From assembly GCF_001006305.1 (NCBI RefSeq), contig NZ_LBHJ01000001.1, positions 744,001 to 808,000 on the forward strand: 64,000 bases of DNA, written 5' to 3'. Shown here piece after piece: positions 1 through 64,000 of this stretch; the stretch's first letter is position 1, and the number at the start of each line of letters is the position of its first letter. A program made the position numbers and the translations under genes. The DNA comes from Silvibacterium bohemicum (lineage in GTDB: Bacteria; Acidobacteriota; Terriglobia; Terriglobales; Acidobacteriaceae). The notes under the pieces were generated by a model. It did not search any database. It saw only the letters and a program-made list of their open reading frames with translations, and was not told the origin of the DNA.

Positions 1-358
1 AGCCATGCATCGGAATCATCCGGCGGTCTCACTCGTTCTTTGCATGAGCGGACTATACGATCTCGAGCCGATCCGGCTCAGCTATTTAAACGAGAAGCTC
101 AATCTAACTCCGTCCGAAGTTGCAGCCTATAGCCCGCAAACGTACATCGGTCCTGGCGCGCCTACACTGCTGACCGTGGGGGACTCTGAACTGCCTGAAT
201 TGATGCGCCAGACCGCAGACTACTCCTCTTTACTACGAGCACGCGGCGAGCTGGTGGAGGAGATTTTAGCGCCTGGCCGCAATCACTTTACGATAACGGA
301 AATGCTGGCCATGCCCGACGGCGCGGCGCTCAACGCTGTAGTTCGAGCTTTTTCCTGA
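1..358 (+). CDS. alpha/beta hydrolase, C-terminal fragment (kynurenine formamidase-like)
   Basis: The reading frame is open from base 2, so the gene begins upstream of the window; the ATG at 5 is probably internal. The last ~118 residues show the C-terminal half of an alpha/beta-hydrolase fold: an SGLYDLEPI strand-turn typical of arylformamidase/carboxylesterase-like enzymes, a strand ending in GDSELPEL that would carry the acidic triad residue, and GRNHFTI with the likely catalytic His. The nucleophile elbow (GxSxG) lies outside the window, so substrate and exact family cannot be fixed. It ends at a TGA at 356-358, convergent with the TonB receptor that follows. Confidence 0.7.
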   Translation, partial: AMHRNHPAVSLVLCMSGLYDLEPIRLSYLNEKLNLTPSEVAAYSPQTYIGPGAPTLLTVGDSELPELMRQTADYSSLLRARGELVEEILAPGRNHFTITEMLAMPDGAALNAVVRAFS

Positions 359-476
359 GACGGCTTCAGTGGAACTGGAGCAACGCTTCAGACGCGCGGG
401 CCCGCTGCAAAGATCGATATATGTCCTGTGTCGCTCCGCCATCCAAGCTGCAGCATTAACCACGACAGTTCAACGC

Positions 477-525
477 AAAAAAAGCCCGAGCCGGATAGGA
501 GCGTTTTCTCCCATCCGACTCGGGC
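477..525 (-). terminator. rho-independent terminator of the first TonB receptor gene
   Basis: Read on the minus strand, a GC-rich stem (arms at 484-499 and 511-525, with one G-T pair and a small bulge) encloses an A/T-rich loop and is followed at once by a run of seven T. It lies about 10 bases past the receptor stop codon. Confidence 0.85.
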
Positions 526-535
526 CGGCGTGCTG

Positions 536-3127
536 CTACTCGTGGCGGTTGGGGAAGAGTCCCATCTTGAAGGTGACGACAAAGCTGCGTCCGGCAGTCA
601 GGTTGATCTGATCCAACGGCGAAGGAGTCGTGGTCGCGATGTACGCCGATGTGCCTGCAGGCGTCGGACTGTTAAAGGGGAATACATCGGTGATGTTTTC
701 GCTGTTGAAGAGGTTATTGATGCTGAAGCTGATCTTCGATTCGTCGAACATCGAGTGCTTGCGAATCGTATAGTTCAGGAAAAGATTGACGTTGTTATAC
801 GGCGCAACATAGACCTGATTGTGAAAGGAGCCGTTGTCATCGTAATAGCTGCCGACGCGCTTCTCGATGATTCCTAGATCCATTCCGTGGCCCTGATAGG
901 TGACGCCCAGCCCCTGCGTGTAAGAGGGAGTGTCAGTGACATTGAGGCCGGAGGGAACGCCGATTCCCGTATAAGTGGCTTTTCCTATGGTTCCGTTGGC
1001 GTAGACGTTGAGGCCATAACCTAGAGAGGCATTGGTTTCCGCCTCAAATCCCTGGGTGATTGAATCGGGGCCCAGGAAATATTCGTTGAGACCAAAAGCC
1101 GGGTTATTTGGATTGGTGACAACGTTCTGAATATAGTTGTTCTGGAACTTTACAGCGTAATAATCAGCATCGAAAGTTACGCGGTTCAGCTTCAGGACTG
1201 TTCCACCCTGGTATGCAGAAGTCGTCTGCGGGCTGGGCAATTTGGAGATCTCTTTGCCGCCGCCTGCGACGTCGAAGATGCTGGTGGGAGGAATTTCATC
1301 GCCCTTCCCGAACTGGCCATAGACCGACCAGTTATTCGTCAGCCGGTAATTTGCCGATGCCGAAGGCAGATTCGAGCCGAAGCCGCCCGAGGATGTAATG
1401 GAGGGCGCGCCATTAAGATTGCCCACCACTTTACCGTTATCTGCGAACTGCTTAAAGTTCAGGGTGTAGTAGGCATACTTATCGCCCACGATGAGAGTGA
1501 GCTTCTTCGTTGCATGCCATTCGTACTCGACATACGGGTTATAAGAGTTGGTCCAGTAATTCTCGTGGAAGTTAGGTACGGCCTGGTCGAGGTGGTTGAT
1601 CGGATCGGAAGGGAACTGAAAGCGATTGCTCGTTGCCCACTCGTACCACATGCCGGTGCGGAAGACGCCATACTTCGAAGTCTGGCTGATCGTCGAAGTC
1701 TCACCATACTTACGATAGCTGTTCACTTTGTCGATCGCACAAGGCCAGATCTTGCCCTCTGGCTCGCAGTTGGCGGGGGTAATCCATCCGCTTGAGCCGT
1801 TGGGGCCGGTGGCAAGGCCTGTCGTATCGTTTGGATTGTCGTTCGCGTAATACTGCGCGTTGTTGTAGCTGTATGTGTAAGGCTTCACGTCCACCTGCCA
1901 GCCGCGGTTCAGCGACGAGTGGATGCCGACATACTCGAAGTCCGTGGGAACGGTGTTGGTGTTGTACTTCTGAAAGAAGGCGCTGGTGGGGTCGTTATTC
2001 TGCAGCAGGTAATTCCAGCCGTACGCGTTGATCTGAGCGCGGTAGGGAGAAACATTCGGCGCGTTGCCGAAGAGGTGGACGACACCGCTGTATCCGGTAA
2101 TAACTGTGCGATCCGACAATTTGTACAAGACCTTGATATCTCCGGCATTGCGCTCCAGATAGTTCAAGGTTTCGAAGCCGTTGCTGGTAATGCGATGAAC
2201 ATCCAGCGTCAGGCCGATGTTCTTGCGTGGCCCGAGCATACCGGTGTTGTACTGGCCGTCGATCAGCAGCGTATTGAACGATCCGTAGGAAACCTGAGGT
2301 AGAACGGACTGCTCTGATGGCACTTCCGGAGAGAGCAGATTGATCGACCCGCCATAAGTCGCTTGCCCTATAGTCGATGCCGTGCCCGGGCTGCGGTCGA
2401 AGTTCACACTGCCTATCCACGGTCCGGGAAAGAATGCCCAGGAGTGATGGGTCGGGTTGTTGCTGTCGTTGAAAGGGATGCCGTCCCAGGTGATGTCGAA
2501 ATCTCCATCCTGGAATCCGCGGAAATAAATCGTTCCCTGTCCAAGCCCCACGCCGTTGGGGTTGTAGCTGATCGTGCCGGGGGCAATGTTGATGATTTCG
2601 GAGTAATCGGTCGTGGGCGGAGTAAACTCACGGATGAACTCGTTGCTGATGGCCGATTCGGGCGCCACCGTATCGAGAGAGCCCTGCGAGAGAGCATGCT
2701 GCCCTGCAATTGAGTCGCCGGCGACGGCCTGGACCTCGACACTCTGTTCGAAGCTCTGGATACCCAGGGTTACAGAAATGTCTTGTGATCGCACAGCGGC
2801 TGCAACATCCGATTTCGCCGTCGTGCCGAATCCTTTGGCGCTGATCGTGAGTGCGTAACGGCCCGCGGGGATTCCCGTGATGGCGAAATGTCCGACGCCG
2901 TCGGTATTCACTTTGCTGAGCGCGTTCGTTGTCTGATTCTTTGCCGCGACGCTTGCATTGGCAACGGCAGCTCCGTGGGAGTCAAAAACGGTTCCGGTGA
3001 TCGATGCCGTCTGATCCTGTTGCGCCCGCAGTTGGGCCGGCGCTGCCGATAGAAGCCATACACACACACTCAAGGCAAGGAATCGATACCAGGTGCCTAT
3101 AGTCAATCGCCGCAAAGAATCCTCCAT
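536..3127 (-). CDS. TonB-dependent receptor with carboxypeptidase-regulatory-like domain
   Basis: Outer-membrane, TonB-energised importer of 863 residues. A signal peptide (hydrophobic core LALSVCVWLLSAAP, cleavage near LRAQ) is followed by a CarboxypepD_reg-like Ig domain (about 40-115, SITGTVFDSHGAAV), a plug domain (about 130-250) and a 22-strand-type barrel ending in an aromatic terminal strand (FVVTFKMGLF). Substrate is not evident; siderophore, metal chelate or glycan are all possible. An unusual point is that the ATG at 3127 has no upstream Shine-Dalgarno; GGAGG occurs just inside it and is well placed for the TTG at 3115, so the true start may be four codons in. It lies downstream of a two-component system on the same strand and has its own promoter with a likely response-regulator box. 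Confidence 0.9.
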   Translation of the reverse strand: MEDSLRRLTIGTWYRFLALSVCVWLLSAAPAQLRAQQDQTASITGTVFDSHGAAVANASVAAKNQTTNALSKVNTDGVGHFAITGIPAGRYALTISAKGFGTTAKSDVAAAVRSQDISVTLGIQSFEQSVEVQAVAGDSIAGQHALSQGSLDTVAPESAISNEFIREFTPPTTDYSEIINIAPGTISYNPNGVGLGQGTIYFRGFQDGDFDITWDGIPFNDSNNPTHHSWAFFPGPWIGSVNFDRSPGTASTIGQATYGGSINLLSPEVPSEQSVLPQVSYGSFNTLLIDGQYNTGMLGPRKNIGLTLDVHRITSNGFETLNYLERNAGDIKVLYKLSDRTVITGYSGVVHLFGNAPNVSPYRAQINAYGWNYLLQNNDPTSAFFQKYNTNTVPTDFEYVGIHSSLNRGWQVDVKPYTYSYNNAQYYANDNPNDTTGLATGPNGSSGWITPANCEPEGKIWPCAIDKVNSYRKYGETSTISQTSKYGVFRTGMWYEWATSNRFQFPSDPINHLDQAVPNFHENYWTNSYNPYVEYEWHATKKLTLIVGDKYAYYTLNFKQFADNGKVVGNLNGAPSITSSGGFGSNLPSASANYRLTNNWSVYGQFGKGDEIPPTSIFDVAGGGKEISKLPSPQTTSAYQGGTVLKLNRVTFDADYYAVKFQNNYIQNVVTNPNNPAFGLNEYFLGPDSITQGFEAETNASLGYGLNVYANGTIGKATYTGIGVPSGLNVTDTPSYTQGLGVTYQGHGMDLGIIEKRVGSYYDDNGSFHNQVYVAPYNNVNLFLNYTIRKHSMFDESKISFSINNLFNSENITDVFPFNSPTPAGTSAYIATTTPSPLDQINLTAGRSFVVTFKMGLFPNRHE

Positions 3128-3238
3128 AAATAAAAAAGTGCAAGAACTGCAACATCACAGTAGTTTCCACCGGTTAGGCAGTTGATGAATGCAGCATTAC
3201 ACGCTGCAAGTAAGAGACTTAGCGCGCGGGTGAGGCGG

Positions 3239-3271
3239 TTTATAGGGAGGCTTCGTTAAGATTTTTTTAAG
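3239..3271 (-). promoter_or_regulatory. predicted response-regulator box and -10 element for the TonB receptor
   Basis: On the minus strand two CTTAA half-sites stand in direct repeat with an 11 bp period (CTTAA-N6-CTTAA, 3271-3256). After 11 bases comes TATAAA (3244-3239). This is the geometry of promoters activated by OmpR/PhoB-family regulators of the PmrA type, in which the box replaces the -35 element. It would give a leader of about 105 nt. The neighbouring OmpR-family regulator is the obvious candidate; that link is inference. Confidence 0.55.
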
Positions 3272-3367
3272 GTGATGCATGGCATTCTTTCCCGCATAAA
3301 AGGCGGGGTGATGTGGGACGCAGTCTGCGTCAGGATCAGCAAATATGGCGCAGCACACACGCTCGCA

Positions 3368-4798
3368 TCAGCCGGCTGCGTACTGCTCGCGCTGGCCTTC
3401 GAGTGGACGGCTTACTATCGACGGGAGAGAAATCTGAAAGACGGAGCCGGTAGCGGGCGTGCTCTCCGCAGTAAGTTCTGCCTGGTGCGCATCGGCAATC
3501 CATCGCGCAATTGCGAGGCCCAGACCATTGCCGGGCTGCGTTTGCCGCTCGCGAAGCTCGCCCTGGTAATAGCGCTCGAAGACACGCTGCCGCACGTCTT
3601 CGGACATGCCGATGCCGGTATCGCTCACGGTAAGAAGAACCTGATCTTCAGTCCGGGAAACCGCGGCTGTAATCTCGCCACCTTCCCGTGTGTATTTAAT
3701 CGCATTGTCGAGAAGAATTCCCAGCAGCCTTAACAGCAGAAGTTCATCGCCTTGAATGTAGACCGGCTCGAGCGGAAGTCGCCAATCCAGCATGATTCCC
3801 CTTGACTCTGCCAGATCCTCCACGCGCCTGCATCCATTCACGACCAGATCGCAGAGATTGATCGGTTGAAAGGCGGCCTCATAGCTGAATGTGTCGCTGC
3901 GGGCCAGAGAAAGGAGCGCGTCCAATAGTGTCGACGCAGTACGGCACTCGTCTACCACTCTGCTGAGGTCTTCGCGATATTCCTCCTCCGAGTGGTCTCT
4001 ATGGAGCGACAGCTGAGCTGTACCCAGAATCACCGTAATCGAAGTTCTCAGATCGTGCGAGACGTCCTCGGAAAACTTGCTGAGACGCGAAACTGCAGAC
4101 TGCACTCTGTCCAGCAGCTGGTTCCATGCAACTGCGAGTTCCTGTATCTCATCTCTCGCGGATGGCACTGGCAGCCGCGTCGACAGGTTCCCCACGCCGA
4201 TGTTTATGGCTGCCTTTGTCATGCGGTCGACAGTCTTCAGAGACTGGCGGCTTAGCAGATATCCGCAAATGGCCGCAGCGCTGAGCAGCGCCGGAGCAAG
4301 GAGCAGGAGCGCATTGCGGTAGATCAGAAGGATGTCGAATTCTTCCTCCAGCGAACCGCCAATCAAGAGGCGCACCGGTCGGCCATTCAGTTGGGTGAGA
4401 TGACACATGACCATAGCCGGCCGATGTTCGAGCGACTGGAGGAAGAAGACTGCGTGCACACAATTGTCGGAGGGTGGAACGATGGCGTCCGGGCCGCTCA
4501 CCTCCCGTGGAAAGAGAAGACTTCCATCGGTATTGCGAATCTCAAATAAATTTCCTTCATGCGTAACGATGGCGTAGTTGCGAAGCTGCTCGGACATCGG
4601 CAGGGGAGGGGATTGAATCCGGTTCTCCACAAGGAACTGAATGAGCCGCTGCTCGCGCCCGATCAGGTGCGTCTTTTTTTCCTGGAGCAGCGCGAAACGC
4701 AATGCGCCATAGGAGAGTATTCCGAATGCCAGCAGCCCCGCGGAAGTAACCGCGAGATAGAGCAAAGTAAGTTTGGCCCGCACAGAAAGATCACGCAT
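3368..4798 (-). CDS. sensor histidine kinase (OmpR-partner type)
   Basis: Membrane sensor kinase of 476 residues. Two transmembrane helices (about 12-35 and 161-182) flank a ~125-residue periplasmic sensor region. They are followed by a HAMP linker, the dimerisation/phosphoacceptor box with SHDLR (His248), the N box DNAIKYT, the G1 box DTGIGM and the G2 box GNGLGLAIA, so all catalytic motifs are intact. The gene starts 7 bases after the response-regulator stop, so the two are co-transcribed. The periplasmic part contains two Cys residues (DNC and MCHL), which could form a disulfide or bind metal. The signal is unknown. Confidence 0.93.
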   Translation of the reverse strand: MRDLSVRAKLTLLYLAVTSAGLLAFGILSYGALRFALLQEKKTHLIGREQRLIQFLVENRIQSPPLPMSEQLRNYAIVTHEGNLFEIRNTDGSLLFPREVSGPDAIVPPSDNCVHAVFFLQSLEHRPAMVMCHLTQLNGRPVRLLIGGSLEEEFDILLIYRNALLLLAPALLSAAAICGYLLSRQSLKTVDRMTKAAINIGVGNLSTRLPVPSARDEIQELAVAWNQLLDRVQSAVSRLSKFSEDVSHDLRTSITVILGTAQLSLHRDHSEEEYREDLSRVVDECRTASTLLDALLSLARSDTFSYEAAFQPINLCDLVVNGCRRVEDLAESRGIMLDWRLPLEPVYIQGDELLLLRLLGILLDNAIKYTREGGEITAAVSRTEDQVLLTVSDTGIGMSEDVRQRVFERYYQGELRERQTQPGNGLGLAIARWIADAHQAELTAESTPATGSVFQISLPSIVSRPLEGQREQYAAG

Positions 4799-4805
4799 CC
4801 GTTTG

Positions 4806-5486
4806 TCAGTTCTCTACAAACATGTAGCCTGAGCGGTGAATCGTTCTGATCAAAGTGTGGTCGTCATCTCTCTTGTCTTCAAGTTTTGCTCGAAGACCAT
4901 GGATGTAGACATCAAGCGTATTTTCCTTGACCTCGGAGTCGCATCCCCAGCCGGCTTCGATCAACTGCTCGCGAGACGTGATCAGGCCGCTGCGTTTCAT
5001 CAACAGCTCGAGGAGATCGAACTGCTTTCGCGTCAGATAAATGTGTTTTCCCTCTCGTATCGCCAGCCTGCGGCTGCGGTCAAGCGTGATGTCGCCTGCA
5101 CGAATCGCCTGCGGCTCCATCGCCGGCAGTACCCGTCTAGCGATTGCGGAGACTCGCGCGAGCAGAATCTCCAGCAGGAAAGGCTTGACCAGGTAGTCAT
5201 CCGCGCCCAGATCGAACGCCTGCAGAATTTTGGGGACGGCGTCCACTGCTGTCAGTACCAGAATTGGAGTCTTGCAACGGCGCCCGCGCACCTTCTCGAG
5301 TACCGCAAAGCCGTCCATCCTCGGCAGGTAGAGATCCAGCAAAGCTACGTCATACTTGCCATCGAGCATCATGTCGGCGCCTTGCTTCCCGTCATGAGAA
5401 AGAACGACCTGATGGCCGTTTTCAGTCAATCCGCGTTCGACGATTCCCGCGATACGTTTGTCATCTTCAATTACCAGGATATTCAT
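4806..5486 (-). CDS. OmpR/PhoB-family DNA-binding response regulator
   Basis: 226 residues. The receiver domain has the acidic pair ED8D9, phosphoacceptor Asp51 (LLDLYLPRMDG), a conserved Thr in LVLTAVD and Lys in LVKPF. The C-terminal winged helix ends with the usual RTIHRSGYMFVEN. It is first gene of the regulator-kinase operon, with the kinase 7 bases downstream. This subfamily usually binds tandem direct repeats with about 11 bp period, which matches the CTTAA repeats ahead of the nearby TonB receptor. Confidence 0.95.
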   Translation of the reverse strand: MNILVIEDDKRIAGIVERGLTENGHQVVLSHDGKQGADMMLDGKYDVALLDLYLPRMDGFAVLEKVRGRRCKTPILVLTAVDAVPKILQAFDLGADDYLVKPFLLEILLARVSAIARRVLPAMEPQAIRAGDITLDRSRRLAIREGKHIYLTRKQFDLLELLMKRSGLITSREQLIEAGWGCDSEVKENTLDVYIHGLRAKLEDKRDDDHTLIRTIHRSGYMFVEN

Positions 5487-5511
5487 ATGTACAGACTGTG
5501 AAGCTAAGTGT

Positions 5512-5545
5512 TCTGTAACCCATCAAGATGAACATGACGTTACAG
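5512..5545. promoter_or_regulatory. inverted repeat upstream of the response regulator
   Basis: TGTAAC and GTTACA arms are separated by about 20 bases, some 25-60 bases upstream of the regulator start. It may be an operator, but arm length is short and the assignment is weak. Confidence 0.25.
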
Positions 5546-5719
5546 GCCTCGAATGGCGTTCGCTCTCGAAGACATTTCGCGGCGCCACCGATGGCAAGCT
5601 GACGCACTTACTTCGATGCTTTGGAGGGCTGCGCGAGCATTCGCATCGATCTCGTGTGCGATGCTGGTCTTAAATGGGCCTGAAGGTAGGAAGAGTTCAA
5701 GGACGCCGCGGAATAGCGG

Positions 5720-6433
5720 CTAGGAGAAGGTCGAACCCTGCTGAGAGCGGCTGTTTTTTTTGGCAGCGATCTCCAACGCCTGGGCGGCGTGCTCTTCAAG
5801 CTCGGAGCGGATGCGCATGGCGCGGTTTCTCAGCGCATTGAGCGAAATTTTGAGCTGCCCGGCCAGTTGCTTACGCGATTCGATGTGGTTTCTGCCCTCG
5901 GTGTCGTAGTACTTTTCGATCAACTCACGCTGCGCCGCGGGCAGTTTCTGCAGGCAGTGGTCGAGCGCCTGCGCGAGCGCCTCGGTTTCCCGGATACCTT
6001 CCCTGACATCTTCCCGGACATCGGCCGCACTGCTGGCACGCTCTTGTTTGGAAATCAGCTGCAGGGCCTGCTCTTGCCTCTGGCGTTGCCGCCAGTACTC
6101 GTGAAGGAGCAACCGGGCAATCCCCGCCGCAAACTTTTCCGGCTCCTTGACCGCTTCTGCAGTCGCATCGTTCCTGTCGGCCGCAACTCGTCGAGCTAGG
6201 CGATCCAAAGTCTCATCGGCGAGGGCATCAGCGTCCTCCACGTTATTCCAGTGGAAGAAGCGGATGAGCCGATCGTGCAGTGCGGTGTATTTGCCGCTGG
6301 CGCGTTCGAGATCAGGGTCGAGCGCGGTGAGCAGGGCATCGAATGCCTGACGGTCCAGGCTCCAACGCTTGGCTGGCTTTGTGAGTGTGCCTCCCGTTAT
6401 GCCCTGAACAATTGAGATCACCGACCCGGCCAT
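5720..6433 (-). CDS. sigma-70 family RNA polymerase sigma factor (ECF-like)
   Basis: 237 residues. The N-terminal half (about 35-130) has sigma region 2 character (LIRFFHWNNVEDADALADETLDR; KFAAGIARLLLHEYWR). A linker rich in charged residues follows, then a C-terminal region 4 with LPAAQRELIEKYY and a helix-turn-helix (RKQLAGQLKISLNALRNRAMRIR). It lacks an obvious anti-sigma gene next door and any added sensor domain. It resembles the large group of acidobacterial ECF-like factors annotated only as sigma-70 family. GGAGG lies 5 bases before the ATG. Target promoters are unknown. Confidence 0.8.
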   Translation of the reverse strand: MAGSVISIVQGITGGTLTKPAKRWSLDRQAFDALLTALDPDLERASGKYTALHDRLIRFFHWNNVEDADALADETLDRLARRVAADRNDATAEAVKEPEKFAAGIARLLLHEYWRQRQRQEQALQLISKQERASSAADVREDVREGIRETEALAQALDHCLQKLPAAQRELIEKYYDTEGRNHIESRKQLAGQLKISLNALRNRAMRIRSELEEHAAQALEIAAKKNSRSQQGSTFS

Positions 6434-7041
6434 GCGACCTCCATCGTTTTCTTGCGCGCGAAGACAGCTTTCTCCATTAAATCGAGGGGATCATCGATCT
6501 TGCTCAATCCTCTTTCGATCCTTTGGAGGCGAACAGAAGAAGGGAAGCAGATACTCTCGTCGGGTTTGCGCGCAGCGATCCGGAATCGGGCGCATGAGAG
6601 CCCAAAGCGCAGCGTAGCGGGACGTGGGGACACCTTCAGGAACCGCGACAGACAACGAGTTCGCAAAACCAGGGCCATGAAATTTACAGAGGGCAGGAAG
6701 CTTCGTGGCTCGACTTCGCCGCCCGTCTCAAGCGGTCGAGTAAAACAACGGCGCTCTCAATTTGCCGGAAAAAACAATGGAGCGCAAGAAAACTTTGGTG
6801 CGTGCGAGATATTTTCATCGCTAATGCCACTCCGAGGTGTGGCATTAAGTTTTTGCGGGGCTGGGGACGGAACGATCGCTCTCATGGGTGGAGAAGAGGC
6901 GGAAGACGGCCTACGCATTCCGCGGGGAGCGATATTCGTCCTTCGGTGAGCGATTGGGGCGGGCCCTCAAACAAAAAATTTTGGGGCCCAGTCGCTCGTT
7001 TGCATCACGTGAACTGCGGCAGGAAATGCCTGCTGAACGGA
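6434..7041. other. 608 bp stretch without a convincing gene
   Basis: Several frames are open on both strands here, but none has a ribosome-binding site, a recognisable domain or normal composition (Arg/Ser-rich, shadow-like). The only clear structure is a 9 bp perfect stem (6822-6830 with 6839-6847) followed by TTTTT on the plus strand, which looks like an isolated terminator with no gene ahead of it. Confidence 0.5.
6822..6853 (+). terminator. terminator-like hairpin with no upstream gene on its strand
   Basis: Arms TAATGCCAC and GTGGCATTA pair perfectly around an 8-base loop; AGTTTTT follows. No credible plus-strand gene lies upstream, so it could end an unannotated small RNA or be a relic. 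Confidence 0.35.
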
Positions 7042-9426
7042 CTATTTGCCCACCACCTCGACGACTTCCGCATCGGAGCCGGTCCACGATTTCGCACCGG
7101 TGTGATGCAGCATTCCTGCTGCATCGTCCCAATGCAGGCGCGTCACCCTGTCTTCACCTTTCTCATACGCATACGTCGTCCCGTCGTCGTCATACAGCGT
7201 GAAGTCTGCATCGGCGCCCGGATAAACCCGCAGCCTGGCGATCTTCTGCGTCTGGCTGGTGCTTTCAATCGGCTCGCCTAAAGGCAGAATCGATCCGGCG
7301 CGAACAAACAGAGGAAGAGTATCGATGGGCGCGTTCACGGCGATAGTCTGTCCGCCCTTAATTCGTTCGTTCGTCCAGTAGTTGTACCAATCTGTGCCCG
7401 CTGGGAGATAGACTTTGCGGCTGGTCGCACCTTGCTCGGTGATGGGCGCCACCAGGAACGCCGGCCCCAGCATGTATTCGTCGCGCAGGTCGGTGACCTG
7501 TGGATCGTCGGGGAAGTCCATGAATAGCGCGCGCATCGACGGCGCACCCGTCTCGTAGGTGTGATAGCTCAGCGAATAGATGTAAGGCAAAATCTGGTAG
7601 CGCAGCTTCAGATACTTTTCGAGGATAGGCTCGGCCTCATGCCCATACGACCAAACCTCGTTGAAGTTGCGGCTGCCGTGGGTGCGGAAGATGGGCAGGA
7701 AGCTCGCATACTCGAACCATCGCGTATAGAGCTCAGGATAGTCGTCGTAGCCTCCAACGTTATCGCGGGCATCGGACGGATTGAGCAGCGGAGGATGCGC
7801 CGGATGATGCTCGCCGGGCAGATATTGCCAGCCGCCGGTATCGTTGCTCCAGTTCGCGATGCCCGATGCCGTGAAGTCGAGGCCCGTAGGAATTTGCCGC
7901 CTCAGCGTGTCCCATGTCGGAGAGATATCCGACGACCAGACGATCACGCCGTTGCGCTGGATTCCCAGGTACGCGTCCCGGGAGAGAATGAGCGCCCGAT
8001 GCGGCGTGTCGCGACGGAATCCATCATAAAGCGCGGCGGTATGAAAGAGCGGATAGGTGTTGTAGTACTGCGTCCCCGGCCCGACATGAAAGTAGCTTCC
8101 CTGCGGCGGAAGATCGGGCTCGGTCTCATCGGCCCAGAGCGAGTTGAATCCCTTGCTCAGGATGTTCTCGCGAATCTTATCCCAGTACCATTTCGCCGCA
8201 TCGGGATTGGTCGTGTCGATGTCGGAGCCGGCGCGGTCGTAAGGCAGGCCATCCGTCGGCGTGCCATCAGCCAGATGCTCGAACCAGCCATTCTTGAGAA
8301 TCGTCTCGTAGTAGCGTGAGTCAGGCACAAAGCGTGGCCACACGCTGACCATCGTCTGGATGCCCATCTTGTGCAGCTCTTCATTCATCGCCGCGGGATC
8401 GGGCCAGAGCGTGGGATCGAAGTCCATCTGCCCCATCTTGGTGTAGTAAAACCAGTCGACGACGATGGTGTCCAACGGCAGATGCCGCTCGCGGTATCCC
8501 TTGGCCACCGCCATCACCTCCGCCTGAGAGCGGTAGCGCTGCTTGCATTGGATGTAACCGTAGGCAGCCTTCGGCAGTAGCGGGGTCGCGCCCGTCAATT
8601 GGCGATAGCCAGCGTAGATTTCGTCGGTGGTCTTACCTGCAATCACGAAGAACGAGACGCGATCGCCTACCTCCGATGTCCATCGCGTCTGCTCATTGAA
8701 TCCCGGAGCGATGGTGGTCCGGGAAGGATTATCCCAGATCACCCCATAGCCCTTGTTGGTAACGAGGAACGGCACGCACACGCTCGGCCCGCCGGATGCG
8801 TTGTAATCATGCCAGCAATCGATCTGATGGCCCCGGTAGTCGAGAAGGCCCTGCTGGTTCTGGCCTAGTCCGTAATAGTGTTCATCATCGGGTGACGCGA
8901 AGCTTGCGCCGACCTGATAAAACGGTGCATCCGAAGAACGCCTATCGGCAAGAATGCCGGAGTTCCCGTCCTTATGATTGGGAACGGATTGCGACCACCC
9001 CAACAGATGTAGCAGCGGTTTACCTTCGGGCGTGCTAAAGCTGATATTGGCGCCGGGAGTGGAGCCGCCGAAGAACTTGGAGATGTCGACCTGCGTCTGG
9101 ATCGGCTTGTGCGGCGCCCCATGTCCGCCTCCGCCGAGCTTCACCACCATCCGCGACGAAGTGTAGATATCGCCGTCATCGGTGTGTTCGTACTTCCAGC
9201 CCTCCGCCGAAGGTGTCCCGACAATCCCGTAGCCTGGACCGGCCAGCGCCTGGTCTTTGAGCAGGCTCAGCGTGACGCGGAGGATGTTCGGAGCATAGGG
9301 CTCGAGCACAATCGTGCTGTTGCCGTGCTCGAGAACGATCTTTCCATCTTGCACCTGCGCGGTTGCGGCCAGACAAGGCACGAGCAAAAACGCAGACAGC
9401 GCGGCTAAATATCGGCGAACATTCAT
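7042..9426 (-). CDS. glycoside hydrolase family 31 (alpha-xylosidase/alpha-glucosidase type)
   Basis: 794 residues from the ATG at 9426, chosen because it gives a clean signal peptide (MNVRRYLAALSAFLLVPCLAATAQ). The product should therefore be exported to the periplasm or surface. An N-terminal galactose-mutarotase-like domain and a GH31 barrel are visible: VDWFYY, then the catalytic nucleophile region SLWADETEPD near residue 430 and RTHGSRNFNEVWSYG further on, then a beta-sandwich C-terminal region (RAGSILPLGEPI; LYDDDGTTYAYEKG). GH31 enzymes retain anomeric configuration and release xylose or glucose from alpha-linked ends. It is divergent from the Oar-like receptor at 9945, which suggests shared control and a joint role in oligosaccharide use. 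Fine substrate specificity is not determined. Confidence 0.93.
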   Translation of the reverse strand: MNVRRYLAALSAFLLVPCLAATAQVQDGKIVLEHGNSTIVLEPYAPNILRVTLSLLKDQALAGPGYGIVGTPSAEGWKYEHTDDGDIYTSSRMVVKLGGGGHGAPHKPIQTQVDISKFFGGSTPGANISFSTPEGKPLLHLLGWSQSVPNHKDGNSGILADRRSSDAPFYQVGASFASPDDEHYYGLGQNQQGLLDYRGHQIDCWHDYNASGGPSVCVPFLVTNKGYGVIWDNPSRTTIAPGFNEQTRWTSEVGDRVSFFVIAGKTTDEIYAGYRQLTGATPLLPKAAYGYIQCKQRYRSQAEVMAVAKGYRERHLPLDTIVVDWFYYTKMGQMDFDPTLWPDPAAMNEELHKMGIQTMVSVWPRFVPDSRYYETILKNGWFEHLADGTPTDGLPYDRAGSDIDTTNPDAAKWYWDKIRENILSKGFNSLWADETEPDLPPQGSYFHVGPGTQYYNTYPLFHTAALYDGFRRDTPHRALILSRDAYLGIQRNGVIVWSSDISPTWDTLRRQIPTGLDFTASGIANWSNDTGGWQYLPGEHHPAHPPLLNPSDARDNVGGYDDYPELYTRWFEYASFLPIFRTHGSRNFNEVWSYGHEAEPILEKYLKLRYQILPYIYSLSYHTYETGAPSMRALFMDFPDDPQVTDLRDEYMLGPAFLVAPITEQGATSRKVYLPAGTDWYNYWTNERIKGGQTIAVNAPIDTLPLFVRAGSILPLGEPIESTSQTQKIARLRVYPGADADFTLYDDDGTTYAYEKGEDRVTRLHWDDAAGMLHHTGAKSWTGSDAEVVEVVGK

Positions 9427-9582
9427 CTTGAGTCGGCTCCAGTAAATCCTTTTACCAGCTTTTGTGCTGCTGTGAAAGCTTACCGTCTTTGTTCTGTCGC
9501 AGGCTGCTGCCATGATTCGATCCCGTTCCCCGCCCAGAACGGAAAGGGGTGTAAGTACCCGATACGCGGCCGGGATTTTTTC

Positions 9583-9612
9583 TTGACAGCCGCAATTGGG
9601 CCGGACTATTCT
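9583..9612 (+). promoter_or_regulatory. predicted sigma-70 promoter of the Oar-like receptor
   Basis: TTGACA at 9583-9588 and TATTCT at 9607-9612 are separated by 18 bases. The predicted start near 9619 would leave a long leader of about 325 nt before the receptor ATG. Confidence 0.55.
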
Positions 9613-9620
9613 TCGCGCCG

Positions 9621-9634
9621 AGTAAACATTTACA
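9621..9634. promoter_or_regulatory. predicted LacI-family operator
   Basis: AGTAAACATTTACA is a near-perfect palindrome and differs at two positions from TGTAAACGTTTACA, the operator pattern bound by many LacI-family sugar regulators. It lies immediately downstream of the predicted -10 element, where a bound repressor would block initiation, and between two divergent carbohydrate-type genes. No LacI-family gene is in the window. Confidence 0.5.
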
Positions 9635-9944
9635 CAACTTCGGATCGCCATCGCTCTCCCACACTGACTCGCTTTCCGCAGTTCCTACAAAATGCCTTTA
9701 CTTCGATGTGAGAGCGGATATCTCTCAATGTTCTCGGAAAACGATTACCGCTTGGATGGATGGAAGCATTTACTCCATCGGAGGCAAACGTTATCTCAAC
9801 CCGCGCACTCTCCGCTCACCTCCGCATCGCCGGTATTCCCCCTGGCGTGATAGCTTGCGTCCGCCGAGCAACTCGCGATCACCCGGGCAGCACAACAGAG
9901 CACCACAGATTTGCAAGCACGTGCACCACATTTCAGGAGGTGTT

Positions 9945-12900
9945 ATGCAACGCAGACTCTTCTCATCGTTCGCCCTTGGCATCGCGATGATGCTTCTCGC
10001 GCCCCTGGCGCGAGCCCAGGAAAATGCAACCATTACCGGCACAATTACCGATTCCACCGGAGCCGTGGTTCCCAACGTATCCATCCTGCTGACCAATCAG
10101 GCCACCGGCCAGACCAGGCAGGAGGTCAGCAACACCTCCGGCATCTATCTTTTCGCAAACGTCGGCGTCGGCCACTTCAACCTCAACGCCACCGCACCGG
10201 GCTTCCGCAAGTACACCAAAACCGACCTCACTGTGAACACCGACCAGACGCTGAAGGAGGATTTCTCTCTCTCCGTAGGCAGCGAAGGCCAGACGGTTAC
10301 CGTGCAGGCTGACGCTCTCCAGGTCCAATCGGAGACCAGTGAGCTTAGCACCCTGATCACGGGTGACCAGGTAACGCAGCTCGCGACCAACGGGCGCAAT
10401 GTGACCGCACTCGCTGCTCTCGGTATGGGTGTATCGAACAACCTGTCGGGCGAGTTTGGCGGCGTGAATGCTCTTACCTCCGCAAACGGAATCAGCTTCA
10501 ACGGGACGCGGACCACGCATAACATCTACATGCTCGACGGAGGCGAACTCAACGACCGTGGCTGCGGCGGCTGTTTCAGCTCGCTTCCTTCCATCGACGC
10601 GCTTGCCGAGTTCCAGACTCTCGATAGCAATTACAGCCCGGACTATGGCATAGGTTCCGGTGGAACCATCCTCATGGTCATCAAATCGGGCACGCATGAC
10701 TTCCATGGCGCAGTGTGGGAGTTCAATCGCAATGAAGATTACGACGCCAACAACTATTTCACGAATCTTGCCGGCCAGCCGCGGCCTGAGTTTCGTCTGA
10801 ACGAACCGGGTTTCAACATCGGCGGCCCCGTCTGGATTCCTCACATCTACAACAATGATCGCAAACGGACCTTCTTCTTCGTGAATGAAGAATGGCGCAG
10901 GCTGATTCAGGGCAGCGCGCCTTCCATCGTAAACACCATTCCGGGCGGCGACTTTCCCACCGCCGGACAGGACCTCGCATACGCCATTCCCGCGGGCGGC
11001 AGCGTGCCTGTCGTTCCAGTCACCAGCGATCCCGCCAAGCTAGCGATTTACGCCGCCGATGGACTTACTCCCGGCCAGCCTTTCCCGGGCAATGTCATCC
11101 CCGCTAATCTGATGGATCCGAACTCCATTCTCGAAGTGAACGCGGGCACCTTCCCGCACCCCAACGTCGCGGGAGCGGCGCAGTACATCTCATCCATCCC
11201 GCAGCCTACCAACGTTCGCGAAGATGTTGTGCGCATCGATCACAACATCAACAGCAAGCTGCAGCTGATGGGTCACTACCTTCACGATGCGGTGACCACA
11301 TCGTTCTTCCCGCCACTGTGGAGCGGCGCGACTTATCCCACGGTAGGCACGTCGATGCTCAATCCCTCGTATTCGTCGGTCATCAAGCTCACGCAGACCA
11401 TCTCTCCCTCTCTGCTGAATGAGACCGCGTTTCTATATAGCGGCAACAAGATCACCCTCACCCCCGTGGCCGGTCCTGGCGGCTCGTTTGTTCAACCCAG
11501 CGGATGGTCGGCTACCAGCTTCTTCCCCTCGTCTCTCAATGACGGCCTGCGCCTGCCCGAGATCGACCTGCGCGGCACTCCTCTGAATACCACCTGGAGC
11601 TCCAGCTACTTCCCCTGGAAGAACGGCTACGAGGGCTTTGAATATCGCGACGATCTTTCCTGGACGCGAGGCCGGCATCAGTTCAAGTTCGGGTTCAGCT
11701 GGCTGCACGACTACAAGAATCAGCAACTCCAGGCCAACACCCAAGGCACTGCTCAGTTCAACTCCAGCACCTTCTCCGGTGATTCCTACGTCAACTTCCT
11801 GCTCGGCGATGCGGCCAGCTTTACGCAGCTGCAGTACCTGGCCGGAAAGCACTGGGTGAACAACAATTACGGCTTCTACGGCAATGACAACTGGCACATC
11901 ACGCCGCGGTTGACCCTTAACCTAGGGCTGCGCTTCGACGGCTTGCCGCACGCCTTCGAGCGCTACAACGAGTTCGCCAATTTCGTTCCCGGCCTCTACA
12001 ACACCGCATTGGGTAATCCGGTCACCGCTGCGGGAACACTCGATCCCGCCTCCTTGACCACCTTCAACGGTCAATCCTTCTACCTCAACGGCATCCGCGA
12101 GGCTGGCGTCGATGGTTTCCCGCGTGGCGTCGTGCAGAACAAATACAACACCTGGCAGCCTAGAGTTGGCTTCGCTTACGATCTCTCCGGAAACGGCAAG
12201 ACCGTACTGCGCGGCGGCTTTGGAATGTTCTTCGAGCGCGTCCAGGGCAACGATGTTTATAACGCCGCTTTGAATCCACCCTTCGCCTATCAGCCATCCG
12301 CGACGAACGTCTACTTCTCCAACCCCAACACCAGTGCCCTGACCGGGGCCACGACATCGCAGACCTTCCCCTCCACGCTCACGAACTTGGAATACAAGTT
12401 CTCTCCGCCGGGCACCGCGATGTTCAGCCTGGGCATTCAGCATCAGCTCGCTCCCTCGGTTGTCGCGGTGCTGCAGTACGCCGGCTCTTTGGGTTGGGAT
12501 CAGGATGACGATCGCAATATCAACACGCTTCCTTTAACGAACAACGATCCAGCCGCTCCGGGCAATCCCTACTACGATCGCGAAGGTGTTGCCAACGGCA
12601 CATTGAATGCGAACCTGTACCGCATCTACCCCGGCTACAGCGGTGTTACTCAGGAGGAAAACGAAACTAACTTCAACTACAACTCTCTACAGGCGGGTGT
12701 CCGCATCGAGAACCGTCACGGCGTGACGCTGCAACTGGCTTACACCTGGTCGCACGAAATCGATGAGGTAAGCAACGACCTGAATTCACTCTCCAACCCA
12801 TTCAACCCGTCGTATGACCGCGGGTCGGGAACCCTCGACCGGCGTCACGTCTTCAACGCCAACTACATCTACAGTCTGCCGTTCTTCGCGCATAGCTCTA

Positions 12901-13388
12901 ACACCTTGGAGCGCGTTACGCTGGGCGGCTGGGAAGTATCCGGCATAACCATCGCCCAATCCGGAGCGCCGCAGTTCATCACCTACACCGGTCCCGATAC
13001 TCTGGGGCTGGGAGGCGGAACGACCAATCGGCCAGACCTGGTCTCTCCTGTCTCCTATCCCAAGCACCTGAAGGCCTGGTTCACGACGAATTCCTTCGCC
13101 AGTCCTGTCGCGCCATGGGCAGGAGGCGGGAATCAGGGCTTCGGCAATGCCGGAAAAGATGTGGTGGTTCTGCCGGCGCTCTTCAACACCAACCTGTCCC
13201 TGTTCAAGACAATTCCGCTCTCACCCGGCGAAGGACCGACGATTGAACTTCGCTTCGAATCCTTCAACACCTTCAACCACAGAGAGTTCAACGGTATCGA
13301 CGCTAACTCCGCCGATGGGAACTTCGGGCAGGTAACCTCTGCCTACGATCCTCGCACCCTGCAGCTTGGGGCGAAGTTCAAGTTCTGA
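9945..13388 (+). CDS. Oar-like TonB-dependent receptor
   Basis: 1147 residues. The start is fixed by AGGAGG 4 bases before the ATG at 9945 and by the signal peptide that follows it (MQRRLFSSFALGIAMMLLAP, cleavage after ARAQ); a longer open frame upstream is ignored. The mature protein begins with a carboxypeptidase-regulatory-like domain (ATITGTITDSTGAVVPNVSI), continues with a plug-like region (NGRNVTALAALG; GTILMVIKSGTHDFHG) and a very long barrel ending RTLQLGAKFKF. This architecture is the acidobacterial Oar/SusC-like class, often expanded to dozens per genome and linked to polymer or oligosaccharide uptake. Divergent GH31 and the LacI-type site fit a sugar substrate; this is inference. 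Confidence 0.92.
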   Translation: MQRRLFSSFALGIAMMLLAPLARAQENATITGTITDSTGAVVPNVSILLTNQATGQTRQEVSNTSGIYLFANVGVGHFNLNATAPGFRKYTKTDLTVNTDQTLKEDFSLSVGSEGQTVTVQADALQVQSETSELSTLITGDQVTQLATNGRNVTALAALGMGVSNNLSGEFGGVNALTSANGISFNGTRTTHNIYMLDGGELNDRGCGGCFSSLPSIDALAEFQTLDSNYSPDYGIGSGGTILMVIKSGTHDFHGAVWEFNRNEDYDANNYFTNLAGQPRPEFRLNEPGFNIGGPVWIPHIYNNDRKRTFFFVNEEWRRLIQGSAPSIVNTIPGGDFPTAGQDLAYAIPAGGSVPVVPVTSDPAKLAIYAADGLTPGQPFPGNVIPANLMDPNSILEVNAGTFPHPNVAGAAQYISSIPQPTNVREDVVRIDHNINSKLQLMGHYLHDAVTTSFFPPLWSGATYPTVGTSMLNPSYSSVIKLTQTISPSLLNETAFLYSGNKITLTPVAGPGGSFVQPSGWSATSFFPSSLNDGLRLPEIDLRGTPLNTTWSSSYFPWKNGYEGFEYRDDLSWTRGRHQFKFGFSWLHDYKNQQLQANTQGTAQFNSSTFSGDSYVNFLLGDAASFTQLQYLAGKHWVNNNYGFYGNDNWHITPRLTLNLGLRFDGLPHAFERYNEFANFVPGLYNTALGNPVTAAGTLDPASLTTFNGQSFYLNGIREAGVDGFPRGVVQNKYNTWQPRVGFAYDLSGNGKTVLRGGFGMFFERVQGNDVYNAALNPPFAYQPSATNVYFSNPNTSALTGATTSQTFPSTLTNLEYKFSPPGTAMFSLGIQHQLAPSVVAVLQYAGSLGWDQDDDRNINTLPLTNNDPAAPGNPYYDREGVANGTLNANLYRIYPGYSGVTQEENETNFNYNSLQAGVRIENRHGVTLQLAYTWSHEIDEVSNDLNSLSNPFNPSYDRGSGTLDRRHVFNANYIYSLPFFAHSSNTLERVTLGGWEVSGITIAQSGAPQFITYTGPDTLGLGGGTTNRPDLVSPVSYPKHLKAWFTTNSFASPVAPWAGGGNQGFGNAGKDVVVLPALFNTNLSLFKTIPLSPGEGPTIELRFESFNTFNHREFNGIDANSADGNFGQVTSAYDPRTLQLGAKFKF

Positions 13389-13413
13389 TTCCGATTCGCT
13401 CGGCATCCGTGCT

Positions 13414-13455
13414 GAGGGGCGCCAAGGCTAACCAGCCGAGGCGCCCTCTTATTTT
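13414..13455 (+). terminator. rho-independent terminator of the Oar-like receptor
   Basis: A 9 bp stem (GAGGGGCGCC against GGCGCCCTC, one bulged G) with a 16-base loop is followed by TTATTTTT. It overlaps the 3' end of the convergent CRTAC1 gene. Confidence 0.8.
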
Positions 13456-15254
13456 TGGGAAAGATCTTTCTTTACTGGATTCGCCGTAGCTTTCATAGCG
13501 GGTAGCGCGGACTTCGAAATACCTTGCCCTTCTTTGATCGTCACCAGCAGGTTCGCTTCAACGCCGGTGAATTGCTCCACCAGACCGTTGGTCCAGTGAA
13601 TCTCGAGATCGGCGTGCGAATTTTCTCCCAGACCGAAATGCAATCGGCGGTCGTTGACTGAATAGAAGCTCGACTGCCCCATGACTGCCTGCGCCTGCAC
13701 TTTGCCACTGTACTTCACCAGCACGCGCGAGCCGATCGCGCTGACATTGGATTTCGTCCCCACCAGCAGCACCTTGAGCCAGTTCCGATTGCCGGTGAGA
13801 TCGTTGCGAAGCAGGGAAGGCGGCTCGTTCAGGTTGATGATCACCATGTCCACGTCGCCATCGTTGTCGAAATCCCCGAAGGCGCATCCCCGGCTGCAAT
13901 GCGCTGCCAGGATTCCCGGTCCGGCCTCCTCGATCAGCTCTTCGAACTTGCCGTTGCCGAGATTGCGAAAGAGGAAGCGCGGCGTCTTCAGCGGATACTC
14001 CGGAAACTTAGCCTCTACCTCCGGATAAACCGACCCGGTGACGACAGCTAAATCAGGCCAGCCATCGTTGTCGAAATCCGCAAACCCCGTTCCCCAGCAG
14101 GTGTAGCGCGTCTCGACTCCGAATCCCGAGGCAATCGTGACGTCGGTAAAGTTCGCGGCTCCATCGTTGTGCAGCAGGATGTTGGTGTCGCTCGAGAAAT
14201 GAGTCTTGAAGATATCCAGATTGCCGTCGAGATCGAAGTCTCCCACCGCGATGCCCATCCCCGCTTGCTCTACCCCGTCTTCACTCAGCGCGACCCCGCG
14301 TTCGACGCCCTCTTCGGAGAAGGTTCCGTTGTGTTGATTGAGAAAGAGCAGGCTCGGTGTTGAATCCGATGCGACGTAGATATCCGTCCAGCTATCGTTG
14401 TTGAAGTCCGCGGCGACAACCGTCATGCCATAGGTCCGCTCCGCCTTGAGGATCTTGCTCGGCAGCGTAACGTCGCGAAAGGTTCCGTCGCCCTGGTTCT
14501 CGTAAAGATAACCGTGTGGCATGGCCAGCCCGCGCGGGCCGCAGTTAACCGGAACACCGTTGAAGTTGCAGAAGGGATTCTCGCCCGGCTTGGGAATTTT
14601 GCCCACGCTCAGGTCGACATAGTGCGTCACGAAAAGATCGAGATGCCCGTCGCGGTTGTAATCGAGAAAAGTGCATCCCGCTCCCCAGCGCGTCGCGCCC
14701 TCATACAGAAGCCCGGCCGGCTTGGTCACATCGGTGAAGGTTCCGTCGCCATTGTTGCGATAGAGAACATTCTGGCCATAGTAAGTGATGAAGATATCTT
14801 CGAAGCCGTCGTTGTTGTAGTCGCCGATGGTGACGGCGCTGGCCCAGCCTGAGCGAGTGAGCCCGGCTTTCTCGGTTACATCGGAAAATGTTCCGTCGCG
14901 ATTGTTCTTGTAGAGCCGGTTGGTCGCTCCCGAAACATGCTCCTCGACCCGCATCCCGCACGGGACGAAGATATCCAGCCAGCCATCGTTGTCATAGTCG
15001 AAGAAAGCAACGCCGCATCCCACCGTCTCGTAGATGTAGTTCTTATGCGCGAGCCCTCCGTAGATGACGGGATTGGTAAGCCCGGCCTCCGCAGCGACGT
15101 CCGTGAAGTGAGCCAGAAACGGAATGCCCGAAGGCTTGCCGCGAGGAAGCGGCTTCACATTTCTGCTGCTCACGCCCTGGGCCATAGCCACAGTGGACGC
15201 AGCCGCCATCCATAGGAACTCACGCCGCGAGGTGAGAGAGTTGCGCTCGTGCAT
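13449..15254 (-). CDS. CRTAC1 family protein (FG-GAP repeats plus ASPIC/UnbV)
   Basis: 601 residues. The N terminus has a twin-arginine-like signal (SRREFLWMAAASTVAMAQG), so the protein is probably exported folded. The body is a beta-propeller of FG-GAP/VCBS repeats, each with an acidic Ca-binding loop: DYDNDGWLDIF, DYNNDGFEDIF, DYNRDGHLDLF, DFNNDSWTDIY, DFDLDGNLDIF, DFDNDGWPDL, DFDNDGDVDM. The C-terminal ~70 residues (VKYSGKVQAQAVMGQSS to LEIHWTNG) form the ASPIC/UnbV domain. Function in bacteria is not established. In Acidobacteria such genes are often paired with TPR proteins and Oar-like receptors, exactly as here: the TPR gene ends 27 bases upstream and an Oar-like receptor converges on it. 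Confidence 0.9.
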   Translation of the reverse strand: MHERNSLTSRREFLWMAAASTVAMAQGVSSRNVKPLPRGKPSGIPFLAHFTDVAAEAGLTNPVIYGGLAHKNYIYETVGCGVAFFDYDNDGWLDIFVPCGMRVEEHVSGATNRLYKNNRDGTFSDVTEKAGLTRSGWASAVTIGDYNNDGFEDIFITYYGQNVLYRNNGDGTFTDVTKPAGLLYEGATRWGAGCTFLDYNRDGHLDLFVTHYVDLSVGKIPKPGENPFCNFNGVPVNCGPRGLAMPHGYLYENQGDGTFRDVTLPSKILKAERTYGMTVVAADFNNDSWTDIYVASDSTPSLLFLNQHNGTFSEEGVERGVALSEDGVEQAGMGIAVGDFDLDGNLDIFKTHFSSDTNILLHNDGAANFTDVTIASGFGVETRYTCWGTGFADFDNDGWPDLAVVTGSVYPEVEAKFPEYPLKTPRFLFRNLGNGKFEELIEEAGPGILAAHCSRGCAFGDFDNDGDVDMVIINLNEPPSLLRNDLTGNRNWLKVLLVGTKSNVSAIGSRVLVKYSGKVQAQAVMGQSSFYSVNDRRLHFGLGENSHADLEIHWTNGLVEQFTGVEANLLVTIKEGQGISKSALPAMKATANPVKKDLSQK

Positions 15255-15281
15255 GTCGGGTGAGAAACGGCGTCGCAGAGA

Positions 15282-16490
15282 TTACTCCGTCTGTTTCGGA
15301 TTGGATGGGTCACCGCCAGAGACCTTCTGGATCAACGTCTCCTCTGTCTTGGCGTGGAGACTCTTGGTCTTGGCAAATTCTTCGTCGGCTTTTTGCTTCT
15401 CGTTCAATGCGAGATAAACGCGGCCAAGCCTGTAGTGCGCGTCGGGTTCCGAAGGATCGAGCTTCTCCGCGCGCAGGAAGGCGGTAAGTGCATCCTGATT
15501 GCGCTTCTGGTCGGCATAAACGCAGCCCAGGTCGAAGTAGGCTAACCGGAGATCATCCTGTAAATGAGTTGCCTTGCCCAGCAGTGATTCCGCTGTTGCA
15601 TCGTCGTTCTTGTGAAACGCAATATCTCCCAGATAGGTATAGGCGAGTGCATAACTGGGATTGATCTTGGTCTCCAACTCGAGTTCCGGAATTGCTTTTT
15701 CGAAGTCGCGCTGCGTGTAGTAGAGATATCCAAGCTCAAAATGCAGCATCGGCTCGTTGGGAGCGCTCCGCTCCGCTGTCTCCAACTCTTCGATCGCCTC
15801 GGGCTTTTTGTTCGTTGCATCGAGAGCCTCGGCCATCATCATGTGCACCTGCACCGAATCCGGATTCACCGCCAGCAGGCTCTTGAACTCGGCAAGGGCA
15901 CAGTCGTACTTCTTGCTCCACAGGCAGCTCTTGGCAAGCACGCTGTGCAATTCCAGATTTGCCGGGTCTGCCTTGCTGGCTCTGTCGAAATAAGGAATGG
16001 CGTTGGCATACTGGTGCAGGCCGAAGTAGCTCATGCCGATCAAGAGAGGAAGGCGGCCGTCCAGATTCTTGCTCGTGTTGGCAGCTTTGAACGACGCAAC
16101 GGCGAGGGCAAAATGTCCCTGCTTGAACTCTGCCAGGCCAAGATTGAGAGAAACTCCCGGCTGATTGGGCTGCAAGGCCATGGATTTCCGATACTCGGCA
16201 GTTGCGGCGGTGAGATCGCCCTGTTGAGCCAGAGTCATTCCCAGGCTGGCGTGGACCGCGGCATTCTTGGGATCGCGCCGCGCAAGCTGCCGCCAGATCA
16301 GCTCCGCTTCGTGAAATTGACCGGCCTGCATCAGCTGCATCGCTCGCTGCGGCGTTTCGTCCTGCGCGAAGGCTGGAAAAACAGATAGAAGCAGGCAGAT
16401 GAGAAGCCCGGCGAAGAGAGTTATCGCTCGGCGCGCTGGCTGGTGATGAAACGGGTCCCAAGCCTGATCCAGGAGGCCACTTCGATTCAT
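15282..16490 (-). CDS. secreted tetratricopeptide repeat protein
   Basis: 402 residues from the ATG at 16490, chosen over an ATG 24 codons upstream because it places the hydrophobic segment (ALTLFAGLL-like core, ending VFPAFAQDE) close to the N terminus as a signal peptide or anchor. The rest consists of about nine TPR units, with the usual A/G-x-L-G-Y/F and P-positions visible (LGMTLAQQGDLTAATAEYRKS; ELGYLYYTQRDFEKAIPELE; RLGRVYLALNEKQKADEEF). TPRs mediate protein contacts; partner unknown. It is 27 bases upstream of the CRTAC1 gene and so probably in the same transcript, as is common in this phylum. Confidence 0.88.
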   Translation of the reverse strand: MNRSGLLDQAWDPFHHQPARRAITLFAGLLICLLLSVFPAFAQDETPQRAMQLMQAGQFHEAELIWRQLARRDPKNAAVHASLGMTLAQQGDLTAATAEYRKSMALQPNQPGVSLNLGLAEFKQGHFALAVASFKAANTSKNLDGRLPLLIGMSYFGLHQYANAIPYFDRASKADPANLELHSVLAKSCLWSKKYDCALAEFKSLLAVNPDSVQVHMMMAEALDATNKKPEAIEELETAERSAPNEPMLHFELGYLYYTQRDFEKAIPELELETKINPSYALAYTYLGDIAFHKNDDATAESLLGKATHLQDDLRLAYFDLGCVYADQKRNQDALTAFLRAEKLDPSEPDAHYRLGRVYLALNEKQKADEEFAKTKSLHAKTEETLIQKVSGGDPSNPKQTE

Positions 16491-16605
16491 AGCGGCAAGC
16501 CTAATTTGCCGCTCACAGGAAAGGCAAGAGGAGCTTTCGCAGAGCGCCGCTTGAGACAGCATCGGCGCTCATGCAAAGGATGTTTGTGAAGAAATAAGAA
16601 AGAAA

Positions 16606-17460
16606 TTAGTGGATGCGGACGTCGCCCGAGCCGGTTTCGATTCTCACCGTAGGTCCGCCCCCGTTGACGTCTCCGGTGATGTGGTGGCGCTCCAGGCTGC
16701 CGTGCGTCGAGATGGGAGGATCGCTGTGAACCGATCCCGACCCGGTGGTCGCATCGAGCGAAAATTTCGCTCGCCCGCCGGTGTCGAGGGTGACCGAGCC
16801 GGAGCCCGTCTCCAGCTTCCAGTTCGCGCCAGGCTGCCCTTCCACTTCGATATCGCCGGACCCGGTCTCGGCATAAAGTCCGCCGGTCACTCCGCGCAGG
16901 CGGATGGTCCCGCTGCCGGTCTGAGCTTTGACGTCGGGAGCCGCGTGCATTTCTGCGCGAATGTCACCCGAGCCCGTCTCCAGCACCACGCGGCCGCTGA
17001 GCCCGCTGGCCTCGATCGAACCCGAGCCGGTATTTGCCTTCAGCGGACCCCCAATGTCGGTGAGGCGCAGGTCGCCGGAGCCGGAGCCAGCTTCAAGATT
17101 CGTGCCTCGCGGCGTGGTGATGTCGTAGTCGATGGAAATATTGTGATAACTGGTGTGCTTGCCGATGGTGATCGTGTTGCCGCTCTGCTCAATGGGAGGA
17201 TTCGACACTACTTCCTTGAGGCGATCCTCGGGTGATCCGCCGCCATCTCCCCAGCCGTTCCAGCGGTTGGCATGCACATGGCCAATGATGTGCACCTCAC
17301 TGTCCGAGCCGGGTGAAACGTGAATGTATCCCGACCCGGTGGTAACGTTCAGCTCGACCGCTCCGCTGACATGCAGCACCTTATCGAAGGTGCCATCCGC
17401 CGCCAACATGATCGCGGGCGAAACCGCGAGCGCCGCTACTGCCAACCATTGCATCTTCAT
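16606..17460 (-). CDS. DUF4097-type secreted beta-helix protein
   Basis: 284 residues with a signal peptide (MKMQWLAVAALAVSPAIMLAA). AGGAGG lies 5 bases before the start codon. The mature part is almost entirely built of short repeats marked by TGSG, spaced 18-21 residues (TGSGSIEASG, TGSGDIRAEM, TGSGTIRLRG, TGSGDIEVEG, TGSGSVTLDT, TGSGSVHSDP), which predicts a right-handed beta-solenoid. The family (DUF4097/DUF2807-like) is widespread in envelopes, but its role is unknown. It is 100 bases downstream of the HlyD-like adaptor gene; co-transcription is possible. Confidence 0.82.
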   Translation of the reverse strand: MKMQWLAVAALAVSPAIMLAADGTFDKVLHVSGAVELNVTTGSGYIHVSPGSDSEVHIIGHVHANRWNGWGDGGGSPEDRLKEVVSNPPIEQSGNTITIGKHTSYHNISIDYDITTPRGTNLEAGSGSGDLRLTDIGGPLKANTGSGSIEASGLSGRVVLETGSGDIRAEMHAAPDVKAQTGSGTIRLRGVTGGLYAETGSGDIEVEGQPGANWKLETGSGSVTLDTGGRAKFSLDATTGSGSVHSDPPISTHGSLERHHITGDVNGGGPTVRIETGSGDVRIH

Positions 17461-17542
17461 CGTTGCCTCCTAAGTGTTGCCTGGATCCTTCTCGTTCGTA
17501 CCAGCTACGAATCTTTTCTGAGCCTTTGCGCCGAAGGCGCGG

Positions 17543-17562
17543 ACGCCTGGACGGCCAGTCCT
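17543..17562 (+). repeat. dispersed 20 bp repeat, copy 1
   Basis: A 20-base segment beginning ACGCCTGGACGG occurs identically at 34184-34203. Each copy is preceded directly by a short GC hairpin (GCGCC-GAA-GGCGC here). It overlaps the last two bases of the adaptor gene. Confidence 0.6.
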
Positions 17563-18766
17563 ACTGCTGCAGCACTACTGTGTCGCCTTCTTTCAATCCA
17601 TCGAGAATTTCGGTGCGGCTGCCATTCGAGATCCCGGCCTTCACCGGAATCTTCCGCTGTCCATCTTTCTCTTTCGCGTCGGGCACGAAGACCGAGGCGT
17701 TCTTCTGCGCGTCGTAAACCAGCGCCTGCTCCGGCACCGACAACACGGCCTTATCTTCCTTGATGAGAACTTCGGCGTTGGCCGTCATATTGGCCTTGAG
17801 CTCATTCTTGGGATTGTCGATGGAGACGCGCACCTGGAACGTGGTCACATTGTCTTTTTCAACGCCTAGCGGAGCGATCTTGGTGACCTTGCCGTTGAAG
17901 ACCTCGTTCTGAAAAGACTCGACGCGGATGCGTGCCGGCTGGCCGAGATACACGCTCCCAATATCCGCTTCATCCACCTTGCCGTCGACATAGACCTGCG
18001 TCGTATCGCCAATGGTCATCACCTGCGTTGCGGTAGAGCCCAGGACGAGAATCGAACTCACCGCATCGCCCACTTCGACATCGCGCGAAAGCACCACGCC
18101 ATCGATGGGAGAGACCAGCGTGGTGTAGCTGAGCTGCTCGTTCAACTGCTCCAGGCTCGCCTGATTCTGCTGCACCTGCGCTTCGGCCTGCTTCAGCTTG
18201 GCATCGTCGACGAAAATTTGAGCCGCGGACGACTGCTGCTTATTCTTGTTGGCCAGGTAATCGCGCTCGGCATTGTCCAGCGTCTGCTGCGAGACGATAC
18301 CCTGCTTCTCCATCTCCAGGTTGCGCTGGTAGGTCTGCTGATACATCGGCAGGTCGGGTGCCTGTGCGTTGACCTTGTCCTCGGCGATGTTGGCCTTGTA
18401 AGTAATTACGTTAGCTTCTGCCGCAGCAAGCTGCGCCTTTTGCGCTGCTACCTGGGCAAGAATTTCCTGCTGGTCGAGCTGCGCCAGCACCTGTGCCTTG
18501 TGGACCTGCTGATTGATGTCGACATACAGCTTCTCGACGATGCCGCTGGCCTTGGACTTCAATTCGATCTTGGTGATGGGCTGAATCTTGCCCGTAGCTA
18601 TCACGCTCTTTGCGATGTCGCCGCGAGTCACCTTAGCCAGGCGCGCCGGCTCGATTTTGGTGTGACTGCCGCGCGCAGCGACAACCGCCGCCAGAACGCC
18701 GACCACCACCACTGCGGCTCCGGTCCACCACCACCATCTCGTCTTACGTTTCCGCTGGTTTGCCAA
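17561..18766 (-). CDS. HlyD/MacA-like periplasmic adaptor subunit of an efflux system
   Basis: 401 residues from a TTG at 18766. This start is preferred to the ATG at 18805 because GGAGG sits 7 bases before it and the product then opens MANQRKRKTRWWWW, a positive segment leading directly into the membrane anchor (TGAAVVVVGVLAAVVAA). Next come the barrel-sandwich half (GKIQPITKIELKSKASG), a long alpha-hairpin coiled coil (about 95-205), the second lipoyl half (LVSPIDGVVLSRDVEVGD) and beta-barrel/membrane-proximal domains. Such adaptors bridge an inner-membrane RND or MacB-type ABC pump to an outer-membrane channel; no pump or TolC gene is adjacent in the window. Confidence 0.88.
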   Translation of the reverse strand: MANQRKRKTRWWWWTGAAVVVVGVLAAVVAARGSHTKIEPARLAKVTRGDIAKSVIATGKIQPITKIELKSKASGIVEKLYVDINQQVHKAQVLAQLDQQEILAQVAAQKAQLAAAEANVITYKANIAEDKVNAQAPDLPMYQQTYQRNLEMEKQGIVSQQTLDNAERDYLANKNKQQSSAAQIFVDDAKLKQAEAQVQQNQASLEQLNEQLSYTTLVSPIDGVVLSRDVEVGDAVSSILVLGSTATQVMTIGDTTQVYVDGKVDEADIGSVYLGQPARIRVESFQNEVFNGKVTKIAPLGVEKDNVTTFQVRVSIDNPKNELKANMTANAEVLIKEDKAVLSVPEQALVYDAQKNASVFVPDAKEKDGQRKIPVKAGISNGSRTEILDGLKEGDTVVLQQ

Positions 18767-18825
18767 GCAACCGCCTCCACCGACAGAGACGGATACGCAC
18801 GACATTTGCCATAAGTTCCGTAAAG

Positions 18826-18916
18826 GCAGGGGGGAGGGGATAGGGTGCAGGGTCTAGTAAACAAAGACGGTCCGGAAGGCTTTTCTACCCCCTGTACCCT
18901 AAACCCTATCCCCTGC
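18826..18916. repeat. inverted pair of CCCTA-rich dispersed repeats
   Basis: The spacer between the adaptor and permease genes is an imperfect inverted repeat: arms about 18826-18856 and 18885-18916 built of CCCTGYACCCTAAACCCTATCCCC-like units. Single copies of the same unit occur at 57452-57490 and, inverted, at 63094-63116, each time abutting a gene 3' end. Confidence 0.6.
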
Positions 18917-18918
18917 TC

Positions 18919-19851
18919 TTAGTCCTGGATTCTAGGATTCACGACAATGTAAAGAACGTCAGTGGCTAAGTTCACCAGCACATAGGTCAGCCCTACGGCC
19001 AGAATGCAGCCTTGCAGCAGGGAATAATCGCGGTTGGAGATTGCGGAGACGGTGAGGCGGCCGACACCGGGCCAGCTGAAGATGGTTTCTGTGACGATGG
19101 CTCCGGCGAGCAATGCTCCGAATTGCAATCCCACCAGGGTGATGACCGGAATCAGCGCATTCCGCAGAGCATGTTTGTAGACAACCGTGCGTTCGGGCAG
19201 TCCTTTGGCGCGTGCGGTGCGAATGTAATCCTGCCCCAGCTCTTCCAGCATCGCCGTCCGCACCATGCGCGTGAGCACCGCGGCCAGCGCTACGCCCATG
19301 GTGAATGCCGGAAGGACGAGATGACTGAGATCGCCTGCGCCGCTGACCGGCAGCCAGCCCAGCTTGATCGAAACCAGCAGAATCAGGATGGGCCCTAACG
19401 CAAATCCCGGAAAAGATAATCCCAGCAGGCTCACCACGCTCAGCGTGCGATCCTGCCAGCGATCCCGGCGAACGGCGCTGGCCACGCCTGCGGGGAGCGA
19501 CAGGAGGAGGGCCACGAGCAACGCAGCGGCGGTAAGTTCCGCCGTATACGGGTATCGCGACAGTACCAGGTGGGTGACGGTATCGTTCAGGCGCAGAGAG
19601 TGGCCGAGATCGCCGTGCAGCACTCCCCGCCAGTAGTGAAGATATTGCTGGCCCAGCGGCAGGTCCAATCCATACGCATGACGCAAGGCAACGATGTCGG
19701 AAGGCCGTGCGCCCTCGCCCAACATTTGTTCGATAGGATCGCCGGGAACGAGATGAATCAACAGAAAAACAATGGAGACAACCAGCCACACCACAGGAAT
19801 GGTGTAGAGGAGCCGGAGGAGCAGAGACCTGAGAGCCCTGGGAATGCGCAT
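18919..19851 (-). CDS. ABC transporter permease, DppB/OppB family
   Basis: 310 residues with six predicted transmembrane helices; the first follows a short basic N terminus (RLLYTIPVVWLVVSIVFLLIH). The N-terminal signature PGDPIEQMLGEGA, and the cytoplasmic EAA-type loop DYIRTARAKGLPERTVVYKHALRNALIPVIT are intact. DppB-type permeases pair with a DppC permease, two ATPases and a binding protein to import peptides, nickel or opines. None of these partners is in the window, so this is an isolated subunit. Its ATG overlaps the stop codon of the CorC-like gene (TGATG), which implies translational coupling. Confidence 0.9.
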   Translation of the reverse strand: MRIPRALRSLLLRLLYTIPVVWLVVSIVFLLIHLVPGDPIEQMLGEGARPSDIVALRHAYGLDLPLGQQYLHYWRGVLHGDLGHSLRLNDTVTHLVLSRYPYTAELTAAALLVALLLSLPAGVASAVRRDRWQDRTLSVVSLLGLSFPGFALGPILILLVSIKLGWLPVSGAGDLSHLVLPAFTMGVALAAVLTRMVRTAMLEELGQDYIRTARAKGLPERTVVYKHALRNALIPVITLVGLQFGALLAGAIVTETIFSWPGVGRLTVSAISNRDYSLLQGCILAVGLTYVLVNLATDVLYIVVNPRIQD

Positions 19852-21260
19852 CAGCGGGCATTCTCCGCGATGCGTTGCGCTCTATCCTGTCGGACGGAAG
19901 AGGATGGCAGATTCGCAGTCTGAGGCGCGACCATTTCGATGCGCACCCGGCTGATGCGATGACCGCTCATCTCGAGGACCGTGAAGCGGCGGCCTTCATA
20001 CTCCACTGTTTCGCCCTCCCGGGGAATCTTCCCCAGCCGCGCCAGCAGAAATCCGGCCAGCGTTTCGGCGCCGCCCTCGCGGGGAAGACTCCATTGCATC
20101 TGCGTCTCCAGGTCGCGGAGGTTCACGCTGCCGTCGAGAATCAGTCCGCCGGTCGCAGTCGTGAGCACAGCCTTTGCCGCCACGTCGAACTCGTCTTCCA
20201 CCTCGCCGATCAGCTGTTCGATGGCGTCTTCCACGGTGACCAGGCCGACCGTCGATCCGAACTCATCCACCACGATGGCCAGATGCCTGCGCCGCTCCTG
20301 AAACTCGTTGAGAAGATCGAGCACCGGCTTGGTCTCCGGCACAACCAGCACCTCGCGCATCACCTGCTTCAAGCGCAGCTCGACGAAGGGAGCTTCGCTG
20401 AAGCGCGTTCGGGCCGAGGCGCGGAAGTGCATCAGCCGGGAGATGTCTTTCGAATAGACCACGCCGACGATGGACTCAGGTCCCTGCGCCGGATCGTAGA
20501 CCGGCACGCGCGAATGCAGCTCTTCGATGATCCGGGCGCTGGCGTCTTCGATGAGTAGATCGAAGGGAAGAGAAAATATCCTCTGCCGCGGCGTCATGAT
20601 CTCCCGGGTAGGAATTTCGCTCACCTCGACGGCGCGATGAATGAGCGCCTCCTGATACTCAGGGAGCGCGCCGGTGCGTCGTGCAGCGGTCGCGATGAGC
20701 TTCAGCTCTTCCGGAGAGTGGTTCGAGCTCTCGTGCGCCACAGGTGTATGAAACAGGTGAAGCACCACTCGTGCCGAGCGGTTCATGAGGTGGACAGCCG
20801 GCCGCGTCAGCCGGATGAAGACCTCCATCGGCCCGGCGATGGCGACGGCAACCTGCTCCGTCTTGCGCAGGGCAAGAGCCTTGGGGACCAGCTCGCCGAG
20901 CAGCACATGGAAGTAAGTAATGAAGGCGAAGGCGATCGGTACGGCGATGAGATGAGCGTAGATGCGCGCGTGAGGCAGCCACCCAAGCCAGTCTTCAAAT
21001 ACCGCGGCAACGACTGGCTCGCCGATCCAGCCCAGCGCCAGGCTGCAAAGCGTGACGCCCAGCTGCACGGCGGGCAGAAAATCATCCAGATGCTGCTGCA
21101 GTTTGCGGACCAGCCGCGCCCCCGGCCGCTGCTGCGCGATCAGCTGCTCGATCCGGGTTTCACGAACGCTCACTAAGGCCAGCTCGGCGGCAACGAAGAA
21201 TCCGTTGGCCAGAATGAGCACGACAATGGAGACGCCCCGAAGGAAAAGGAACTGAATCAT
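19851..21260 (-). CDS. hemolysin/CorC family membrane protein (CNNM plus CBS domains)
   Basis: 469 residues. The N-terminal DUF21/CNNM membrane domain has about four helices (VLILANGFFVAAELALVSVRETR; VQLGVTLCSLALGWIGEP). The middle carries a CBS pair (IMTPRQRIF...; VLVVPETKPVLDLLNEFQERRRHLAIVVDEFGSTVGLVTVEDAIEQLIGEV), and the C-terminal CorC_HlyC domain ends near RFTVLEMSGHRISRVRIEM. Family members are linked to Mg/Co export or tolerance; the old name hemolysin is not evidence of toxicity. The downstream permease gene overlaps its stop by one base. Confidence 0.9.
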   Translation of the reverse strand: MIQFLFLRGVSIVVLILANGFFVAAELALVSVRETRIEQLIAQQRPGARLVRKLQQHLDDFLPAVQLGVTLCSLALGWIGEPVVAAVFEDWLGWLPHARIYAHLIAVPIAFAFITYFHVLLGELVPKALALRKTEQVAVAIAGPMEVFIRLTRPAVHLMNRSARVVLHLFHTPVAHESSNHSPEELKLIATAARRTGALPEYQEALIHRAVEVSEIPTREIMTPRQRIFSLPFDLLIEDASARIIEELHSRVPVYDPAQGPESIVGVVYSKDISRLMHFRASARTRFSEAPFVELRLKQVMREVLVVPETKPVLDLLNEFQERRRHLAIVVDEFGSTVGLVTVEDAIEQLIGEVEDEFDVAAKAVLTTATGGLILDGSVNLRDLETQMQWSLPREGGAETLAGFLLARLGKIPREGETVEYEGRRFTVLEMSGHRISRVRIEMVAPQTANLPSSSVRQDRAQRIAENAR

Positions 21261-21445
21261 CTGGAATAGGAAGTTTACAACCTCGGCGGCGTCAGGTGGT
21301 TACCTGGGTGTAGCGCCGTTGCCGGTTCCGGCTCTGCGCGGAGTCTCGCTCCCGTTAAGCTGGCTGCATCTTCCTTTGCGGTCTAGTCGCAAAACGGTGC
21401 AGTGGAGCATTGCACTCCGGTGCGGGTCGCCCCAAACGCGACAAA

Positions 21446-21475
21446 GCCCGGAAAGTGCTAGAACACTCTCCGGGC
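21446..21475 (-). terminator. terminator-like hairpin after the thioesterase/rseP/dxr/cdsA run
   Basis: A 12 bp stem with one mismatch (arms 21446-21457 and 21464-21475) encloses a six-base loop; on the minus strand it is followed by TTTGT. It is placed to end the minus-strand transcript that leaves the thioesterase gene. On the plus strand it stands just ahead of the ribosome-binding site of a 32-codon frame. Confidence 0.5.
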
Positions 21476-21497
21476 CTTCTATCAAAGGAGGACGCAT

Positions 21498-21596
21498 ATG
21501 AGGATCAAGCTCAAATGCGACATCAGCGTCACTCTACGCTGGTTGCTCGCTTTTGCTGCCGCTATCTCCGCAATCATTCACTTGATTCGGAGATGA
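21498..21596 (+). CDS. possible 32-residue membrane microprotein
   Basis: A short frame with a near-ideal ribosome-binding site (AAAGGAGG, 6 bases before ATG). The predicted product begins MRIKLK, has a hydrophobic helix (WLLAFAAAISAIIHLI) and ends with two Arg, which is the profile of a small single-pass membrane peptide. It stands in the only sizeable gap (392 bp) between the CorC-like gene and the thioesterase, just past a strong hairpin. No known family is recognised, and length alone gives no statistical support; translation is an inference from the start-site signals. Confidence 0.4.
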   Translation: MRIKLKCDISVTLRWLLAFAAAISAIIHLIRR

Positions 21597-21652
21597 CTTC
21601 AGTGCCATTACCGTGGAGCCAGAAGGTCGAGGACCAACTCCACGCAAATAGT

Positions 21653-22081
21653 TTACACCCGCTCCTCGATTGTCTGCCGAATCGCCGCCGCGTACTTCTC
21701 CGGCATCTCCCGTTTTAGCATCCCTTTGTCAACACAGACATGGACCGTTTCCGCTTCTGCCAGAAGCCGCTCGCGACCCGGTTCCGCACGTAGCAGGCGA
21801 TAACTGAACTTGATCACCGCCCCGCGCAGCAGAGTTACACGAGTCTCGATCTGGATCTCTTCGTCATAGCGCGCCGGGGAGCGATAGCGGCAGTTGGCCT
21901 CGACGACGGGAAGATGGCAGTCATCTTCCGTCTCCATCAGCTTGTAATCGTGGCCGAGCTGGCGAAAGAACTCCACGCGGCCGATCTCACACCAGACGAA
22001 GTAGTTCGCGTAATACACCACGCCCATCTGATCGGTTTCGGCATAGCGGACACGGAGCGTCGTCCGGACAGGCATGGTCAT
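21653..22081 (-). CDS. acyl-CoA thioesterase, YbgC/FadM (4HBT hotdog) family
   Basis: 142 residues forming a single hotdog domain. The family motif RYAETDQMGVVYYANYFVWCEIGR carries the catalytic Asp; the usual Glu-rich beta sheet region (EIQIETRVTLLRGAVIKFSYRLLR) follows. Such enzymes hydrolyse short- to medium-chain acyl-CoA; some take part in envelope phospholipid metabolism through the Tol-Pal region, though no tol genes are here. It begins 18 bases after rseP and is the last gene of the rseP-containing run. Confidence 0.88.
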   Translation of the reverse strand: MTMPVRTTLRVRYAETDQMGVVYYANYFVWCEIGRVEFFRQLGHDYKLMETEDDCHLPVVEANCRYRSPARYDEEIQIETRVTLLRGAVIKFSYRLLRAEPGRERLLAEAETVHVCVDKGMLKREMPEKYAAAIRQTIEERV

Positions 22082-22099
22082 GCGTTTGAGTTCATCTGC

Positions 22100-23473
22100 C
22101 TACGGCTTCAGTTTGGAGAGGATATTCAGCTTGGCCACGTCGTTGAACATGACGAACGCTGCGAACAAAATCAGCATCACGAAGGCGACCTGATAAACGC
22201 GCTCCTTGAATTCCTGATTCAGGTCGCGGCGCAGCGTGCCTTCGATCAGCAGCAGCAGAATCATCCCGCCATCGAGGATGGGGATGGGCAGCAGGTTGAA
22301 GATGCCCAGGTTCAGACTGATCAGGGACATCAACGCGATCAGCGGCTGCCATCCTGGCATGGATACAGCCTCGCCGGTCTCGCGCGCAATGCCAATCGGA
22401 CCGCTCAACTGCTGTACATTCGAGCGTCGTGTTACCAGGCGCTTGAGAACGTCGAGAATATATCCGGAATTATTGAGATTGAACGTGACCGACTGTCCCA
22501 CGGCTCGGCTCAGCGGCAGCTGCTCGACATGGAAAGGTGCCTGCGCAGGATGAAAGCCGAGGCGATATCCCAGGTGGCCCGCGCCATCGTCGGCCCAGAT
22601 GGGCTGCGCCGTCAGCTGGAGTGTCTGGTCTCCGCGCTGTATGGTCAGATCCACGGGCTTACCTTGTGTCTGCTGGAGAAACGCCATAACAGCGGCTACC
22701 GAGTGCACCGCTTGACCATTGATTGCGACAATCGCGTCGCCCGTCTTCATACCGGCCTTGTCCGCCGGGTTGCCAGGCATTACATCGCGTACACCGAGCG
22801 GGCTGTTCTGGACTTTGGGCATGAGGCCGACTGATTCGATCTCGAAGTCATCGCCCTTCGTCGGGTCGGCAAGATAAAGCTGGGTGTTGAAGGTCTGCGT
22901 CTTGCCATCGACCGTGCGTTCCACGGTCACCGGAACCTGCGAGTTCACGTCGAGCGCGGCGCGCATCCGAACCTGTTCCCAGGTCGGATTCTTATCCTTG
23001 TCGAAGCGCACGATGAGATCGCCGGCCTGGATGCCGGCGTGTCCGGCGGGTGAATCCTGGGGTACGAAGTCGGTGATGGCCGGACCAGCCAGATAATTCT
23101 CGACCTCGTTGTGCATCATGTAGAGCCCGGTCATCAGAACGAAAGCCAGAATGAAGTTGGCTACCGGTCCAGCCAGACCTATGAGAACTCTCTGCCAGCG
23201 GGGATGGGATGCAAATTCATCAGGATCGCCGGTCCGTGCCTCTCCCGGCGTCTCGCCGGCCATCTTTACGTATCCGCCAAGCGGCAGCAGGCTCAGGCGG
23301 TAATCGGTATCCCCGCGGCGAAACCCAAAGAGCCGCTTGCCGAAGCCGATCGAGAAAACCTCAACCCGTACTTTAAAGAATTTGGCAACGGCAAAATGCC
23401 CAAACTCATGGACGAGCACCATGATGCCCAGAACGATGAGCATGGAAACGAGAGCAGTAAAAGCAAAAGACAT
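22100..23473 (-). CDS. rseP: RIP metalloprotease RseP (site-2 protease)
   Basis: 457 residues, the normal length. The first membrane helix carries the zinc site HEFGH (22-26), and the second catalytic segment LPIPILDGGMI near residue 400 supplies the third ligand. Two PDZ domains lie between them (about 120-200 and 205-290: SPAGHAGIQAGDLIV; NPADKAGMKTGDAIVAINGQ). The enzyme cuts membrane proteins such as anti-sigma factors and signal-peptide remnants. The order dxr then rseP is a widespread conserved arrangement; the gap to dxr is 63 bases. Confidence 0.96.
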   Translation of the reverse strand: MSFAFTALVSMLIVLGIMVLVHEFGHFAVAKFFKVRVEVFSIGFGKRLFGFRRGDTDYRLSLLPLGGYVKMAGETPGEARTGDPDEFASHPRWQRVLIGLAGPVANFILAFVLMTGLYMMHNEVENYLAGPAITDFVPQDSPAGHAGIQAGDLIVRFDKDKNPTWEQVRMRAALDVNSQVPVTVERTVDGKTQTFNTQLYLADPTKGDDFEIESVGLMPKVQNSPLGVRDVMPGNPADKAGMKTGDAIVAINGQAVHSVAAVMAFLQQTQGKPVDLTIQRGDQTLQLTAQPIWADDGAGHLGYRLGFHPAQAPFHVEQLPLSRAVGQSVTFNLNNSGYILDVLKRLVTRRSNVQQLSGPIGIARETGEAVSMPGWQPLIALMSLISLNLGIFNLLPIPILDGGMILLLLIEGTLRRDLNQEFKERVYQVAFVMLILFAAFVMFNDVAKLNILSKLKP

Positions 23474-23536
23474 AATTTCGCGAATTCCCTAATGACAGCG
23501 CAGTCTCTCTCCGTCGCCGGCGAATGACTGTGGAAT

Positions 23537-24724
23537 CTAGACGCTGATCTGCGAAGATGCCCGGCCGGCCAATGCAATTGCTTCTGCGGCGGCCTCGCGC
23601 GCCTGTTGGTCGAGCGCGAGCACCTCGGCGATGGTTGCAGGGTGGGTCTCGGGGGTTGCCTGTAATACTCTCTCAATTGTACGCGGGATGGCGGAAAACG
23701 GGATGGCTCTTTCGAGGAAGGCTTCCACTGCGATTTCATCCGCTGCATTCAACGCAATGGGATGAGCCCCCCCGACTTCAGCTGCTTCATAGGCCAACCG
23801 CAGGCAAGGGAATCGTTCGAAATCCGGCGGCTGGAAGTTCAGCTGCGACAGCGCCGAGAGATCGAAGGTCAGATCCGACTCCACCCGCTCGGGATAGCTC
23901 ATGGCGTACAGGATCGGCAGCCGCATGTCGGTGACCGAGATCTGAGCCAGAATGCTCCCGTCCACGTACTCGACCAGCGAATGCACGGTCGATTCCGGAT
24001 GTACCGTCACCTTCACCGCCGAGGGTGGCAGATCGAATAACCGGCACGCCTCGATGATCTCAAGTCCTTTATTCAGAAGAGTTGCGGAATCGATCGTGAT
24101 GCGGCGGCCCATCACCCAGGTGGGGTGTTTCAGCGCCTGTTCGACCGTAATTTTGTCGAACTCGCTGCGCGGAAGGTTGCGGAACGGACCGCCCGACGCT
24201 GTCAGCCAGATACGCTTGACTTCCTGCCGGTCGCCTGCTCGCATGCACTGATGGACAGCATTGTGTTCGGAGTCGATGGGAAGAAGCGGGACATTCTTGG
24301 CCCGGGCTGCTGCGGTCAAAATCTCGCCGGCGGCCACCATCGCCTCTTTGTTCGCCAGGCCAATCGGCTTTCCCGCCAGAACAGCGGCATGTGTCGCCTC
24401 AAGTCCGGCTACACCCACAATCGCGGAAACGACGAAATCCGCTTCGGCCACCGTTGCAACACGGACCGTGCCGGCCGTACCGAAGACAACCTCGATCCCC
24501 GTGACGTCGGCCTCGCGCAGCCGAACTTCAAGCGCGCTGGCCAGTTCCTCCGTGGCCATGGAGACGACGCTGGGACGCCAGCGGCTGCACTGCTCAAACG
24601 CCGCATCCAGATTCCGGCCCGCCGCCAGGGAAGCTACGGCAAAGCGCTCCGGATGCTTTTCGATGACACTGAGGGTGCTCTGTCCAATGGAGCCGGTAGA
24701 GCCTAGGATGGCGATCTGCTTCAA
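23537..24724 (-). CDS. dxr: 1-deoxy-D-xylulose 5-phosphate reductoisomerase
   Basis: 395 residues. Converts DXP to 2-C-methyl-D-erythritol 4-phosphate with NADPH, the committed step of the MEP isoprenoid pathway. The N-terminal NADPH fold has GSTGSIG at 8-14; the metal/substrate site shows PIDSEHNAVHQC, TASGGPFR and HPTWVMGRRITIDSATLLNKGLE. The start codon is TTG at 24724, because no in-frame ATG precedes GSTGSIG. It is 36 bases after cdsA and would feed isoprenoid units to UppS encoded nearby. Confidence 0.97.
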   Translation of the reverse strand: MKQIAILGSTGSIGQSTLSVIEKHPERFAVASLAAGRNLDAAFEQCSRWRPSVVSMATEELASALEVRLREADVTGIEVVFGTAGTVRVATVAEADFVVSAIVGVAGLEATHAAVLAGKPIGLANKEAMVAAGEILTAAARAKNVPLLPIDSEHNAVHQCMRAGDRQEVKRIWLTASGGPFRNLPRSEFDKITVEQALKHPTWVMGRRITIDSATLLNKGLEIIEACRLFDLPPSAVKVTVHPESTVHSLVEYVDGSILAQISVTDMRLPILYAMSYPERVESDLTFDLSALSQLNFQPPDFERFPCLRLAYEAAEVGGAHPIALNAADEIAVEAFLERAIPFSAIPRTIERVLQATPETHPATIAEVLALDQQAREAAAEAIALAGRASSQISV

Positions 24725-24760
24725 CGTCGTAAACTCATGAATGCGATAGACTTAGCTACG

Positions 24761-25585
24761 CTAGAAGGTCTGCTGCATTAATAGAGCGTACCACAGCACC
24801 GGCGCCGCCAGCAGCAGGGCGTCGATACGGTCGAGAATGCCGCCATGGCCGGGAAGCATCGCTCCCGAGTCCTTCACACCGGCGCCACGCTTGATGGCTG
24901 ACTCTACAAGATCGCCCACCTGCGCTGCGACATTCAGCAGCACGGCCAGGAAAATCCATCGTCCCATCGAGCCGGGATAGAACAGGGTCTCCACATTTCT
25001 GCGCGCCAGTGCGCCCGCCAGCAGGACAAGCAGCACTCCCACAATCACGCTGCCCACTACCGATGCGATGGAACCCTCCCAGGTCTTGCCCGGGCTGATC
25101 GCCGGGGCAAGCTTCCTCTTTCCCAGGCTCCGGCCGACATAGAGCGCGGCAATATCTCCCGCCCACACCACAAAGAAGAGGAATAGCAGCAGAGATGGGC
25201 CGTTTTCCTGCGCGCTGATCAACGGAATCGTCGCCAAAGTCAGGCCCACATAAAGTACGCCGAACAGGGAGAACGCAGCGTCCGTGAGAACCCGCTCGAT
25301 GGGCGACCGGAAGGCGCAAACGATAAGCAAGACCAGAGCCACCGCTCCCAGTAGCTGCGCCAGCAGCTCCGGACGGTAAAAGACGCATAGAAACACCAGA
25401 CCCACGCCAATGAGCGTCGCGATTCGGGGCGTTTTCGCACCCTGGGCGTCGGCAAGGGCGAGATATTCCCATAGAGCCAACCCAGCCACCAAGCCGACCA
25501 CGGGGGTAATCAACCAAAAAGGACCTTTGAAGATCAGCAGCAGGACTAAGGGGATCAGAACTGCAGCGGTAACAACTCGTTTCAT
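24761..25585 (-). CDS. cdsA: phosphatidate cytidylyltransferase
   Basis: 274 residues from the ATG at 25585, where the hydrophobic N terminus (MKRVVTAAVLIPLVLLLIF) begins; a frame extends 30 codons further but is less membrane-like. At least seven membrane segments are visible. The C-terminal CDP-alcohol signature is intact (ESAIKRGAGVKDSGAMLPGHGGILDRIDA). It makes CDP-diacylglycerol for phospholipid synthesis. In many genomes uppS stands directly upstream; here an opposite-strand VWA gene intervenes, so cdsA must have its own promoter in the 163 bp divergent gap. Confidence 0.95.
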   Translation of the reverse strand: MKRVVTAAVLIPLVLLLIFKGPFWLITPVVGLVAGLALWEYLALADAQGAKTPRIATLIGVGLVFLCVFYRPELLAQLLGAVALVLLIVCAFRSPIERVLTDAAFSLFGVLYVGLTLATIPLISAQENGPSLLLFLFFVVWAGDIAALYVGRSLGKRKLAPAISPGKTWEGSIASVVGSVIVGVLLVLLAGALARRNVETLFYPGSMGRWIFLAVLLNVAAQVGDLVESAIKRGAGVKDSGAMLPGHGGILDRIDALLLAAPVLWYALLMQQTF

Positions 25586-25748
25586 CTTGAAGTTGAGGAT
25601 ACACGTTAGTTTTGTCTGGATTTTGTTGCGGCCGGGTCCAACCGGAGAAGGATGCCGTCTTAACAACTGAGTCACGAATTCGGGGTCTACATCTAACAGA
25701 ACGAGTAGATCGGTGCCGGTCTCAGTATCGGGATCGAAGGAGAACGAG

Positions 25749-26696
25749 ATGAAATTGAATCGAGTTGTTGTTGCCGCTGCCGGTATCGGTCTTATGGCTG
25801 TTACTTATGCTTTCGGGCAGGGCTCGGACAGCGTTCCGGCGCAGTCCGTTATTACCGTCATGACTAAGAATTCTGAGGCTCCCGCGAACCTCCGGGCCCA
25901 GGATTTCAAGGTCCAGGTGAATGGCAAAACGACGGAGGTCAGCAATTTGACGCCTCTGCGCGGCGACCGCGCCGGTGCGGAGCTGGTCGTCCTGATCGAC
26001 AGCGGTGCCCGCAACAGCCTTGGCCGTCAGCTGGATGACATTCGCCAGTTTGTCCAGGGGCTTCCGCCGACCACAGAAGTCGCCATCGCTTATATGCAGA
26101 ATGGCCGGGCCTATATGCCGGGACGCCTGACCGCGGATAAGGCCGAGGCGCTCAAGGCGCTTCATCTGCCGGGCGGTATCCCCGGGGGCAGCGCCAGCCC
26201 TTACTTCTGCTTGTCCGATCTTGCCAAGAACTGGCCCTCGACCAACCGCGAAAACCGTCGCATCGTAGTCATGATCACGGACGGATTCGATCCCTATAAC
26301 CCGCGCTTCGACCCCGACGACCCATATCTGCAGTCTGCGATCAACGATTCGGTGCGCGCTGGATTGGTAGTCAACTCCATTTACTGGCATGACACCGGTT
26401 TTGTAAGCAGCACCTTCCGCGGCATCAACACCGGCCAGAATCTGATGTCGATTGTGACCGACGCCACCGGCGGTACGGATTATCTGCAGGGATTCAGCAA
26501 CCCGGTGTCCTTCAGCCCCTTCTTCGAGGATCTGAACCGCCGTCTCCAGAACCAGTACGAGCTGGGATATGTGGCGCCCGCCAAAGCCAAGCCTGAAGTG
26601 GCCACGCTGAAGGTGAAGCTGCAGGCGCCAAATACGAAGCTGACTGCTCCGCAGAGGGTCATTGTTGCCCCCGGCGGCGTAGCCGCAAACCAGTAA
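25749..26696 (+). CDS. secreted VWFA-like protein
   Basis: 315 residues from the ATG at 25749, with AAGGAG upstream and a signal peptide (MKLNRVVVAAAGIGLMAVTYAFG). A von Willebrand A-type fold is visible (AELVVLIDSGARNSLGRQL; RRIVVMITDGFDPYNP; NSIYWHD). The metal-site motif reads DSGAR instead of DxSxS, so canonical MIDAS metal binding is doubtful. The C terminus has a small sheet domain (YELGYVAPAKAKPEVATLKVKLQAPNTKL) as in acidobacterial VWFA-related proteins. Role unknown, presumably extracytoplasmic. The gene splits the usual uppS-cdsA neighbourhood and is bounded by a strong terminator. Confidence 0.82.
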   Translation: MKLNRVVVAAAGIGLMAVTYAFGQGSDSVPAQSVITVMTKNSEAPANLRAQDFKVQVNGKTTEVSNLTPLRGDRAGAELVVLIDSGARNSLGRQLDDIRQFVQGLPPTTEVAIAYMQNGRAYMPGRLTADKAEALKALHLPGGIPGGSASPYFCLSDLAKNWPSTNRENRRIVVMITDGFDPYNPRFDPDDPYLQSAINDSVRAGLVVNSIYWHDTGFVSSTFRGINTGQNLMSIVTDATGGTDYLQGFSNPVSFSPFFEDLNRRLQNQYELGYVAPAKAKPEVATLKVKLQAPNTKLTAPQRVIVAPGGVAANQ

Positions 26697-26736
26697 TCCC
26701 AGCCGCGAACCATTCGGTTCTGCAAATTCAACCGGA

Positions 26737-26775
26737 AACAGAAATGGCCGCGACAGCATCGCGGCCATTTCTGTT
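26737..26775. terminator. strong 17 bp palindromic terminator
   Basis: Arms 26737-26753 and 26759-26775 are perfectly complementary around a 5-base loop; the outer part is A/T-rich, so it can act in both directions. It ends the VWA gene transcript. Confidence 0.8.
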
Positions 26776-26822
26776 AGTGATAAGGACGGTGGAAAACCCG
26801 ACGGCTTGTTTTTCGGAGGGAG

Positions 26823-26877
26823 CGTGAGGCTTCAGCCTCACGAATACATCGATCGAATTCTGAGGGCTTCAGCCCCA
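26823..26877. repeat. degenerate double-hairpin GGCTTCAGCC repeat
   Basis: Two small palindromes, CGTGAGGC-TTCA-GCCTCACG-like at 26823-26842 and GGGC-TTCA-GCCC at 26864-26875, have the same TTCA loop as the ~105 bp repeats at 42742, 49038 and 50661. It looks like a divergent member of that family, between the VWA terminator and the uppS 3' end. Confidence 0.5.
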
Positions 26878-26918
26878 GGCCTTGGTCCAGGGTCTTCTGC
26901 TTCTCAAATCCAGAAAGA

Positions 26919-27752
26919 TTATCTCGGGACCAGCGCTTTGGCCGGCAGCTGTGCCACGTCGTCGGATTCCGAGCCGTCGCCCAACCCTCCATACCGGCGC
27001 TCGCGGCGCTGATAATCTTCAATCGCTTCCAGCATATGGATACCCCGGAAATCCGGCCAGAGCCGCTCGGTCACGAAGATTTCGGAGTAGGCGATCTGCC
27101 ACAGCAGGTAGTTGGAGACGCGCATCTCGCCTGAGGTGCGGATCAGGAGATCGGGGTCGGGCATGTGCGCCGTGTAGAGATGGCGCTGAATATCCTGCTC
27201 CGTAAGATCCTCCAGGCGAAGCTCCTTGGCCTGAATTTCTCTGTGGAGCGCCCGGAAGGCGTCAACCAGCTCCGACCTCGCGCCGTAGTTCAATGCCAGC
27301 GTCAGGACCGTGCCGGTATTGTGCTTGGTCGCATCCGCGGCCCATTCCATGCGCTCGCGCACTTCGCCTTCCAGCTCATGGGTGCGGCCGATGTACTGAA
27401 TGCGAACATTGTTGTCGTTCATCCGCTGCACGTTGTTGCTGAGATAGGTCCGCAGCAGGCGCATCAGGAAGCTGACTTCGAGCTTGGGGCGGCGCAGATT
27501 GTTTTCGAGCGAGAATGCATAGAGGGTGAGCCAGGGAAGGCCGATCCGGGAGGCGGTCTCGACCACGTACTGAACCGATTCGGCGCCCTGCTGGTGGCCA
27601 AGAAAGCGCTTCAGGCTGCGCTTGCCCGCCCAGCGGCCATTGCCGTCCATAATAATCGCGACGTGCTTGGGGAGACGCGTCGGGTCGAGGCGACGGTAGA
27701 CGGCCAGCTCGTCGGAAGGCAGTTCGTGAACGCGGCTGAAATTAAGAGACAA
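26919..27752 (-). CDS. uppS: isoprenyl transferase (undecaprenyl diphosphate synthase)
   Basis: 277 residues. Condenses isopentenyl units in cis to make the C55 carrier for peptidoglycan and O-antigen. The motif IIMDGNGRWA has catalytic Asp36; SLKRFLGHQQGAE, LYAFSLENNLRRP and RTSGEMRVSNYLLWQIAYSE are all present. The start is a TTG at 27752 with GAGGAA about 5 bases upstream. The C-terminal ~25 residues after RRERRYGG are an unconserved extension. It is separated from cdsA by the VWA gene. Confidence 0.95.
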   Translation of the reverse strand: MSLNFSRVHELPSDELAVYRRLDPTRLPKHVAIIMDGNGRWAGKRSLKRFLGHQQGAESVQYVVETASRIGLPWLTLYAFSLENNLRRPKLEVSFLMRLLRTYLSNNVQRMNDNNVRIQYIGRTHELEGEVRERMEWAADATKHNTGTVLTLALNYGARSELVDAFRALHREIQAKELRLEDLTEQDIQRHLYTAHMPDPDLLIRTSGEMRVSNYLLWQIAYSEIFVTERLWPDFRGIHMLEAIEDYQRRERRYGGLGDGSESDDVAQLPAKALVPR

Positions 27753-27953
27753 CGGGTTCCTCTATTCCATTTTCGCAGGTGCGGCGGTTTGCCGACACTG
27801 CCAGGGGAGAGAAGATTTCCTTTCCTTCAGATGGCTCAGGCGAACACTGGCCTTCAGCGCCAGAGAAAATCTGCATCCCTGCCCGACCGTAGCACGCCGA
27901 TCGAGAACCCGGCAATCATACAGCAAGGAGCTTACAAACTCTTCAGGATGGAG

Positions 27954-28565
27954 CTACTTGGGGCGGGTCATGTCGAAGCGGTCGTGGGTCCGGACGTACG
28001 TCGGTCCGCCCATGCGGCCAATGGCCTTGAGACGCGCCGGATCGATCTTGTCGCCATCCAGAACCGCCTCGTCGATATGAAAGAGCAGCACCTCGCCCAG
28101 GACCAGGAGGCCCCCGCCCGGTTTATCGCTGACCGTGACGATCTGGTTGAGCCGGCACTCCATCTGCACATGGCTCTCGGCTACGCGCGGAGGTCGAACC
28201 AGTTCGCTGGGCAGCCGAGTAAGCCCTGACAGGTCGAATTCATCGACTTCAGGCGCTACCGATGCGGAGCAGGCATTCATCTGCTCGGCGATCTCTTCGG
28301 AGACAATATTGACGACAAACTCCCCCGTCGCCCGGATATTGCTCAGGGTGTCTTTGTGCGGCCGCGGATCGCTGCCCACCGCGGTGCAAAAGCAGATCAC
28401 GGGAGGATTCGAGCTGCAGGCGGTGAAGTAGCTGAAGGGCGCGAGATTGCCGACCCCGTTCGCATCCGTCGACGAGACGAAGGCAATGGGACGCGGCACG
28501 ATGGCTCCCACCATGAGTCGGTAAATATCGGCGGCGGAGCTATGAGCAGGATCGATCCGAACCAA
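27954..28565 (-). CDS. flavin reductase family protein (FMN-binding split barrel)
   Basis: 203 residues. The N-terminal VGAIVPRPIAFVSSTDANGVGNLAPFSYF is the FMN-binding signature of this class; VICFCTAVGSDPRPHKDTLSNIRATGEFVVNIV follows. Members reduce flavin with NAD(P)H or serve as FMN-binding oxidoreductases, so partner and substrate remain open. The start is TTG at 28565 with GGAG 9 bases upstream. It lies between uppS and the Zn-ribbon regulator on the same strand but with wide gaps, so it is probably separate. Confidence 0.87.
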   Translation of the reverse strand: MVRIDPAHSSAADIYRLMVGAIVPRPIAFVSSTDANGVGNLAPFSYFTACSSNPPVICFCTAVGSDPRPHKDTLSNIRATGEFVVNIVSEEIAEQMNACSASVAPEVDEFDLSGLTRLPSELVRPPRVAESHVQMECRLNQIVTVSDKPGGGLLVLGEVLLFHIDEAVLDGDKIDPARLKAIGRMGGPTYVRTHDRFDMTRPK

Positions 28566-28591
28566 GGCGATGACTCCAGCGTTGCGGTCAG

Positions 28592-28639
28592 TAGAACCCG
28601 GGAACCTTAGAACCCGGGAACGTAAGAATCAGGGAACGT
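28592..28639. repeat. three tandem 16 bp repeats
   Basis: Two copies of TAGAACCCGGGAACST differ at one base and a third, more diverged copy follows without spacing. They fill the gap upstream of the flavin reductase start and might serve as a multi-site operator or be simple slippage. Confidence 0.6.
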
Positions 28640-28693
28640 TGCCGCCGTATACGCGGAAGTATTCCGATTCCCAGACGATTTTAGCTGACCGTA

Positions 28694-29236
28694 TTAGCTG
28701 ACAGCCTGTGTGCGCTTGCGTCCCGACGCCATCTCCCGAACCTGATTCAGGAACATCGACTTCTGAAATCCATCGAGACGGGGCATCAGCGATGCGATCT
28801 CGGCCAGAAATACGTCTGACATGATCGCGTTGGTCTCCGCTTGCCGCCGGCTCCGGGCATCGCGCAGCAGCGCGCAGATGTTTACTTCGAGCGCTTTGGC
28901 CAGCCGTTCGAGCGAGGACAAGGTAGGCATGGCCTTACCGTTCTCGATCTTAGAAATATAGGTGCGGGGAACCAGCATGCGTCCGGCGAGCTGGCGCTGG
29001 CTCATGCCTCGCGAGTGGCGGATGTCGCGGACCGCGCGCGCCACGTCGATATCGTCTTCCTCGACCGCAGCGGCTGAGGCAACGACAAGCTGAGGCAGCT
29101 GGGGTTCAGGCTCTTCGATCTCGAGTGGCTTGTGGCAGCGCCGGCAAAGGGAATTCGTTGTGCGAAACTGCACCAGACTGCAGTGCTCACAGCGAAGTAC
29201 CTCACGCGCCTCGACGGTAGCTAAGGTAGTTGCCAT
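28694..29236 (-). CDS. Zn-ribbon plus helix-turn-helix (XRE family) regulator
   Basis: 180 residues. The N terminus has a CxxC...CxxC zinc ribbon (CEHCSLVQFRTTNSLCRRC, about 16-34), followed by an acidic Gln/Pro linker. The HTH_3 domain (about 68-128) reads DIRHSRGMSQRQLAGRMLVPRTYISKIENGKAMPTLSSLERLAKALEV. The C-terminal tail (LMPRLDGFQKSMFLNQVREMA) is helical. It should bind DNA as a dimer in the cytoplasm; target genes are not known. It is divergent from the HD-domain gene across a 194 bp gap, which is the first place to look for its operator. Confidence 0.88.
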   Translation of the reverse strand: MATTLATVEAREVLRCEHCSLVQFRTTNSLCRRCHKPLEIEEPEPQLPQLVVASAAAVEEDDIDVARAVRDIRHSRGMSQRQLAGRMLVPRTYISKIENGKAMPTLSSLERLAKALEVNICALLRDARSRRQAETNAIMSDVFLAEIASLMPRLDGFQKSMFLNQVREMASGRKRTQAVS

Positions 29237-29430
29237 ATGTTGTAGCGAAGTGGCCAGAGCGGGCTACTCGCGTCGCCTCGAAGGCGGATTGTACCCGCAG
29301 TCGAAGCAACTGTGTTTGAGCTTGCATCTGAGGTATCTTCATTGTCAAGTGAAAACTGTGATTCAACCAAAGAAACACGGAAGAAACCCGAAGAAAACCG
29401 AATCGGTGTGTTTAAGAGGAGAGAAGTAGT

Positions 29431-30054
29431 ATGGCATTAGACGAGCGCTACACACGCGAGCGCGCATGGATTCTTCTGAACGAATGGACGCAATCGCCGA
29501 GCCTGATCAAGCACGCGCTGGGCGTGGAAACCTGCGTGCTCGCCTACGGCGAAAAGGAAGCCGATACACGCGGGCTAACCGAAGACGAGCGCGAAAACTT
29601 CCTCGTCCTGTACGCGACGACCGGCCTGCTGCACGACTTCGACTACGAGCGCCATCCTTCCCTCGAAGAGCATCCTTTCGTCGGCACCCGCTTGCTCGCG
29701 GAACAGGGTTGGCCGCAAGAGATTCGGACGGCGATTCTCGGTCATGCCTCCTATTCCGGCGTGCCGCGCGTCAGCCATCTCGACAAGGCCCTCTTTGCCT
29801 GTGATGAGCTGTCCGGCTTTTTGACTGCCTGCTCCCTGGTCAAACCCACAAAATCCATCTTCGACGTGGATGTGGCCGGGGTAAAAAAGAAAATGAAGGA
29901 CAAAGCCTTCGCGCGCGGAGTGCATCGTGACGATATTCTCACCGGGGCCTCGGAGCTCGGCGTGCCCGTGGACGATCACATCGCTTTTTGCATCACCGCG
30001 ATGCAGAAGAATGCCGATGTATTGGGTTTGCGGGGAAGCCTGGCGACCCAATAA
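29431..30054 (+). CDS. HD-domain hydrolase
   Basis: 207 residues. Metal-binding residues of the HD superfamily are visible: His28 (IKHALGVE), His68-Asp69 (GLLHDFDYE), and His in ILGHASYSG, with the later Asp in LFACDELSGFL. This resembles small stand-alone HD proteins annotated as HDIG-type hydrolases acting on nucleotides or related phosphates. GAGGAGA lies about 7 bases before the ATG. It is divergent from the Zn-ribbon regulator. Substrate is not evident. Confidence 0.88.
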   Translation: MALDERYTRERAWILLNEWTQSPSLIKHALGVETCVLAYGEKEADTRGLTEDERENFLVLYATTGLLHDFDYERHPSLEEHPFVGTRLLAEQGWPQEIRTAILGHASYSGVPRVSHLDKALFACDELSGFLTACSLVKPTKSIFDVDVAGVKKKMKDKAFARGVHRDDILTGASELGVPVDDHIAFCITAMQKNADVLGLRGSLATQ

Positions 30055-30198
30055 AACATGCATCTCATGATTCGCAAGCTTCTTCCTGCTGCATGAGATA
30101 ACGTGTAAAGGATGAAAGCAGCCTCGCCTTCCGGCCTGTGCGGAGGGCGAAGCTGGCAGCGGGTCTTACCCGTAGCGATTTGAACTTGCGGTGGAGAA

Positions 30199-32235
30199 AT
30201 GAGATCCGTTGTAGCGGCGCAGCAAACGAGAGAGCGGTCGGAAAGCGTAGATAAGGCGGAGAAGTGGGTGCGTCGGGGGCTGCAGGCTCTGCTGCTCCTG
30301 GTTTGCGCCGTTCTGTTGATCGCGGGAACCGCCTTTCTCTGGCTGCGCTACGTCCCACCCCCTTCGCTTCCGCAATCGAAGCTGCTTGCCCCGGTCACCT
30401 CGGTTCGAGCGACGCCGGGCCGCGGCATCATTACCATCACCTGGGCTCCGGAAGCCAACGCCGTAAGCTACCAGGTAGCTCGCAGCAGCAGACCCGGCGG
30501 CCCCTTCGCTCTGGTGAGCACCGCCTACGGCAAAGTTCCCATCTTTCTCGACAACCTGGTGGAGCGAGTCTTTCCGGGAGAGCCCTTCGGGCGCCTGCCG
30601 CACGGCCCCTTTGTCGATTCCGACATCCGCCCGGGACATACCTACTATTACCGGGTGAGCGCGAACGACGGCAGCGCCTGGAGCCCCGACGGCAATGTCG
30701 TCGCGGCAACCGCCGCATCGATCGCGACGCCGGAGCCGGTGATTTGCATGCAGGTCGATGCCGCGCACAGCATCGGGACCCTGGAGCACAAGTGGGAGAT
30801 CGCTCTCGGCTCCGAACACCTGAGCTACATGTTCAAAGGCGACATCAACGAGCATGTTCGCGCTGCAGGTGCAGGCCTGCGCCAGGGCAATAAGCTGGCC
30901 CACGACACGCTCGGCGTCCAGTACATCCGCGCCCACGGCATCTTCATGGATGATCCCAGCGTTTACACCGAAGACGCGCAGGGAAATCCGCACTACGATT
31001 GGTCGAAGGTCGACCGCCTTTACGACATTCTCCGGCAGGATGGCCTCAAGCCGTTCATCGAGTTGAGCTTCATGCCCGAGGCGCTGGCGTCGAATCCGCG
31101 CGCGCAAGGAATCTTTCAGTATCGCGCCATCAGTTCCGCGCCCAAGAGTTATCCGAAGTGGCAGGCGTTGGTTTCAGCTTTCGCGCAACACCTCATCGAC
31201 CGGTACGGACGCCGCGAAGTCGAGAGCTGGCCCTTCGAAGTGTGGAACGAGCCGGACAACAAGCTGCTGCCGGGCTTCTGGAGCGGCACCCGCGACGACT
31301 ACTTCCGCCTCTACGACTACAGCGCTACGGGACTGAAGTCCGTTGATCCCAACCTAAAGATCGGCGGACCGGTCACCGCCTTCACCACCTTCCAGGAGCC
31401 ATTTCTCCGCCACATCACCACCGGAAATTACGCGACCGGAGCGAAGAGCACGCCGCTCGATTTCCTGGACATGCACAACTACTACCTCCCCGTCTCCGAT
31501 TACCGGCCGCTTCTACGCCGTTACGGCCTCTCCGATGTGCCGGTCTATTTCACGGAGTGGGGAGTAACCCCGCAGTATGGCGACACGGTGGGCGACACGG
31601 CTTACAGCGCTGCCGCGACTGCCGGCGACATCTTCGACAGTCTCGATCAGGCGGCCAGCGTCAGCTACTGGACGGCCAGCGATTACTTCGAGGAGAGCGG
31701 CAATCCCAGGCAGCTCTTCCATGGCGGCTTTGGATTGATCGGGCTCGACGGCCTGCGCAAGTCTCGCTATTGGACCTATTACCTCCTGCACCGCCTGGGC
31801 ACGGATCGTATTGCAGTGGATGGCCAGGGCGACGGCTTTGACGGACTGGTGAAAGGCGTGGCCACCCGCGCTACAGACGGCAGCGTGTCCCTCCTGATCG
31901 ACAACGCGACGCAGCAGCACGCGAAAGCAGCCGGCGATCCGGCGCTGGCTCGCCATCTCACGCTCGCGATTACCGGACTCGTTCCCGGCAACCGCTACCA
32001 GATCGAGCACGACCGCATCGACAACGAGCATTCCAATGTCTATGGCGCATGGCAGACGATGGGCAGCCCGCAGTGGCCGGATCAATCGCAAATGGCGGTG
32101 CTGCATCAACGGGATCAGCTGCAGACGCTTGTGCCGCTTTCGACGTCCACCGCTACAGCCCAGGGCGTCATCACACTGGATTTCGATATGCCCATGCCTG
32201 CGGTATCGTTTGTGAAACTCACGCCCCTGAAGTGA
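30199..32235 (+). CDS. glycoside hydrolase family 39 (beta-xylosidase-like), membrane-anchored
   Basis: 678 residues. A basic N terminus is followed by one transmembrane helix (LQALLLLVCAVLLIAGTAFLWL, about 30-52) that would anchor the enzyme. A fibronectin-III-like domain follows (about 65-175; ITWAPEANAVSYQVARS; YYYRVSANDG), then the GH39 barrel. The acid/base is in VWNEPDN and the nucleophile in YFTEWGVTPQ; a beta-sandwich closes the protein. GH39 enzymes include beta-xylosidases and iduronidases; beta-xylosidase is the likelier role here. GGAG lies just before the ATG. It is not adjacent to the GH31/receptor pair. Confidence 0.9.
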   Translation: MRSVVAAQQTRERSESVDKAEKWVRRGLQALLLLVCAVLLIAGTAFLWLRYVPPPSLPQSKLLAPVTSVRATPGRGIITITWAPEANAVSYQVARSSRPGGPFALVSTAYGKVPIFLDNLVERVFPGEPFGRLPHGPFVDSDIRPGHTYYYRVSANDGSAWSPDGNVVAATAASIATPEPVICMQVDAAHSIGTLEHKWEIALGSEHLSYMFKGDINEHVRAAGAGLRQGNKLAHDTLGVQYIRAHGIFMDDPSVYTEDAQGNPHYDWSKVDRLYDILRQDGLKPFIELSFMPEALASNPRAQGIFQYRAISSAPKSYPKWQALVSAFAQHLIDRYGRREVESWPFEVWNEPDNKLLPGFWSGTRDDYFRLYDYSATGLKSVDPNLKIGGPVTAFTTFQEPFLRHITTGNYATGAKSTPLDFLDMHNYYLPVSDYRPLLRRYGLSDVPVYFTEWGVTPQYGDTVGDTAYSAAATAGDIFDSLDQAASVSYWTASDYFEESGNPRQLFHGGFGLIGLDGLRKSRYWTYYLLHRLGTDRIAVDGQGDGFDGLVKGVATRATDGSVSLLIDNATQQHAKAAGDPALARHLTLAITGLVPGNRYQIEHDRIDNEHSNVYGAWQTMGSPQWPDQSQMAVLHQRDQLQTLVPLSTSTATAQGVITLDFDMPMPAVSFVKLTPLK

Positions 32236-32304
32236 ACGATTGTTCTAACGCCCGTAGCGTGAATGCCTGCGCCGCCAAGCCCGTGCTATGCTGGCCAGTC
32301 CCTT

Positions 32305-34029
32305 ATGACCGATCCGAATCCCTCTTCGCTCAACACCACGCTGCCTTCGAAGCTCGACCGCAATCATCCCCGCGCAAAAAACAATGCCGCTGGAATGCTG
32401 GCCCTGCTGGCTCAGCTCCGCATGCAGGAGACGGCGATACGCGAAGGAGGCGGGGCCAAAGCGATTGAATCGCAGCACGCCAAGAAGCGGCTCACGGCGC
32501 GCGAGCGCATCGCACTCCTGCTCGATCCCGAGACCGAGCTCTTCGAGCTGTCTCTCTTCGCGGCCTTCGGCATGTACGAAGACTGGGGCGGCGCGCCAGC
32601 CGCCGGAACGGTCACCGGGCTGGGCCGCGTCTGCGGTCGCCTCTGCATGATCATCGCCAACGACGCAACGGTGAAGGCCGGCGCGTTCTTTCCCATGACC
32701 GCGAAAAAGGTGATCCGCGCGCAGACCATCGCCATGGAGAACCGTATCCCCACGCTCTATCTGGTCGATTCGGCCGGCGTCTTTCTGCCGCTGCAGGAAG
32801 ACGTCTTCCCCGATCAGGACGACTTCGGCCGCATCTTCCGCAACAACGCAGTGATGTCCGCGATGGGCATCCCGCAGATGACCGCCATCATGGGCATGTG
32901 CGTAGCCGGAGGCGCCTATCTGCCGGTCATGACCGACCACGTGTTGATGACCGAGGGCAGCGGACTCTTCCTCGCCGGTCCGGCGCTGGTGCAGGCAGCC
33001 ATCGGGCAGAAATATTCCGCTGAAGAGCTGGGCGGAGCGGCGATGCACTCTGAGATCTCCGGCACCGTGGACTTCAAAGAGCCCAACGATCATCTCTGCA
33101 TCGCGCGGCTGCGTTCCCTGGTCGCGAAGGTGGGCCATCGTCCCGGCGCGCCCTTTGACCGCGCTGCTTACGATGGTGAGAAGGACGCGCCGAAATATCC
33201 TGCCGAAGATCTTTACTCGCTGCTCGACCCCGATCCGGCCAAGCCCAGCTCCTATGACATGCACGAGGTAATTGCGCGCATCGTCGATCGCAGCGAATTC
33301 GACGAATACAAGCCCGATTACGGACGCACCGTCCTCTGCGGCTATGGCCGTGTGGGCGGCTTTGCCGTCGGCATCGTCGCCAACCAGAAACAGCCGCAGC
33401 CCCACATTGAGAGCAAGTCCAGCCACGCCGGCGAGAAGCGGATCGAGTTCGGCGGCGTGATCTACGCCGAGAGCGCCGAGAAGGCAGCCCGCTTCATCAT
33501 GGACTGCAACCAGAATCTGATCCCGCTCCTCTTTCTGCACGACGTCAACGGCTTCATGGTGGGACGCGATGCCGAGTGGAGTGGCATCATCCGCGCCGGA
33601 GCGAAGATGGTCACCGCGGTGGCGAATTCCACCGTGCCTAAGATCACAGTGATCGTCGGCGGATCCTTCGGGGCAGGAAATTACGCCATGTGCGGCAAGG
33701 CCTACGATCCCAGATTTATTTTTGCCTGGCCGACCGCGCGCTACGCGGTCATGAGCGGAGCCTCGGCCGCGAATACTCTCGTCGAGATCAAGATCAAACA
33801 GCTGGAGCGCGGCGGCAAGAAGCTGAGCAACGAAGAAAAGCAGGAGCTGCTGGCCTCCATCAAGGCCACCTACGACGAGCAGACTGACTGCCGCTACGCC
33901 GCCGCCCGGCTATGGGTAGACGCCATCATCGACCCAGCCCAGACACGCGACGCCATCCTGACCGCCTTAGAAGCCGCCGCTCTCAATCCCGACGTGCCCA
34001 AGTTCAATGCCGGTGTCATTCAGACTTAG
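32305..34029 (+). CDS. acyl-CoA carboxylase carboxyltransferase (methylcrotonyl-CoA carboxylase beta type)
   Basis: 574 residues from the ATG at 32305; 14 further codons upstream lack start signals. Two crotonase-like carboxyltransferase lobes are visible: an N-terminal one (KKRLTARERIALLLDPET; MCVAGGAYLPVMTD; GSGLFLAGPALVQAA) and a C-terminal one (GRVGGFAVGIVANQ; VGGSFGAGNYAMCGKAYDPRFIFAWPTAR). The subunit moves carboxyl from biotin to a short-chain acyl-CoA. Length and motifs such as the AEELGGAAMHSEISGTVD block fit the methylcrotonyl-CoA branch, and HMG-CoA lyase and a hydratase follow. The biotin carboxylase alpha subunit is not in the window. Confidence 0.9.
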   Translation: MTDPNPSSLNTTLPSKLDRNHPRAKNNAAGMLALLAQLRMQETAIREGGGAKAIESQHAKKRLTARERIALLLDPETELFELSLFAAFGMYEDWGGAPAAGTVTGLGRVCGRLCMIIANDATVKAGAFFPMTAKKVIRAQTIAMENRIPTLYLVDSAGVFLPLQEDVFPDQDDFGRIFRNNAVMSAMGIPQMTAIMGMCVAGGAYLPVMTDHVLMTEGSGLFLAGPALVQAAIGQKYSAEELGGAAMHSEISGTVDFKEPNDHLCIARLRSLVAKVGHRPGAPFDRAAYDGEKDAPKYPAEDLYSLLDPDPAKPSSYDMHEVIARIVDRSEFDEYKPDYGRTVLCGYGRVGGFAVGIVANQKQPQPHIESKSSHAGEKRIEFGGVIYAESAEKAARFIMDCNQNLIPLLFLHDVNGFMVGRDAEWSGIIRAGAKMVTAVANSTVPKITVIVGGSFGAGNYAMCGKAYDPRFIFAWPTARYAVMSGASAANTLVEIKIKQLERGGKKLSNEEKQELLASIKATYDEQTDCRYAAARLWVDAIIDPAQTRDAILTALEAAALNPDVPKFNAGVIQT

Positions 34030-34056
34030 GTAGAAGTAGGTCGTAACAGTATTGCC

Positions 34057-34103
34057 GGGTGCCCCACCCTAGGAGAGCTTTTTGCATAGGGTGGGATTCC
34101 ACC
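34057..34103. repeat. GGGTGCCCC palindromic element, copy 1
   Basis: Flank GGGTGCCCC, an 8 bp stem (34063-34070 with 34088-34095), a 17-base loop, then GGGATTCCACC. A second copy at 60798-60836 keeps the flanks with a different stem sequence that still pairs. Confidence 0.6.
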
Positions 34104-34183
34104 TCCCCAGCCTTCAAAACCTTGTCATCCCGATCGGAGTCAGCGAAAGGGAGCGCAGTCCAGCGACTCGCGCGGGAGCGCGT

Positions 34184-34203
34184 ACGCCTGGACGGCCAGT
34201 CCT
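34184..34203 (+). repeat. dispersed 20 bp repeat, copy 2
   Basis: It is identical to 17543-17562 and likewise directly preceded by a GC hairpin (GCGC-GGGA-GCGC). It stands just upstream of the small membrane protein gene. Confidence 0.6.
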
Positions 34204-34219
34204 TTAGTATCCTCATCAC

Positions 34220-34618
34220 ATGCCCGCGACATCATCGGCCGAAAAGAAGCGCCGTGCTCCGGCGCGCAGAAAAAAGAAGAAGCTGGCCATCGGGATCTGG
34301 TGGCCGCCGCTGGTGGGCATCATCGTTACTCCCTTTGCCATTCACGCGGCCAGCATTCTCGCGCTTGAAGGACCGCAGGCGCTGCGCCTTCTCTATCCCT
34401 ACGTCGTCCTGGTCAAGGAGCCGGTGATCGGATTATCCAACGATCTCGGCAACAACCTTTCGCAGGGCCTGCTGTACGCGCAGTTTCCGCTCTATGGATT
34501 GCTGATGGCCCTGATCTTGAGGTTCAAACACCTCGCCGCCGCGCTGGGAACCGTCATCGCCGTGCATGCGCTGGGCATCGGATTTCTGCTTCTTCTCACT
34601 TACTTCCATACCCATTGA
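34220..34618 (+). CDS. small membrane protein of unknown function
   Basis: 132 residues. A strongly basic N terminus (about 20 residues of Lys/Arg/Ala) leads to a first helix (WWPPLVGIIVTPFAIHAASILAL), followed by a loop and two more helices (LLYAQFPLYGLLMALILRF; LGTVIAVHALGIGFLLLLTYF). No family is recognised. The stop is 4 bases before the HMG-CoA lyase ATG, so it is co-transcribed with it and sits inside the presumed leucine-degradation cluster. No sequence feature ties it to that pathway. Confidence 0.75.
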   Translation: MPATSSAEKKRRAPARRKKKKLAIGIWWPPLVGIIVTPFAIHAASILALEGPQALRLLYPYVVLVKEPVIGLSNDLGNNLSQGLLYAQFPLYGLLMALILRFKHLAAALGTVIAVHALGIGFLLLLTYFHTH

Positions 34619-34622
34619 GCTT

Positions 34623-35498
34623 ATGAGCAATCGAGTCAAAATCATCGAGTGTCCCCGGGATGCGTGGCAAGGGCTGCCCAGGCCCATCCCTGTTGAAATC
34701 AAGGCCGACTATCTCCGCCTCCTCTTCGCGGCTGGCTTCAAGCATGTCGACGCGGTGTCGTTCGTGTCGGCCGCAGCTGTCCCGCAGATGGCGGATTCCG
34801 AGCAGGTCTTAGCCTTTGCCCAGCCAGACTACGATGTGGAGATCATCGGCATCGTCGTCAACCGCAAGGGCGCCGAGCGTGCGATTGCGACCGGCGCCGT
34901 AACCACGCTGGGCTTTCCCTATTCGCTTTCGCCGGAGTTTCTCAGGCGCAATCAGAACCAGACTCCCGAGGAGTCCGTCGAAATCCTCGACGCCGTAGGT
35001 GAGGCCGCATACAAGGCCGGCCTGGGCGTGGTGGCCTACATTTCGATGGCCTTCGGCAATCCCTATGGCGATCCCTGGTCGGTCGAAGAGGTCATTGCCG
35101 CCTGCGATCTGCTCATCGATTCGGGAATCGAGCAGATCTCGCTCGCCGATACCGTAGGTCTGGCCTCCCCGGAAGCCGTTGAGACCTTGGTTGCCGCGGT
35201 TTTGCCCACGCTTCAGGAAGGCGTAGAGCTGGGGGTTCATCTGCACGCGCAGCCCGAGACGGCTGCAGCCAAGGTCGCCGCGTCCTATCGGGCGGGATGC
35301 CGCCGCTTCGACATGGCTCTCGCCGGCATCGGTGGCTGCCCTTTCGCGCAGGATGCGCTGGTCGGCAATGTGGCGACCGAGATTGCGCTGGCCGAGCTGG
35401 CCCGGTTGGGTGCGGAGCTGCCCACACTGCAGCCCCTCGATAGCCTCATCACCGCCAGCAAGGGGATTCAGCAGAAATTTGGCGGCTCAACACAGTGA
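34623..35498 (+). CDS. hydroxymethylglutaryl-CoA lyase
   Basis: 291 residues from the ATG at 34623, which removes a 19-codon extension overlapping the previous gene. The product opens VKIIECPRDAWQG, the family's N-terminal strand (normally xxxVxPRDG), and has the aldolase-type barrel motifs SFVSAAAVPQMADSE, ISMAFGNPYGD, ISLADTVG and GVHLHAQPETAAAK; the signature GIGGCPFAQDALVGNVATE carries the catalytic Cys. It splits HMG-CoA into acetoacetate and acetyl-CoA. It is the expected final step after the carboxyltransferase and hydratase encoded on either side. Its stop codon is inside a long inverted repeat. Confidence 0.92.
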   Translation: MSNRVKIIECPRDAWQGLPRPIPVEIKADYLRLLFAAGFKHVDAVSFVSAAAVPQMADSEQVLAFAQPDYDVEIIGIVVNRKGAERAIATGAVTTLGFPYSLSPEFLRRNQNQTPEESVEILDAVGEAAYKAGLGVVAYISMAFGNPYGDPWSVEEVIAACDLLIDSGIEQISLADTVGLASPEAVETLVAAVLPTLQEGVELGVHLHAQPETAAAKVAASYRAGCRRFDMALAGIGGCPFAQDALVGNVATEIALAELARLGAELPTLQPLDSLITASKGIQQKFGGSTQ

Positions 35499-35548
35499 GG
35501 CGAGCGCCGATAACTTGGCACGCTTCATCGTTGTTGAGCCGCCAATTT
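35475..35548 (+). terminator. long stem-loop spanning the HMG-CoA lyase stop codon
   Basis: Arms of 17-18 bases (35475-35492 and 35532-35548) pair with a single bulged T; the 39-base loop carries the stop codon. Arm one is coding sequence (AEFGGST-like region). The 3' side is followed by CTTATGG, not a clean T run, so it may be a partial terminator or an mRNA-stabilising structure before the next gene. Confidence 0.5.
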
Positions 35549-35591
35549 CTTATGGAGTAAGATCAGCTGTCTCCGCGCGAGAGGAAGATCT

Positions 35592-36401
35592 ATGGGCCAC
35601 TCTGCCACGCTCGAAATCAGAAGTGAGAATGGCGTCGTCACCATCACCATGAATCGTCCGGAGAAGCGCAACGCGCTGAACCCGGCGATGATCGAAGATC
35701 TGACCGGCGCCTTTCTCGCAGCTGCGAACGATCCCTCCTGCGGAGTCATCATTCTCACCGGCGCAGGCCCGTCCTTTTGCGCCGGACTGGACCTCGAGCA
35801 TCTCGAAGCCATGCGCGACAAGAGCCCCCAGGAACACCGCATCGATTCGGAGCGGATTGCCCGCCTGTTGCGCACCCTCTATGACCTGCAAAAGCCTACC
35901 ATCGCTGCCGTCAATGGCGCGGCCATCGCCGGCGGCATGGGCCTTGCCACTCTCTGCGACTTCACACTCGCCATCCCCAAAGCCAAATTCGGATATACCG
36001 AGGTCAAGATTGGCTTCATCCCCGCCATCGTCTCGGTTTTTCTGCGCAGCCAGATCGGCGACAAGCGCTCTCGCGACCTGCTGCTGACAGGCCGCCTGAT
36101 CGATGCAGCCGAGGCGTTTGATCTAGGACTGGTCACCCGCATCGTCCCCCAGGAAAATCTGATGGAAGAGACCTACCGGCTGGCGCAGCGCCTGCTGGCC
36201 AACAGTCCCTCGGCGCTGCAGGCGACGAAGAGACTCATCGGAGAATTCACGCGCTCTCAGCTGGATCGGCAAATTGAGGCTGCCATCGTGGCCAATGCCC
36301 AGGCCCGGGATACCGACGATTTCAGGGAGGGAATCAGAGCCTTCCTCGAAAAGCGCAGCCCGGAGTGGCCTTCGCGATCTGTGCCATCGAAGACTATTTG
36401 A
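35592..36401 (+). CDS. enoyl-CoA hydratase/isomerase (crotonase) family protein
   Basis: 269 residues. Crotonase motifs are present: NRPEKRNALNPAMIEDL, the oxyanion-hole segment SFCAGLDLEHLEAMRD, and NGAAIAGGMGLATLCDFTLA. The second catalytic segment reads KFGYTEVKIGFIPAIVS, with Glu retained in YTEV. GAGGAAG lies 5 bases before ATG. The place next to HMG-CoA lyase and the carboxyltransferase suggests a methylglutaconyl-CoA hydratase role in leucine catabolism; another enoyl-CoA substrate cannot be excluded. Confidence 0.88.
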   Translation: MGHSATLEIRSENGVVTITMNRPEKRNALNPAMIEDLTGAFLAAANDPSCGVIILTGAGPSFCAGLDLEHLEAMRDKSPQEHRIDSERIARLLRTLYDLQKPTIAAVNGAAIAGGMGLATLCDFTLAIPKAKFGYTEVKIGFIPAIVSVFLRSQIGDKRSRDLLLTGRLIDAAEAFDLGLVTRIVPQENLMEETYRLAQRLLANSPSALQATKRLIGEFTRSQLDRQIEAAIVANAQARDTDDFREGIRAFLEKRSPEWPSRSVPSKTI

Positions 36402-36624
36402 GGTAGATCCGATTCAGGCTGATCTGACAAGACCGTCAGACCGGGGACGATGGTGTGCCCGAAGTCAGCAGAAGGACGCCTCGAGCACACCAATCCCAAA
36501 AAAGAGTTCCTTCCCGCGAGATCCAACCATCGAGAACTCTGTGTTTTTAAAGACGACGCCTCGTCGGAAAAAGACCCATCGGAAAGCGCAATCGAGGTTA
36601 TGCTGAACACTCGAAGGAGACATC

Positions 36625-36993
36625 ATGGCTCAGGTCACCGGAATCGGCGGAGCATTTTTGCGGGCGAAGGATCCGAAGGCGCTTTATGAGTGGTACGAGA
36701 AGCACCTCGGACTCACGAGACGAGACGGCTGCTTTGGTTTCGACCCTGCACAGCAGCGCGCTCGCGCCGTCGTCGCATTCTTTCGGACGGATGCCGACTA
36801 TTTCCCGGTAGCGCAGCCCGCGATGCTCAATTTTCATGTCGACGATCTTGACGCCATGCTCGACGCTTTGACCGCGGCTGGTGTGGAAGTCGATCCCAAA
36901 CGCGATCGTTACGACTTCGGAGACTTTGGCTGGTTCACCGACCCCGAGGGAAACCGTGTCGAATTGTGGCAGCCAAAAGAAAAAAATAAATGA
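36625..36993 (+). CDS. VOC family protein (glyoxalase/bleomycin-resistance fold)
   Basis: 122 residues, one VOC domain of paired beta-alpha-beta-beta-beta units: GIGGAFLRAKDPKALYEWYEKHLGL, NFHVDDLDAMLDALTAAGVEV, and the C-terminal DPEGNRVELWQP, where Glu is a typical metal ligand. The partner metal His sits in NFHV. Many such proteins are metal-dependent lyases or dioxygenases with unknown substrates. AAGGAG is well spaced before ATG. The stop overlaps the next start by 4 bases (ATGA), so the pair is translationally coupled. Confidence 0.87.
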   Translation: MAQVTGIGGAFLRAKDPKALYEWYEKHLGLTRRDGCFGFDPAQQRARAVVAFFRTDADYFPVAQPAMLNFHVDDLDAMLDALTAAGVEVDPKRDRYDFGDFGWFTDPEGNRVELWQPKEKNK

Positions 36994-37517
36994 CGGTGTG
37001 GGTGATTCTCGCCGGCCTGCCCGGCACCGGGAAGAGCACACTTGCCCGCGCTTTAGCCAATCGACTGGGCGGCGCGATTCTCGATAAAGACCGCGTCCGC
37101 CAAGCGCTTTTTCCCGGACCGCTCACTGACTACACGCGCGAGCAGGACGATCTCTGCATGCGCGCCATCTTTCATGCCGCAGCCTATCTGACCAGGAATG
37201 CTCGCGCCGAGTTCGTCTTTTTGGATGGCCGCACCTACTCTCGCCGGGAACAAATCGACGAGGCGGTGAGCGCCGCAGAACTGGCTGGAGCCGCATGGAA
37301 GATCCTGCACGTAGTCTGCGCCGACTCAGTTGCGGAACAACGGCTGGCGCGCCTCGATGCCGAGAATCCGGCGCGCAACCGCAACGCTGCACTCTATCGC
37401 GAGATCAAGGCTCGCTTCGAAGAAATATTGCTGCCGCACATGGTTGTAGATACAACCGGCGGAGTCGACGGATTCGCCGTGGATGCGATCGTAGACGAAC
37501 TATCGAAGGGTAGGTGA
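36990..37517 (+). CDS. P-loop kinase-like ATPase (AAA_33 type)
   Basis: 175 residues. Walker A is GLPGTGKST (about 7-15). A second segment RARAEFVFLDGRTYSRREQ resembles the Walker B/lid area of small kinases in the AAA_33/zeta-toxin-like group, with the LID-like R-rich segment VAEQRLARLDAENPARNRNAALYREIKARFE. It probably phosphorylates a small molecule or protein. It overlaps the upstream VOC gene by 4 bases, so they act together or are at least co-expressed. No antitoxin is adjacent, so a toxin role is unlikely. Confidence 0.83.
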   Translation: MTVWVILAGLPGTGKSTLARALANRLGGAILDKDRVRQALFPGPLTDYTREQDDLCMRAIFHAAAYLTRNARAEFVFLDGRTYSRREQIDEAVSAAELAGAAWKILHVVCADSVAEQRLARLDAENPARNRNAALYREIKARFEEILLPHMVVDTTGGVDGFAVDAIVDELSKGR

Positions 37518-37536
37518 TCCGCGCCTGCGGATCACC
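37513..37536. terminator. 10 bp palindrome between convergent genes
   Basis: GGTGATCCGC and GCGGATCACC pair perfectly around a 4-base loop. It overlaps the stop of the P-loop gene. There is no T run, so it may act as a weak bidirectional terminator. Confidence 0.5.
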
Positions 37537-37546
37537 GGACGTTCTA

Positions 37547-37828
37547 CTACGTATTGCTGCCGTTTAATGGAGTGGATTGGCCTGCGGGAGTGATGAGCCA
37601 GACTTGAACGGTATAAGACGAAGGCTTTGTCTGTGCAGAGACATACTTCTGAGCATCGGCCAGGGCCGAAAAGAGACCGACTACGGCGCCATTCAGGCTG
37701 ACGATCACGCCGATAGGTCCGAGGTTCACTGTGGAAGATGTGGTCTGAGCATCCGCCTTTGGCATGATCGCTGCCGCTCCTGCGATTGCCATGGCTCCGA
37801 AAAACTTACGACGATTGGTATTCAACAC
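37547..37828 (-). CDS. small exported protein with Tat-like signal
   Basis: 93 residues. The N terminus NRRKFFGAMAIAGAAAIMPKADAQ has a twin-arginine pair and a short hydrophobic core, as in Tat substrates. The mature part is about 65 residues, rich in Val, Ser and Thr (VNLGPIGVIVSLNGAVVGLF; SSYTVQVWLITPAG), likely a small beta-rich fold. Unknown family. It is alone on its strand between two plus-strand units and may bind a cofactor if it really uses Tat; that is inference. Confidence 0.65.
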   Translation of the reverse strand: MLNTNRRKFFGAMAIAGAAAIMPKADAQTTSSTVNLGPIGVIVSLNGAVVGLFSALADAQKYVSAQTKPSSYTVQVWLITPAGQSTPLNGSNT

Positions 37829-38091
37829 TTCACCCCTGCAGAGATTCGATTGCCCGAACCGTTTCCAAGATAGGCTTCACGCTCTGGTTTTGAGATCGAT
37901 CATTTCTCACTCTAGAGGTCGATTTGGTAACTGCGCAAAGCATCAATGGTACTCGCCGGTGCGGTTACTTTTCCGGCGCGAGCGAATTGCCAGGCGATAG
38001 TTCTTTGCATCTGTTGCGATGGGTGGAGGTGTCTTAGGGATGAATTGATTTTCATTGCGGAGATGTATTATGCCGCTGAAGGAGAACAGGG

Positions 38092-39117
38092 ATGGCAAAC
38101 ACGAAGACCGGTCGATTCGCGCAGGTAGTCAGCAAAGGCGGCCCCATTGAAGTGGTGACGAGGGAGGTGGCCGAGCCCGCATTGGGAGAGGTCCGGGTCA
38201 GGGTGCAGGCATGTGGCGTTTGCCATAGCGATTCGGTCACCAAGGAAGGAATTTTCCCGATTCCCTATCCGCGCGTGCCCGGCCACGAAGTCGCTGGCCT
38301 GGTGGATGCGCTGGGCGAAGGCGTGACGGAGTGGAAGGTTGGACAACGGGTCGGCATCGGTTGGTATGGAGGCCATTGCGGCAAATGCGAGCCATGCCGC
38401 CGCGGTGATCACGTCTGCTGCCAGAATCTGCGCATCCCCGGTATCTCCTATGACGGAGGGTATGCCGATTACCTGATCGCGCCGGCGATGGCCCTGGCCG
38501 CCGTGCCTGACGCGCTCAGCGGCGCGGAGGTCGGGCCTCTGCTGTGCGCCGGCATCACTACCTTCAATGCGATTCGCAACAGCGGCGCGCGTCCTCCTGA
38601 CACGGTCGCCATTCTGGGCATGGGTGGTCTGGGGCATCTCGGAGTACAGTACGCCGCGAAAATGGGATTTCGCACCGTCGCCATCGCCCGTGGTGCACAC
38701 AATGCCGAGTTTGCGCATAAGCTGGGCGCGCATCACTACATCGATAGCACCAAAGAAGACGTGGCCCAGTCCCTGCAGAAGCTGGGCGGAGCCAGAACAA
38801 TTCTGGCCACCATCACCAATGCCGATGCCATGTCGGCAGCCATTGGCGGACTAGGCTATAAAGGAAACTTTGTGATCGTCGGAGTACCGTCCGATCCGCT
38901 GAAGGTCTCCGTGCTGCCGCTGATCTTCGCCAAACAGGCTGTTTCGGGATGGCCGAGCGGCACGTCGATGGACTCTGAGGACACGCTCAAGTTCAGCGAG
39001 ATCACTGGAGTTCGTCCCCTGATCGAGACTTTCCCTCTGGACAAGGCCGCCGAAGCCTACGACCGCATGATAAGCGGGAAAGCCCGCTTCCGCGTAGTAC
39101 TGGAAACCGGAGCTTAG
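38092..39117 (+). CDS. zinc-dependent alcohol dehydrogenase
   Basis: 341 residues, MDR superfamily. Catalytic zinc ligands are seen as Cys in ACGVCHSD and His-Glu in PGHEVAGLVDALGEG; the structural zinc lobe is CGKCEPCRRGDHVC. The Rossmann motif GMGGLGHLGVQYA follows, then the substrate side FVIVGVP. It would oxidise alcohols or reduce aldehydes with NAD(P)H; length and motifs match the propanol-preferring AdhA group. GAAGGAGA lies upstream of the ATG. Monocistronic from spacing. Confidence 0.93.
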   Translation: MANTKTGRFAQVVSKGGPIEVVTREVAEPALGEVRVRVQACGVCHSDSVTKEGIFPIPYPRVPGHEVAGLVDALGEGVTEWKVGQRVGIGWYGGHCGKCEPCRRGDHVCCQNLRIPGISYDGGYADYLIAPAMALAAVPDALSGAEVGPLLCAGITTFNAIRNSGARPPDTVAILGMGGLGHLGVQYAAKMGFRTVAIARGAHNAEFAHKLGAHHYIDSTKEDVAQSLQKLGGARTILATITNADAMSAAIGGLGYKGNFVIVGVPSDPLKVSVLPLIFAKQAVSGWPSGTSMDSEDTLKFSEITGVRPLIETFPLDKAAEAYDRMISGKARFRVVLETGA

Positions 39118-39261
39118 AGTCCGATAGGTCCAAAGCCCGCGCAGCCTTTCTCCGTCCGGAGATTTGCTGCGCGGTTTCCACCCTGCGCTATTGACGGCGT
39201 GATAGCTGGCGACTCCGGCTGTTATGCTCTTTCTTTCACACCTTCATTTTCCTGGAGAGCT

Positions 39262-40965
39262 ATGCGGCCCCTATTAGGCTTAGTTCTTGCCCTTCTGTCT
39301 GCTGCAGGCGCCCAAGCCCAGCGTGTTGAAGTTACGATCCCCGGCACTGGGCCTTTGCGTGGCCACTTAATCCTGGTCTTTGCCAAAAACACAGAATCCG
39401 AGCCGCGCATGCAACTGGAGGAGAACTACCTCTCAGCGCAGGGATTTGGCGTCGATGTTGAAAACGCTGCTCCGGGCTCGACGGTGGTCGTGGATGCCAA
39501 GACGATCGGCTTCCCGCGCCGCTCGCTTGCCGATCTCGATGCCGGCGACTACACGGTACAGGCGGTCTTCAACGTTTACGAGCAGTTCCATCTGGCATCG
39601 GGTAAGACAGTCTGGCTGCCGCCAGACAAGGGCGAGGGTCAGCACTGGAATTTGAAGCCCGGCAATCCTTATAACGCACCCGTGAGCGTGCATTTCGATC
39701 CGAAGTCCGGTAAGACGCTGAAGCTCACGCTGGACAAGGTGATTCCTCCCATCGAAGGGACGGACCAGGACCCAGCAGTGATGGCGGCTAAGGATCCCGG
39801 TGCGAAATGGCTGAAGTTCATGCGCTTCCGCAGCGAGAAGCTGAGCAGGTTCTGGGGCCGGGACATGTATCTAGGCGCATGGGTGCTGCTTCCCGACGGC
39901 TTCGACGAGCATCCAGACGCACGCTATCCATTGGTGGTCTATCAGGACCACTACCATGCGGGATTTGGACCACTGCCGTTTGTTACGACGAAGCCTGATG
40001 CCAAAAACGCGCCGCGCAGGGCAGCGGCCGGATACAAGTTCTTTCAGGATTGGACTTCAGGACGACTGCCGCACGTGATCATGATCTATGTGCAGAACGC
40101 GAACCCTTACTACGACGATTCCTATGTCGTCGATTCAGCGAATGTCGGTCCGTATGGTTCCGCTATCAACGAAGAGCTGATTCCGGCGATCGAAGCGAAG
40201 TACCGCGGTATCGGGCAGGGATGGGCGCGAGCAACCTTTGGTGGATCGACCGGGGGATGGGAGGCTCTGGCTACGCAGGTGTTCTATCCCGACATGTATA
40301 ACGGGACCGATGCGGCCTGCCCCGATCCGGTGGACTTCCACGCATACCAAAACATTGATCTCTACAACGATGCAAATGCCTTTGTTCGCAGAGGAGATTT
40401 CGGCGAGGTTCCCGTAGCTGCCGACCGTAAGCCCGACGGCACCATCATCGCGACCGCCGAGAGCGAGTTTCGCTTCGAGTATGTACTCGGCACGCATGGC
40501 CGCTCGACCGAGCAGTGGGATATCTGGCAGGCAGTGTTTTCGCCGGCTGGGACGGATGGATACCCAGCCGATGTCCTCGATCCGCTAACGGGCGCCGTCG
40601 ACAAGAAGGTGGTCGACTACTGGCACGATCACTATGACCTGACGGCGATTCTGCAGCGCGACTGGCCGGTATTGGGGCCGAAGCTCGAAGGCAAGTTGCA
40701 CGTGGCGGTCGGCGACGGCGATACCTACTTCCTGAACAATGCCGTGCATCTCTTGCAGACTGCGCTCGACTCCACGCGCAATCCGCACTCCGACGCAACC
40801 TTTCAGTACGGCCCGGGTATGCCGCATTGCTACACCGGAGGTCCGCCGGAATACACCATGCAGGAGAACAACGCCAACTGGCCGCAGCGCGTGCTGCCCC
40901 TGATGGCGGATCACATGTTGAAGACCGCACCCGCAGGTGCGGACGTGAAGAGCTGGCGGTATTGA
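39262..40965 (+). CDS. secreted esterase/alpha-beta hydrolase (PF00756-like)
   Basis: 567 residues from ATG 39262, supported by GGAG and a signal peptide (MRPLLGLVLALLSAAGAQAQ); an upstream ATG gives a non-signal extension. The N-terminal ~200 residues form a beta-rich domain. The hydrolase part begins near LGAWVLLPDGFDEHPDARYPLVVYQDHYHAGFG; the nucleophile elbow is ATFGGSTGGWEALA, and a late His lies in GPGMPHCYTGG. The layout recalls enterochelin-esterase or feruloyl-esterase-like enzymes, some of which act on plant cell wall esters. Substrate is unknown. It is followed by an unrelated TetR gene on the other strand. Confidence 0.82.
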   Translation: MRPLLGLVLALLSAAGAQAQRVEVTIPGTGPLRGHLILVFAKNTESEPRMQLEENYLSAQGFGVDVENAAPGSTVVVDAKTIGFPRRSLADLDAGDYTVQAVFNVYEQFHLASGKTVWLPPDKGEGQHWNLKPGNPYNAPVSVHFDPKSGKTLKLTLDKVIPPIEGTDQDPAVMAAKDPGAKWLKFMRFRSEKLSRFWGRDMYLGAWVLLPDGFDEHPDARYPLVVYQDHYHAGFGPLPFVTTKPDAKNAPRRAAAGYKFFQDWTSGRLPHVIMIYVQNANPYYDDSYVVDSANVGPYGSAINEELIPAIEAKYRGIGQGWARATFGGSTGGWEALATQVFYPDMYNGTDAACPDPVDFHAYQNIDLYNDANAFVRRGDFGEVPVAADRKPDGTIIATAESEFRFEYVLGTHGRSTEQWDIWQAVFSPAGTDGYPADVLDPLTGAVDKKVVDYWHDHYDLTAILQRDWPVLGPKLEGKLHVAVGDGDTYFLNNAVHLLQTALDSTRNPHSDATFQYGPGMPHCYTGGPPEYTMQENNANWPQRVLPLMADHMLKTAPAGADVKSWRY

Positions 40966-41055
40966 AGGTTCGGTTCACATGAACTGCTAGCCGTGGACCG
41001 CATTACCGCCCCAGCAAAGAAGACGCAAGTCCTATCGTCCTTGCGGGAACACGCA

Positions 41056-41697
41056 TCACGCAAGTTGTGATGCGGTACAGGTACGCAGATAGGCGTGAAC
41101 CAACACGATGAGTTCCTCACGCAGAGCCTCGGCTTCGCGCTCCGGAAACTTTGCCTCCAACAGCCTTCGCGCTACGCCGTTGAGCGCCGCCAGGACAACC
41201 GTCGCCACGACTTCGGGATCTTTCGTGAGGCCTTCTCTCGCGGTGGCAAACAGCTCCGCGACGCTGCGGCGCGAGCGCTCGCTCGACGCCTTGCTGATAG
41301 CTGCGCCATCCACGTCGGAGCTCACGGCGTAGAGCGTTGCGCTCTCCTTCACATTGCGCATCTTCGCATCGAGGTACGCGAAGACGAGAGCCGTTCCCAT
41401 CTCCAGAAGCCCATCGGACTTGTGCTTCTCGCATATATCTCCGATAGCCCTGCTTACTCCATCCATGTGCCGCCTGAGACATGCCTGCAGAAGCGCACTT
41501 TTATTGGGGAAATACTGGTACAGCGTTCCCACCGACACGCCCGCGCGCTGAGCGACCCGCGTGGTCGTCAGCCGTTCCTTGCCCACTGCAAGCAGAACCT
41601 GAAGCGTGGCCTGCAGGATGGCTTCGACGCTGGCGGCGGAACGCACCTGAACCGGCGTCTTTCGCGGCTGTAGCACGGCTCTGGCTGCTCTCGGCAA
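41056..41697 (-). CDS. TetR family transcriptional repressor
   Basis: 213 residues. The N-terminal HTH (about 20-66) reads ASVEAILQATLQVLLAVGKERLTTTRVAQRAGVSVGTLYQYFPNKSALLQACL, which is the standard TetR signature. The C-terminal ligand domain is helical and unclassified. The start is TTG at 41697 with GGAG about 8 bases upstream. The divergent neighbour is an aldo/keto reductase, the probable target; two palindromes lie in the 92 bp gap. The inducer is unknown. Confidence 0.93.
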   Translation of the reverse strand: MPRAARAVLQPRKTPVQVRSAASVEAILQATLQVLLAVGKERLTTTRVAQRAGVSVGTLYQYFPNKSALLQACLRRHMDGVSRAIGDICEKHKSDGLLEMGTALVFAYLDAKMRNVKESATLYAVSSDVDGAAISKASSERSRRSVAELFATAREGLTKDPEVVATVVLAALNGVARRLLEAKFPEREAEALREELIVLVHAYLRTCTASQLA

Positions 41698-41713
41698 ATG
41701 CGAACTCCGAAAC

Positions 41714-41756
41714 TGAAGTTATCTTCATCTAACCACAAGCGGCTCGAATCGAGCCG
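41714..41756. promoter_or_regulatory. two candidate TetR operators in the divergent promoter
   Basis: TGAAG-TTAT-CTTCA (41714-41727) and CGGCTCGA-A-TCGAGCCG (41740-41756) are both perfect palindromes within the short gap between the TetR gene and the aldo/keto reductase. Confidence 0.5.
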
Positions 41757-41760
41757 ATGA

Positions 41761-41788
41761 AGAGATGGAGACAGAGAGATGGAGACAG
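41761..41788 (+). repeat. 14 bp tandem duplication at a ribosome-binding site
   Basis: AGAGATGGAGACAG occurs twice head to tail immediately before the aldo/keto reductase ATG at 41790; each copy brings a GGAG, so the gene has two possible Shine-Dalgarno sites. Confidence 0.7.
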
Positions 41789-41789
41789 A

Positions 41790-42674
41790 ATGACGAATGC
41801 AGAAAAACTCGGCGGCGCCTTCACGCTGCCTGGCACCAAATTCACTATCAAGCGCATGGGTTATGGCGCGATGCAGCTTGCCGGTACTCACGTATGGGGT
41901 CCGCCTAAAGACCGGGCGCAGGCCGTTGCCGTTTTGCAGGAGGCATTGGAATCAGGCGTCGATCACATCGACACCAGCGATTTTTATGGTCCGCATGTCA
42001 CCAACCAGATCATCCGCGAAGCGCTGCATCCCTATCCCGATCACCTCGTCATCGTGACGAAGGTAGGCGCGGTGCGCGGTGACGATGCCTCATGGAACCC
42101 CGCGCACAGTCCGGCCGAGCTGACGAAGGCGGTGCATGACAACCTGCGCAACCTCGGAGTCGAAGCGCTGGATGTCGTCAACCTGCGCGTGTGGGGGGAG
42201 ATCCACAAGCCAGGCAAGGAATCGATTGAGCCCCAGTTCACGGCGCTTGCCGAGCTGCAGAGGCAAGGATTGATCCGGCACCTCGGGATCAGCAACGCGA
42301 CCGCGGCGCAGATCGAGGAGGCGCGCGCCATCGCGCCCGTGGTCTGCGTGCAGAACCACTACAATGTCGCCCACCGCGAAGACGACACGCTGGTCGACGA
42401 CCTCGCAGCGAAGGGCATCGCCTATGTGCCGTTCTTCCCGCTCGGCGGATTCACCCCGCTTCAATCCACGGAGCTTTCGGATGTCGCCGCGAGCCTCGGC
42501 TACACGCCGATGCAGGTAGCGCTCGCCTGGCTGCTGCACCGCTCGCCCAACATTCTGCTGATCCCCGGCACGTCGTCACCCGGCCACCTGCGTGAGAACC
42601 TGGCTGCGGCCGAGCTGGCGCTCTCTTCAAAAGCGCTGGAACAGTTGAACTCGATCAGCGTTTCCGCGGCATAA
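41790..42674 (+). CDS. aldo/keto reductase
   Basis: 294 residues from the ATG at 41790, the first with the GGAG-containing repeat ahead; the 11-codon extension upstream translates the repeat itself. The (beta/alpha)8 barrel shows GYGAMQLAGT, the catalytic Asp-Tyr segment VDHIDTSDFYGPHVTNQII, Lys in LVIVTKVGAV and the NADPH-binding end IPGTSSPGHLRENLAA. It reduces carbonyls with NADPH; substrate is unknown. The divergent TetR gene probably controls it. The stop codon lies in another 14 bp tandem duplication. Confidence 0.92.
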   Translation: MTNAEKLGGAFTLPGTKFTIKRMGYGAMQLAGTHVWGPPKDRAQAVAVLQEALESGVDHIDTSDFYGPHVTNQIIREALHPYPDHLVIVTKVGAVRGDDASWNPAHSPAELTKAVHDNLRNLGVEALDVVNLRVWGEIHKPGKESIEPQFTALAELQRQGLIRHLGISNATAAQIEEARAIAPVVCVQNHYNVAHREDDTLVDDLAAKGIAYVPFFPLGGFTPLQSTELSDVAASLGYTPMQVALAWLLHRSPNILLIPGTSSPGHLRENLAAAELALSSKALEQLNSISVSAA

Positions 42675-42699
42675 GAGTTAAGCCCTAAGAGTTAAGCCC
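42672..42699 (+). repeat. 14 bp tandem duplication across the aldo/keto reductase stop codon
   Basis: TAAGAGTTAAGCCC is present twice in direct succession; the first base triplet is the stop codon. It abuts the terminator hairpin at 42695. Confidence 0.7.
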
Positions 42700-42714
42700 G
42701 GAGCAATCCGGGCT
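42695..42714 (+). terminator. terminator hairpin left of the double-hairpin repeat
   Basis: AGCCCGGA-GCAA-TCCGGGCT, an 8 bp perfect stem. A near-duplicate (GCCCGGA-GTCA-TCCGGGC followed by TTT) occurs at 42844-42864, on the other side of a dispersed repeat. Confidence 0.6.
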
Positions 42715-42741
42715 ATGACCATTAACAAAGCCGTTCTCTTC

Positions 42742-42843
42742 GAAGGGTATGGCCTTCAGGCCGCACGTAAAGCAAGCGAATGTGAGTGGCTTTAGCCACC
42801 GAGGGAAAGCCACATCGCGCTACAAAGGTTTGTCATCAATCTC
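42742..42843. repeat. dispersed ~105 bp double-hairpin repeat, copy A
   Basis: It contains GGCCTTCAGGCC and GTGGCTTTAGCCAC hairpins and shares about 80% of positions by eye with the copies at 49038 and 50661. It is flanked on both sides by near-identical terminator stems. Confidence 0.75.
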
Positions 42844-42864
42844 GCCCGGAGTCATCCGGGCTTT
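42844..42864 (+). terminator. terminator hairpin right of repeat copy A
   Basis: A 7 bp perfect stem, GCCCGGA against TCCGGGC, is followed by TTT. It pairs as a near-duplicate of the hairpin at 42695-42714. Confidence 0.55.
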
Positions 42865-42914
42865 CACTCGCCCGATACTTTGCTTGCCCCGGGTTTCCAG
42901 CTATGCTGGCGGCA

Positions 42915-43712
42915 ATGGATACTCCAGCTGTCGCCATGTTTGGTCTGACGCGCCGATTCGGCGAATTTACCGCGGTCGACGATCTCTCCTTCAGCGTGGC
43001 GCCGGGCCAGTTCTTCGGCTTCCTGGGACCGAACGGCGCGGGAAAATCCACCACCATCAAGATGCTCACCGGCCTGCTCGAGCCGACCGCGGGGCGCGTG
43101 GAGATCCTGGGCCAGAGCTTCACCTCCGCGTCGCTGGATCTCAAGCGTCAGATCGGCGTGGTGCCGGAGGGCATGGCTCTGCTCGGACGCCTCACCGCCG
43201 CCGAGTATCTGCGTTTTGTCGGACGCATGTACGGACTGGATCGCGAGACGACCAGCCGCCGCACCGAAGAGCTGTTGGATTTCATGAATCTGGCCAATGA
43301 GCCTAAGAAGCTGGTGACCGATTTCTCGCACGGCATGCAGAAGAAACTGGCGCTCGCCGCAGCCGTGATCCACGGACCCAAGGTGCTCTTCCTCGATGAG
43401 CCGTTTGAGGGAGTAGACGCGGTCGCTGCCGGCACTCTGAAGACCATGCTGCAGGGAATGATTCATCGCGGCGCGACGATCTTTCTCACCTCGCATGTCC
43501 TCGAAATAGTCGAGCGCCTCTGTTCGCACGTCGCCATCATCTACAAAGGCCGGCTGGTTGCCAACGGCTCGCTCGAAGACCTGCGTGCCGGAGTTGCATC
43601 GAGACTCCCCGGAGCAGCAGCGGAGGAACGTCTCACGCTCGAAGAGATTTTCCTGAACACCGTCGGAGCCGGAGGCGGTGAGCCTGTGCCGGAGCTGTCG
43701 TGGCTGGCATGA
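42915..43712 (+). CDS. ABC transporter ATP-binding protein
   Basis: 265 residues from the ATG at 42915; an alternative ATG at 42903 is equally possible. Walker A is GPNGAGKST, the signature is SHGMQKKLAL and Walker B is KVLFLDEPFEGVD, followed by a switch His in TSHVLEIVE. The class is the drug/antibiotic- or Na-exporter-type ATPase (CcmA-like). Its stop overlaps the permease start by 4 bases, forming a two-gene exporter. Substrate unknown. Confidence 0.93.
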   Translation: MDTPAVAMFGLTRRFGEFTAVDDLSFSVAPGQFFGFLGPNGAGKSTTIKMLTGLLEPTAGRVEILGQSFTSASLDLKRQIGVVPEGMALLGRLTAAEYLRFVGRMYGLDRETTSRRTEELLDFMNLANEPKKLVTDFSHGMQKKLALAAAVIHGPKVLFLDEPFEGVDAVAAGTLKTMLQGMIHRGATIFLTSHVLEIVERLCSHVAIIYKGRLVANGSLEDLRAGVASRLPGAAAEERLTLEEIFLNTVGAGGGEPVPELSWLA

Positions 43713-45367
43713 CAGGCGGACTGGCCGGCATCTTCTCGACGGAGTCGCGCCAGCAGTACGGCGCGGTTGCCGCCATGCGCGGGCAGATGCTGCGCCACTC
43801 GCTCCGCAGCAAACGCGGCAACTTCGAACTCGGCGCCCGCATTTTCACCATCGCTTTCTTTTCTGTGATCGCGCTTGCCATCGGCACCGGCTTGGGATTC
43901 GGCGCATACTCCATCGCCTCGGGCCACACCTTGCGCCTGCTCGTGGTCCTCTTCTGGCCGGTGTTGTTTCTGTGGCAATTTCTCCCCCTGATGGTCGCGT
44001 CCTTCCAGGAGCACGTGGACCTGAGCGCATTTCTGCGCTTTCCCATGAGCTTCGCCGCCTACATGCTCGTGACCCTGGTCTTCGGGCTGCTGGATATTTC
44101 CACCATCATGGGCTCCATCTGCCTCTACGGCATCTGGATTGGGCTGGTTGTCGCGCAGCCGCATGCCGTTCTGGGCATTACCGCTGCTCTCCTGCTCTTT
44201 GCGATCTTCAATATCCTGCTTACCCGAACCATCTTTGCCTGGATCGACCGCTGGCTGGCGCAGCGGCGCACCCGCGAGATCATGGGAGCAGCCTTTCTCT
44301 TTCTGCTGCTGTCCGTCCAGCTGATCAATCCGTTGATGCAGCACTACCAGGGACGCAGCTTTCCCATCGGTCAGAAGACCCTGCAGGAGATCGACGAAGC
44401 CCAAAGCATCCTGCCGCCGGGCTTGACAGCATCTGCCGTTCGCTATGCGATACGAAACCATCAGCCGCAATCTCTATCGTCCCTCGGCGGCCTAGTTCTT
44501 TATGGCGGAGCTACGGCTCTGCTCTTCGGCTTTCGGCTTCATGCAGAGTATCGCGGAGAAAGCCTGGGCGAAGGTTCCCGGCAGTCGACGCGGGCGCGGA
44601 AGAGCACAAAAAAACAGCGCGCCGGCGCTCTCGATCTCGGACCGGTGGGTGCGGTGATCGAAAAGGAGCTTCGCTATCTCTCGCGCAGCGGCATCATGCT
44701 CTACAGCCTCGCAGCGCCATTGTTCATGCTGCTGATCTTCAGCGGTGGAGGCATGCACCGCGGCTCGGGCCTTTTCTTGAGGGGGCAATATGCGCTTCCG
44801 GCGGGTGTCGCCTATTCCTTTCTGGGGCTCACTCGCATGATCTACAACAGCCTCGGCGGCGAGGGCGCGGGCATCCAGCTTTATTTCCTCTCGCCGACTC
44901 CTTTTCGCACCATCATGCTGTCCAAGAACCTGATGCAGGCCGGGCTCTTCTGCATGGAACTGCTCTCGGTCTGCCTGATCGTTTTCTTTCGCTACGGCAT
45001 GCCCGAAGGCGGGATCATCGCCGCAACCTTCTGCTGGCTGCTCTTCGCACTCCCGCTCCAGCTGGCTTCGGGAAACATCGTCTCCCTGACCGTGGCCTAT
45101 CGCATGACCCTGACCCGCATGTCGCGCGAAGAAGGCGCCGCCGGAAACGGCTTCCTGAGCCTGGGCATTCAAGTCGCCATCGTGGGCATCGGAGTAGCGG
45201 TTTTTCTGCCCCTCTCCCGCTATCACCACACCGGACTCGCAGCCGGAATATTTCTAATGCTAGCGGTAGCCAGCGCCGCTTTCTGGCTGCGAATTTTCAA
45301 GGCAATCGATCGCATGGCCGCCAACGCCCGCGAGAACCTGATTCAGACCTTAGCGCGCGCCGCTTAG
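43709..45367 (+). CDS. ABC-2 type exporter permease
   Basis: 552 residues from the ATG that overlaps the ATPase stop (ATGA); a GTG nine bases upstream is less likely. About 12 membrane segments are visible in two sets around a central cytoplasmic stretch rich in Lys/Arg (RQSTRARKSTKKQRAG, near residue 300). The layout, a long protein with two ABC-2-like halves, suggests a fused permease acting alone with dimerised ATPase. Lipid, polymer or drug export are possible; nothing in the sequence decides. Confidence 0.85.
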   Translation: MTGGLAGIFSTESRQQYGAVAAMRGQMLRHSLRSKRGNFELGARIFTIAFFSVIALAIGTGLGFGAYSIASGHTLRLLVVLFWPVLFLWQFLPLMVASFQEHVDLSAFLRFPMSFAAYMLVTLVFGLLDISTIMGSICLYGIWIGLVVAQPHAVLGITAALLLFAIFNILLTRTIFAWIDRWLAQRRTREIMGAAFLFLLLSVQLINPLMQHYQGRSFPIGQKTLQEIDEAQSILPPGLTASAVRYAIRNHQPQSLSSLGGLVLYGGATALLFGFRLHAEYRGESLGEGSRQSTRARKSTKKQRAGALDLGPVGAVIEKELRYLSRSGIMLYSLAAPLFMLLIFSGGGMHRGSGLFLRGQYALPAGVAYSFLGLTRMIYNSLGGEGAGIQLYFLSPTPFRTIMLSKNLMQAGLFCMELLSVCLIVFFRYGMPEGGIIAATFCWLLFALPLQLASGNIVSLTVAYRMTLTRMSREEGAAGNGFLSLGIQVAIVGIGVAVFLPLSRYHHTGLAAGIFLMLAVASAAFWLRIFKAIDRMAANARENLIQTLARAA

Positions 45368-45442
45368 AACGCGGTGACTGATCTCGATTGCCGGAAACCG
45401 CGAGCACTATCGGACAGATGGATTACTTCCGGCAAGTCGACA

Positions 45443-45487
45443 TGTCGTTAATCCGATGTCGCGGCGTGCATTGGCGATTTAACGACA
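45443..45487. repeat. 9 bp inverted repeat in the gap after the ABC exporter
   Basis: TGTCGTTAA at 45443-45451 and TTAACGACA at 45479-45487 are perfect complements with 27 bases between. They lie 120-165 bases before the next gene and could be a two-half-site operator. Confidence 0.35.
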
Positions 45488-45608
45488 GTTGAGGATCTCT
45501 CCAGGACTGGACTGAGAAGCGATCATCGTTCTACGCACAATAAGGGGCGCTATCATGCACATAAGCCCAGAAGCTTACTGTCATAGAACGGTAGGAAGGC
45601 CTTGAGGA

Positions 45609-46037
45609 ATGAGAAGAAATTCTGGATCCGCCGATCAATCGGGAGAGCCGGTGTTCAAGTCTGATCCATACGAGGGGGAGATAGCTGAACGCATAGCCTC
45701 AGCCGGGATTCGGCTGCGATTCGATAAGGTGGCCTTACGGCTTATTGACGGTGTAAAGGCAAGCGTCATCGAAGCCTTTCCGAAAGATCAAAGCATGCTG
45801 TTCACCGTCACTGCTCCCATAAAACATCCAGCCAAGACGAGTGCGGCACTACAGCGATTGCTACGAGATTTTTCTAGGGAAAATATTCGCCTAACGATCA
45901 ACGGCAACGAGGTGTGCGCTCGCAAAGTGAACGCCGTTTTGACTGGTGTGCTCAGGGTGATGGGGTTCGTGCACAACGCTGAAAGCAATCCCGACCTCAT
46001 CTTGGATCTAGCCGAGTCGAACCTCACTGGACGGTAA
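45609..46037 (+). CDS. hypothetical protein
   Basis: 142 residues. The start is preceded by AGGAAGG at about 10 bases and GAGGA close by. No family is recognised. The predicted sheet/helix pattern (IRLRFDKVALRLIDGVKASVIEAFP; MLFTVTAPIKHPAKTSAALQRLLRDFSRENIRLTINGNEVCARKV) looks like a small folded cytoplasmic protein. Codon composition is less GC-rich at third positions than in neighbours, which may reflect horizontal origin. A long hairpin at 46189 may end its transcript. Confidence 0.6.
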   Translation: MRRNSGSADQSGEPVFKSDPYEGEIAERIASAGIRLRFDKVALRLIDGVKASVIEAFPKDQSMLFTVTAPIKHPAKTSAALQRLLRDFSRENIRLTINGNEVCARKVNAVLTGVLRVMGFVHNAESNPDLILDLAESNLTGR

Positions 46038-46726
46038 CGGCGCGGCCGGCGCGGACAAACGATCTTCCGTCACCAGAACACGTTCACGTCGGCGACAAGA
46101 GCTATAGAAGGGCGACGGTGAACCACCTAACCGAAACCAAAAATACTTGGCACATAACTAGGGGCTAACTCGCTAAAATAGAGAGAGAGAACAAAGGGAC
46201 CGCTCTGTGGGCTGCTCAACGAACCCCGACGCGGTCCTTTTTGTTCCCCGGCAGACTGCTTGCCCAAAGAAATGCGGCCCAAAGGCCAACCTCGCACTCT
46301 GCGGATACGCTCTGCCCAACGGACGCCTCTATCGTCAGCCGCCTCTCCGCACCGAACCTCGCGGCCGTCTCCACAGACCTAAGTCGAGCCCCTGCAATGA
46401 CCAAGCCGCAACCCAAGCGGAATCAATCACCGCATCCATGCAGCACATTCTCAAAGACATCTGGGAAAACCTCACGGAGTGAATGAGTTACAGCCACCAA
46501 GGCGAATGAAAACCCAATCGATTCAATGACGAGAGAGGGGCACCCTCTTAATTTTTTCACAGAGATCCCAACCCCAAGGCACCCGCAGGAGAGCCCGCTC
46601 AAGCCGCTATCGTTACTACCGCAAAGCCAGCTTGTTAGTAATCCGGGGCCAGATCGCCGAATCAATGGAACAACTCCTCAGAGCTCTTCGTACCAGCGAA
46701 GGTCACGTTTTCAAGAAAGGAAAGTC
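46038..46726. other. 689 bp gap without a convincing gene
   Basis: A short 91-codon frame (46207-46482) is open but lacks a ribosome-binding site and has Pro/Arg/Cys-rich shadow composition. The one notable structure is the long hairpin at 46189-46246. Confidence 0.5.
46189..46246 (+). terminator. long T-rich hairpin in a gene-poor gap
   Basis: Arms GAACAAAGGGACCGC (46189-46203) and GCGGTCCTTTTTGTTC (46231-46246) pair over 14 positions, with a 27-base loop that itself holds GGG and CCC. A TAAAAT -10-like hexamer stands at 46174-46179, immediately upstream, so a short transcript could even start here. Confidence 0.45.
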
Positions 46727-47677
46727 ATGCCCAGATTCGGTCACGCGCTTGTCGTCAGCTATCTTGTGCTTTGTCTTTTATGGGGTGGAAGCGTCTGTGC
46801 CCAGAGCTCAAAAGCATCATTGGCGGCCTATGCGGACCAGTTCCAAACTGGGAAGATCTCGAGGGATGGATTCGATCTCTACTTTCGAAGCGCTGGAGCC
46901 GGTGAGCCAGTTCTGATTTTGAGCGGAGGCCCGGGAGATGATTGCGACTACATGCTCCCGGTGGCAGCTGCTGTGGCAAAGCACCAAAAGGCGATTCTTG
47001 TGGAGCAACGAGGCACAGGGCGCTCACTGCCTCCTCACGTTGATGCGACCACAATGAACGTGGCGTTGTCGTTGGCAGATTACGAAGCGTTGCGAATGTA
47101 CTTAAAGGCGGATCGTTGGACAGTGATCGGACACTCCGCAGGCGGTCTTCTTGCTATTCGCTATGCAATTGCTCAACCGGAGCACGTTTCGCAGCTTGTC
47201 TTGCTCGATTCCGCTCCGGTCAGCTTCAGTGCCCTCGCCGCCTTCGACGACAACATACTGGATCGCCTGCAGATGGGAGATCGAACCAAGCTTGAAGCGT
47301 TAGAGAGCCAAAGCGGTAATGGAGCGCGGGCAGACGCGGCTGAATTGCAGTCTCAAGCACTGTTCTTCAATCGCGAGCTTGGCAGTCAAATGGGTAAAGA
47401 GCTGAGCTCGGCATGGCATTCAGATGTGGGTCATCTGCTCGGCCGAGAAATTACGCCACCCAACTATGACTTACGCCCACAGCTCGGGAAATATCAGGGT
47501 AGGGTGCTCGTTCTGAGTGGACGACAGGACCCGATGGACCCTGTGGCGGCTTATGAGACAAAGCTCGCCTTCCAGCATGCTGCAGTTCGCTTCATTGATC
47601 GTGCAGGGCACTTTCCCTGGTTTGAGCAACCCGCGGCATTCAATCAGGCGCTGGATGATTTTTTTACCTCCAAATGA
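46727..47677 (+). CDS. secreted alpha/beta hydrolase (proline iminopeptidase-like)
   Basis: 316 residues from ATG 46727, supported by AAAGGAAA and a signal peptide (VVSYLVLCLLWGGSVCAQ). The hydrolase fold shows LILSGGPGDDCDYM, the His-Gly-type oxyanion strand replaced by SGGPG as in prolyl aminopeptidases, EQRGTGRS, the nucleophile in GHSAGGLLAIRYA and late DRAGHFPWFE with catalytic His. This combination (SGGPG, QRGTGRS) resembles the proline iminopeptidase group; actual substrate is open. A longer upstream frame lacks start signals. Confidence 0.88.
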   Translation: MPRFGHALVVSYLVLCLLWGGSVCAQSSKASLAAYADQFQTGKISRDGFDLYFRSAGAGEPVLILSGGPGDDCDYMLPVAAAVAKHQKAILVEQRGTGRSLPPHVDATTMNVALSLADYEALRMYLKADRWTVIGHSAGGLLAIRYAIAQPEHVSQLVLLDSAPVSFSALAAFDDNILDRLQMGDRTKLEALESQSGNGARADAAELQSQALFFNRELGSQMGKELSSAWHSDVGHLLGREITPPNYDLRPQLGKYQGRVLVLSGRQDPMDPVAAYETKLAFQHAAVRFIDRAGHFPWFEQPAAFNQALDDFFTSK

Positions 47678-48079
47678 GTCCCCTCGCCTCGTCAGTCCTG
47701 ATGAACGCCCTTGTCGTCAGCGAGCGCCAAATCGCCAAGGAACTTCCCGAAGTCCTGCCAAGCAAATTCTCAACCAAAATAAGCATCCTTCTGAACTTTC
47801 CGCCTGATTATGGTTCAAAATAAGCACGTACCACCTTAGTTCGGGTTCTCCGGTAACCAAATAATGGCCGCGGATTACCAAATTAAAGGTACAAATTGTT
47901 GTTTCCGATGCAACAATGACCCTAGTTCGATTGGTGGGTGGGACAACCCTCAAGTTCTACCGATCTGGAGCACACGCGGGATCGAAAACCGGGGAGAGCC
48001 GAAAGCCGTCAGCCCTGGTCCGCAACTGGACCCTCGATATTCAGTTGCACGTTCCACTGCTCCCCTGGAGATGATTCGA
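47678..48079. other. 402 bp gap without a convincing gene
   Basis: An upstream extension of the next gene's frame is open from 47864 but has no ribosome-binding site and no signal peptide until 48080. The stretch is comparatively A/T-rich and probably holds the promoter of the next gene; no strong -35/-10 pair stands out. Confidence 0.45.
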
Positions 48080-48910
48080 ATGACTCGCCCCAACTTTAGC
48101 TCCGCTTTTTTATTCCTGCTTGGTGCTTCGCTTCTAGCCACCAGCCCGCTTTTCGCCCAACAGGCTGCCCCGCCCGTCGCCCCCTCAACCAGTGCGCCCA
48201 GCGCGGACGCAACACCCGGTCAGCCAGTCTTTGTCGTTCCAGCCGGAACCAAGATTCCGCTCACATTGAAGAGCACCATCAGCACGCAGACCGCGAAGCC
48301 AGGCGATGCCGTCTATCTCACCAGCCAGTTTCCGGTCATTGTGGGATCGCGGGTGGTCATTCCTGCCGGCGTATTTGTTCAGGGTTACATCGATGGCGTG
48401 GAGCGCGGCGGCAAGGTGAAAGGCCGCGCGGAGATCATGATGCATTTCATCTCCATGGTCTTCCCCAATGGCGTGGTGATCGCGCTGCCCGGTGCGGTCG
48501 ATAACGTTCCGGGCGCCCAGAACGCAAAAGTCACCGATAAAGAAGGCTTGATTCAGGGAACCAGTTCCAAGACGGACGACGCCAAAACAGTAGGCGGTGC
48601 TACGGTGGCCGGTGCGGGCATCGGAGGTTTGGCCGGATGGGCAGGTGGTGCGCCCGGTCTCGGTGTCGGTCTCGGAGCGGGTGCGGGTGCAGCTGCCGGC
48701 CTCGTCGGAATGATGATGAAGCATGGCGGCGATATCACCTTCCCGGCAGGAACCGACGTCATCATGGTCATGCAACGGCCGCTGCAGGTGCAGCAGCAGC
48801 AGCTGAGTGGCATGGGCAATCTGACCGGCTACGACGGTCCAAATATGGCTCCAGTCAACGCCGAGCAGAACACCCTACCCAAGCCCAAGCCGCAATCGCA
48901 GTCGAATTAA
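48080..48910 (+). CDS. exported glycine-zipper protein with VirB10/TrbI-like core
   Basis: 276 residues from ATG 48080, with GGAG nine bases upstream; an ATG at 48071 would place GGAG too close. A signal peptide (FLFLLGASLLATSPLFAQQ) and a Pro/Ala/Ser-rich linker precede a beta-rich domain (PAGTKIPLTLKSTISTQTAKPGDAVYL; SRVVIPAGVFVQGYIDGVERGGKVKGRAEI) reminiscent of the VirB10/TrbI fold. Next comes a glycine-zipper membrane-like segment (GAGIGGLAGWAGGAPGLGVGLGAG). It is not part of a secretion locus here. Related lone proteins are frequent in Acidobacteria, function unknown. Confidence 0.75.
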   Translation: MTRPNFSSAFLFLLGASLLATSPLFAQQAAPPVAPSTSAPSADATPGQPVFVVPAGTKIPLTLKSTISTQTAKPGDAVYLTSQFPVIVGSRVVIPAGVFVQGYIDGVERGGKVKGRAEIMMHFISMVFPNGVVIALPGAVDNVPGAQNAKVTDKEGLIQGTSSKTDDAKTVGGATVAGAGIGGLAGWAGGAPGLGVGLGAGAGAAAGLVGMMMKHGGDITFPAGTDVIMVMQRPLQVQQQQLSGMGNLTGYDGPNMAPVNAEQNTLPKPKPQSQSN

Positions 48911-48985
48911 AACAGCAGATCGAGAAAGCAGATTTCCCGCAGTCGCCGGGGTTTAATTTTCTGCCTGAGTTACTCGTTATTCCTG

Positions 48986-49011
48986 AAGAGGCCGGCTTAT
49001 GCCGGCCTCTT
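48986..49011 (+). terminator. terminator of the glycine-zipper protein gene
   Basis: AAGAGGCCGGC and GCCGGCCTCTT pair perfectly around TTAT. It lies 76 bases beyond the stop codon. Confidence 0.7.
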
Positions 49012-49037
49012 TGGCTTCCCGCAAAGTCTTGTTCGCA

Positions 49038-49152
49038 AGTCTTGGTCTTGGAAGGGTACGGCCTTCAGGCCGTACGTAAATTAAGCAAGATGAGTGCGGC
49101 TTCAGCCGCTGAGGGAAAGCCCGCTCGCACCGCAAATGTTCGTATCAATCTC
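49038..49152. repeat. dispersed ~105 bp double-hairpin repeat, copy B
   Basis: Hairpins TACGGCC-TTCA-GGCCGTA and GCGGC-TTCA-GCCGC are seen, with the shared 3' part (GAGGGAAAGCCCGCTCGCAC). The terminator at 48986 is on its left; no second copy of that stem is seen on its right. Confidence 0.75.
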
Positions 49153-49186
49153 GTTTCTTCGGTCTTAGAGCTTGCTTGTCCTTCCC

Positions 49187-49564
49187 CTACACCGCCGCAT
49201 GTTGCGAAAGCGACAGCACATTCCCATCCGGATCTTTGAACCACGCCACCTTATCTCCCGTCGGGAAGGTGCAGATGCCCTGCTCGTCCTGGCCCATGTT
49301 CGGATAGCGCTCGAAAGCGACTCCCTTCGCCGACAACTCGGCGACGACTGCCTTCATATCGCTCACCTCCCAACCCAGAACGGTATTTTGCGCCGGAGTG
49401 TGGCTGGGAACCTTGCCGATGCGCAGCGGTGTCCCGTGAAGATCGAAGACCAGCGCAAAGCCGTCGTCGCGCACGAAGGTGAAACCGAGCATATCGCGGT
49501 AAAAGCGGGTAGCTGCGTCGGGATTTTGCGTAAGCAGGAAGGTAACAATGTGGTCGAGTGGCAT
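49187..49564 (-). CDS. VOC family protein (glyoxalase fold)
   Basis: 125 residues from the ATG at 49564; a longer frame begins 33 codons upstream without VOC homology. The fold is seen as two modules: MPLDHIVTFLLTQNPDAATRFYRDMLGFTFVRDDGFALVFDL, with His as a likely metal ligand, and DKVAWFKDPDGNVLSLSQH. The metal-binding Glu common at the penultimate strand is replaced by Ser (NVLSLSQH), so it may not be a standard metal enzyme. Function unknown. It converges on repeat copy B. Confidence 0.82.
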   Translation of the reverse strand: MPLDHIVTFLLTQNPDAATRFYRDMLGFTFVRDDGFALVFDLHGTPLRIGKVPSHTPAQNTVLGWEVSDMKAVVAELSAKGVAFERYPNMGQDEQGICTFPTGDKVAWFKDPDGNVLSLSQHAAV

Positions 49565-49751
49565 AGCGCTCCTGTGCGGCGGATGGCGCCATGGTACGGG
49601 AAGCCGTCCGCACCGGAAAGAACGATTTCCGAAAAAATGTTGGCAGCATGAGAAGAGAAGCATCCCTTGATTTGCCTCCTTCGCCCCTTCCGTTTAGTCT
49701 GCCCTTGAACAGCGATATGGCAACTCCATCTAGCCACAGAGGTTAACGAGA

Positions 49752-50561
49752 ATGAACGTTCGGAAGAGACTGGCAATTGCAGTAATGGCCGCAATGACTT
49801 GCGTATCCCTCAGTCAGGCGCAGGACTGGGCGAAAGAACGGCTGGGAAAATCGCCCCGCCACCAGGAGTGGGTCGACATCAAGTACGGCAATCGGACGGT
49901 GCATGCCTTCGTGGTCTATCCGGAGGTGAAGGGCAAGGCTCCGGCGGTGCTCGTCATCCATGAAATCTTCGGACTAACGGATTGGGCACGCGAGGCAGCA
50001 GACGAGGTAGCGGCTGCAGGATACATTGCCATCGCCCCTGACCTGCTCTCCGGCGATGGTCCGGAGGCTGGAGGCTCGAGCGCCTACGCCACCCAGGATG
50101 ACGCGGTGAAGGCAGTATCGGGACTCGATCCGGACCGGGTGACAGCGGATCTGAATGCCACCGCCGACTACGTGAAGAAGCTGCCCGCAGTCAGCGGCAA
50201 GCTGGCGGTCGCCGGATTCTGCTGGGGAGGAGGCCAGTCGTTCCGCTTTGCCACCAACCGGCATGACCTGAGCGCAGCCTTCGTCTTCTACGGACCACCG
50301 CCGAAGGACCTGAGTGCCGTTTCTGCGCCGGTGTACGGCTTCTATGCAGGAAATGACGCCCGCATCTCCGCAACCATTCCCGATACCACGGTGGCCATGA
50401 AAGCAGCGGGTAAGAAATACGATCCGGTTGTCTACGATGGAGCCGGACACGGCTTTATGCGCGCCGGTGAAGACCCGACCCGGACCTCCGGCAACGAGGC
50501 GAACATCAAGGCTCGCGACGACGCCTGGGCGCGCTGGAAAGAGCTGTTGAAAGGCCTGTAA
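49752..50561 (+). CDS. secreted dienelactone hydrolase family protein
   Basis: 269 residues with a signal peptide (MNVRKRLAIAVMAAMTCVSLSQAQ). The alpha/beta fold has VIHEIFGLTDWAREAADEVAAAGY, the Cys nucleophile in GFCWGGGQS (the family uses Cys), Asp in FYAGNDARI and His in GAGHGFMRAG. Dienelactone hydrolases open lactones in aromatic degradation, but many homologues are general esterases; the secreted location argues for the latter. It is followed by a terminator hairpin that is duplicated across a dispersed repeat. Confidence 0.9.
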   Translation: MNVRKRLAIAVMAAMTCVSLSQAQDWAKERLGKSPRHQEWVDIKYGNRTVHAFVVYPEVKGKAPAVLVIHEIFGLTDWAREAADEVAAAGYIAIAPDLLSGDGPEAGGSSAYATQDDAVKAVSGLDPDRVTADLNATADYVKKLPAVSGKLAVAGFCWGGGQSFRFATNRHDLSAAFVFYGPPPKDLSAVSAPVYGFYAGNDARISATIPDTTVAMKAAGKKYDPVVYDGAGHGFMRAGEDPTRTSGNEANIKARDDAWARWKELLKGL

Positions 50562-50626
50562 GCGCCGACTTTGCTCGATCCAAGCGGGGTTTCGATCGAA
50601 TGTCCTGTTTCAGGCCAAAAGGAAAA

Positions 50627-50644
50627 CCCGCTGCACGCAGCGGG
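50627..50644 (+). terminator. terminator hairpin left of repeat copy C
   Basis: CCCGCTGC and GCAGCGGG pair with a 2-base loop 66 bases after the dienelactone hydrolase stop. The same core stem recurs in the palindrome at 50772-50809. Confidence 0.55.
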
Positions 50645-50660
50645 CTCCGGTTACTGACAA

Positions 50661-50771
50661 AGTCATGGTCTTGGTAGGGTACGGCCTTCAGGCCGTACGT
50701 AAATCAAGCAAATGAGTGTGGCTTCAGCCACTGGGGGAAGGCCCCGCTCACACTGCAAAGGTTCGTCATCA
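50661..50771. repeat. dispersed ~105 bp double-hairpin repeat, copy C
   Basis: It is closely similar to copy B: TACGGCC-TTCA-GGCCGTA and GTGGC-TTCA-GCCAC hairpins are followed by a GCCCCGCTCACACTGC stretch. It lies exactly between two near-duplicate terminator hairpins. Confidence 0.8.
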
Positions 50772-50809
50772 AACTCAAAAGCCCGCTGCATGCAGCGGGC
50801 TTTTGAGTT
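50772..50809. terminator. 38 bp perfect palindrome, bidirectional terminator
   Basis: Two 19-base arms (50772-50790 and 50791-50809) are perfectly complementary, with A/T-rich outer ends; it can terminate both the hydrolase transcript and the convergent propeller lipoprotein gene. Confidence 0.85.
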
Positions 50810-50828
50810 CTTACTAGCGGTGTACGGT

Positions 50829-52091
50829 TTAACCGCCGCTTCCGGTTCCGGCCGTTGCCTGGACGTGCTCTCCAGGGTGGTTGCCGTGGGTAACCGCGGC
50901 GGCACAGGTCGGCTGGCCGGCGGTCGGGAAGGGCGAGTTCTCTGCGCCGGTCAGCACGCCGGTATTCGTGTTCAGCTGGAACCCGGAGATCGAGTTGCCC
51001 AGGAAGTTCGAGGTGTAGACGAAGCGTCCGAAGGCCGGATCGACCAGCACGCAGGTCGGGCCGGTGTCGGTCGAAATGGTGGTCGCACCGGCCAGCCCGG
51101 AGGGCGCACCCGTCGACTGGGTGATCGTGTAGGCGCTGATGCTGTTGGAATTGAAGTTGGCAACGTAGATATAAGTGCCGCTCGGATCGATGGTCACAGC
51201 ATCCGGGAAGACCGAAGTCGCGAACGGGCCGCCTTCCAGAGGGATAAGCGCGCCATTGGCGGCGATATTGTAAGCGATAAGCTGGTTGGTCGCGCTGTCC
51301 GTTACGTAATAGAAGCGGCTGGTAGGATCGCTGGCGCTGGCATTGGGTGAAACACCGGAGGTGAAGGGGCTGCCCGGGATGGCGGTCAGCACGCCGCCGC
51401 TGCCGACGGCGAATGCCGAGACCGTTCCGCCTGTACCGGAGGTGGCTGCGCCTGTACCGTTGGCATTCGCACCGGTTGCTACTTGAGGGGTGGTATTTTG
51501 GTTGACCACGTAGACGAAGTTTCCGTTCGCGGTGACATTCACGCTCAACGGGTTGGTTTGAACCGGGAAATACGAGAGCGTGCCGTTGGCAACTGCGGTG
51601 CCTAGGCTGCCGTCAGAATTGATGGGATAGGCGACCAAAGCGCCCGGACCCACATTCAAAATGGAAAAATTGGGCTGAAAGGTGACGGCGACGTAGAGAA
51701 AAGTCCCCGCCGCATTGATGGCGATCGCCTGCGGAAAAGCTCCCGGCGTAGTCGTGGTGTGCTGCGGATAGAGCTTGCCGTCGGTGCCAATGGCGAACTC
51801 GACGATGGTGCTGTCGAGTTGGTTCACGACATATAAGTCTGCCCCATTCGGGGACGTGACTTCGGCGACAGGATTGCGGCCGCCGGAGCTATAAGGAGAA
51901 TCCTGAATCTGGGTCAGAGCGCCCGACTCCTGGTCGACGCGGTAGACGCTGATCTGCCCGGGAGTGTTTTTGGAGGCCGTGACGTAGAGGTAATCGATGG
52001 TATTGCTCTGGCCACAGGAGGTAATGCCAAGTCCGACGCCAAGTGAAACTGCTGCGGCCAACAACGCGTGGCCCGTTTTGCTGAACTTCAT
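50829..52091 (-). CDS. beta-propeller lipoprotein (lactonase/YncE-like), paralogue 1
   Basis: 420 residues. A lipoprotein signal (AAAVSLGVGLGITSC, lipobox Cys near 26) should attach it to a membrane. The mature protein is a seven-bladed propeller built of repeats such as YLYVTASKNTPGQISVYRVDQESGALT, YIYVANFNSNSISAYTITQSTG and FVYTSNFLGNSISGFQLNTNTGVLT, typical of 6-phosphogluconolactonase/YncE-like folds. No lactonase active-site residues can be assigned. A close paralogue lies directly upstream (52287-53618), with a related promoter region. Confidence 0.88.
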   Translation of the reverse strand: MKFSKTGHALLAAAVSLGVGLGITSCGQSNTIDYLYVTASKNTPGQISVYRVDQESGALTQIQDSPYSSGGRNPVAEVTSPNGADLYVVNQLDSTIVEFAIGTDGKLYPQHTTTTPGAFPQAIAINAAGTFLYVAVTFQPNFSILNVGPGALVAYPINSDGSLGTAVANGTLSYFPVQTNPLSVNVTANGNFVYVVNQNTTPQVATGANANGTGAATSGTGGTVSAFAVGSGGVLTAIPGSPFTSGVSPNASASDPTSRFYYVTDSATNQLIAYNIAANGALIPLEGGPFATSVFPDAVTIDPSGTYIYVANFNSNSISAYTITQSTGAPSGLAGATTISTDTGPTCVLVDPAFGRFVYTSNFLGNSISGFQLNTNTGVLTGAENSPFPTAGQPTCAAAVTHGNHPGEHVQATAGTGSGG

Positions 52092-52231
52092 GCGCTTCCT
52101 TCGTCCTGGCCAGCGGCACAGGCGTGCGATGTTAGGGATCGCTCCCGCTTGAATTGTAAAAGCTTGAGCTGCTTTCGGCTATAGCGCCGGATCGAACGGC
52201 TGCGCTATAGCCTAAGAGCTAAGCAAAGGAA

Positions 52232-52278
52232 TTGAAGCGGTCAGGAGCGAAGGCATACGCGCGTCGTGACCGCTTCAA
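52232..52278 (-). terminator. terminator of propeller lipoprotein paralogue 2
   Basis: Arms TTGAAGCGGTCA and TGACCGCTTCAA pair perfectly across a 23-base loop, immediately past the stop codon at 52287. Confidence 0.65.
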
Positions 52279-52286
52279 CTCTGTTC

Positions 52287-53618
52287 TTAGTCCGTGTGTC
52301 CGCTTGCGACGCACCAGGTGGGATTGCCGACCGTGGCGTAGCTGGTTTTGTTACGCAAATCGGTCAGCACGCCGGAGTTTGGATCGAGTACATGGCCGGT
52401 GACGGTGCTGCTGATGAAGTCAGCCGTGTAAATGTACTGGTGCGAAGGATCCTCTAGGATGCACTGCGGGCTGGAGCCAGTGGGGAAGGGGGCTCCGCTG
52501 ATCTGCGCCAGCACACCATTGCTCGCAATCGTATAGCCGCTGATCTGGCTATTCGCATTGCCAACGCTGGAGGACGGTCCGGCATTGGCTAAGTAGAGGA
52601 ACTGGCTCTTGCTGTCCGTGGTGAGCGCAATCGGGTTGCCGGAAGTCGACTGGCTATTGGGGAACGGGCTATCCGTGACCGACTGCAGAATACCGTTAGT
52701 GCCGACGGTGTAGGAGTAGACCTGATTGTTGCCGGTATCCAGCACAAAGATATAGGCTCCCGACGCACTCGATCCCATGTTGCTGATCTTGGCGGCGTTG
52801 GTGACTAACTCTGCATTCTGCGTGAGGGTCAGCTGGCCGCTGGAGCTGTTGAGAGCGTACTCGAAGATGGTCTGACGGTTATCGCTCGCGAAACCCGTGG
52901 TGGCAGGCTCCGGGCCGGCATCCGCAGCGAAGACGAAGGCCGAGGCAACGTTGAGGTCGATCGGGTTGCAGCCGATGGGGAAGTAGCCAAGCTGGGTGCC
53001 GTTGCCGGTCTGCTGTTGATTGTTGGTGATCAGCGAGAGCCGGCCGGTGTTGGTATTCACGCTGAAGGCAGTGATATCGCCCACCGGATGCCAGACGCCC
53101 GCGGTTGTGGGGTCAGGGCAGGGAAACTCTGCGCTTTGCGTGGTCGATGTAGTCTGGGCAGGATTGTTGGCATCGACCGGAGCGTACTGGTCCAGCACAT
53201 ACAGGAAGCTGCCTGTGGAGTTGAATCCAAAGCGGATGGACCCATTACCCTGGCTGGTGTAGGTCTGCTGCGGGGCCAGAACGCCGTCTCCGCCGACGGA
53301 GAAAACGGCGATATTGCCGCCGCTATAGGTTCCGTCTGTCTGCAGAGCGCCGGCATTCAGGACATAGAGATATCGGCCGGTGCTGGACACGATCGAGCGG
53401 AGCGGGTCAGTGCCGCCCGAGCCGAAGGGGGAGCCCGGGATATTGCTCAGGTTTCCAGTGTTATTCGAAACTTTGAAGGCACCGATCTGGTTGAACTGGG
53501 CGCCGGTCACATAAAGATATGCGACGGTAAAGTCGACGGTGCAGGAGGTAACACTCAGACAAAGACCTAGGGATACAACCAGGGCCAGAACAATCTGGCC
53601 AAATTTCTTAAACTTCAT
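52287..53618 (-). CDS. beta-propeller lipoprotein (lactonase/YncE-like), paralogue 2
   Basis: 443 residues; lipobox near VTSC. It has the same architecture and blade motifs as its neighbour (YLYVTGAQFNQIGAFKVSNNTGNLS; YIFVLDTGNNQVYSYTVGTNG; YIYTADFISSTVTGHVLDPNSGVLT), so the two came from a tandem duplication. The 5' leaders share a conserved block: GGGATCGCTCCCG, a TTGTAAAAGCT stretch and TTTCGGCTATAGCG (52130-52186 and 53661-53710 on the plus strand), suggesting common control. Function unknown; probably extracytoplasmic binding. Confidence 0.87.
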   Translation of the reverse strand: MKFKKFGQIVLALVVSLGLCLSVTSCTVDFTVAYLYVTGAQFNQIGAFKVSNNTGNLSNIPGSPFGSGGTDPLRSIVSSTGRYLYVLNAGALQTDGTYSGGNIAVFSVGGDGVLAPQQTYTSQGNGSIRFGFNSTGSFLYVLDQYAPVDANNPAQTTSTTQSAEFPCPDPTTAGVWHPVGDITAFSVNTNTGRLSLITNNQQQTGNGTQLGYFPIGCNPIDLNVASAFVFAADAGPEPATTGFASDNRQTIFEYALNSSSGQLTLTQNAELVTNAAKISNMGSSASGAYIFVLDTGNNQVYSYTVGTNGILQSVTDSPFPNSQSTSGNPIALTTDSKSQFLYLANAGPSSSVGNANSQISGYTIASNGVLAQISGAPFPTGSSPQCILEDPSHQYIYTADFISSTVTGHVLDPNSGVLTDLRNKTSYATVGNPTWCVASGHTD

Positions 53619-53872
53619 GCGCTTCCTTCATCCTGATTTCACTTAGACCAGGCACTGGATCGGGATCGCTCCCGTCTGCATTGTAAAAGCTGGACGCGCT
53701 TTCGGCTATAGCGGAAGGCCGGGCACGTCCCGATAAGTCATGAAATTCAGAGGGGATTCGCGCTTGTCGGCGGCATATCCCCTTGGTTTTCTTTGACTCG
53801 TTCCGGCGAAGTTGGTTAGAGGGTATTTCGCCAAATTTGCTGGCAACAGCTGCCGTCTGTCACCTGGAGGGA

Positions 53873-53894
53873 ATCCCCGGCCATCGCCGGGGAT
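53873..53894 (-). terminator. terminator hairpin after the M13 peptidase gene
   Basis: ATCCCCGGC and GCCGGGGAT form a 9 bp stem with a 4-base loop, 18 bases beyond the stop. Confidence 0.6.
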
Positions 53895-53912
53895 CGATGG
53901 AAGGCAAGCACG

Positions 53913-55985
53913 TTACCAGACGACGCAGGGAGCGTCCGGCATCATGGGCTGGCCTTTCTTGCAGCCGAAGGCCTTGCCGAACTGGTCAAAGTTCTGCACT
54001 GTTCCATTCGTCCGGAACATGCCGGGGGAGTGGGGGTCGGTGCGCGCCATCACCCGTTCCGACTGCTCGGTCCGGTTTTCGCACCATACCTGGGCAAAGG
54101 CGATAAAGAAGCGCTGGGAGGGCGTGTAGCCGTCGATCTTCTCGTTCCGGGCGTTTCCGCCCTCCTGGGCCAGCACGCTCATCAGGGCCTGGTAGGCGAT
54201 CCGGATGCCCCCATTGTCAGCGGTATTCTCACCCAGTGTCAGCTTGCCGTTCAGTTTCTGGCCCGGAACCGGCTCAAAGCTGCCGTATTCGTTGACTTCG
54301 CAGCCGGTGCGCTCGTCGAAGGCCTTGCGGTCATCCGGAGTCCACCAGTTCTTCACGTTGCCCTGGCCGTCGAACTTGCTTCCCTGGTCGTCGAAGCCGT
54401 GGGTCATCTCGTGGCCGATCACCACGCCGATGGCTCCGAAATTGACCGCGGGATCCTTGCTCACGTCGTAAAACGGCGGCTGAAGAATGCCGGCCGGGAA
54501 GTTGATGTCGTTATTGCTGGAGTTGTAGTAGGCGTTGACGGTGGGAGGCGTCATTCCCCACTCTTTTTCGTCCACCGGCTTGCCGATCTTGTTCAGATCG
54601 CGCGTGTATTCGAAGGCGTCGGCGCGCTGAGCATTGCCGATGAGGTCATCGCGCTTAACCTCGACCTTCGAGTAGTCCCGCCAGTTCTCGGGATAGCCGA
54701 TCTTCTTGCGGAATTCGGCGAGCTTGGCTTCGGCCTGCTTCTTGGTCTCCGGCGTCATCCACGAGAGGTTCTGAATATCATCGCCAAGAGACTTTTGCAG
54801 GGCGGCGACCAGCTTTTCCATGTTGTCCTTGGCCTGGGGCGGGAAGTTCTGCCGTACCCAGTCCTGTCCCACGGCTTCGCCGAGAGCCTGGTCAGTGAGC
54901 GTGGTGCAGCGCTTCCAGCGAGCGGACTGCTCGGCCTGGCCGTTAAGCGTCTTCTGGAAGAAACCGAAATGCAGGTCGTCGAAGGAAGACGAAAGTAAGG
55001 GCGCGGCTTCATTCAGAGCATGAAAGCGGAGGTAGCTCTTGATCGCGTCGAGACTTTGCTGGTCGATGACGTCATTGAGCGCCTTGAAGAAATCCGGCGT
55101 GGCCACGTTGATCTCGGAGATTTGCGGGGCGGAGACGCCGGAGAGAAAGGCATCCCACTGAAAATTCGGAGCGAGGGTTTTGAGATTCGCGAGTGGCTGC
55201 AGGTGATAGCGCTTCTCGGGGTCGCGCAGGTCGACGCGCGGCGTGGACCCCTTGGCCAGTGCCGTCTCGATCGCCAGCACGCTGTCGGCTTCGGTCGACG
55301 CTTTCTCATCGCTGTCGCCGGCCAGTTTGAAGAGGCCTACCGCGTAAGCTTTGTACTGCTCGCGGATCTTGGTCATGCGCTCGTCGTCGAGGATGTAGTA
55401 ATCGCGGTCCGGCAGGCTAAGCCCGCCCTGGATGACGATGGCGATCTGCCGGGTGGAATCCTTCTGATCCTGCTGGCTGCCGAAACGGAAGAACGCTCCG
55501 GTGGAGTCCTTGGCCTGGAGGTCGGCAAGCAACGCGCCAAGCTGTGCCTTAGAGGAAAGCGCGTCGATTTTATCGATGACCGGCATCACGGGCTTGTCGC
55601 CTAGCCGATCGGCGAGATCGGTATTCATGCAGGCGGCGTAGAAGTCGCCGTACTTCTTCTGCAGCGGCGTCTTCGGATCGTTCGCTGCCTTGTTGAGATC
55701 GACGTAGAGGAGATAGCGATTGCGCTCGTTCAGCTCATTGAAGCGGCCCCACCGCGCCTGGTCGCTAGGGATGGGATTGGCCTTGCGCCAGTTGCCGCAG
55801 GCGTAGGCGTAGAAGTCGGTACACGGGTCGGCCGTCTTGTCGATGGCGTTGAGGTCGAAGCTATGCAGCGCCTTCGGTTCCACGGGAGCACCTCCCGGCG
55901 TGTTATCCGCCGAGGTGAAGGTGCTTTGTGCGAGAGCGAGGCTGCTGCAAAAGAGAAGCGTACTGGCGATGCGGAAGGGCTGCAT
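53913..55985 (-). CDS. M13 family metallopeptidase (neprilysin/PepO-like)
   Basis: 690 residues, normal for the family. A signal peptide (FRIASTLLFCSSLALAQ) sends it out of the cytoplasm. The zinc site is VIGHEMTHGFD, the third ligand is in GENTADNGG, the substrate-binding NAYYNSSNN is intact, and the protein ends with the conserved Cys-x-x-Trp (CVVW). M13 enzymes cut short peptides in the periplasm or outside. Monocistronic from spacing, with a terminator hairpin behind it. Confidence 0.96.
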   Translation of the reverse strand: MQPFRIASTLLFCSSLALAQSTFTSADNTPGGAPVEPKALHSFDLNAIDKTADPCTDFYAYACGNWRKANPIPSDQARWGRFNELNERNRYLLYVDLNKAANDPKTPLQKKYGDFYAACMNTDLADRLGDKPVMPVIDKIDALSSKAQLGALLADLQAKDSTGAFFRFGSQQDQKDSTRQIAIVIQGGLSLPDRDYYILDDERMTKIREQYKAYAVGLFKLAGDSDEKASTEADSVLAIETALAKGSTPRVDLRDPEKRYHLQPLANLKTLAPNFQWDAFLSGVSAPQISEINVATPDFFKALNDVIDQQSLDAIKSYLRFHALNEAAPLLSSSFDDLHFGFFQKTLNGQAEQSARWKRCTTLTDQALGEAVGQDWVRQNFPPQAKDNMEKLVAALQKSLGDDIQNLSWMTPETKKQAEAKLAEFRKKIGYPENWRDYSKVEVKRDDLIGNAQRADAFEYTRDLNKIGKPVDEKEWGMTPPTVNAYYNSSNNDINFPAGILQPPFYDVSKDPAVNFGAIGVVIGHEMTHGFDDQGSKFDGQGNVKNWWTPDDRKAFDERTGCEVNEYGSFEPVPGQKLNGKLTLGENTADNGGIRIAYQALMSVLAQEGGNARNEKIDGYTPSQRFFIAFAQVWCENRTEQSERVMARTDPHSPGMFRTNGTVQNFDQFGKAFGCKKGQPMMPDAPCVVW

Positions 55986-56139
55986 GAATCCTCGGGAGGG
56001 TCACCGCGCTTTGAGGGGAAGGGGCGCAGCGGATCTTGGCGCGGGGAAACCGCGTCTACTGGAAAATTAACATGCCGCTAACTAAATGAGACACAGCGTT
56101 TTTCCAGGATTCGTTTCCAGGAGCCGTTTTCCGCGATTG

Positions 56140-56169
56140 CCCGGCATCTGGCCTTAGTCAGATGCCGGG
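56140..56169 (-). terminator. hairpin after the MCE gene
   Basis: CCCGGCATCTG and CAGATGCCGGG, 11 bp perfect stem with 8-base loop, 13 bases past the MCE stop; T run weak. Confidence 0.55.
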
Positions 56170-56181
56170 TCCCGAATCTGC

Positions 56182-57264
56182 TTAGAAGACCTTGAAGTGG
56201 ATTGTCAGGTATTTCTTCGGATTCTGGCGGATGGCGGTAACCAGGTTGCTGGTGTTCTGAATCATCTCGTCGCTGTGGTTGTAGAGGGCAGGATCCTTGA
56301 TCAGCTTACCGATCGTTCCCTCGCCGCTATCCACCTGCGCCAGAACCGAATTGAGATTGGTCACAGTATCGTTGAGCTTCTTGGCGAACTGTGGATCCTT
56401 GGCCATCATGCCGATGGCCCCCTTGCCCTGGTTGATTCCAGCCAGAAGCTGATTCAGGCTATCAGTCGACTGCTTCAGGTTGTTGTAAAGGGTCTCGTCT
56501 TTGAGCAGTTTCCCGGCGCTGCCCTGTCCCGCGTCCAACTGGGCCGAGATATGCTGCAGATGCCCGACTGTGTCGTCGATGCGTTTGTAAAGCTGGTCGT
56601 CGGCTACCAGTTTGCCGATTGAGCCTTTGCCGCTGGCGACCGAATCGACCAGTGCCTGAATCTGATTCACAGTCAGAACAGCCTTGTTGTACAAGGTTGG
56701 GTCATTGATGAGCTGGCCGATCGAACCTTTGCCGCTGTTGAGCGAATCGACCAGATTGTCGACCTTGGCCAGAATCGTATTCAGCTGCTCGATGGTTCCC
56801 TGGCTGGACTTGATTACGTCGGTGAGATTCGGCGTTTCAGTCGTCTTCAGCTCGTCCCCATCGCGAATTTCGGGGCCAGTGGAGAATTTACTGTCGATAT
56901 TCACGACGGTGTCGCCCAGCACACCAATCGTCTCCAGGCTGGATTTCGAATCCTGATGAACTGCATCGGTGAACTTTTTGCTGATCTTCATGGTGACTTC
57001 AACCGGCGTGAGCTTGCGCTGAGGCTCGATGCGCACAGCCTTCACGTTGCCGATGGTCACGCCTTCGAGGTTTACCGGCGCGCCGACCTTGAGGCCGGCC
57101 GAGTTCTCGAAATAAGAGCGAACGGTGATCTTGCCGGTCCAAAACCCGCCAGAGCTGCCGGACATAAGGAAAACCAGAGCCGTGAGCGCCGACAGCGCTA
57201 CCAGCACCAGTACTCCCACCTTCAATTGAGACCACTGGACTTGTTGCTGACTCGGCACAGGCAC
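56182..57264 (-). CDS. MlaD/MCE family lipid-transport protein with five 34-residue repeats
   Basis: 360 residues. One N-terminal transmembrane helix (LKVGVLVLVALSALTALVFLM) is followed by the MCE domain (about 45-130: VRSYFENSAGLKVGAPVNLEGVTIGNVKAVRI). The C-terminal half is five consecutive repeats of exactly 34 residues, each starting GxGxxGxL/M (GKGSIGQL, GKGSIGKL, GQGSAGKL, GKGAIGMM, GEGTIGKL); most continue with D-x-x-LY. MCE proteins are subunits of ABC-type lipid transport between membranes; the permease and ATPase (MlaE, MlaF) are not in the window. The C-terminal part ends NPKKYLTIHFKVF. Confidence 0.9.
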   Translation of the reverse strand: MPVPSQQQVQWSQLKVGVLVLVALSALTALVFLMSGSSGGFWTGKITVRSYFENSAGLKVGAPVNLEGVTIGNVKAVRIEPQRKLTPVEVTMKISKKFTDAVHQDSKSSLETIGVLGDTVVNIDSKFSTGPEIRDGDELKTTETPNLTDVIKSSQGTIEQLNTILAKVDNLVDSLNSGKGSIGQLINDPTLYNKAVLTVNQIQALVDSVASGKGSIGKLVADDQLYKRIDDTVGHLQHISAQLDAGQGSAGKLLKDETLYNNLKQSTDSLNQLLAGINQGKGAIGMMAKDPQFAKKLNDTVTNLNSVLAQVDSGEGTIGKLIKDPALYNHSDEMIQNTSNLVTAIRQNPKKYLTIHFKVF

Positions 57265-57451
57265 CCTCAGGGATAAAAACGGTTGGGAATTGGATTGAGC
57301 TTCCGGTCAGAGAATATCAAACCGCGGTTTTATGTCTTGCCGGACCACCATAGGATGCCGTATCGGCGACACCTGTTGCAGAAAACGAGGATGCAGAGGC
57401 AAGAGTACAGCGTACAAAAATCAACGTCCCAAAAATTGACAGAATCTGAAC

Positions 57452-57490
57452 GCTAAACCCTGCACCCTATTCCCTACACCCTGCCTTTTT
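57452..57490. repeat. single CCCTA-rich dispersed repeat
   Basis: It is a tandem-like run of ACCCTRYNCCCT units abutting the acpS stop codon, the same unit as at 18826-18916 and, inverted, at 63094-63116. Confidence 0.5.
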
Positions 57491-57867
57491 CAGTCTTCCA
57501 AATGCACTGAGGCCATGGCGATGGTCTGGCTGTGGGTCAGTGAGAGCGCGATGCGGCGAACCCCGAGCTGGCTGGCCAATTCGCTGGCCCGGCCGCTCAA
57601 ATGCAGCGTGGGACGGCTGCCAGGCTGCCGTTGGACCTCCAGCTCCTTCCAGGCGACGCCATGTTGGATGCCCGTGCCCAGGGCCTTGGCGCCCGCTTCC
57701 TTCGCCGCAAAGCGCGCAGCGAAGCTTTCGGCGGAGTTTTTCTTTCGGCTGCAATAGGCAATTTCGCCGGGAGTGAAGATCCGGTCCAGGAAGCGCTCCC
57801 CAAACCGCTCGATGGAACGGGCCACGCGGTCGATCTCAATGATGTCGATACCTGTGCCGAGAATCAT
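57490..57867 (-). CDS. acpS: holo-[acyl-carrier-protein] synthase
   Basis: 125 residues. Transfers 4'-phosphopantetheine from CoA to ACP. Motifs GTGIDIIEIDRV (Mg-binding Asp8) and the catalytic-Glu block FAARFAAKEAGAKALGTG are clear. The start is ATG at 57867, divergent from the conserved hypothetical at 57979. Normal family length and no unusual features. It is probably monocistronic, bounded by a CCCTA repeat at its 3' end. Confidence 0.95.
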   Translation of the reverse strand: MILGTGIDIIEIDRVARSIERFGERFLDRIFTPGEIAYCSRKKNSAESFAARFAAKEAGAKALGTGIQHGVAWKELEVQRQPGSRPTLHLSGRASELASQLGVRRIALSLTHSQTIAMASVHLED

Positions 57868-57978
57868 GCAAGAAAGCTAAATGAATTTGCGGCGGTGGCA
57901 AAATTCCTTGCGTTTTAGTCTGCATCGGACGGACTTTGGTGAATCTTGAAGGCACGAAAGTACCATCTGTTGCCGGTT

Positions 57979-58395
57979 ATGCAAACGGCGCAATGTACCG
58001 ATCAAGTGAATATGCGTGGCGATTACGAGTCGAATAGCTGGAGCCTGAAGCTGACGGCGTCGAGTGACGACGATCCCCAGCGGCTGGTTCGCTTTCTCAG
58101 CGGGGTGCTGCTTTCCTGCGGGGTATGGATTCTCACCCGCAGCACGCGGGGCAACGATTTTGCCGAATTGGACTTCGAGTTCGCGCGCGCCGCCTGCATC
58201 GAGATCTACGCTGCGCTGATCGCCGCAGGGCTGGAGCTAAGCCGAGACTCGCATCATCAGATGGCGGACCTCTGCCATTGCACCCGCAATCTGCTGCAGA
58301 GCAAAGCCTTCGACGTGGCGCGGATCGAGCTCATGATCTACAGAGGCAGAACGAGCAAATCCCCGGGCGGAGAGGAGACGCTGACCTTGGGGTAA
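57979..58395 (+). CDS. conserved hypothetical protein
   Basis: 138 residues from ATG 57979; the frame is open from a TTG at 57946 and another ATG at 58012 precedes the conserved part, so the start is uncertain. The body reads W-S-L-K-L-T-A-S-S-D-D-D and then LVRFLSGVLLSCGVWILTRS, ACIEIYAALIAAGLELS and LCHCTRNLLQSK, a beta-alpha-beta pattern like a single ACT-type domain; this likeness is only visual. I recall similar lone proteins near acpS/recG-type housekeeping genes in Acidobacteria. Function unknown. Confidence 0.7.
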   Translation: MQTAQCTDQVNMRGDYESNSWSLKLTASSDDDPQRLVRFLSGVLLSCGVWILTRSTRGNDFAELDFEFARAACIEIYAALIAAGLELSRDSHHQMADLCHCTRNLLQSKAFDVARIELMIYRGRTSKSPGGEETLTLG

Positions 58396-58411
58396 AAAGC
58401 TGCTGGGGCGT

Positions 58412-60652
58412 CTAACCTGCTTCCACCAGGCCGTAGCGGCGTTGCCAGGCCGCGCGCAGGCGATCCCACACCGCTCTTTTCTCCTCTTCGCTGGCCTCGG
58501 CGTCCGGCTTTTCGACGAAGCGCGCCGCCTGTTCCTTGGCAAGCTCCAGCAATTCGCGATCACGCACGATATTGGCCACGCGGAAATCGGGCAGGCCGGC
58601 CTGCCGCGTGCCGAAAAACTCACCTGGTCCGCGCTGTTCCAGATCGAGCTCGGCGAGTTCGAAGCCGTTTTGCGTACGCACCATGGCTGCGAGCCGCTCT
58701 TCCGCCTGCGGCGACGGACGGCCGCCGGTCATGAGGATGCAGTAGGATTTGGCCGCGCCACGCCCAACGCGCCCGCGCAGCTGGTGGAGCTGCGCCAGTC
58801 CAAAGCGCTCCGCGTGTTCGATGACCATCAGACTGGCGTTGGGCACGTCTACGCCGACTTCGATGACCGTGGTCGAAATCAGGACATCCAGGTCGCCGCG
58901 CTGAAAACGCCGCATGATGATCTCTTTTTCATCGGCATCGAGCCGCCCGTGCAAGAGTCCGAGGCGCAGGCCGCTCAGATGCGTGGCGCGAAGCTCTTCG
59001 TACATCTCGGTAGCCGATTTGAGCGATGGTTTTTGAAAGAGTGAGGTGCTTTTCGCTGCTGTCTTGTTCTTCGCAGATTTCTTCGCCGGCTTTTTCACCG
59101 GCTCTTCCGCTTCGGGAGGCGCGAAATCGAGCTCCGGCTGATCGTCCTTAGCGCCTTCGATGACCGGATACACGATATACGCCTGGTGGCCGCGCTTGAC
59201 CTGATCGCGCAGCAGCTTCCATACCTCATCGGCTCGTTCGTCGGGAACTTGCTTGGTAACGATCGGCGTCCGGCCCGGCGGCAATTCATCGAGCACGCTG
59301 AGATCGAGATCGCCGTAAATCGAAAGCGCCAACGTGCGCGGGATGGGCGTCGCCGTCATCACCAGCACGTCCGGTTCGGCGGCGTTCGGTTTCTTCATCA
59401 GCCGGAAGCGCTGGAGAACGCCGAAGCGGTGCTGTTCGTCGACGACCACCAGGCCGAGCTTGGCAAAATCCACCTTCTCTTCGATCAGGGCATGCGTGCC
59501 GATGACCAGATCGGCTTCGCCCAGGAAGATGCGGCGGCGGGCGAGCCGCTTCTGCTCCTCGTCGAGGGAGCCGGTCAGCAGCACGGTGCGATATTTGCGC
59601 GAGCTGCGTTCGAGAAGCTTGCGAATGGCCAGCGAATGCTGCGTGGCAAGAATCTCCGTAGGAGCCATGAGCGCTGCCTGATAGCCGTTCTCGATGGCCA
59701 CCAACATGGCCTGCAACGCGACGATGGTTTTGCCCGAGCCCACATCGCCCTGCAGCAGCCGTCGCATGGGCGAGGGCTGGCGCATGTCGCCGACAATTTC
59801 GCCGAGCGAGCGCTTCTGTGCGGCAGTGGGATGGAAAGGCAGGATCTGGCGCAACGCCTCGCGGACCTTGTCGCTGGTCTCGAAGGTGATTCCGGCGCGC
59901 TCCTTCAATTTGCGCCGCTTCAGCTCAAGTCCGCACTCGAGGTAGAACAGCTCCTCGAAGATGAGCCTTCGATGCGCGCCCGTGCTCGATGCCTGCAAAT
60001 GCGTCATGGGCGTTCCGGCAGGCGGAAAATGTACGAAGCGCAAGGCCTCTTCACGGCTGGCCAGCTTGAGGCGCTCCAGCATCGCTGCGGGCATGGTCTC
60101 GGGGATGCGGCCTCGCAGTTCTTCGAGCAGGCTGTAAATGACTTTGCGAATCCAGCGCGAGGCGAGGCGGCTGCCGCTGAGCGATTCGTAGACCGGCGTG
60201 ATGCGGCCGACTTCGAGCAACCGGCTTTCGTCGTCGAGATCTTCGGGGAGGATCTCGAACTGCGGCTGGATCATCTTGAAATTGCGCGTAGAACGCGAGG
60301 GCTCGACCTTGCCGTAGAGCGCGACCATCTGCCCGGCCTTGAACTTGCCTTCGAGATACGTGCCATGAAACCACATGCATTTCATCGACGAGAGGTTCTG
60401 GCCGACGGTCATCTCGAAGATGGGCATGCGGCGGGTGCGGAGCAGCGTGGTGCCGCGGACTTCGGCAATCACGCTGGCCATCTCTCCAGGCACCAATTCT
60501 GTCAGCGAGCGCGGATGCAGACGGTCTTCGTAGCGGAAAGGCAGGTGAAAGAGAAGGTCTTCAACGGTCGCGATGCGCTTCTCGTTGAGAGTCTTTGCGA
60601 TCTGAGGACCAATGCCCTTGACGAACTGAACCGGAGTGTCGAGTGCAACCAC
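58412..60652 (-). CDS. recG: ATP-dependent DNA helicase RecG
   Basis: 746 residues, about 50 more than usual. Branch-migrating helicase for Holliday junctions and stalled forks. The N-terminal wedge (KGIGPQIAKTLNEKRI), Walker A GDVGSGKT, the DEQH box (VVDEQHRFG), motif III TATPIPRTL, and the late QLRGRVGRG are all intact. The extra length is a Lys/Ala-rich insertion (about residues 495-545, KKPAKKSAKNKTAAK) in the second helicase lobe. Start GTG at 60652. It is convergent with the hypothetical and has a minisatellite upstream. Confidence 0.96.
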   Translation of the reverse strand: MVALDTPVQFVKGIGPQIAKTLNEKRIATVEDLLFHLPFRYEDRLHPRSLTELVPGEMASVIAEVRGTTLLRTRRMPIFEMTVGQNLSSMKCMWFHGTYLEGKFKAGQMVALYGKVEPSRSTRNFKMIQPQFEILPEDLDDESRLLEVGRITPVYESLSGSRLASRWIRKVIYSLLEELRGRIPETMPAAMLERLKLASREEALRFVHFPPAGTPMTHLQASSTGAHRRLIFEELFYLECGLELKRRKLKERAGITFETSDKVREALRQILPFHPTAAQKRSLGEIVGDMRQPSPMRRLLQGDVGSGKTIVALQAMLVAIENGYQAALMAPTEILATQHSLAIRKLLERSSRKYRTVLLTGSLDEEQKRLARRRIFLGEADLVIGTHALIEEKVDFAKLGLVVVDEQHRFGVLQRFRLMKKPNAAEPDVLVMTATPIPRTLALSIYGDLDLSVLDELPPGRTPIVTKQVPDERADEVWKLLRDQVKRGHQAYIVYPVIEGAKDDQPELDFAPPEAEEPVKKPAKKSAKNKTAAKSTSLFQKPSLKSATEMYEELRATHLSGLRLGLLHGRLDADEKEIIMRRFQRGDLDVLISTTVIEVGVDVPNASLMVIEHAERFGLAQLHQLRGRVGRGAAKSYCILMTGGRPSPQAEERLAAMVRTQNGFELAELDLEQRGPGEFFGTRQAGLPDFRVANIVRDRELLELAKEQAARFVEKPDAEASEEEKRAVWDRLRAAWQRRYGLVEAG

Positions 60653-60670
60653 TCAAAGATGCTAGCAGGG

Positions 60671-60776
60671 CGGGTAGCTAAAAGCCGGGCGGCTAAAAAA
60701 TGGCTCGCTAGGAAGCGGTCGGCCGAAGGGCGGGGTGCCAAGAGCCGGTCAGCGGGGAAGGCGGCGGGCGGGGAAG
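60671..60776. repeat. 15 bp minisatellite, forward half (seven units)
   Basis: Seven successive 15-base units begin CGG (one TGG) and follow the pattern CGGNNNGCTAAAAGC with heavy divergence; a one-base slip precedes the last unit. The period keeps a five-codon frame open in the plus direction. Confidence 0.7.
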
Positions 60777-60797
60777 GCTAGACCTCGAAGCCGCTTC

Positions 60798-60836
60798 GGG
60801 TGCCCCGCATCTCGCCCTTGAGATGTGGGACTCCAC
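60798..60836. repeat. GGGTGCCCC palindromic element, copy 2
   Basis: Flank GGGTGCCCC, a 10 bp stem with one G-T pair (60804-60813 with 60820-60829) and GGGACTCCAC. It shares only the flanks with the copy at 34057-34103 and lies between the two minisatellite halves. Confidence 0.6.
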
Positions 60837-60852
60837 GGAGCTCGCCAACCGG

Positions 60853-60912
60853 ACTTTTGCCGATCCGGACTTCAGCGATCCGCTCCTTAGCGACCCGCCT
60901 CTCAGCTGCTCC
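60853..60912. repeat. 15 bp minisatellite, inverted half (four units)
   Basis: Four 15-base units end in CCG (the last CTCC) and are the reverse complement of the pattern seen at 60671-60776. They run up to about 35 bases before the ABC ATPase start. Confidence 0.65.
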
Positions 60913-60948
60913 CCCTGTTAGACTCGTTTTGAAATTGGAGAGCTGGGA

Positions 60949-61854
60949 ATGTCCACGGTTGTCTATCTGGATCGCATCTCGAAGGCTTACGAGAAAAAGA
61001 TCGCGGTCAAGGATTTGAGCTTGCAGATCGATTCAGGCGTGATGTTCGGTCTCCTTGGGCCAAATGGCGCAGGGAAGACCTCGAGTATCCGCATGATGAT
61101 CGGCATCACCATGCCGGATTCGGGCACGGTGAATCTCTTCGGCCAGCCCTTCACACGCGAGAGCCTCAAGCGGGTGGGATATCTGCCTGAAGAGCGCGGT
61201 CTATACAAAAAGATGAAGGTGATGGATCAGCTCGTCTTCATGGGCGAGCTGCGCGGCCTCGATCCCGCAGTTGCCGGCCGCCGCGCGCATGACTGGTGCG
61301 AGCGGCTGCAGATTCTGGACGCGGTGCAGAAGAAGACCGAAGAGCTCTCGAAGGGCATGCAGCAGAAGATCCAGTTCATTGCCACGCTGCTGCACGATCC
61401 GGAGCTGATCATCATGGATGAGCCGTTTTCGGGCCTCGATCCGGTGAACGCCACGCTGCTGCAGGATACGCTGATCGATCTGAAGAAGGCCGGCAAGGCC
61501 ATCCTCTTCTCGACCCATCGCATGGACCAGGTGGAGAAGCTGTGCGACGCCATCTGCCTCATCAATGGTGGCCAGGCGGTGCTGGCGGGCGGCATGCGCG
61601 AGATCAAGTCTCGCTATGAGCGCAACCGGGTGCTGCTGAACTTCGAGGGCGACAACTCTTTCCTGCAGCATCCCGCGATTGCCGACTACAAAGACTACGG
61701 CGGGCAGGCTGAAATCCAGTTGAAGCCTCACGCCAACGCGCAGGACCTGTTGCGTGAAGCTGTGCAAAAAGCGACCATCTACAAGTTCGAATTGGTCGAG
61801 CCTTCGCTGGAGGAGATCTTCATCCGCACGGTGGGAGAAAAAGTCGATGCGTGA
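60949..61854 (+). CDS. ABC transporter ATP-binding protein (NatA-like)
   Basis: 301 residues. Walker A GPNGAGKTS, signature LSKGMQQKIQF, Walker B LIIMDEPFSGLD, switch His in STHRMDQVE. A DUF4162-type C-terminal domain (about 215-300: YERNRVLLNFEGDNSF; YKFELVEPSLEEIFIRTVGE) is typical of NatA/EcsA-like exporters. The stop overlaps the start of the permease by 8 bases. GGAG is 8 bases before the ATG. Sodium, drug or peptide export are the usual guesses; none is supported here. Confidence 0.94.
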   Translation: MSTVVYLDRISKAYEKKIAVKDLSLQIDSGVMFGLLGPNGAGKTSSIRMMIGITMPDSGTVNLFGQPFTRESLKRVGYLPEERGLYKKMKVMDQLVFMGELRGLDPAVAGRRAHDWCERLQILDAVQKKTEELSKGMQQKIQFIATLLHDPELIIMDEPFSGLDPVNATLLQDTLIDLKKAGKAILFSTHRMDQVEKLCDAICLINGGQAVLAGGMREIKSRYERNRVLLNFEGDNSFLQHPAIADYKDYGGQAEIQLKPHANAQDLLREAVQKATIYKFELVEPSLEEIFIRTVGEKVDA

Positions 61855-63091
61855 CACCCTTCTGATCGCGAAACGCGAATACCTCGAGCAGGTGAGAGGC
61901 AAAGCATTCAAGATCACCACCATCCTGATCCCGCTGTTGTTTGTGGCTCTCGTCGGCGTAATGACGCTGGCCAGCAGGAATTCCGGTGTGGGTAAGCACC
62001 TGGTGGTCGCGAGCAGCGATGCGGCGTTGGCCAATCGAGTTCGCGATCAACTGGTCAGCGATAAGGATGCCAGGGCGACAGTGGATGTGGACGCTCCCGT
62101 GGCCGGCACCGAGCGCCAGGCCTTGCTGACGAAGGTCGATCAGAAGGATCTGGACGGATTTCTCTGGCTGGACACCTCCGCGCCGGACGCCGCGAAGGCA
62201 ACGTACGAGTCGCGGTCTGCAGGCGACTATGCTACCGAAAGCAGATTGCAGAGCGCGGTGAACCATGCTCTGGTTGCAGAGCGGCTGGTGGCGCGTGGGA
62301 TTCCATCGAATGAGGTCGAGGCTCTTACCCAGCGCGTCGATGTGGATACGGTGCAGATCAAGAACGGCAAGGAGACGGAGAGCAGCTCGCTGAGCACCTT
62401 CTGGGCCGCGTACGCCATGTCCTTTCTGTTGTCATTTACGGTCATCATGTACGGCATGAACGTCGGCCGCTCGGTGATTCAGGAGAAGACGTCGCGCATC
62501 TTCGAGGTGATGCTGTCGACCGTGAAGGCCAGCGACATGCTGGCCGGAAAGCTGATCGGCATCGGCGCAGTCGGCTTGACGCAGTTGGCGATCTGGGCGG
62601 TTGCGGCTGCGCTCTTTGCCAGCTCCGCGCTGGCAACGACGTTGCTGTCGGGAGAGTTCAAAGTTGCGGTCTCTACTCCGCAAATTATCTTGTTTATCCT
62701 GTACTTTATTCTGGGCTACGCGCTCTACAGCACGCTTTTCGCGGGCCTGGCCGCAACCTGCGATACCGAGCAAGAGCTGCAGCAATACACCCCGCTGGCT
62801 GCGGTTCCCATCTGGTTGAGTTTTGGAATGATCACCTTCATTGTTACGAATCCAAACTCGATCTGGTCGGTGGCCATCTCAATGTTTCCGCCCTGCGCAC
62901 CGATAACGATGTTCCTTCGGCTGGCCTCGCAGTTTCCTCCGCTGTGGCAGATTGTGCTTTCGCTCGGCCTGATGGCGCTCTCGGTGGTGGTGCTGCTCTG
63001 GATCTCTTCGCGCATCTACCGCGTCGGCATCCTGATGTACGGCAAGCGCGCAACACTGCCGGAGATTGTGCGCTGGCTGCGGTATAGCTGA
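61847..63091 (+). CDS. ABC-2 type exporter permease (NatB-like)
   Basis: 414 residues from the ATG at 61847, in overlap with the ATPase stop; a longer open frame inside the ATPase gene is ignored. N-terminal helix (ITTILIPLLFVALVGVMTLA), a large extracytoplasmic loop of about 150 residues (KHLVVASSDAALANRVRDQL and onward), then five or so membrane helices (AYAMSFLLSFTVIMYGMNVGRSVIQEKTSRIFEVMLSTVKASDMLAGKLIGIG is the coupling region). This is the NatB/YhaP layout. It forms a heteromeric exporter with the upstream ATPase. Confidence 0.92.
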   Translation: MRDTLLIAKREYLEQVRGKAFKITTILIPLLFVALVGVMTLASRNSGVGKHLVVASSDAALANRVRDQLVSDKDARATVDVDAPVAGTERQALLTKVDQKDLDGFLWLDTSAPDAAKATYESRSAGDYATESRLQSAVNHALVAERLVARGIPSNEVEALTQRVDVDTVQIKNGKETESSSLSTFWAAYAMSFLLSFTVIMYGMNVGRSVIQEKTSRIFEVMLSTVKASDMLAGKLIGIGAVGLTQLAIWAVAAALFASSALATTLLSGEFKVAVSTPQIILFILYFILGYALYSTLFAGLAATCDTEQELQQYTPLAAVPIWLSFGMITFIVTNPNSIWSVAISMFPPCAPITMFLRLASQFPPLWQIVLSLGLMALSVVVLLWISSRIYRVGILMYGKRATLPEIVRWLRYS

Positions 63092-63157
63092 AAGCAGGGG
63101 ATAGCGTTCAGGGTGTAAAAGCCTGGACCAGTAGACCAGGGCCAGTAGAATCGATGA

Positions 63158-63832
63158 GTGAGTTCCGTTCATCAATTCTCTTTTGGGCAGCGGGTGGCTC
63201 TGGCTATTATCCCGCGACTGACAGCGCTGGTTCTGGCCCTGATCGGGATGACGCTTCGCTTCGAGGTGATCTGCGAAGAGGGAGCGGTTCCGGAGAGCCC
63301 GCCGACCACCGGCATCTTCTGCTTCTGGCATCGCTGCACTCTGCCCTGCGGCTGGTACTTCCGCAAATTTCGCTGCTCCATCCTCATTAGCCAGAGCTTC
63401 GACGGCGAGCTGATCGCCCGTACGCTCGGTCTTCTGGGCTATGGCGCGGTTCGCGGGTCGAGCTCGCGCGGAGGTGCGGCGGGACTGCTCGGGCTGAAGG
63501 CTGTCATCGAGAATGGATTCCCGGTAGTGTTCACAGCCGATGGGCCGCGGGGGCCGATCTATCAGACGAAAGCCGGCCCGGTCAGGCTAGCGCAGATGAC
63601 GGGCCAGAAGATCGGCAGCTTCTACCTGTTGCCCCAGCGCGCCTGGACGATGCGATCCTGGGACCAGTTTCTCATCCCCAAGCCGTTCTCCCGCGTGGCC
63701 GTGAGCTGGTCGCGTGCTCTTCCGGCTCCCGGCGCGGAAGATACTCCAGAGATGCTGGAAGGGAAGCGCCAGGAGCTGAACGACGCATTGGAGCGGGCTC
63801 GGGCGCGGGCCGAAGCGCACTTCAGCCGATAG
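63158..63832 (+). CDS. lysophospholipid acyltransferase-like protein (DUF374)
   Basis: 224 residues. Start GTG at 63158; an ATG four bases earlier is out of frame. The DUF374 pattern is clear: FCFWHRCTLP (the HxxxxD-like block without the Asp), SQSFDGELIARTLGLLGYGAVRGSSSRGG, VVFTADGPRGPIYQTKAG. Such proteins transfer acyl groups in lipid A or phospholipid biosynthesis; E. coli LpxL-related enzymes are distant relatives. It lies 10 bases before queA and 66 after the permease; operon with queA possible. Confidence 0.85.
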   Translation: MSSVHQFSFGQRVALAIIPRLTALVLALIGMTLRFEVICEEGAVPESPPTTGIFCFWHRCTLPCGWYFRKFRCSILISQSFDGELIARTLGLLGYGAVRGSSSRGGAAGLLGLKAVIENGFPVVFTADGPRGPIYQTKAGPVRLAQMTGQKIGSFYLLPQRAWTMRSWDQFLIPKPFSRVAVSWSRALPAPGAEDTPEMLEGKRQELNDALERARARAEAHFSR

Positions 63833-63842
63833 AATTGGCCTT

Positions 63843-64000
63843 GTGCTGGTTTCCGATTTCGATTACGAACTTCCCGAAGAGCTGATCGCGCAACAGCCTC
63901 CTGCTGAGCGTTCAGGTGCGCGAATATTGATGTTGGACCGCCGCTCGGGTCATTGGCAGGACAGCGCATTCCAGCATTTTCCGGAGCAGCTCCGCGAGGG
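63843..64000 (+). CDS. queA: S-adenosylmethionine:tRNA ribosyltransferase-isomerase, N-terminal fragment
   Basis: The frame from GTG 63843 runs off the window end after about 52 residues: SDFDYELPEELIAQQP, ERSGARILMLDR and FQHFPEQLRE match the QueA N terminus. QueA makes epoxyqueuosine in the wobble base of tRNA Asp, Asn, His and Tyr. Start is GTG (no ATG nearby) 10 bases after the DUF374 stop. The C-terminal part is outside the window. Confidence 0.9.
   Translation, partial: MLVSDFDYELPEELIAQQPPAERSGARILMLDRRSGHWQDSAFQHFPEQLRE

What the first reader, a model, noticed from the sequence alone, without database searches (positions are those of the whole stretch)
42695..42864. Dispersed double-hairpin repeat flanked by duplicated terminator stems (copy A)
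Repeat copy A sits between AGCCCGGA-GCAA-TCCGGGCT and GCCCGGA-GTCA-TCCGGGC. The two hairpins have the same stem and differ in the loop. Insertion into a terminator with duplication of it, or integration guided by the hairpin, would explain this. It would be a mobile REP-like element that targets intrinsic terminators and leaves a functional one on each side.
Basis: partly seen in the sequence, partly recalled or inferred. Interest (0 to 1): 0.7.

Follow-up and report, generated by a model that had tools for sequence, protein, structure and literature searches.

The report
Mobile element that duplicates terminator hairpins
A short mobile DNA element in this bacterium jumps into the hairpin that ends a gene's transcript and leaves a copy of the whole hairpin on each side of itself, as its full-length relatives do in several other groups of bacteria, so the shape of the target rather than its sequence seems to decide where it lands and what is duplicated.

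Summary
Copy A (42716-42842) lies between two hairpins with the same stem (42695-42714; 42844-42861). The genome has 22 matching places. The stem differs from copy to copy but agrees within a copy: 0 of 20,000 left/right re-pairings reach the observed similarity. At copy L002, none of 7 same-genus relatives has the element or the stem twice; each has one terminator-like hairpin there. So this is a MITE that inserts at terminators and duplicates the whole hairpin.

The driver is probably not RAYT/IS200. Both ends match, with the same left/right asymmetry, an IS1182-family DDE insertion sequence from the same bacterial family. In that clade 78 of 85 IS ends abut a complete hairpin (4% of control windows), and 22 copies carry 17-33 bp duplications centred on the hairpin dyad within half a base. 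Filled/empty pairs on Rhizobium plasmids show it directly.

This is the whole-stem-loop duplication that Wan et al. 2017 drew as a possible pathway; for IS1272 they reported replacement.

The parts
42695..42715 (+). Left copy of the duplicated terminator hairpin (stem-loop 42695-42714; duplication read as 21 bp)
42716..42842 (+). MITE copy A, 127 bp, between the two hairpins
   Evidence: Family of 22 places; aligned copies
42716..42729 (+). Left terminal repeat of copy A (diverged from the family consensus AGGTTGCTGACAAAG)
   Evidence: Alignment A2; matches the left end of IS1182-type L193
42828..42842 (+). Right terminal repeat (GTTTGTCATCAATCT)
   Evidence: matches the right end of L193
42751..42762 (+). 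First internal hairpin GGCCTTCAGGCC
42843..42863 (+). Right copy of the duplicated hairpin (stem-loop 42844-42861), followed by a short T-run
41757..42674 (+). Upstream ORF, 305 aa, whose terminator is the likely target (reads like an aldo/keto reductase; recalled, no family search run)
49026..49151 (+). Second copy in the window (L008); hairpin on the left only, 48988-49009
   Evidence: G001 has a hairpin and no element at the site
50648..50775 (+). Third copy in the window (L003), between same-stem hairpins 50627-50644 and 50781-50800

Best explanation
The repeat is a MITE of a hairpin-targeting group of IS1182-family insertion sequences. A transposase, supplied by an autonomous relative not found intact in this assembly, inserts the element symmetrically about the dyad of a terminator hairpin. 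It joins the element's 3' ends at the two outer feet of the hairpin on opposite strands, and gap repair then leaves the whole hairpin on both sides. Shown by sequence: the family, its ends, hairpin duplication, sites without the element, an autonomous IS with the same ends, and the same duplication in that IS's clade. Inferred: the strand chemistry, that this clade moved this MITE, and the effect on transcription.
For: Own-flank pairing beats all 20,000 re-pairings. At the L002 site 7 of 7 relatives lack the element and the second stem. MITE consensus ends match IS1182-type L193 at 14 of 16 and 14 of 17 bases, with the same left/right difference; L193 scores 488 bits to NF033551, cut-off 270, and carries DDE domains. 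In L193's clade 78 of 85 IS ends abut a hairpin against 550 of 13,462 control windows, and 22 of 63 loci with both flanks carry duplications of 17-33 bp, dyad-centred within 0.5 base in 22 of 22. Its Acidobacteriota sister L226 has a 22-bp hairpin duplication. Six of six Rhizobium/Aminobacter plasmid copies fetched have duplicated hairpins, and three have filled/empty pairs.
Against: 13 of 22 MITE copies show no clear duplication. No intact transposase in the own genome: two fragments under the cut-off. Copy A's own empty site is not shown. The twin-hairpin core occurs in many genomes of the order with other ends, and in 29 single copies from there flank pairing was weak (605 of 20,000 re-pairings as good). 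17 of 39 non-Paenibacillus IS loci with both flanks gave no duplication; several have a different hairpin at each end, some had poorly placed ends.
Confidence: 0.87

Rival explanations
1. Symmetric duplex reader: the transposase prefers palindromic duplex DNA and has a long, flexible stagger; no hairpin is extruded.
For: Duplications are centred on the dyad in 22 of 22, which any two-fold symmetric enzyme on a palindrome would give. Duplication length does not follow the maximal pairing in the joined site (Pearson 0.28). Long duplications without known hairpins exist in the IS1202 group, 24-29 bp (PMC10045372, passages).
Against: Length varies 17-33 bp in one clade, with edges 0-2 bases from the stem found inside the duplication in 21 of 22 (that test is confined to the duplication). 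Relatives duplicate only a loop, and IS1272 replaces stem-loops (PMC5678879); a folded target explains all three.
Confidence: 0.3
2. REP/RAYT: a Y1 (IS200-like) transposase moves the twin-hairpin repeat.
For: Two twin palindromes inside the element; two Y1 transposase genes in the genome; twin-hairpin core in 93 of 150 genomes of the order.
Against: No element-like sequence in the stretches fetched around the two Y1 genes; terminal inverted repeats and target duplication are features of DDE elements (recalled); the ends match an IS1182 element. The core could still have had a REP origin before it acquired these ends.
Confidence: 0.04
3. Tandem terminators were there first, or arose by slippage, and the element merely sits between them.
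For: Hairpins are prone to slippage (recalled); the loops of the two copies differ in most pairs.
Against: 7 of 7 relatives at the L002 site lack a second copy of the stem; three Rhizobium IS copies have single-hairpin empty partners with flanks 92-100% identical.
Confidence: 0.03
4. An IS1202- or IS1634-type element with long fixed or random duplications is the parent.
For: Both groups make long duplications: IS1202 group 24-29 bp, IS1549/IS1634 8-514 bp (PMC2266710, passages).
Against: The IS with matching ends is IS1182 type; IS1202-family ends are TGT..ACA (PMC10132070, passages), which these are not; no defined target was found for the long-duplication IS1202 members in that paper.
Confidence: 0.03

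Closest known systems
IS1272 and TnSha1 (IS1182 family), staphylococci: PMC5678879 (outline and passages seen), PMC4923244 (passages seen)
   Same: IS1182 family; target is a hairpin, often a terminator, with no shared primary sequence; a copy with tandem left ends is reported (IS1272L), like the tandem left halves of some MITE copies here.
   Different: They replace or partly delete the hairpin and report no target duplication; here the whole hairpin is duplicated. Wan et al. drew whole-stem-loop duplication as pathway b of a model.
ISBspe1-like IS1182 element (Alkalihalophilus pseudofirmus OF4 plasmid pBpOF4-01, annotated so)
   Same: Same clade; 20-bp hairpin duplicated (L250); same kind of ends.
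   Different: Full IS with transposase; other phylum; lower identity (58%).
Paenibacillus sp. 2.1 IS1182-type copies and G008 L220
   Same: IS1182-type transposase; insertion at palindromes.
   Different: Insertion in the loop with 4-6 bp duplicated between the arms (L220 and 13 of 20 Paenibacillus loci with arm score 6.5 or more; no control run).
REP/BIME elements with RAYT (recalled)
   Same: Internal twin palindromes, intergenic, many copies.
   Different: Here terminal inverted repeats and a target duplication, and no Y1 gene link found.
IS1202 group, long target duplications (PMC10045372, PMC10132070; passages seen)
   Same: Target duplication over 20 bp.
   Different: Other ends; no palindromic target reported for the long-duplication members in the passages seen.

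Membership tests
MITE (non-autonomous DNA transposon) | Short, multicopy, no transposase gene | tested here: met
   118-144 bp as delimited; 22 places; too short for a transposase
MITE (non-autonomous DNA transposon) | Terminal inverted repeats shared with an autonomous element | tested here: met
   Imperfect inverted repeats; 14/16 and 14/17 to L193
MITE (non-autonomous DNA transposon) | Target site duplication | tested here: met
   9 of 22 copies clear; sites without element in relatives
MITE (non-autonomous DNA transposon) | Demonstrated movement by a transposase in trans | not testable with these tools
   Needs an experiment
IS1182 family (the autonomous relative L193) | Transposase matches the family model over its cut-off | tested here: met
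   NF033551, 488.5 bits against 270; PF13751, PF05598, PF01609
IS1182 family (the autonomous relative L193) | Palindrome or hairpin target | tested here: met
   78 of 85 ends in the clade abut hairpins
IS1182 family (this MITE) | Own transposase | tested here: not met
   None in the element; two sub-threshold fragments in the genome. Filed as a MITE with IS1182-type ends, not as an IS1182 element
REP/RAYT system | Repeat flanks or adjoins its Y1 transposase gene | tested here: not met
   No element-like match around the two Y1 genes in the stretches fetched
REP/RAYT system | No target duplication | tested here: not met
   Hairpin duplication; the feature itself is recalled
IS1202 family | TGT..ACA ends and IS1202-type transposase | tested here: not met
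   Ends CAGACTG..CAGTCTG and IS1182-type transposase; defining feature from PMC10132070 passages

The most novel reading that the evidence does not exclude
A DDE transposase whose target duplication is set by the fold of the target rather than by a fixed stagger. It cuts at the two feet of an extruded terminator hairpin, so that any terminator is a site and the hairpin is duplicated whole. The outward T-runs that remain let host transcripts into the element but stop transcripts leaving it. Within one transposase family, three structural outcomes would then be read from the same target: hairpin replaced, loop duplicated, whole hairpin duplicated.
Probability: 0.5. Interest if true: 0.75.

Novelty: new variant of a known kind. 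Interest (0 to 1): 0.62.

Why it matters
Most DDE transposons duplicate a short target of near-constant length. Here the duplicated unit is a complete terminator hairpin of variable length, in IS copies from three phyla (Acidobacteriota, Pseudomonadota, Bacillota) and in a MITE. It is natural evidence for an outcome that had been drawn as a possibility in a model of hairpin-directed transposition. It explains how an element can use terminators as sites without destroying them, and gives related enzymes with different outcomes for asking how a transposase reads DNA structure.

Tried and rejected
A convergent pair of near-matches to the ends at C13:239017-240888, taken as a possible autonomous copy: no transposase-like ORF by eye in the ORFs of at least 120 aa. 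IS1634 and IS1202 as parents: dropped once L193 was found. rve-domain proteins in the genome (5 hits): listed, flanks not examined. Rfam: no match at E<=1 in the 2.5 kb searched. Terminator rule scan at copy A: 0 found; the T-run behind the right hairpin is short. Correlation of duplication length with hairpin length: Pearson 0.98 (21 copies) when the stem is sought inside the duplication, which is circular, and 0.28 in the joined site; I rest nothing on the first. Twenty-nine single copies from other genomes of the order: flank pairing too weak to use (605 of 20,000). The L020 site in 8 relatives was not informative; A and L003 are syntenic on one side only. Orientation of the IS relative to the terminator: no clear preference (6 against 4 of 22). 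A per-contig strand bias of the MITE was not explained.

Literature: all 10 searches of the held library were used. In the listings and passages that I saw, none describes whole-hairpin duplication by an IS as an observed fact; listings were capped, and most subscription papers are not held. One review was not held. PMC10969869, PMC4596501, PMC3196728: passages seen, not used as evidence.

Full report
What is there. Copy A is a 127-bp element at 42716-42842 between two hairpins with the same stem and different loops; both fold strongly. The own genome (6.46 Mb, 25 contigs) has 22 matching places, three of them in this window: A, 49026-49151 and 50648-50775. The copies share an imperfect terminal inverted repeat (AGRTTGCTGACAAAG on the left, GTTCGTCATCAATCT on the right) and two internal hairpins.

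The hairpins are a duplicated target. Stems differ between copies and agree within a copy. Against 20,000 re-pairings of left and right flanks, none reaches the observed sum (520 against mean 331, maximum 452). Nine of 22 copies are clear; one further top-ranked pair (L022) is discounted as a motif artefact; one (L016) is probable; the rest show one hairpin, a degraded second one, or none. Read by eye, the duplications are about 21 to 28 bp (A 21, L006 24, L020 25, L004 27, L015 28) and run close to the element's ends.

Sites without the element. For copy L002 the gene on the left is conserved (75-88% identity at its end) in seven same-genus relatives. Behind it none of the seven has the element or the stem twice. 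A scan finds one terminator-like hairpin at the equivalent place in six; in the seventh (G001) there is one with a longer loop, seen by eye. Two of the seven have a second, unrelated hairpin further on. At the L008 site relative G001 has one imperfect hairpin, seen by eye, and no element. A and L003 are syntenic on one side only, so their own empty sites are not shown.

Who moves it. The genome has two Y1 transposase genes, without element-like sequence in the stretches fetched around them. Of 200 genomes of the family, 70 have an IS1182-type transposase at E<=1e-20, 34 over the cut-off. The best hit, L193, ends in TCAGACTGCTGACAAAGG on the left and TCAGACTGCTGACGAACC (reverse complement) on the right: the same left/right difference as the MITE consensus, with 14 of 16 and 14 of 17 bases matching (2.6e-7 and 1.1e-6 for one random comparison each). 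Its right end abuts a terminator-like hairpin; its left end is a contig edge. The own genome has only two fragments under the cut-off, so the MITE is probably an orphan.

What that clade does. A scan with the L193 protein found 215 relatives, of which 80 were kept. I put 76 through the duplication test; 13 lacked an end or a flank, leaving 63. Of these, 24 are Paenibacillus copies without a long duplication; 20 of the 24 were tested separately, and 13 of 20 look like insertions in a hairpin loop with a 4-6 bp duplication between arms (arm score at least 6.5; no control run). Of the other 39, 22 carry duplications of 17-33 bp, and all 22 are centred on the hairpin dyad within half a base, the hairpin being sought in 25 bases on either side. 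Of the 17 others, several have a different complete hairpin at each end, and some had poorly placed ends; the three Dechloromonas copies look like hairpin pairs exchanged among copies. Of 85 ends tested in 51 loci (Paenibacillus left out; 17 ends not testable), 78 abut an anchored hairpin, against 550 of 13,462 control windows, which overlap. In a 35-row tree L193 groups with the Acidobacteriota copies L225 and L226, and L226 has a 22-bp hairpin duplication. Whole-hairpin duplication is not one clean clade: the Paenibacillus rows sit inside it (2 changes), and the program warns of long branches.

Filled and empty pairs. Six plasmid copies in Rhizobium and Aminobacter, of 25 rows listed out of 1,948 records, were fetched, and all six have duplicated hairpins. 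For three, five related plasmid stretches with flanks 92-100% identical have one such hairpin and no IS; in two of the three sites the empty hairpin differs from the filled one by a base or two.

Mechanism. DDE enzymes join the element's 3' ends to staggered positions of the target, and repair copies what lies between (established knowledge, restated in PMC5678879). If those positions are the outer feet of a hairpin, the whole hairpin is duplicated. Wan et al. 2017 drew this as pathway b of a model for IS1272, beside the stem-loop replacement that they reported and a loop-only duplication, pathway c (PMC5678879; outline and passages). Furi et al. 2016 report partial deletion of the hairpin by TnSha1/IS1272 (PMC4923244; passages). 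The copies here fit pathway b; L220 and Paenibacillus fit pathway c. That the enzyme sees an extruded structure is inference. An enzyme reading palindromic duplex with a flexible stagger is not excluded, since length does not follow the full possible pairing.

Consequence. In the 22 IS insertions, at least 4 T in 8 bases lie outside the right copy in 19 and at least 4 A outside the left copy in 16; on the inward sides the same holds in 1 and 0. So each hairpin mostly keeps only its outward T-run. Transcripts should enter the element and stop on leaving it (inference). In the MITE the pattern is less sharp: L002's left copy is followed by TTTT, and A's right copy by only TTTC.

Novelty. Hairpin targeting by IS1182 elements is known. 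Whole-hairpin duplication as a frequent outcome in a multi-phylum clade, with filled/empty pairs and a MITE that shows it, was not seen in the ten literature searches. ISfinder's entry for the family (recalled: direct repeats of 0-60 bp, palindromes) suggests that curators have met such cases. I rate it a new variant of a known kind.

Noticed in passing
L105, L108, L114 and other copies (order): The twin-hairpin core occurs in 93 of 150 genomes of the order (E<=1e-3) with other ends, for example GGAANCTCTGATTAAGTC, sometimes next to CTAA. The same core seems to have been carried by elements with different terminal repeats.
   Followed up: partly
L011, L012, L014, L017, L083 (302960-303224 of C1): Several MITE copies carry one or more extra left halves in tandem, which recalls the tandem left ends of IS1272L in PMC5678879.
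   Followed up: no
L303 (G147:C10:8617-8738): A twin-hairpin element with the same ends in another genus, with what looks by eye like a diverged hairpin duplication. The end-pair pattern was found in 5 of 398 family genomes; only this one and the own genome look like the element.
   Followed up: partly
Paenibacillus sp. 2.1 loci L260-L282, L284: 24 kept IS1182-type copies in one genome; 13 of 20 tested look inserted in hairpin loops with loop-only duplication.
   Followed up: partly
L251, L253, L254 (Dechloromonas); L230-L233 (Marinobacter): IS copies whose left and right hairpins match those of other copies or contigs, as if recombined between copies or broken in assembly.
   Followed up: no
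Own genome, contigs C1, C13, C16: MITE copies lie mostly on one strand of each contig (C13 and C16 all minus; C1 mostly plus). Gene direction or replication could be the cause.
   Followed up: no
window 42672-42699: TAAGAGTTAAGCCC is repeated in tandem just before the left hairpin of copy A.
   Followed up: no
L220 (G008:C12:75898-77163): A same-genus IS1182 element sits in a hairpin loop: AAAGGCGTCC-CGAA-IS-CGAA-GGACGCCTTT.
   Followed up: yes
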